A stretch of DNA of 24,810 bases from IMG/VR virus record IMGVR_UViG_3300013132_000247, positions 1 through 24,810 of that record. One strand, 5' to 3'. The stretch comes from a virus. Under the pieces are notes generated by a model. That model searched no databases, was not told the origin of the DNA, and saw only the letters and a program-made list of their open reading frames with translations. Position 1 is the first letter of the stretch; each line of letters starts with the position of its first letter. This document shows positions 1 through 24,810 of this stretch, piece after piece. A program made the translations under genes and the position numbers.

Positions 1-168
1 GCATATCGTCAAGCAGCAAAAACCGATGATCTTGTGGCAGATTTTATGAGTTTGGCTCAGGCGGCACAAGAAATAATTTCCGACGATCCTGTAACACTTC
101 AGGGCATGAATTATCTGGTTTCTACTGGAATTCTTACAGAACAGAGGAAGACTGAAATTTTAGGATAA
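1..168 (+). CDS. 3' end of an unidentified phage gene (partial, 55 codons visible)
   Basis: The reading frame starting at base 1 stays open to a TAA at 166-168 and gives the last 55 residues of a protein that begins before the window. The fragment is mostly helical in character, with an Ala/Asp/Gln-rich stretch followed by an ending of the type GMNYLVSTGILTEQRKTEILG. It has no recognisable catalytic motif. In T4-like phages the gene ahead of gp25 is often a baseplate hub or hub-assembly protein (gp26/gp51 type). The small helical C-terminus would suit that, but this is inferred from position, not seen. The next gene starts 33 nt downstream, beyond a late-promoter-like octamer, so this gene may end one transcription segment. 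Confidence 0.6.
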   Translation, partial: AYRQAAKTDDLVADFMSLAQAAQEIISDDPVTLQGMNYLVSTGILTEQRKTEILG

Positions 169-175
169 ACCCCTC

Positions 176-183
176 TATACATA
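176..183 (+). promoter_or_regulatory. Candidate T4-type late promoter octamer (TATACATA)
   Basis: TATACATA differs from the T4 late consensus TATAAATA at one position (C for A at position 5). It sits in one of only two gaps of about 30 nt in the window, ahead of the 202-486 gene. By T4 geometry, transcription would begin about 6 nt downstream, near 189, just before the GGAGG ribosome site at 191-195. The leader would be very short. An octamer match in AT-rich DNA is weak evidence alone. The placement in a true gap is the supporting point. Confidence 0.35.
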
Positions 184-201
184 AGATAATGGAGGGCAGG
201 C

Positions 202-486
202 ATGGGAACACCTGTAGGAAAATCAGGAGATATATTTGTCTATAGAGACTCAAACGGTCAAAAGGTTGCAAAACCTATAGTTGGTCTATTGGCAAATCGT
301 CAAACAGCGAACGGATCTCCTCTGCTCGTCTCTGCTGATCTTATTAAAAATGGCAACAGCACTGTGGTTTTAGGTGCAGATCTGGGTTCAAGATTCACAA
401 TCAATGGAAACCCCGTGAAAGACCTCCATTCCCGTGGAGGCTTTATCAACAGTGATCTTGGAGGAAAATACGGGGTATCTAGATGA
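202..486 (+). CDS. Small conserved-looking phage structural protein of unknown function (94 aa)
   Basis: The start at ATG 202 is supported by a GGAGG at 191-195. The 94-aa product has no signal peptide or membrane segment. It is rich in Gly, Asn, Val and Leu in short alternating stretches, suggesting a small beta-rich protein. Its size and place ahead of the baseplate wedge genes recall T4 gp5.4, the PAAR tip of the tail needle. However, it has only one histidine and no cysteine, so the usual PAAR zinc site is absent and I do not assign that name. Its last four bases overlap the next start (ATGA at 483-486), so the two are probably translated together. It could be a spike accessory or minor tail protein. 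Confidence 0.75.
   Translation: MGTPVGKSGDIFVYRDSNGQKVAKPIVGLLANRQTANGSPLLVSADLIKNGNSTVVLGADLGSRFTINGNPVKDLHSRGGFINSDLGGKYGVSR
418..444. repeat. Inverted repeat near the 3' end of the 94-aa gene
   Basis: CCTCCA at 423-428 pairs with TGGAGG at 435-440 around a 6-nt loop. AAAG at 418-421 pairs with CTTT at 441-444 if A422 is bulged, giving a 10-bp interrupted stem. No T-run follows, so it does not look like an intrinsic terminator. It lies wholly inside coding sequence, about 40 nt ahead of the overlapping start of the next gene. Confidence 0.4.
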
Positions 487-1121
487 CTCTAAAAGATTGG
501 TTTGAATTAGGGGTCAAAATCTCTTCTATTATTGGTGGACTTATTATAGGTTGGTATACAGTTGCCGCACTTGTGAGTGCTGCTAAAAAGAAATGGGGAA
601 AATGGCATCTAGATCACCACAAAGAAGAAATAGGGATAGACAAGAATATCCATGAACTATTGAGTGAACTTCGTCACGATTCTGACTCTTGTCGAACAAA
701 ACTGTTTCAGTACCACAATGGATCTAGTTTTGCTAATGGCAATTCAATGAAAAAGATGTCCATGACTCACGAATCTTGTCATCCAGGAATGGTTCCAACA
801 TTCAAAGGCAATAATGATCAGATGCTTTCTCTTTTTGTGGATATGCTTGAATTATTAGAAAAAGACAAACCTTTTCTTATTCCTGTTAATGGACTAAAAG
901 ACTCATATTTCAAGTCATATCTACAGTCAAATCATGTTCTTATGATTTCTCTTCTACCTGTCAAAAACATAAAGGGTGGACAAGTCGGATGTATTCTCTG
1001 TGAATGGTGTGGATGGGCTTTTGTTGACAAAGTGGATGAAGTACGATTTGAAGAGAAGTTTCTAAAGATAAGAAATAGCATACAATATTTGCTTAGTGCA
1101 ACAAAGAAACGGGGTGGGTGA
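483..1121 (+). CDS. Membrane-anchored GAF-like domain protein (212 aa), function unknown
   Basis: Residues about 11-34 form one hydrophobic segment (SIIGGLIIGWYTVAALVSA) followed by a Lys-rich stretch, as expected for an N-terminal membrane anchor with a cytoplasmic C-terminal part. A helical linker at about 50-66 leads into a soluble domain. There, RTKLFQYHNG (71-80), KKMSMTHE (90-97) and a later pair of strands (HVLMISLLPV, then GGQVGCILCEWC) have the arrangement of GAF/PAS-like sensor folds. From memory, similar proteins with a 'FHNG' motif occur as hypotheticals in other large phages; I could not check this. It lies between a small tail gene and gp25, overlapping both (ATGA at 483; TGATG at 1119). 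It could be a membrane sensor or lysis-timing factor, a holin-like protein or a tail-tip component. The fold is inferred by eye. Confidence 0.7.
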   Translation: MTLKDWFELGVKISSIIGGLIIGWYTVAALVSAAKKKWGKWHLDHHKEEIGIDKNIHELLSELRHDSDSCRTKLFQYHNGSSFANGNSMKKMSMTHESCHPGMVPTFKGNNDQMLSLFVDMLELLEKDKPFLIPVNGLKDSYFKSYLQSNHVLMISLLPVKNIKGGQVGCILCEWCGWAFVDKVDEVRFEEKFLKIRNSIQYLLSATKKRGG

Positions 1122-1513
1122 TGGCTGAACCAGTCTATCGTGATTTGGATTTTGGTTTCAAAAAGCATCCACTAACAGGTGATTTATCTACTTTGACGGA
1201 TGAGGCCGCAATTAAAACCTCTATGAGAAATCTTGTCAAATTATCTAAATACGATAAACCGTTTAATCCAGAAATAAGATCACCCGTTTATGATTTACTT
1301 TTTGAACCAATAGATTTTCCTTCATCTGTATTATTAGAAAATGATCTGTATCTATTAATACTCGCTTATGAGCCAAGAGTAGAAAATCTAAAAGTGAGTG
1401 CAAAGGCATCACCAGATGAGAATAAATATGATGTTACTATTAATTACACAATAAAGAAACTACGAAATGCTCAAACACTTGAACTGACATTGCCCATAGA
1501 AAGGTTACGCTGA
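1121..1513 (+). CDS. 25: Baseplate wedge subunit gp25
   Basis: The 130-residue product matches the gp25/GPW family (T4 gp25 is 132 aa; the type VI secretion counterpart is TssE). It shows the N-terminal YRDLDFGFKKHPLTGDL region, a central LLFEP element and the diagnostic EPR motif at residues 84-86 within LAYEPRVENLKV. In the family, gp25 binds gp6 and the central hub and helps tie wedges to the tail tube. I chose ATG 1121 rather than GTG 1118. It overlaps the upstream stop as TGATG, has a G-rich ribosome site just before it, and gives the usual MAEPVYRD start. The stop overlaps the gp6 start in the same way at 1511-1515, so gp25 and gp6 should be produced in linked amounts. Confidence 0.95.
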   Translation: MAEPVYRDLDFGFKKHPLTGDLSTLTDEAAIKTSMRNLVKLSKYDKPFNPEIRSPVYDLLFEPIDFPSSVLLENDLYLLILAYEPRVENLKVSAKASPDENKYDVTINYTIKKLRNAQTLELTLPIERLR

Positions 1514-3465
1514 TGTCTAATGAGAACTTTATAGACATAACAGAACTTGATTTCAAATCAATCAAGGAAAATTTCAAGACTTATCTAAAGTCAAAACAGA
1601 AATTCAATGGCTATGACTTTGAAGGTTCTTCTATGAATATTTTGCTTGATATTCTTGCATATAATAGTCACTATGCTGCTTTTTATGCAAGCATGGTCGG
1701 AAATGAAATGTTTCTAGACAGTGCGGCCAAAAGAGATTCGGTTGTATCTCATGCAAAATTACTCAACTATGTTCCAAAATCAAAAACATCGGCAAGAGCA
1801 AAGATTAAAATGACTTCAATCGGCGGAACTATTCGTAGAGGAAATTTTGTCAATGGAACATACACCAACGATAACAACGAATCTATTACAAAAATTTTCA
1901 GTTTTTTAGAAGACTACACTCCAACAAGTGGCACAATAGAAAGTGCCGATGTTTATGAGGGTACTATAATAAGTTTGACATATGTTTATGATTCTAGAGC
2001 AAGAGAAAAGAAATTTCTAATCCCATCTGATGCAGACACAAGCACGATCAGAGTAAAGATAAGACAAACAGCAGCAGCCGCAGAATTAGATACAGAACAA
2101 TGGTATTTGGCTAGTGATTTTTCTCAACTAGGTCCAGACGAAAAAGTATTCTTCTTACAAGGAGCATACGATGGACAATATGAAGTGTATTTTGGGGATG
2201 GTGTATTGGGAAAGTCTCTTGACAATGGAAATATCATCTATATCGAATATCTACAATCATCAGGAGAAGACGGAAATTTTTTCAACACATTTAGTGGTAC
2301 AGGAACTATAACAACTCTAGAATCTGCAATAGGCGGCTCTAACGAAGAAGATGTCACAGATATAAGAAAGAATGCACCAAAAGCATTTGTTGCTCAAAAT
2401 AGAGCAGTTACAGCACAAGATTATGAAAGTCTTGTTCTCTCTTTATACCCACAGGCCGAAACCATAAAAGCATGGGGTGGAGAAGATAATGATCCTCCTC
2501 AATTTGGTAAAGTCTTTATATCAGTAAAGCCAAATGGTGCACTTGTTGTTCCACAAACTCAAAAAGAACAGATAATAACAGGAATGAAAACAAAATCTGT
2601 TGCTGGTATTGTCCCAGAGTTGATAGATCCAGAATATCTCTATGCTTCTCTTTCTGTGACTACAACTTTCAATCCTTTCAAAACTTCTCTCTCTAGGAAT
2701 GAAATATCATCTTTACAAAGACAAACTATACTTGATTATTTTGACACCACTTTAGAAAAATTTGATACACCACTTTATCTTTCAAAATTAAACAAGTCTT
2801 TGGATTCATTAGATTCTTCGATATTGGGAACGATTATCAAGACAACTATAGAACAACAGATAAGACCTAGTACAAAATTAGTTTCCGTTATTAGCCTTGA
2901 ATTTATGAATCCTGTTTTTCATCCATATGATGGTCATAAAAATTCGATTCGTTCGTCTTCATTTGGCTATAAAAATAGTGTTGGTGAAATAAAAGTCTGT
3001 TACATTGAAGATGATGGTTATGGAAAATTATCAATAGTCACAGGAACTGGTTCTGAAAAAACAGCCATTGTTGATGATGCAGGAGAGGTAAATTATGCTA
3101 CTGGTTCAATGATACTTTATGCTTTCAAACCAGAAAATTATGACACTCTTTCTCATATCAAAGTTCGAATAATTCCTTCAACGGATGATATTTTTGTATC
3201 AAAGAATAAGATAATAACAACATCAACAGAAAACATACAAGTAAGTATTGTTACAAAAGACGAAGTAGAAAAATCCATAAGGGGAGGCATCAAAGATTTC
3301 AACGAAACCATGAATATAAGAGGAGTGTTACCAGATGGTCCTGTTACTGTTTCTTCTGGTTCTGCAATAAGAAGCCCTTCTCCTTTTGTTTCTCCAGCAT
3401 TGATATCAAATCCCCCTCTTCCGAACTCCGTTCCATTTACTCTACCAACTATAGGAAGGGTATGA
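1513..3465 (+). CDS. 6: Baseplate wedge subunit gp6
   Basis: The 650-aa length is close to T4 gp6 (660 aa). The N-terminus carries the family signature: DITELDFKSIKENFKTYLKS, then FEGSSMNILLDILAYNSHY and a GNEMFLDSAAKRDSVVSHAKLLNYVP segment. The middle contains FVAQNRAVTAQDYESLVLSLYP, typical of the gp6/GpJ family. In the virion, gp6 dimers join neighbouring wedges into the continuous inner ring of the baseplate and interact with gp25 and gp53. The last 45 residues or so are Pro/Ser-rich and look flexible. The start overlaps the gp25 stop (TGATG). The 3' end is followed after 6 nt by the next wedge gene. No frameshift or missing region is visible. Confidence 0.95.
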   Translation: MSNENFIDITELDFKSIKENFKTYLKSKQKFNGYDFEGSSMNILLDILAYNSHYAAFYASMVGNEMFLDSAAKRDSVVSHAKLLNYVPKSKTSARAKIKMTSIGGTIRRGNFVNGTYTNDNNESITKIFSFLEDYTPTSGTIESADVYEGTIISLTYVYDSRAREKKFLIPSDADTSTIRVKIRQTAAAAELDTEQWYLASDFSQLGPDEKVFFLQGAYDGQYEVYFGDGVLGKSLDNGNIIYIEYLQSSGEDGNFFNTFSGTGTITTLESAIGGSNEEDVTDIRKNAPKAFVAQNRAVTAQDYESLVLSLYPQAETIKAWGGEDNDPPQFGKVFISVKPNGALVVPQTQKEQIITGMKTKSVAGIVPELIDPEYLYASLSVTTTFNPFKTSLSRNEISSLQRQTILDYFDTTLEKFDTPLYLSKLNKSLDSLDSSILGTIIKTTIEQQIRPSTKLVSVISLEFMNPVFHPYDGHKNSIRSSSFGYKNSVGEIKVCYIEDDGYGKLSIVTGTGSEKTAIVDDAGEVNYATGSMILYAFKPENYDTLSHIKVRIIPSTDDIFVSKNKIITTSTENIQVSIVTKDEVEKSIRGGIKDFNETMNIRGVLPDGPVTVSSGSAIRSPSPFVSPALISNPPLPNSVPFTLPTIGRV

Positions 3466-3471
3466 TACACC

Positions 3472-5334
3472 ATGTCGGAGTCTGAAGATTTTCCAATAGA
3501 TCGTCCAATGAATACCACTCGAAAGAGTGGATATTCAAAGTTATTCAAGCAAACTATTCCTGGATTTGTTCTTGAAGAATATCCGCTTATGGTCGATTTT
3601 CTTGAAGCCTACTATGAATGGTTAGACCAAGAGGGAAATCCTGTTGAATTCTTACAGAACAGTCAAAGATATTTTGATGTAGATACTACTAGTACAAAGT
3701 TTCTAGAACATTTCAAATCCAATTTTCTCAATGCCTTTCCCCAAAACTTAACTATTCATAGTGGGAAAACATTAGATCAAAGAGTTTTGATCAAAAATAT
3801 CAGGAATTTTTACAAGTTAAAGGGAAGCGAAAAATCAATAAGTCTGCTATTCAAAATAATAGCAGACTCGGATACAAGAATTGAATATCCAAGAGAGAAT
3901 ATATTCACTCTTTCTGGTGCTAATTACAAAGATTATCGTATTCTCTATCTTATTAAGGACTACTCAAACTTCTCTAAAGGATTTGATCTGATGGAAGTTG
4001 GTGGACTAGTAGTAACACAAGAACAAGGATTTCTTGCTCCTGTTGCATCGGCAACGATAGAAAGTGGCTATGAAATAAAAAGAAGTGGAAAGAAATGGGT
4101 TGTTTTGATCATATCGGATACTGTGGGAGAATTTATAGTTGATGATGCAGTACCTTTAACAATAAATCAGAACGGTGTTCCATATAAGTGGTATTTGGGT
4201 TCTTGTGTTAAATCACTTGATATAAAATCTGGTGGAAACGGTTATTTCACAGGTGATAGACTGTTTATAGGAAACACAACAGAAGAACATATTAAAGGAA
4301 TCGTGACTCTCACGAACGAATCTGGAGCGATTTCTGCTGTTGATATTTTCGATCATCCTGTTTCGTTTCGTGGAAACACAGCAGTTTCTGTTGTTAGTGA
4401 TGAAGGTACTGGTGCTTCTTTCTCTGTTTCTTTTGGAGGAATGTCTGAAATAATAAGTTCATATATCAACGATAAGAATATCATAGGAAGAGAGTCTAGA
4501 ATACAAGATAGCCACTACTATCAACAGTATTCATATGTTGTAAAATCAAAAAGATCATTAGAAGAATATATTGATGCAATTAAAACCATCATACATCCAT
4601 CAGGATTTATTATTTTCAATGATCTACACAACAATATTTCTGTCATTCGTCCAACTGAATTTAAAACAAGAATTGTGAGACAAGAACTTCCTCAATTAGG
4701 TGCTTATGCATTCTATTCTCCAACAACAATTGACGACTACGGAAATACTTACTTCAAAGGCTGGAATCCTGGAAATTGCTTTGAGTATGGGGGAAGTTTT
4801 TCTTACTGGGGCGATGCTTTGGGTGATCCACTAACCGATGGTTCACGAATCAATCCATCTACTCCTATCGCTGGTTTTTATGGTTTGGGATTATATATGA
4901 ATATCGGCGGATCTACACTTAGTTATGGTTCTGGTGAAACAGGACTACAGGCAGACGGATTAACACTTTGGAGAGGATTTCCTCATCCAAATACAAGAGC
5001 AATGACAGAAATAGGAGCGGGAGTTTGTTTTGCTAATATCAAAATAGGAGATTTTCTCAATCTCTTGATAAGGCAAGCAAATTCTGGAGGAACAGGATGG
5101 GAAACAGAGGTTCAATCAAGAATGCTATTAGGAACAGGAGATACACCTGTTCAAAATTCAACAGTTAAAATTCCCGCATCGAATCTGCTTATTTATGATT
5201 TCAATAAAGGAAGAAAAACAGATTCTGTAAAAGCAATAAAATCTGCTTCTGTCTATGAAAAATATTCAATTGTGTCCTCTGGCTCTGGAAGTACATTTAC
5301 CGCTGAAGATGACATACCCCTTATATCAGAATAA
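3472..5334 (+). CDS. Baseplate wedge/virion structural protein in the gp7 position (620 aa)
   Basis: The gene lies directly after gp6, where T4 has gp7. Residues about 28-125 carry a pattern common in T4-like phages outside the coliphages: PGFVLEEYPLMVDFLEAYYEW, then FDVDTTSTKFLEHFKSNFL, then LIKNIRNFYKLKGSEKSISLLFKI. A beta-rich Gly part follows at about 250-325 (GGNGYFTGDRLFIG, then EGTGASFSVSFGG). A short helical stretch (SLEEYIDAIKTIIHPSGF) comes next, then an aromatic Gly-rich C-terminal region. T4 gp7 is 1032 aa, so this is either a shortened equivalent or an unrelated replacement, and I do not give it the gene number. AGGAAGG at 3453-3459 serves the ATG at 3472. The coding sequence contains a perfect 11-bp inverted repeat at 3841-3868. 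Confidence 0.85.
   Translation: MSESEDFPIDRPMNTTRKSGYSKLFKQTIPGFVLEEYPLMVDFLEAYYEWLDQEGNPVEFLQNSQRYFDVDTTSTKFLEHFKSNFLNAFPQNLTIHSGKTLDQRVLIKNIRNFYKLKGSEKSISLLFKIIADSDTRIEYPRENIFTLSGANYKDYRILYLIKDYSNFSKGFDLMEVGGLVVTQEQGFLAPVASATIESGYEIKRSGKKWVVLIISDTVGEFIVDDAVPLTINQNGVPYKWYLGSCVKSLDIKSGGNGYFTGDRLFIGNTTEEHIKGIVTLTNESGAISAVDIFDHPVSFRGNTAVSVVSDEGTGASFSVSFGGMSEIISSYINDKNIIGRESRIQDSHYYQQYSYVVKSKRSLEEYIDAIKTIIHPSGFIIFNDLHNNISVIRPTEFKTRIVRQELPQLGAYAFYSPTTIDDYGNTYFKGWNPGNCFEYGGSFSYWGDALGDPLTDGSRINPSTPIAGFYGLGLYMNIGGSTLSYGSGETGLQADGLTLWRGFPHPNTRAMTEIGAGVCFANIKIGDFLNLLIRQANSGGTGWETEVQSRMLLGTGDTPVQNSTVKIPASNLLIYDFNKGRKTDSVKAIKSASVYEKYSIVSSGSGSTFTAEDDIPLISE
3841..3868. repeat. Perfect 11-bp inverted repeat with 6-nt loop inside the 620-aa wedge gene
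   Basis: AGTCTGCTATT at 3841-3851 is the exact reverse complement of AATAGCAGACT at 3858-3868, separated by CAAAAT. The codons read S-L-L-F-K-I-I-A-D-S within a helical conserved part of the protein. The next bases are CGGATAC, so there is no T-run on the + strand. On the minus strand the hairpin is followed by ATTGATTTTTCG. This is the longest uninterrupted hairpin I found in the window. Confidence 0.7.
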
Positions 5335-5337
5335 ATA
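5330..5337 (+). promoter_or_regulatory. Candidate T4-type late promoter octamer (AATAAATA) ahead of the gp8-like gene
   Basis: AATAAATA matches TATAAATA at seven of eight positions and straddles the stop codon of the preceding gene. By T4 late-promoter geometry, transcription would start near 5343, about 20 nt before the ATG at 5364. The transcript would include the AGGA ribosome site at 5353-5356. A second, weaker octamer (CTTAAATA, six of eight) lies at 5346-5353. This is the second of only two gaps of about 30 nt in the window. Evidence is by pattern only. Confidence 0.35.
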
Positions 5338-5359
5338 GGAATAGTCTTAAATAGGAATA
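5333..5359 (+). repeat. Direct repeat AAATAGGAATA x2 in the intergenic gap
   Basis: AAATAGGAATA occurs at 5333-5343 and again at 5349-5359, a 16-nt period with 5 nt between copies. The second copy supplies the AGGA ribosome site for the gene starting at 5364. The repeat may be a duplicated promoter/ribosome-site segment, or slippage in AT-rich DNA. Confidence 0.6.
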
Positions 5360-5363
5360 AAGA

Positions 5364-7472
5364 ATGCCAGCAACTATAACAGAAACACAATCAACCATAG
5401 TCGAAACAACAAAAGAAGTTGTTCGCAGAAGTATTGCATCTTCATTCTATGAAAGATTAATAGATCCAGAACAATCTTATTTTGTTGCTCTTGGAAGAGG
5501 CTTTCCTTGGCCAGAAAATACATCAGGTGTAGTTATTGGTGGAGAAACTGTTCCATATCCTTCTGATACAACAATATCATACAACGAAGATATCCGAAAT
5601 GCTTTTTTTGCAAAGCGTGTAGGAGTTAACGATGTTAGATTGATGATTTCTCTCATAGAATGGACTAAAGCAGGGCAATATGCAAAGTACACATCAAATA
5701 CAAACATTTTTAATGAGTCTTATCCTTTTTATGTTTGTACTGATGAAAATAAAGTCTATAAATGCATTGAAAATGGAACAAATGTTGCAGATGGAAGTGC
5801 AGGAACGGCTATACCGCCATCTTTATATAAACCAACTCATACAGGATCTGAAATCATAACATATCCAGACGGATATTCTTGGAAATATATGCTAACAATT
5901 CCAGATTATGAAAAAAGACTCATAACTGCATTTACAGAAGAAACAAACTATATTCCCATTTCAAGACCTAATGGAAATTATGCATATAATGAAAGAATTC
6001 TGCAATTCGAAGTTCAAGAAAATGCAGTTCCAGGAACTATTGACACTGTTTTTGTTTCACCTAATGTTGCCTTAACAGGAGCAGCCACACAAATATCAAT
6101 ATCTTCTGCCCGTGATACTTATGGAACTAGCAAATCTCAAACAGATTATGTTACAGGATCTATAACTGCAATTGGTGCTACAGGAATCAAGATAGCAGGT
6201 CCAGCATCTGGATCGGTCATAGCAGGAACAAGTGGAGCATACAATGGATACACAATACTCATCACAAGCGGTCCTGCAAGTGGTTTCTACAGACAAATCA
6301 CACAATACGATCACATAAACAAAGTAGTTTATTTTTCATCTTCTGTTGAACAGTCTATACCAGTTGGTAGTCAATATCAAATTGCACCAACTCTCAATCT
6401 TTATGGAGATGGAACAGGAGCCGAAGGTTACTTGAAATTAACCGAACAACCTCTTCAGTTTAATATTCAAAAATATGAAGTTGTTGCCAAAGGCAGAGAT
6501 TATACTACAATTTCTATGACTGGTCCGTTTCCTAATGGAACTCTTCATAATATCGAAATCCACCCTAATCTTTCTCCCATAGGCGGTCACGGAAGTGATG
6601 CAGTGAAAGAACTCAATCCAACATATATTCAAATATGTGTCGATATAAATGGAGGAGAAACTGCTTCTACATTACGACTTGCGGACGGTTCTTTCCGCCA
6701 AATAAGTCTACTAAAGAATCCAAGACTATGGAATAGCAATAGAATTGCAGGAACAGAGAACGCAAAATTCCATGAAGTTTTCATAAGACCAGACACTGCA
6801 ACTGGTGGTGCTCTAAAATTAGCAGAAAATCAATATTTGTTCGGAGAGACTTCGAAATCTGTTGGACAAATCACAAAAATAAGATACGACAGTCAAGATG
6901 CTATTCTGTTGATTAAAAATCTCAATGGTACTCTTCTTGAGACGGTTCCAGGAGTAAGTGGAGAAAGAGTTTCACTCTATACTCATCCAACTCCAAATTC
7001 TCAATTTTCTCTCGTTTCTTCAAATATAGGATACATTGTTTCTTCTAGTCCTTACTTGGCATCAAATTCTACAAATCAAGTTTACAAACTAACAACAACT
7101 GTCGGTATTACTGGAGCAAACATAGCAAACACTTCTGTGTACTCTGGAGGTTATGCAAATCTTTCTGATGTTGGAACAAATGAGTTTACATCAAGAATAT
7201 TTTCTGTAAGACCAAGCACATCTCCTGATAGTAAATACACCGTGGAATTGAATGGAGTCGTTGGTGTAGATAGGATTACAAATCCTTCAACTATAGGCTC
7301 GACCATTCTTCTGTCTACTATTGGTGGTGTGACTAGTTCTCATCAAATAGTCTCGGTCGATCAACCAGACTTTGAGCCATTCACAGGGGAAGTGATATAC
7401 ATAGAAAATACAGAGGAAAAGACAAGAGACAGGGTTCAGACCGAAAGAGTTTCTATTCTCATAAAGATTTGA
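5364..7472 (+). CDS. 8: Baseplate wedge subunit gp8-like protein, enlarged (702 aa)
   Basis: Residues 22-180 follow T4 gp8 closely in motif order: GRGFPWP (44-50), PYPSD (64-68), IEWTKAGQYAKY (99-110), VYKC (131-134) and DGYSWKYMLTIP (169-180). T4 gp8 has the corresponding FGRSEPW, PYPTD, RRDW..TRY, VYRCL and DGYVWEYLFEIP. A second family feature, SPIGGHGSDAVKEL near 402-415, precedes FRQISLLKNPRLW. T4 gp8 is 334 aa and forms a dimer on the outer wedge. This protein is about twice that length. The extra material includes a beta module at about 275-345 (YNGYTILITSGPASGFYRQI) and most of the region after 460. AGGA at 5353-5356 supports ATG 5364. The next gene starts 8 nt after the stop. Confidence 0.87.
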   Translation: MPATITETQSTIVETTKEVVRRSIASSFYERLIDPEQSYFVALGRGFPWPENTSGVVIGGETVPYPSDTTISYNEDIRNAFFAKRVGVNDVRLMISLIEWTKAGQYAKYTSNTNIFNESYPFYVCTDENKVYKCIENGTNVADGSAGTAIPPSLYKPTHTGSEIITYPDGYSWKYMLTIPDYEKRLITAFTEETNYIPISRPNGNYAYNERILQFEVQENAVPGTIDTVFVSPNVALTGAATQISISSARDTYGTSKSQTDYVTGSITAIGATGIKIAGPASGSVIAGTSGAYNGYTILITSGPASGFYRQITQYDHINKVVYFSSSVEQSIPVGSQYQIAPTLNLYGDGTGAEGYLKLTEQPLQFNIQKYEVVAKGRDYTTISMTGPFPNGTLHNIEIHPNLSPIGGHGSDAVKELNPTYIQICVDINGGETASTLRLADGSFRQISLLKNPRLWNSNRIAGTENAKFHEVFIRPDTATGGALKLAENQYLFGETSKSVGQITKIRYDSQDAILLIKNLNGTLLETVPGVSGERVSLYTHPTPNSQFSLVSSNIGYIVSSSPYLASNSTNQVYKLTTTVGITGANIANTSVYSGGYANLSDVGTNEFTSRIFSVRPSTSPDSKYTVELNGVVGVDRITNPSTIGSTILLSTIGGVTSSHQIVSVDQPDFEPFTGEVIYIENTEEKTRDRVQTERVSILIKI

Positions 7473-7480
7473 GGCATTAG

Positions 7481-10400
7481 ATGGCAAACGAACTTGGAGT
7501 GATCAACAATCCACCATACTTTGACGACTTTGATAGTAAAAAGAACTATTCCAAGATTTTATTTCGTCCAGGAAGGGCTATTCAGGCAAGAGAACTAACC
7601 CAAATCCAAACAACTCTACAGAATCAAATTGCTGCTCTTGGTAACAAATTACTACAGTCTCCAGTTGTTAGTGGTGGAGAACTACAAGTTGCAACCGTCA
7701 AATACTTGAGATTTTTGGATGTTTCTGTTGCTGGTACTGTTACAGATCCTGCATTTCTTAAGAATAAATTGCTACAGATAATTTCTGGAACAAATACATT
7801 TTCTGCGAAGATTTTGCATATACAAGATCCTGTTGATTATGAACTTTCAAGATATGTTTTGATGTTTGAACAAAAGAGCGGATCAAGTCTTGTTGATGTA
7901 ACTAGCATCAACACCGCTCCAACAGGAGATGGGATAAGTTCTTTCTCTGCCACTATCATAGACGAAGAATCTCTAGAACAATCAACTGCAACATTTAGAC
8001 TACAAGGACTTGGCTTGTTGACAGCAACAACAGGAGTTCCAATATACGGAGACGGGTTGCTTGCAAGAGTAAATTCTGGTATTTTCTTTAAGAATGGATA
8101 TTTCATTGTAAGCGATGTTCCTCTGTTTCTTGCTATTTCCACAAAGGCTTCAAGATATCAAGCAGGATTTTTCTATAGAAATTTCACTACAACAAGCCAA
8201 ATCGCAAAAATAGGAATAAAACTGTCCACAGAGTATGTGACCTTTGAATCCGATCCGAGTCTCTACGATCCATCAGCAGGATTCTATAATTTTGCTGCAC
8301 CTGGTGCAGATCGTCTAAAGTTATCTCCTTCTCTTGTATTCATAGATTCGGATAACACAGATACCGATATAATCGAAATTGCACAAATAAACAATGGAGA
8401 TGTAAAAGATCCCACTTCTTCTACATTTGTTCGTGGAGATTGCCGTGATCAGGTACTCCGACCATTTGTCATGGATATCATTGGCTCTACTCTCAATATT
8501 AGTGACGGTCGTGCGATTGTAAATTGTACAGATATCGAGATCATAGAAAATCAAAGAATTGCAATACCTGTAACTGATTCAAAAAAGCACATATTCAATC
8601 AAGCATTCAACAAACAATGTCTTTCCGATGCGATATTAGTTCAAGGATCTGTATCAACTCCCCTCTTCGGTGGGGCATCTGGTAGTAATTTCGGTGAAAT
8701 AAACACCAATTACTATGGTAGTGGTAAAATCAAAAAATTGTTCTCCGACGAAGCAGTTCGACTAGAAATAGTAAATTGCGATGGAATCAAAATAGGCTGT
8801 TTGACTGCTCTTGATTTCAGCAAAGAAGATGAAAATTCATATAGATTGTATTACAACGAATTGCAATCATATGTCTCTTCTATACCTGCTTCAAGCCTAT
8901 TTGCAGAATCTTGTACTTTATCTTTAGACGGAGAGACTGTATTCAGTATATACAGTCCAAATGTTTTAACCTGTGCTGATACAGTTCCAAATTCAAAACA
9001 AAGACTCGTCTATAAAATTAACCGTGGAACAAATACTATTGATGTAACAGATAACGACTATACGATCACTAGAGATTTTGTTGGAGATATTTCTGGAACA
9101 GAAATACAGTTCAACATGGATATCAGTGGAGGTGTTTTCAACGATAATAGCACAGGCGTTGGAAATCCCGATCTCTTTACTGTTGTGATAAACGGAAAAC
9201 AAGTACCAATAAACAGCAATACAACTCTTCCTTATATCGAAGTAGATGGAAGCAGAACAAAGGCAACAGTAAAACTTGGAGGAGATGGTTTGGTTTTCCC
9301 ATCGTTGGGAAGAGCCTATCTTGTTGCAAAAGTTCGTTTCCCAGAGAAAACAAACACAGCAGATATAACACCAGAACCACATAGAAAGAAAATTCTCAAA
9401 GAAGCCAAGGGTGTTTATCTTCAAAATCTTTCAACAAATCCAACAGTAAGTTTAGGATTTTCTGATGTATATAAAATAGTATCAGTGAGTGTTGGTACTA
9501 GTTCCCTTACTCTTGATAATTTTGTTTTTGATGATGGTCAAAGAAACGACAGATATGATCACGCAACAATAACACTAGACCCAACTACTACATCTATTCC
9601 AACAAGCGATACAGAGATAACAGTAACATTCAGATACTTTGAACATCAACCAATATCTTCTGGATTTTATGGACCAATCACGGTCAACTCTTATGGATTT
9701 GACCAAAATGGTGCAGAAATATCAGGATTTCATGGACTAGACTTGAATGGAAATCAACTAACTCTTTCTTACGATGAAATACCAAATTTCGTTGACAGAA
9801 TAAGTGGAGAAGTGATCTCTCTATCTGATGCTATAGATTACAGAATGTTCAGAACAGAAGAAGGATATGTGGAAGACGGACTAAACAAGTCTTCAATTTT
9901 ACGGGGTCGTTGGTTCCCATCGCCTGATGAAACCGCAGCAGTTGAAGCAGCATATATTTTCAATATGCCACGCATAGATCTTCTGACTATGAGACAAGAT
10001 GGAGTGATAAAGATTCTCGCTGGGGATCCATCAGAAAATCCTGTTCCTCCAGAATATCCTAAAGATGGCTGTGTTCTTGCTGAAATAAAGGTTCCAGGAA
10101 TAATCACTTCATCGGAAGACTACATTATACAAAAAACTCCAATAAAGTCTATTTCAATATCAGAAATGAATGATATTCAAAATAGACTGGCAGAAGTGGA
10201 GAAAAGCCTTTCTTTGAAAACTCTAGAAAATAAAGCAAGAGCATATAGTGCTTCTCTCAATAATGAATTCTTAACAGGTATGGTTGTTGATGACTTTGGT
10301 GGTCACTATGTTGGTGATATAGCAAACGACGAATACAATTGCTCTATGGATTTTTCAAATGGAACACTCCAACCACCATTTAGCACAACATTCTATGATT

Positions 10401-12589
10401 TTGTACCACAAGGAAGTTATCCGACATCAGAAGAAATAATTGCAAGAGATTATTATATCATGTCACTAGAGAACACAAACGGTGTTGCTCTTGTATCAAA
10501 CGAACAGGCAACATCCGAAGTTCTAGTCAATTCTTTTGGTTCTGTTGATTGGCACGGCTATCTTGTTCTTGATAGACCAGGAAATATGTGGTTAGACCAA
10601 ACAACTAAACCTGTTGTCAGAAATAATCCAAGAGGACAAAACGACTCATGGGAAGCAGGAGGATCTGCTGTTCAAACAAATGGAAGAAACAAAGGATTTG
10701 GAACTCAATGGGGATTCTGGAGAAGTCTTTGGTTTGGTGACAAAATACTGGCAGATTCTTCAACAGAAAAAGATCGTGCATCGGCTAAAGGTCTTTCAGA
10801 CGCTGTTGCTTCTGCCGCTCCTTCTAGATTTCCAAGAAGTGTGATTAAAGACAGTCTTTTCGCTCCACAGAGAAGAACAGTAGGTTCTGGTGCTTTCTCG
10901 CACACAGATGATAAGACTAGCAGATATGTGGATATGTCTCTCAATTTCTTTAGCCCCAAAAATTACATTATAGTACGAGGATATGATCTTAAACCAAATT
11001 CAGAATTTGATGTTTACTTTGATAATGTGACCACTCCTGTTGCTTCTTCACGAATTCTATCTGTTAGCACTAGTTCCGTCTCTACAGTTTTATCTTCTAT
11101 TACGACAGATTCAAATGGATTTGTTGAATTTATACTCGCCATTCCTGCCGGAACTTATCTGACAGGAAACAAAACAGTCAAACTCATAGAGAAAAATGTA
11201 ATTTCGAATCCTTCATATGCTACTGCAATATACGAGAATATAGGAAGCGATTGGAAGAATAGAGCAAATGGAGATGATAATTCTGTTGAATTAGAGAAGG
11301 CTCCAATAGGAAGATCTGATCTTTTCATTAAGAATGAAAATACTCAGTATTTGGACATAACTTCTAATAATAGTCTTGTTCAAACCTTCTCTGTTGATTC
11401 TGGTGATTATCCTGAAGGACTTATACTACAAAAAATCAGACTCTATATCGCAGATAAGGATGATTCTCTTCCTCTAACAATAGAGATTAGAAAATTAGAG
11501 AATGGAGTTGTTGATAAATTCAACATAATAAAGAATTCAAGAATCACAGTAAATTCTTCTCTATTGAATGTAGAATCGGATAACGATATAGTCTTTAGAT
11601 CTCCTGTTTATCTTGCAGCAGGACAATATGCACTAGTAGTCAAAACAAATTCAAAGAACTATAAAGTACAAATTTCTCAAAATGGATTTGGTAGAATTGA
11701 TGAAAATACAGGTGGTTCAACAAATCTGTATGCAACCACAAAAGAGGGTATGCTTGCCTACTATTCTAGTGGAATAGTTTCAAGCGGGGGAGATTCTTCG
11801 ACAACTTTGAGATTCTCTCTTTTCAGAAGATCATTCCAAACGAATACAGATAACACAAAAAGAGCCTCTGTTAGAGGATTGACATCAACAACAACAATGA
11901 AAGATCTTGTAGCATCTTCAAGTTCTCACGATTATCTGTACTTTTCTAATAATAACTCACAACTAACAACAGGATCAGTTGATCTCCAATTTGGAGGAGA
12001 AAATATTGCCGCAAATACTGATATAAAGTTTAGCGGTACTATCGCACCAAATCAAAATCCACTATTAACTGTTACTGTTTCGACAACAAGAGAAGAAATA
12101 TCACCAATAGTTGATATAAGAAAGTTAGGAATGCTTTCTATTAAGAACAATCTTTCTTCTATAACAAAAGCAATCAATGGACAAAATATCCTTGAGTATG
12201 AAAAGAAGAGTTTTGCTGGTTCGGACGGCTCTTCCATGAAATATATTACAAGAAGAACAGATCTTGATCTGCCTGCCAATCTTATTAGAGCGTCTTTTGA
12301 AGTAAAACTTCCAAATTCTGTTTCTATTAGAGCATACGGCAAAGTTCTTTATGAAGGAGACACAGATTTCGACAATGAACCATATTCAGAAATGGTGCTT
12401 GTATTTGGAAATACTGATTCTTCTAAACAAGAATTCAAAGAATTAGTCTATGAATATGATGCTACTTCTAATCCTAAAAATTTCATATCATTCTCTGTGA
12501 AAATTGTTCTCTTTGCTCCAACAGAAAATTCTTCATTGGAAGAAATACCAATGATCCGTAATCTAACAATCGTATCTACGGTGAGATAA
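7481..12589 (+). CDS. Giant virion structural protein with DUF4815-type N-terminus (1702 aa)
   Basis: The N-terminus has the DUF4815 hallmark ILFRPGRAIQARELTQIQT at 26-44, found in large phage tail proteins. Other family features follow in order. About 894-922 is a helical, coiled-coil-like segment (MNDIQNRLAEVEKSL) followed by FLTGMVVDDFGGHYVGD. About 1036-1085 has a Trp-rich stretch (WLDQTTKPVV, then GFGTQWGFWRSLWFG). About 1289-1385 has LVQTFSVDSGDYPEGLI, DDSLPLTIEIR and PVYLAAGQYALVVKT. In related phages this protein is a major baseplate or tail-periphery component, probably a platform for fibres; the exact role is inferred. GAGG at 7471-7474 serves the ATG. The stop overlaps the next start (TAATG at 12587-12591). 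No internal break is visible over 5.1 kb. Confidence 0.88.
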   Translation: MANELGVINNPPYFDDFDSKKNYSKILFRPGRAIQARELTQIQTTLQNQIAALGNKLLQSPVVSGGELQVATVKYLRFLDVSVAGTVTDPAFLKNKLLQIISGTNTFSAKILHIQDPVDYELSRYVLMFEQKSGSSLVDVTSINTAPTGDGISSFSATIIDEESLEQSTATFRLQGLGLLTATTGVPIYGDGLLARVNSGIFFKNGYFIVSDVPLFLAISTKASRYQAGFFYRNFTTTSQIAKIGIKLSTEYVTFESDPSLYDPSAGFYNFAAPGADRLKLSPSLVFIDSDNTDTDIIEIAQINNGDVKDPTSSTFVRGDCRDQVLRPFVMDIIGSTLNISDGRAIVNCTDIEIIENQRIAIPVTDSKKHIFNQAFNKQCLSDAILVQGSVSTPLFGGASGSNFGEINTNYYGSGKIKKLFSDEAVRLEIVNCDGIKIGCLTALDFSKEDENSYRLYYNELQSYVSSIPASSLFAESCTLSLDGETVFSIYSPNVLTCADTVPNSKQRLVYKINRGTNTIDVTDNDYTITRDFVGDISGTEIQFNMDISGGVFNDNSTGVGNPDLFTVVINGKQVPINSNTTLPYIEVDGSRTKATVKLGGDGLVFPSLGRAYLVAKVRFPEKTNTADITPEPHRKKILKEAKGVYLQNLSTNPTVSLGFSDVYKIVSVSVGTSSLTLDNFVFDDGQRNDRYDHATITLDPTTTSIPTSDTEITVTFRYFEHQPISSGFYGPITVNSYGFDQNGAEISGFHGLDLNGNQLTLSYDEIPNFVDRISGEVISLSDAIDYRMFRTEEGYVEDGLNKSSILRGRWFPSPDETAAVEAAYIFNMPRIDLLTMRQDGVIKILAGDPSENPVPPEYPKDGCVLAEIKVPGIITSSEDYIIQKTPIKSISISEMNDIQNRLAEVEKSLSLKTLENKARAYSASLNNEFLTGMVVDDFGGHYVGDIANDEYNCSMDFSNGTLQPPFSTTFYDFVPQGSYPTSEEIIARDYYIMSLENTNGVALVSNEQATSEVLVNSFGSVDWHGYLVLDRPGNMWLDQTTKPVVRNNPRGQNDSWEAGGSAVQTNGRNKGFGTQWGFWRSLWFGDKILADSSTEKDRASAKGLSDAVASAAPSRFPRSVIKDSLFAPQRRTVGSGAFSHTDDKTSRYVDMSLNFFSPKNYIIVRGYDLKPNSEFDVYFDNVTTPVASSRILSVSTSSVSTVLSSITTDSNGFVEFILAIPAGTYLTGNKTVKLIEKNVISNPSYATAIYENIGSDWKNRANGDDNSVELEKAPIGRSDLFIKNENTQYLDITSNNSLVQTFSVDSGDYPEGLILQKIRLYIADKDDSLPLTIEIRKLENGVVDKFNIIKNSRITVNSSLLNVESDNDIVFRSPVYLAAGQYALVVKTNSKNYKVQISQNGFGRIDENTGGSTNLYATTKEGMLAYYSSGIVSSGGDSSTTLRFSLFRRSFQTNTDNTKRASVRGLTSTTTMKDLVASSSSHDYLYFSNNNSQLTTGSVDLQFGGENIAANTDIKFSGTIAPNQNPLLTVTVSTTREEISPIVDIRKLGMLSIKNNLSSITKAINGQNILEYEKKSFAGSDGSSMKYITRRTDLDLPANLIRASFEVKLPNSVSIRAYGKVLYEGDTDFDNEPYSEMVLVFGNTDSSKQEFKELVYEYDATSNPKNFISFSVKIVLFAPTENSSLEEIPMIRNLTIVSTVR
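7876..7919. repeat. Nested inverted repeats inside the DUF4815 gene
   Basis: TGTTGATG at 7891-7898 pairs perfectly with CATCAACA at 7906-7913 around a 7-nt loop. Immediately outside, CCGCTC at 7914-7919 pairs with GAGCGG at 7876-7881, leaving a 9-nt left-hand bulge. Together this is 14 bp in one structure, fully inside coding sequence and without a T-run. Confidence 0.5.
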
Positions 12590-12771
12590 TGAACACAGAA
12601 AGAGTTTTCATAAACAAAGACAAAACACTCTACTCCGAGTTCATAAAAAACAAGAAAAAAGAGAATACTCTAAATATTCGCATAGATAAGATAGAATCTG
12701 CAATTCAACAACTTTCATTACAGATATCTGCAATTGAAGAAAAAATTAGCAGAATCGGAGAAAATAAATGA
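12589..12771 (+). CDS. 60-aa protein with an Ile-rich heptad coiled coil, possible fibre-linker
   Basis: The gene overlaps both neighbours (TAATG at 12587-12591, ATGA at 12768-12771), which supports it as real despite its size. The first 27 residues are polar and Lys-rich. From L28 on, hydrophobic residues follow a strict 3-4 spacing: L28, I32, I35, I39, L42, I46, I49, I53, I56. That gives just over four heptads with mostly Ile at both core positions. In model coiled coils, Ile at both a and d favours parallel trimers, the symmetry of phage fibres. Its place between the 1702-aa structural protein and the tail fibre suggests a trimeric connector or fibre chaperone. This is inference, and no named family is recognised. 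Confidence 0.8.
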   Translation: MNTERVFINKDKTLYSEFIKNKKKENTLNIRIDKIESAIQQLSLQISAIEEKISRIGENK

Positions 12772-15700
12772 GTACAAGCCCACACTCACCCATTTCAACT
12801 ATTACCTACAGTGATACTTTTGCTACTCTTTATAATAGAGTAAATGAAGTAATTACAGTAGTAAATCAGATTAAAATGTATGATGTGTCCACCGAAGGTG
12901 GTTTGCTCCATATAAGACAAATAGGAACGCCAACCGAAGTACTTTCATTAAATCTTGGAAAGACCGGACCAGGCAATGATTATGGTTATGGATTGAAATT
13001 GATTGGTCTTGGCGAGGCACAACATTCTCAAACCATAGGAGTAAATGAATTATCAGAATATGAAGGGAAAGACGAGGCACTTTCTATAGACATACAAGGT
13101 TTAGAATCTGCTGAAACAACAGTTGCAGCATCCACCGACACAACTGCCTATGTTGGAGACAGCGATTATGTTTTATTCTCTCCCAATACATCAACAGATA
13201 GAGGAGATGGAGTAGGAAGACCACTAAAAGTAGCGGCATCTGATAGCATCCCCTACACAATAAATGGAAATCATCGTTTTACAGGAGATGTTGTCTTTGA
13301 TTCAGAGAGACTAGCAATCAGCACAAACTCTTTTTTTACCGATGCCGAGATCATTTACATTGCAAGCGATGAAACTTATGATTATGCAGCGGAATCAATT
13401 GAGGGATCGGATCCAACAGCAGATAGAAATTCTGCTGCACTTGTTGGATCTGGAATTGTTATCAAAGCAACAGATGGGGATAAACACATAAAATTTGTTT
13501 TGGGTTCTACTGCTACATCATTGAGCAACAACGCTTATGTTTTCGAATCATCAGAGAATTTCAAAACTAAAGGTTCTTATATTAGTGATGTTGGTGGATT
13601 TAAGTTTGTTGCAATAAACAATACCGCACCATATATCTCTCTGAGAACAAAAAATCAAGATACAGGTATTACCGGTGGTATTCCAACAGGTTGGAAGATT
13701 TATCAGTCTGTTACTGGGGCTGCTGCTGGAACTCTGAAATTTATCAGAGAAGGCTTAAACGATACCGACGCACTTCAACTTTTCTCTAATGCAGAAGTTA
13801 AGATAGGAACTATTCATATTGGTTCAACAGGAAATGGAAGTTTTAAGACTCTTGCATCAAATTATGCAGTTCCTGCTGTAGCAAATAAAGGAGTTCTTGA
13901 TTATAGTTGGCAAAATAGAGATACAATAGAAATATCGTCAAGTGCTGCTGGAGGAATGTTTGCAGAATCTCTACTCTCATATCTCAATGGAACAGTTCTT
14001 GCATTCAACAGTAATGGAAAGTATATTAAAGCCCAATGGAATGCGGATCCAGATACAGGATACAAAGATGCAGAAGTTGTTGGTATTCTAGAAAAGAAGA
14101 TTTCTGATTATGTTCTCACAATACCGGGAATAACAAGATCTTCTCCTGATCCTTCTCCAGTTAACGGATACAGTTATACACAAAATGAACCCGTTTCTAT
14201 TAAAAATTCTTCAACTACTATAAATGGATACATCTATAATAGAAGCACATCAAGCGTTGATGTGTATGTCGATGAATTTCCAACAGGAATAACAGCAGGA
14301 TCTCTTACAGGTAGTGCACCTTTCTTCACAGGTGGTGCTACTCTCTATGGTAGTTTTGGCGATTATGCTATGGGAATCTGCGGTACTAACGGAATCACAG
14401 TATCTCAAAAAGATTTTGCAGTAATCGTCAGACAAGGGCTGTTTGATATTCCCGAAACAGGATCATCTGCCGCAACAGGATATGCAGCAATAACTGGTCT
14501 AACTGCTGGTTATGTCATGTATCTCTACTCTAACGGTGGAGTGACATATGCAACAGATAACGAATTCAATAGTCAAGATTTTTATCAAGCAAATGCAACC
14601 GTAGGAAAGCCACTTTTTGTCTATCTTGGACTTATAGACGGAAAGCGTGTAGGAATGTTCAATCATTACCAAGGACTAGGCTTGACTCAAGCGGTTCTCG
14701 ACTCTGATTCGGAACCTGTTTACTATAGTCCAGATACGGACGAATTGACTAATTTTGATCTTCTTGGAGAAGTTGGCGGTAAGAACAAGATTATCAACTC
14801 TGGATTTGATATATGGAATCGTCTTGATACTATGGGAGGAACATATTTTGGGACAGAAGGCTCAACATATAGCGGGATAACATTCAATATAACACAGCGT
14901 TCTGCCTATCCATATGGAGCAACATATTCTGCTGTAGATTCTACAGGTTTGATAAAATCATCTTATATTGCCGATGGATATTTTATTGATACTTATACCG
15001 GAAGAGTTTTAGGTGCAATAAAACAACCAATATCAAGTTATACAGGATTAGATCAACTCTCATCTCCTCCTGAAAATGAATTAGTATTGAGAAATCCATC
15101 TGCGTCTCCGACTTCTACAAAAACTAGGCTGTATGCAATAGTACCAAATCATAGAAATCTACAAGAGAGCCAGTTGAATTTGTCTTTCTTTGGAAAAGCA
15201 TCTGCGACAACTGGAATAACAGTAGGTCTTGCTTATGTATATTCTTCAGGATCAACTTATGCTGTGATCGAATCCTATCACACTTCACTTGCTAGTGGTT
15301 ACGGTGTATCAGGAGGAACTTTCTACGGAGCAACTCTAGGAACATCGTATCAAAGATTTAACTTCCCGTTCTCTTCTATTCCTCTAAATCTAAACCAAAC
15401 AGCAAATAAGAATTCATTTGTTGCACCTTTCATTGAAATAGGAACAATAGGTGCTGGATCAAATGCAACAATATCAACTACTGGATGGCAACTCAGTAAA
15501 GGAATGAGCGTAAAACCATACGAAAAGAGAACTTATGGACAAGAAAAGGGAGACTGTGATCGTTTCTTTCAAAATATAGTTCTTGCACATGGTGGGTACT
15601 TCCCTGTTTCGACTGGAACAAGTGGTCCAAGTCTCTTTACTGCAACTAATTTTCCAGTTCCTTTTGCAAATACACCTCTTGTTGTTGGAGCAGTCGATGT

Positions 15701-15887
15701 TCTATTGAGAGGAATTTGTGGTGGTTCGACTTATGATGCAACAACTGTGAGAAAGAATTCGTTGTCTGTTTTCCGATCAACAAATCCTTCTTCTACAACA
15801 TATCATAGATATTTCGAAACAGTTTATGCAATAGATGCTTCAGGCTTTTCTGGTACATTAAATACACGCTTACTTGGAATGACCTGA
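12768..15887 (+). CDS. Tail fibre protein with NGxFxxW-type C-terminal domain (1039 aa)
   Basis: The N-terminus includes the helical element FATLYNRVNEVITVVNQIK, typical of virion-attachment ends of fibres in this phage group. Residues about 399-627 are a beta module (NGTVLAFNSNGKYIKAQ, then AGYVMYLYSNGG) that also appears in the following gene. Near 670, GGKNKIINSGFDIWNR begins a C-terminal region of the 'iiNgdFdvWqR' kind common in phage tail fibres. It ends with the partner motif PYEKRTYGQEKGDCDRFFQN, as in carbohydrate-binding-like receptor domains. The protein probably forms a trimeric host-binding fibre. GGAG at 12757-12760 and the ATGA overlap support the start. No cleavage or chaperone domain is obvious. 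Confidence 0.85.
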   Translation: MSTSPHSPISTITYSDTFATLYNRVNEVITVVNQIKMYDVSTEGGLLHIRQIGTPTEVLSLNLGKTGPGNDYGYGLKLIGLGEAQHSQTIGVNELSEYEGKDEALSIDIQGLESAETTVAASTDTTAYVGDSDYVLFSPNTSTDRGDGVGRPLKVAASDSIPYTINGNHRFTGDVVFDSERLAISTNSFFTDAEIIYIASDETYDYAAESIEGSDPTADRNSAALVGSGIVIKATDGDKHIKFVLGSTATSLSNNAYVFESSENFKTKGSYISDVGGFKFVAINNTAPYISLRTKNQDTGITGGIPTGWKIYQSVTGAAAGTLKFIREGLNDTDALQLFSNAEVKIGTIHIGSTGNGSFKTLASNYAVPAVANKGVLDYSWQNRDTIEISSSAAGGMFAESLLSYLNGTVLAFNSNGKYIKAQWNADPDTGYKDAEVVGILEKKISDYVLTIPGITRSSPDPSPVNGYSYTQNEPVSIKNSSTTINGYIYNRSTSSVDVYVDEFPTGITAGSLTGSAPFFTGGATLYGSFGDYAMGICGTNGITVSQKDFAVIVRQGLFDIPETGSSAATGYAAITGLTAGYVMYLYSNGGVTYATDNEFNSQDFYQANATVGKPLFVYLGLIDGKRVGMFNHYQGLGLTQAVLDSDSEPVYYSPDTDELTNFDLLGEVGGKNKIINSGFDIWNRLDTMGGTYFGTEGSTYSGITFNITQRSAYPYGATYSAVDSTGLIKSSYIADGYFIDTYTGRVLGAIKQPISSYTGLDQLSSPPENELVLRNPSASPTSTKTRLYAIVPNHRNLQESQLNLSFFGKASATTGITVGLAYVYSSGSTYAVIESYHTSLASGYGVSGGTFYGATLGTSYQRFNFPFSSIPLNLNQTANKNSFVAPFIEIGTIGAGSNATISTTGWQLSKGMSVKPYEKRTYGQEKGDCDRFFQNIVLAHGGYFPVSTGTSGPSLFTATNFPVPFANTPLVVGAVDVLLRGICGGSTYDATTVRKNSLSVFRSTNPSSTTYHRYFETVYAIDASGFSGTLNTRLLGMT

Positions 15888-15899
15888 TAGGAGAAACAG

Positions 15900-17540
15900 A
15901 TGACCACTACAAGAGTATTTGGCAATAATCCATTTGAAGTCTATCTCAAACCCACAAACAAGATACAGATAAAAGTATCTGGTTCTGGTTTGTCTAAAGG
16001 AGATGTTGTTGCATACAACACTAGCGGTCAATTAGTAAAAGCAAATGCATCAAGTAGAGTTCTTTCTTCTGTTGTTGGAATAGTGATAAGCGTTACTTCT
16101 AATACTGTCACTATTGTAACTCAAGGTGCTATTACAGATGCAGATTTAGGTTCAACTGTAACTTCCGCTCTTCCCGCTGGAAATGCTGGAACAGTTTATT
16201 TTCTAAGTGATAGTCAATCTGGAAAGATGACAGATACTCCACCTGTTGCTCTTGGCACAACAAGAATAGCCGTTTTACAAAAAATACAAGATGGTTGGAT
16301 TGTTCTCGGTACTCCAGGTATCGTCAATGGAATATCGTATCGTGGTTATGTAAATATTGCTGCAATACAACCTATCGGTACTGTTGCTCCTTTTGTTGGC
16401 AGTGAGGACTCTCTGCCGAAAAATTGGTTATTGTGCGACGGATCTTATGTTAGTATTGATACTTATCCTGAACTCTATAGATTATTAGGTTCGATCTATG
16501 GTCCAGTGACAGATGGAAGATTTAAGTTGCCAGATTTCCGTGGAAGAACACTAGTTGGTGCAGGATCTGGAAGTTCTCTAACAACAAGATTCATAGGAGA
16601 ACTGGGAGGAGAAGAAAAGCACCAACTATCTCTCGCAGAAATGCCTGCACACAATCACAAACCAGCAATAGGCACAAACGATGGTGTTGACTTCTGGTGG
16701 GGAAGTGATGATCGTGTCGGATCTCCTAATTTTGATTACGATGGAAGTGCTGCAACAAAACCTTCGGATGGATTTATTGCACCTTCATATAAAACAAATA
16801 CTGTTGGTGGTAATTCTCCACACAACAATATGCCTCCATATTCTGTTGCAAACTGGATAATAAGAGCAAAAGCAGAATCAGAATTTGCTCTATTAGATGT
16901 AAATGTCGAAAGTCTCACCAATGTTGAAAAGGGTATCACCTCTTCTAATGGTGATACAATCAGATATGACGGATCTTCTTGGAGATTTGTACAAGATAAA
17001 ATCACAAATAGTAAAGATATTGATATACCCACTGATGTTTCTGTCGGCGGTGTTGTCTCTGTGGTCAGTGTTTCGGATGGTGTTCCATCATTCACTATTT
17101 CAAATCCAACAGGAACTAACATCTTTATACCAGCAAGTCTTCCTGCATCTCATACAAATGGATCACCAAGACCAGCATCAACAATAGTGACTCTTGGTTC
17201 CACTACAGATTATCCTCTTGGAAGAAAAGGACTTGTTCATATTCATGGTACTTTAGAAATAGAGCCAACAAATGGTTCTGCTGATGGAACTGTAAATATG
17301 AATTTTGTTGGCTATAGCGGAAGCGGAGGTATTGATGTCTTTGATACAATCACTTTACCCCATTATGTCAAGGGTGATATAAAGAAAATGAAGATACCTG
17401 TTCATGTTACTGTTGGAACTCAGATATATCAATCTGGTTCGAATTCTGTATTCAAATACTCATATTACCTATCGACATCTACAGGATCTCAATTCAAAGC
17501 AAATAAACTAACAATAGATAATGTAAAGTTCGTCTTCTGA
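15900..17540 (+). CDS. Tail collar domain protein, gp12-like short tail fibre (546 aa)
   Basis: Residues about 159-325 are a phage tail collar domain as in T4 gp12: LLCDGSYVSIDTYPELYRLLG, then GRFKLPDFRGRTLVGAG, then MPAHNHKP and HNNMPPYSVANWIIRAK. The HNH near 250 matches where short-tail-fibre collar domains carry metal-binding histidines. Before it, residues about 20-155 form a beta module (LSKGDVVAYNTSGQLVKA, then AGTVYFLSDSQSGK) shared with the upstream fibre. After it, about 330-360 has a fibre repeat of the DVN..L...GDTIRYDGSSWRF kind. Residues 375-546 are a further beta-rich domain not present in T4 gp12. AGGAG at 15889-15893 supports the start. Likely a receptor-binding or baseplate fibre protein. 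Confidence 0.9.
   Translation: MTTTRVFGNNPFEVYLKPTNKIQIKVSGSGLSKGDVVAYNTSGQLVKANASSRVLSSVVGIVISVTSNTVTIVTQGAITDADLGSTVTSALPAGNAGTVYFLSDSQSGKMTDTPPVALGTTRIAVLQKIQDGWIVLGTPGIVNGISYRGYVNIAAIQPIGTVAPFVGSEDSLPKNWLLCDGSYVSIDTYPELYRLLGSIYGPVTDGRFKLPDFRGRTLVGAGSGSSLTTRFIGELGGEEKHQLSLAEMPAHNHKPAIGTNDGVDFWWGSDDRVGSPNFDYDGSAATKPSDGFIAPSYKTNTVGGNSPHNNMPPYSVANWIIRAKAESEFALLDVNVESLTNVEKGITSSNGDTIRYDGSSWRFVQDKITNSKDIDIPTDVSVGGVVSVVSVSDGVPSFTISNPTGTNIFIPASLPASHTNGSPRPASTIVTLGSTTDYPLGRKGLVHIHGTLEIEPTNGSADGTVNMNFVGYSGSGGIDVFDTITLPHYVKGDIKKMKIPVHVTVGTQIYQSGSNSVFKYSYYLSTSTGSQFKANKLTIDNVKFVF
16933..16957. repeat. 8-bp perfect inverted repeat in the collar gene
   Basis: GTATCACC at 16933-16940 and GGTGATAC at 16950-16957 are exact reverse complements around a 9-nt loop, within the region encoding the post-collar fibre repeat. 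No T-run follows. It may be chance. Confidence 0.4.
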
Positions 17541-17553
17541 AATCGGAGATTCC

Positions 17554-20500
17554 ATGTCTTATACCGCTGGCTTCAACTTTGATGTGTCTAATCTTGATAG
17601 CAACTTTTATAAAAAGTTGTCTACAGGAACTCCTATCTCTGATCCATATAAGACAATAACACTTTCTGGTAGTGCAGCAAATTTACAAATACAAGAACAT
17701 CTTAATAGCCTAAATGATCTGTTTATTGATGATTCGGTTAGAGTTGTTCTAAAATTTGGTGCAATAGAAGGCTCTACTAATGATGCAAGAGTAAACCCAA
17801 CATATTATCAATTCTCAAATCCTGTTCTTATTGATCATGCTGTTGCAGACAAACTTGTCATAGAGGGAGTTGCACCAAGCGACCACTCGGTTATTGGTGT
17901 TTCATATTATGATGCAGCCAATAAGGGATTGTTGAATGGATCTGGTGAAACATATTCAGGAGCAACAGCGGCCTCTCAAAATGGTTATTTTGCTCAATTG
18001 ATAATCACAAACGGAAATAGCCTTAAGATAGGTGAGTATCTTGCAGTATATGATAATCGCTATCAAAAGTATCTCAATCCATCATTTTATAAATTTACAG
18101 ATTCGGTAAATGGTAGAATATTTTCTACACCATATCCAGTAACAGCAGAAAAGTTAAGAGCATCTCTTATCAATGGTGTTCATAAAATCGTGGATAAAAT
18201 TGATCTTGAGGCAAGCGGTGTTACAGGAGCAACTGTAAATCCAGAAACAAAGGTCGATTATGTTACAGTTCATATTAACAACTACAATCCAACCTATACC
18301 ATAGGGTTACAGTCTTATGGTATTACATTCGCAAGAAGAGCCTATCTAACACCACAAGGAATTATTGGAAGATACGAACAAGGTTACGGATCTAGCACAG
18401 TTCTTGAAGATCCTCTTTTCTTTTCGGGCTTGACATCAGGAACAACGGGTGATGATAGTGCAATACCAGGTTATCGCTCCTCTACTGATTACAAATATGG
18501 AGTTGGTGGAAGTATAGATGGAACTAAATTTTTGTCTAATGTTTTATCTGGTTCTTCTGCGATAAACGCAAATCAACAAGGCTTGACATCTTACTATGTT
18601 GTTGAATCTACAGCATATACAGTTGGTGCAGAATGGGAAAGATATGAAAGACTATACGATTCCACTGCTCTTAACCCTGCTCAAAATTATCGTGACTCAA
18701 ATGATTTCCGTGCAAAGGGATTCAAGACGATTATAGAATGCACATCTGATGGATTTGTTATAGCAAACGCAAATAAAGCACCAGAGATAAAGAACATTCT
18801 GATTCTCTCTAAAAATGGTTCTGGAAACGGAATCAGAGTAGATAACAGTTCTTCTGTAAATATAAGACAGATTGCTGTTGTTGGCTTTACGGCGGGTGCT
18901 GGCATATTTGCAAATAATAAATCAACAGTAAATATACTTGCAGACAAATTCTCTGATCCAGAAGTCTTCCGTGAAGTAGGAGCATTTTCTTGTTGTAACT
19001 ATACAGGATTTGAAGCAAGAAATCACTCCAATATTAATTCACCACGCTCCATTGCAACTGGCAATAGATTTGCTAATTACTACGCTGCGGAAAATTCGTA
19101 TATAAATGCATATGCGGTTAATTCTATTTCATCACATAAGCATGGAATAGTCTCTGTTGGAAAGAGTTTCATCAATGCCGATTCTGCTTTCTCTTGTTTT
19201 AATGCTTCAGATGGATTCTTTTCATCAAATGGAAGTCTGTTGACGATTAATTCTGGAAGAGCGTGTTACAACTACGGCAATGGAGTTCATGCATTTTCTT
19301 CGGGAGAAGTAAGAGCATTCGATATTATTGTTTCATCCAACAAAAAAGATGGAATAGTTGCAAATGATATGTCAACGATTATATGTGGAGATTCTTCTAA
19401 AGAACCTGTAGATTGGGATACAAAATATGGATACTCTCTCGAAAGTCCATACTATAGATTTGAAAATCCAACCAATGTTTCTCAATCTCGTTTCAATGGT
19501 ATAGCAGGGTTAGCAGCATCGACCGATTCTTTCGTAAATGCTTCATTTTTTGAAACTCATAACAATTCTAGACTAGGTGGCGAGTGGGGTAAACTTCGTG
19601 ATGTCAATTGCATATACAATCCTCTCATAGGATATTGTTTTGGTGGAGCATCTGGTAGTTCGGCTGGAATGACTTGCGATGCAGGATATCGTTATTGCGA
19701 TGATGCCGTATACACTGAATCTATTTCCTCGGCTACAGATTTGTCATCATTGAATGCGCTTCTCAATGATAAAACTCCCACAAATAGTCCATCATATTGT
19801 ATTCCCTATACAGATTCCCGTGGAGTGACCGCACAGGTTCCTGTGTCCAAGAGTCGCTATCTGGGTGTAGTAGGCAAAGTAGAAACAATAGTAAAGAGTG
19901 TTTTGGGAAATAGTGGCGGTATCACTATGGGAAGAATTCTTGCTTGCAAAGGATATCTTCCAGGATGTCTTGTTATAGGTCAAGGCTATTCCGCTGATTC
20001 TGGAACGGGTGTTCCTGGTGGAGCATTCGGTGGAGGATCCGAAGTAGTACCCTCTGGATATGGAGTTTGTAGTTCAGAAAATGATGTGAGTGAAATAATA
20101 CTAGGTTCGACAGGAACAGCGATACAATCATTTGCTATTGCTAATGAGATTCTTGCTTGCACTGCTGATACAAGTACTCTTCTGCTAAACACTGTTTGTG
20201 TTTCCCAAGATGGAGCATTTCTTACTCCACCACGACCACTTGCTCTAGTTATTCCAAATTATGATGTAGAAATACGGGACTCTTCGAAGATTGCTCTTGC
20301 CGGTAGAATAGCAAACTTTGGTTATTATGATATAAGAACCGGTGTTAGAATACAGCCCTTCTATGGTCAAGATTTATCACAAACCATTCTTCGTCCCGCT
20401 ACACTAGTTGGATATGCTGGAAATAGAAATGGAAGTGAACTAGTTATCACCGATCAAACAACAGCGGAGACAGGAATATTAGGAGATCAAGGAATTGCGG

Positions 20501-20766
20501 CAAGAGATACTCTTAGAGCAATTAGATATTCTTCAGAGGACTTCTTGTCTGCTGCTGATCTATATGATCCTGTCGCTCAAACTGGCTATATCAACACAGA
20601 ACCATACAAACTAGATCTTGGAAAGATTGATCCAGAAACTGGCGCATTGACGAGTGCTATAGGAATCACTGCTTCTTCTATTCTCTTTGAGAACACGGCA
20701 AGTGTTCCACAAGCATCTCAAGGAACAAACGATTCAACATCTGGAAACGGTTATCCTACATATTGA
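17554..20766 (+). CDS. Giant beta-helix virion protein A, paralogue of the next gene (1070 aa)
   Basis: Residues 98-122 (LVIEGVAPSDHSVIGVSYYD) and the following GYFAQLIITNGNSLKIGEYLAVYD align with the N-terminal part of the next protein. The shared part resumes at FRAKGFKTII (about 385) and continues as a Gly/Asn/Ser-rich array of short strands from about 429 to 680 (SSSVNIRQIAVVGF, NKSTVNILAD, FSCCNYTGFEARNHSNIN), typical of a right-handed parallel beta-helix. Residues about 690-1070 are a separate C-terminal region, Cys-containing at first, absent from the paralogue. Such proteins usually serve as tail spikes, fibres or appendage plates. No hydrolase residues can be assigned. GGAG at 17545-17548 fits the ATG. 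Confidence 0.85.
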   Translation: MSYTAGFNFDVSNLDSNFYKKLSTGTPISDPYKTITLSGSAANLQIQEHLNSLNDLFIDDSVRVVLKFGAIEGSTNDARVNPTYYQFSNPVLIDHAVADKLVIEGVAPSDHSVIGVSYYDAANKGLLNGSGETYSGATAASQNGYFAQLIITNGNSLKIGEYLAVYDNRYQKYLNPSFYKFTDSVNGRIFSTPYPVTAEKLRASLINGVHKIVDKIDLEASGVTGATVNPETKVDYVTVHINNYNPTYTIGLQSYGITFARRAYLTPQGIIGRYEQGYGSSTVLEDPLFFSGLTSGTTGDDSAIPGYRSSTDYKYGVGGSIDGTKFLSNVLSGSSAINANQQGLTSYYVVESTAYTVGAEWERYERLYDSTALNPAQNYRDSNDFRAKGFKTIIECTSDGFVIANANKAPEIKNILILSKNGSGNGIRVDNSSSVNIRQIAVVGFTAGAGIFANNKSTVNILADKFSDPEVFREVGAFSCCNYTGFEARNHSNINSPRSIATGNRFANYYAAENSYINAYAVNSISSHKHGIVSVGKSFINADSAFSCFNASDGFFSSNGSLLTINSGRACYNYGNGVHAFSSGEVRAFDIIVSSNKKDGIVANDMSTIICGDSSKEPVDWDTKYGYSLESPYYRFENPTNVSQSRFNGIAGLAASTDSFVNASFFETHNNSRLGGEWGKLRDVNCIYNPLIGYCFGGASGSSAGMTCDAGYRYCDDAVYTESISSATDLSSLNALLNDKTPTNSPSYCIPYTDSRGVTAQVPVSKSRYLGVVGKVETIVKSVLGNSGGITMGRILACKGYLPGCLVIGQGYSADSGTGVPGGAFGGGSEVVPSGYGVCSSENDVSEIILGSTGTAIQSFAIANEILACTADTSTLLLNTVCVSQDGAFLTPPRPLALVIPNYDVEIRDSSKIALAGRIANFGYYDIRTGVRIQPFYGQDLSQTILRPATLVGYAGNRNGSELVITDQTTAETGILGDQGIAARDTLRAIRYSSEDFLSAADLYDPVAQTGYINTEPYKLDLGKIDPETGALTSAIGITASSILFENTASVPQASQGTNDSTSGNGYPTY

Positions 20767-20780
20767 CACGGGAGTGAAAA

Positions 20781-23700
20781 ATGCCTAATAATCTTCAGTT
20801 TCTAGATGATCCAGATGATACACCATTCATCAACGAAAACATCACTCTTCATGTTGGAGTAGATGGAAGCGATGAATTCAATAGTGGACTAGAAGATTCT
20901 CCATTTCGTACACTTGGAAAAGCGGTAGATGTTGTTCGCAATAAAATGATTGGGAAAAACAATCTCGTCACAATACAAATTGGTTCAATAAAAAACGATA
21001 GAACAGGAAAAGAATCAAAGAAGTATTTTGAAGAAGAAGATATTGTCATTGATTTTGAGATGGCAAAAAGACTCAAAATAAAAGGAATACAACCAACCGA
21101 TCACGAAATAATAGGAGTTAGTTACTTCGATAAAGCAACAGACAGAGAGGGTTACTATTGCCAGGTATTGGTCACAAATCAAGACAAGATAAACATTGGA
21201 GATTATCTTGGAATATATGACCATATGTGCGCAAAAAAGAAAGATCCATCTTATTTCTGGGTCACAAACAACATAGGTTCTCCCGCAACACGCTTTATTA
21301 CTACAAACAATTGCTATGTTGAAGCAATTCGTGTTGACATGATTCTTGGAACACATGAAGTTGTCGATGTTAGTGAAACAATAAGAACTGCAATCCCAAC
21401 AGAACTATTTGATGCAGAAGGTCTTCAGATAGGAACTGTTACTCTGCATATAAAGAACAACAATCACACATATAAGAGACTAAACCAAATTCCATATTAT
21501 AATACTCTTGGAACAGAGTTTGGTAAGCCACTTCAGTATTATGCCGCTGGTGCAGGAAACTCTCCTCAACAGGGTCAAGGAAACGGTATTATACCTCCTG
21601 TGTTTTATGGGGCAGATATGCTTTCTCATCCAGAAACACTAGAAACAAATGGATATGAGCAATTCTATTATGCAAGCGGTGTACAACAAATAGAAATTGT
21701 AGACATAATGGTTCGTGGATACGGCTTTAGTCTACAACCACTAGATGGTAAAATCGTTGATCCCCGTGATCAGACTATTGCAAAAGATGCAAGTATTCTT
21801 TGGAATGATCCAACTCTTACAAAATATTTCAGAGTCATAGTTGCAAACAGAATTGCGACTTATTTCTATAAGAAAATGATATCAGATTTGCGATTAGACA
21901 ATGATCTTGCATTCTACTTTTCAAAGTCTACTAATCCGTTTATTACTGTTGAATCTATAGTAAATGCGGCAAAGAAAATTCGTGACTATCTTATTAGTGG
22001 TGCAAATAATCTTGTAGGTGTTCCTCCTTGGGATGAGAATAATCATCCAGGATATGGATTTGGTCCATTTCAAAGTGGAGCAATCAGAACACCACTCAGT
22101 GGTGGAGCCGAAATAGATCGTGGATCATATCCATCTGAATATGCAGATGAAAGTAAAACCTCTGTTCTTTTGCAATCTTACAATATTTATCCTCCAATAA
22201 ATGGTCAACTGTATGTTCCAACAATGGTAAAGAGAATAAGTCGTTGGTACAATGACAATACATCTCTCAATGGATTGCAATTAGATCGTTGGAATAATAT
22301 TGGCAACTTGAGTCCGTTCTTTTGTGGATATATCACTCCACAGGGTTGGTACAAGCAAAGATGGGTTACAAATCCCCAAGGAACAACAGGCAACGATATA
22401 GGAACACTCAATATTCTTCAAAAAGAAGGAATTAGTGCTTCTGATGGTGTAGAATACGGATATTATGAATTATTCGGTGGAAAGACACCAAATTACTGTG
22501 GAAACTCTTTTACCAATTTTAACGGAGTCTCTGGTAGATCTGTTGGCGTATTTTCAAATGAAAGATCAGCAACAAAAAACTACAGTCTCGTTGAAGCAAA
22601 CTCTTTCAATTTCGAATTAGATGGTGCAACAAATGACGCTTGGATAGGATCTAGCGGAAACACTTCTGCCTATGCCAATCGTGGATCAATGGGAAGTATT
22701 TGGTATTCGGGACTAGTCAATAATTTTCGTGTTGGTGGATTGGGAAGCGATAGATCAATTTCAGCAATTGGTGATTTTGTGATGGATCGTTATTTCTTTG
22801 GCTATGAAACAGGAAAAACACCATCTGCATATGACGCAATACAAGACAGAAATCAAATTCTACCAATACCGACTACAAATTCAAATATACATCGCTCTTC
22901 ACAAACAATTTCACCTAGAGCAAAATGTTTCAAATCTGTGTTGAGATTTGGCAAAAATGGTTTGTGTGTTAAATCAAAAACAAAACTAGGTCTAATCAAA
23001 GATCTTTGTATTGTTGGTCTTGGAGATACTTCAAAAAAGAAGACATACGGTATTCTTGTAGACCAAGAATCGGTTGCAAATATCACTAATGTTGCTGTAT
23101 CTGGATTCTATTGCGGAATAGGAGCAAAGAATCAGTCGATAGTCAATCTTCTTGCGGATCTTGGAAGTTCTACGAATCTTTTTTCTAAAGTAGATCCTGC
23201 TGCAATTGTCACTTGTTGCAATATAGGAATAGAAAGCAGCATCAAGTCCCATGTCAATGCAAGAAGAAGTATAAGCACTGGTTCTAAACTTGCGAATTAT
23301 CTTGCTGTTGCGAATTCTTCAATGGATTGCTCAAATACTGTTTCTACTGCTTCATTCAAGCACGGTTATGTTTGTGAATTCAATTCTTATATGAAAGCAA
23401 CTAATGCTTTTGCCGAATTAAATGGAGGTGTTGGATTCTGTGCATCGAATAATAGTATACTTGTCTGTCATCGTGGCCGATCTCTTTGGAATGGTCAAGA
23501 AGGAATATTAGCACAGAATAAGGGAACCGTAAAATGCTTTGAATTTATCTGTAGAGGAAATGATGCAGATGGAATGCTGGCAAAGAACAAATCAGTCATA
23601 TCAGCGGGTGCAAATTCAAGTACATTCTCTAACTATAGGCGTGAATTTGTTCGAGAAACAGAAGGTGTAGGAGCAAATCTCACCACAGCCTACTATGGAA

Positions 23701-24029
23701 TAGAAACTTCTTTACCTCCACATATGTTCATCGTTGTTGTACAGCCTTATGATAGTCTACAGGAACAAGGATCATTCTTACCCACGCCTGTTGTTGCGAT
23801 CAATAGTAATCCAACACATGGACTTACTCCTCTGTATCACGAATGTAGTCACACTATTTCAGAATTCAATGCTGGTTCTGGATTTGCAGCAGATACAGAT
23901 TCGACAATTATTGCAGATAATACCATCGCCAGATTCAACAGCAAAAAATATGGAGAGTTTTTCTTGTATGGGTGGTCTGGAACTAGAGGATCTTTTCCAA
24001 CAGATACATTTGCATCAGGAGGTCATTGA
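20781..24029 (+). CDS. Giant beta-helix virion protein B, paralogue of the previous gene (1082 aa)
   Basis: The N-terminus reads ITLHVGVDGSDEFNSGLEDSPFRTLGKAV, matching the 'VdGsDsn.G..ssPfrTi..A' cap that begins many extracellular and phage beta-helices (DUF1565-like). About 95-150 aligns with protein A (LKIKGIQPTDHEIIGVSYFD; INIGDYLGIYDH). From PRAKCFKSVL (about 712) it again matches A through the helix, including VTCCNIGIESSIKSHVNA near 807 and the KHGYV segment. Between these blocks lies about 480 residues against about 140 in A. That insertion is rich in Trp, Tyr and Pro and holds its own helical segment. The protein ends about 30 residues after the helix. GGGAG at 20770-20774 supports the start. 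Probably a virion surface adhesin or spike; no enzyme activity is claimed. Confidence 0.86.
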   Translation: MPNNLQFLDDPDDTPFINENITLHVGVDGSDEFNSGLEDSPFRTLGKAVDVVRNKMIGKNNLVTIQIGSIKNDRTGKESKKYFEEEDIVIDFEMAKRLKIKGIQPTDHEIIGVSYFDKATDREGYYCQVLVTNQDKINIGDYLGIYDHMCAKKKDPSYFWVTNNIGSPATRFITTNNCYVEAIRVDMILGTHEVVDVSETIRTAIPTELFDAEGLQIGTVTLHIKNNNHTYKRLNQIPYYNTLGTEFGKPLQYYAAGAGNSPQQGQGNGIIPPVFYGADMLSHPETLETNGYEQFYYASGVQQIEIVDIMVRGYGFSLQPLDGKIVDPRDQTIAKDASILWNDPTLTKYFRVIVANRIATYFYKKMISDLRLDNDLAFYFSKSTNPFITVESIVNAAKKIRDYLISGANNLVGVPPWDENNHPGYGFGPFQSGAIRTPLSGGAEIDRGSYPSEYADESKTSVLLQSYNIYPPINGQLYVPTMVKRISRWYNDNTSLNGLQLDRWNNIGNLSPFFCGYITPQGWYKQRWVTNPQGTTGNDIGTLNILQKEGISASDGVEYGYYELFGGKTPNYCGNSFTNFNGVSGRSVGVFSNERSATKNYSLVEANSFNFELDGATNDAWIGSSGNTSAYANRGSMGSIWYSGLVNNFRVGGLGSDRSISAIGDFVMDRYFFGYETGKTPSAYDAIQDRNQILPIPTTNSNIHRSSQTISPRAKCFKSVLRFGKNGLCVKSKTKLGLIKDLCIVGLGDTSKKKTYGILVDQESVANITNVAVSGFYCGIGAKNQSIVNLLADLGSSTNLFSKVDPAAIVTCCNIGIESSIKSHVNARRSISTGSKLANYLAVANSSMDCSNTVSTASFKHGYVCEFNSYMKATNAFAELNGGVGFCASNNSILVCHRGRSLWNGQEGILAQNKGTVKCFEFICRGNDADGMLAKNKSVISAGANSSTFSNYRREFVRETEGVGANLTTAYYGIETSLPPHMFIVVVQPYDSLQEQGSFLPTPVVAINSNPTHGLTPLYHECSHTISEFNAGSGFAADTDSTIIADNTIARFNSKKYGEFFLYGWSGTRGSFPTDTFASGGH
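24017..24022 (+). promoter_or_regulatory. Strong ribosome binding site AGGAGG for the last gene
   Basis: A full AGGAGG lies 6 nt before ATG 24029, inside the end of the preceding gene. It decides the start of the truncated final gene, whose ATG overlaps the upstream stop as TGATG. It is the best Shine-Dalgarno match among the starts in the window. Confidence 0.8.
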
Positions 24030-24810
24030 TGGCATTCGGTGATGGCGATTTCAATCCAAGTCCTGTCAATTATCCAGATCTAGTTTTTACTCCAGGAAGC
24101 GAAACTGGACGAAGGTGGTTTACTGCATATTCTTCACAGGCAGTTGGTGCTGCTGGTATGGTTGGTATTCCTGAATTTCAATCAAATTTCATAACTAGAG
24201 ATATTGGTGGAAAAACAGCAGGAATATGTGTCAATCCTTGGGATTTCAATCTTGTTAAAGCGTATACCGTTGAAAATGGCGGAAGCATTGTAGCAAGACC
24301 AGAAAACTATACAAGAGATTCATTCACACCCTGCGATTGCTCTTATCACAAATGTGATCGAACATTCAATGGTCTTGGTTATACGCTTGATGTTCCTGCA
24401 CTCTTTACAGAAAGACTAAACGATGCATTTAGTGTTCTAGGAGAAACTGGTTCTCAAAATGGTGTTCTACAATGGCAAAGACTTGGATTCCCCGTTGAAA
24501 ATGTATATAATCAAGTCGTAACAGGAACAGTCACTCCCGAAGAATTTAATTCATATAAGAGCCAAATAGGAGCACTAGACCAAGTTGTTCTTGGTAGTCA
24601 AGAGAGTGTTTTTGCCAACTATGTCTTCTCTAAAATATGCGGTAGTGTGACTGCTGGAATACAGGCAAAAAATAATCTGCTCTCTATTCTTGCATTTTCT
24701 GGAGAAGAAATAGTCATAACAGGACAAGATTGGGGAGATGTTGAAAGCGGAGAAGCAGATTGGACAGCCGTTGCAAATGATATTGTTAGAAACTATGCAG
24801 CATATGCAAA
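24029..24810 (+). CDS. 5' part of an unidentified virion gene (260 codons visible, runs off the edge)
   Basis: From ATG 24029, next to a perfect AGGAGG, the frame is open to the end of the window with no stop in 260 codons. The N-terminus reads MAFGDGDFNPSPVNYPDLVF. A Cys/His cluster C-x-C-x2-H-x-C falls at residues 102-109 (CDCSYHKC). A helical-looking region follows (PEEFNSYKSQIGALDQVVL), then an Ala-rich stretch. No signal peptide or membrane segment is visible, and I recognise no family. Its place directly after the beta-helix pair, coupled by overlap, suggests a virion or appendage protein. Codon use is like its neighbours. Confidence 0.8.
   Translation, partial: MAFGDGDFNPSPVNYPDLVFTPGSETGRRWFTAYSSQAVGAAGMVGIPEFQSNFITRDIGGKTAGICVNPWDFNLVKAYTVENGGSIVARPENYTRDSFTPCDCSYHKCDRTFNGLGYTLDVPALFTERLNDAFSVLGETGSQNGVLQWQRLGFPVENVYNQVVTGTVTPEEFNSYKSQIGALDQVVLGSQESVFANYVFSKICGSVTAGIQAKNNLLSILAFSGEEIVITGQDWGDVESGEADWTAVANDIVRNYAAYA

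Follow-up and report, generated by a model that had tools for sequence, protein, structure and literature searches.

Are the two very large genes that stand in tandem towards the end of this viral fragment copies of one gene and, if so, how did they come by different modules and what does each copy do? The window (the whole 24,810-nucleotide stretch analysed) is a 24.8-kb viral fragment with a T4-like (Kyanoviridae-like) baseplate operon encoding gp25-like, gp6-like and gp8-like proteins, a further wedge protein and a 1702-aa VrlC-like protein. The fibre locus that follows contains the two genes, A and B, and is laid out as listed here.

7481–12589, + strand: VrlC-like (DUF4815) baseplate protein, 1702 aa, which opens the fibre locus (phrog_358, E 4e-152; VrlC/DUF4815-annotated records matched)
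12768–15887: fibre, 1039 aa, between the VrlC-like and collar genes
15900–17540, + strand: collar/short-tail-fibre-like protein, 546 aa, directly upstream of A (Pfam Collar, E 2.7e-16; PHROG tail proteins)
17554–20766, + strand: gene A (ORF), 1070 aa, beta-helix tail-fibre/spike-like protein
17698–18300, + strand: A residues 49–249, N-terminal block common to A and B (hhalign E 1.9e-22, blastp 6e-22)
18301–18687, + strand: A residues 250–378, short spacer with a TPQG motif that is also present in the B spacer
18688–19587, + strand: A residues 379–678, shared beta-helix of 23-residue coils, the best-conserved part of A
19588–20763, + strand: A residues 679–1070, C-terminal module with no equivalent in B and weak similarity to gene C
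20781–24029, + strand: gene B (ORF), 1082 aa, paralogue of A
20919–21476, + strand: B residues 47–232, N-terminal block common to A and B, preceded by a tail-protein entry motif (PF.TL..A)
21477–22889, + strand: B residues 233–703, long middle module for which no homologue was found
22890–23960, + strand: B residues 704–1060, shared beta-helix
24029–24808, + strand: gene C, cut by the window end, its start overlapping the stop of B (TGATG)

Gene C encodes 528–562 aa where it is complete in relatives. There the order fibre-collar-A-B-C leads on to a small gene, gp13/gp14-type connector genes, the gp15 sheath stabiliser and the terminase gene. The T4 order, with gp25-gp6-gp8 of the baseplate ahead of the genes for neck, sheath stabiliser and terminase, is borne out by PHROG matches in the window and in one related contig (L009). 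Pelagimyophages and cyanomyophages have their host recognition cluster in the stretch from VrlC to the neck genes; it is hypervariable there and averages 34–45 kb (PMC7029224). The A-B locus sits at the equivalent place but spans ~13.5 kb and keeps a constant gene order. psbA was not found in the related contigs, which are fragments, and the sequences neither demonstrate nor exclude a cyanobacterial host. Late-promoter-like TATAAATA sites occur at chance frequency only.

Three further observations concern the surrounding genes. A short stretch of the fibre (about residues 402–446) looks homologous to collar residues 28–67 (score 31.1, second of 653 between-family piece comparisons). A 5.7-kb contig (L053, IMGVR_UViG_3300013131_001162) matches the window almost exactly over gp6, the wedge gene after it and gp8, where the alignment is broken once around residue 200, and probably represents the window's phage population in another sample. 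In contig L007 (21582–23968) a homing endonuclease frame of GIY-YIG-like type (phrog_314, E 8.9e-11) splits the large terminase gene; the next frame opens with intein-like sequence and then continues the terminase.

Judged by their two collinear homologous blocks, A and B are paralogues beyond reasonable doubt. The N-terminal blocks align at E 1.9e-22 in profile–profile comparison and at 28% identity by BLASTP (A 64–248 with B 63–231, E 6e-22); the helix blocks align at E 1.8e-38 and at 35% identity (A 386–637 with B 713–975, E 2e-35). A versus B was the only strong pair when profiles of all families of the window were compared. The initial annotation had described tandem paralogues, and the two are indeed real genes of the lengths it gave, with 14 nt between the stop of A and the start of B. 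It was right that an N-terminal block is shared, although the block is longer than the residues 98–150 it had marked. The helix block, which it put at 250–300 residues, is ~300 aa long in A and longer, 357 aa, in B, where it ends 22 aa before the terminus. Its measure of the differing modules was accurate: A has ~129 aa of spacer between its blocks and B ~471 aa, a difference of ~340, and 392 aa follow the helix in A (some 390 had been claimed as extra) against 22 aa in B. The spacers share the TPQG motif, and A 250–378 shows weak profile similarity to B 500–705 (E 0.002, 0/150 column shuffles), a signal too weak for homology to be called.

A coil period of 23 residues, within the range of about 20–25 expected of beta-helix phage tailspikes and fibres, was detected in A 420–620 and in B 750–945, reached by none of 500 column shuffles in either case, and was not found in the N-terminal block, the A C-terminal module or the B middle module. 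Nine coils can be paired between the proteins, including an irregular coil of 35/37 residues, and the alignment runs coil for coil in register; they differ substantially at one point only, ahead of the last coil, where the loop of B exceeds that of A by ~50 residues. The shared-helix profile matched one solved protein below E 0.01, the receptor-binding protein Andhra gp15 (PDB 8EGR; residues 344–473, E 2.8e-4). The match extends over 130 residues, its compositional bias term amounts to 14.8 bits, and generic beta-helix coils may account for it. Pfam Beta_helix reached only E 0.023, and AlphaFold models of the two proteins from eight-sequence alignments (pLDDT 30 and 33) were too low in confidence for use. 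Coil period and profile match together support the reading of these blocks as beta-helices, as the initial annotation had proposed from the sequence.

Repetitive proteins of this kind could resemble each other by convergence of two unrelated beta-helices, and a generic G...N...S coil pattern does occur in both A and B. Such convergence is extremely improbable here, and we reject it: the non-repetitive N-terminal block is likewise homologous and collinear, coil lengths and irregular insertions agree nearly one for one, and the helix alignment scores 308 in register versus 27 at best off-register. Because the N-terminal block is aperiodic and still reaches E 1.9e-22, the coils are in register and A/B is the sole strong pair in the window, the similarity is not a low-complexity effect.

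Searches of Pfam, PHROGs and NCBIfam gave no match of the window's A or B to named families, and no polysaccharide lyase or hydrolase domain or other enzyme family was among their Pfam and NCBIfam hits. Residues 18–67 of the B orthologue in contig L006 matched a tail protein family (phrog_4577, E 1e-6).

Both genes are complete in seven IMG/VR contigs, two of them near-identical, which leaves six distinct contigs, all with the same order; three further fragments carry only one of the two. A orthologues are 63–69% identical to A in 7 other distinct contigs (one truncated), and B orthologues, complete in 6 other distinct contigs, are 56–61% identical to B. Architecture is constant, and in all contigs spanning the region the helix is present in exactly two copies. 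The near-equal total length remarked on in the initial annotation holds in all orthologues (A 1057–1082 aa, B 1063–1094 aa), a regularity to which we assign no cause. In trees of both blocks A and B are reciprocally monophyletic with 100/100 support, so the duplication predates the clade. On these trees the two architectures are evidently old and fixed within the clade, with no sign of later exchange or gene conversion, and no domain replacement was seen among the orthologues.

Beyond this clade, neither protein had a closer separate relative in 50,697 phage records, in IMG/VR or in bacterial and archaeal genome contigs; the IMG/VR and genome-contig scans were pattern-based and best suited to close relatives, and more distant ones may exist. 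Searching phages with tblastn at E 10 returned only weak coil-like matches, the shared helix had no relative in the bacterial and archaeal contigs, and HMMs found no relative of A or B among 89 loci, some of them from distant T4-like phages. Because no outgroup was found beyond the clade, module gain cannot be distinguished from loss. The proposal that the genes were duplicated in tandem and later gained or lost modules is supported, paralogy being certain and the genes adjacent in all six distinct contigs that carry both complete. Its stronger wording, a swapping of modules, is not shown: no donor is established for the A C-terminal or the B middle module. Within the window, hhalign against all families gave the similarity of the A C-terminal module to C as the only lead, and none for the B middle module.

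Tandem paralogous fibres at this locus have a precedent, because the Pelagibacter phage HTVC008M (Kyanoviridae) has four. Its gp59, gp62, gp63 and gp64, in the same VrlC-to-neck locus as A/B, are large, mutually homologous neighbours (up to 65% identity over 524 aa) that differ in length and module order. HTVC008M thus has four copies where there are two here, the modules of A/B are not seen in it, and its fibre genes have no sequence similarity to A/B. Andhra gp15, the beta-helix appendage protein matched by the A/B profile, is a trimer with a 534-residue beta-helix domain that forms the 12 tail appendages of its phage and relies on an N-terminal loop and coiled coil of its own for attachment (PMC9710869). 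This 609-aa protein of a short-tailed Staphylococcus phage has neither the A/B N-terminal block nor the extra modules. The T4 fibritin C-terminal module was swapped in an ancient event and then fixed (PMC3797505), the same tempo of old module change and later fixation as in A/B. Unlike T4 fibritin, A and B exceed 1000 aa and are of beta-helix type, and they matched no fibritin family in Pfam or PHROG. In T4 the fibritin gene (wac) lies between those for gp12 and gp13.

Mean pairwise identity, calculated over 5–8 contigs per family with a contig set that varies by family, was 68.6% in A, with lower values in the collar protein (65.4%), gp6 (65.2%), gp8 (62.5%), the VrlC-like protein (60.7%), B (59.6%), the fibre (57.8%) and C (52.4%), which places A among the best-conserved proteins of the operon (ten families compared). 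Within A, mean identity peaked at 81.6% in the shared helix and stood at 57.0% in the C-terminal module. Sequence varies most at A 321–360, A 721–860 and B 521–720, patches that are possible contact sites. As read from these alignments, the pattern is that of conserved structural parts rather than of a fast-evolving pair of receptor-binding proteins.

We consider it likely that A and B are structural tail-fibre or adhesin proteins of a T4-like myovirus, derived from one duplicated ancestral gene and since then turned into distinct permanent parts. The ancestor would have been a single gene encoding an attachment-type N-terminal block and, after it, a beta-helix shaft or spike. Tandem duplication before the radiation of the clade would have yielded two copies that diverged into different permanent parts and not spares, A with a cysteine-rich C-terminal module past the helix and B with a large module between attachment block and helix. 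By analogy with trimeric beta-helix phage proteins, A and B would each most likely make up a separate oligomeric spike or fibre on the baseplate, with both needed. Synteny points to the virion location; the oligomeric state, the attachment role of the N-terminal block and contact with the host surface are likewise presumed.

The two proteins might instead be stacked in one hetero-oligomeric appendage whose differing modules are two halves of a single structure. They are always found together, adjacent and of similar size, and their N-terminal block and number of helix coils are the same. Their helices differ at ~65% of positions, though, and solved beta-helix tailspikes are mostly homotrimers, and we regard a joint appendage as unlikely. 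We are no more inclined to the two receptor specificities suggested in the initial annotation, by which A and B would recognise different host receptors as a dual-specificity set. The locus corresponds to the host-recognition locus of related phages, the variable patches are where contacts might lie, and phages with multiple tailspikes exist, TaPaz being an example (PMC8228797). Against this, A tops the ten families compared, with 82% identity in its helix. Receptor-binding tips usually show the lowest conservation, and here the fibre and C are more variable than A and no orthologue has a replaced domain. The high conservation of A, above all of its helix, argues against frequent receptor swapping, and a dual-specificity pair is improbable.

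A further alternative concerns only the origin of the modules and is compatible with the preferred reading of A and B as diverged permanent parts. Here B and C together would be the split counterpart of A: an ancestor with N-terminal block, helix and C-terminal domain would have been copied in tandem, the copy divided into two overlapping genes, B and C, and the middle module added to B. A 881–1070 versus C 376–551 was the top of the 653 between-family piece comparisons (score 31.3; mean 13.6, sd 2.8), and none of 200 column shuffles scored as high. The two ends have in common the pattern P-x-[YF]...E-x-R-[DN]-S-x-K-I...[AS]-G...FG...RI, and a second motif, CD-x-x-[YF]-x-x-CD, lies collinearly upstream of this region in both. 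The invariant cysteines, 10 in the A module and 6 in C, are all upstream of the similar region, and in the window the start of C overlaps the stop of B as TGATG. Weighing on the other side, HMMER scores for A/C are marginal (3.5–5.5 bits versus a shuffled maximum of 8.5), the hhalign probability is only 38%, the fibre–collar pair scores almost as high, and short gene overlaps are common in the operon. We place the split origin of B and C slightly below an even chance. The same tentative weight, just short of balance, applies to homology of the A C-terminal module with C and hence to a three-part spike that is present twice, as one chain in A and as two chains, with B enlarged, in B and C.

The 10 cysteines of the A module (A 686–882, window 19609–20199) are invariant in all complete orthologues, and several of them sit where the surrounding sequence varies. 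For a fibre, a module so rich in cysteines seems unusual, and it could bind metal.

Taken as a whole, A and B are a well-supported and fairly ordinary case of modular tail-fibre evolution, an event of a known kind; what is new is the protein families and the fixed pair. Three families (A, B and C) that are unnamed in Pfam, PHROGs and NCBIfam are added. If the link between A and C is true, the 'extra' module of A was never lost from the second copy and became the separate gene C; the locus would then offer a test case for the splitting and fusion of phage fibre genes and a natural comparison of a fused with a split tail-fibre system within one virion. In these uncultured T4-like phages a tail-fibre duplication stands frozen, its two copies conserved along with their differing modules, at a locus whose counterpart in the best-studied relatives is hypervariable.
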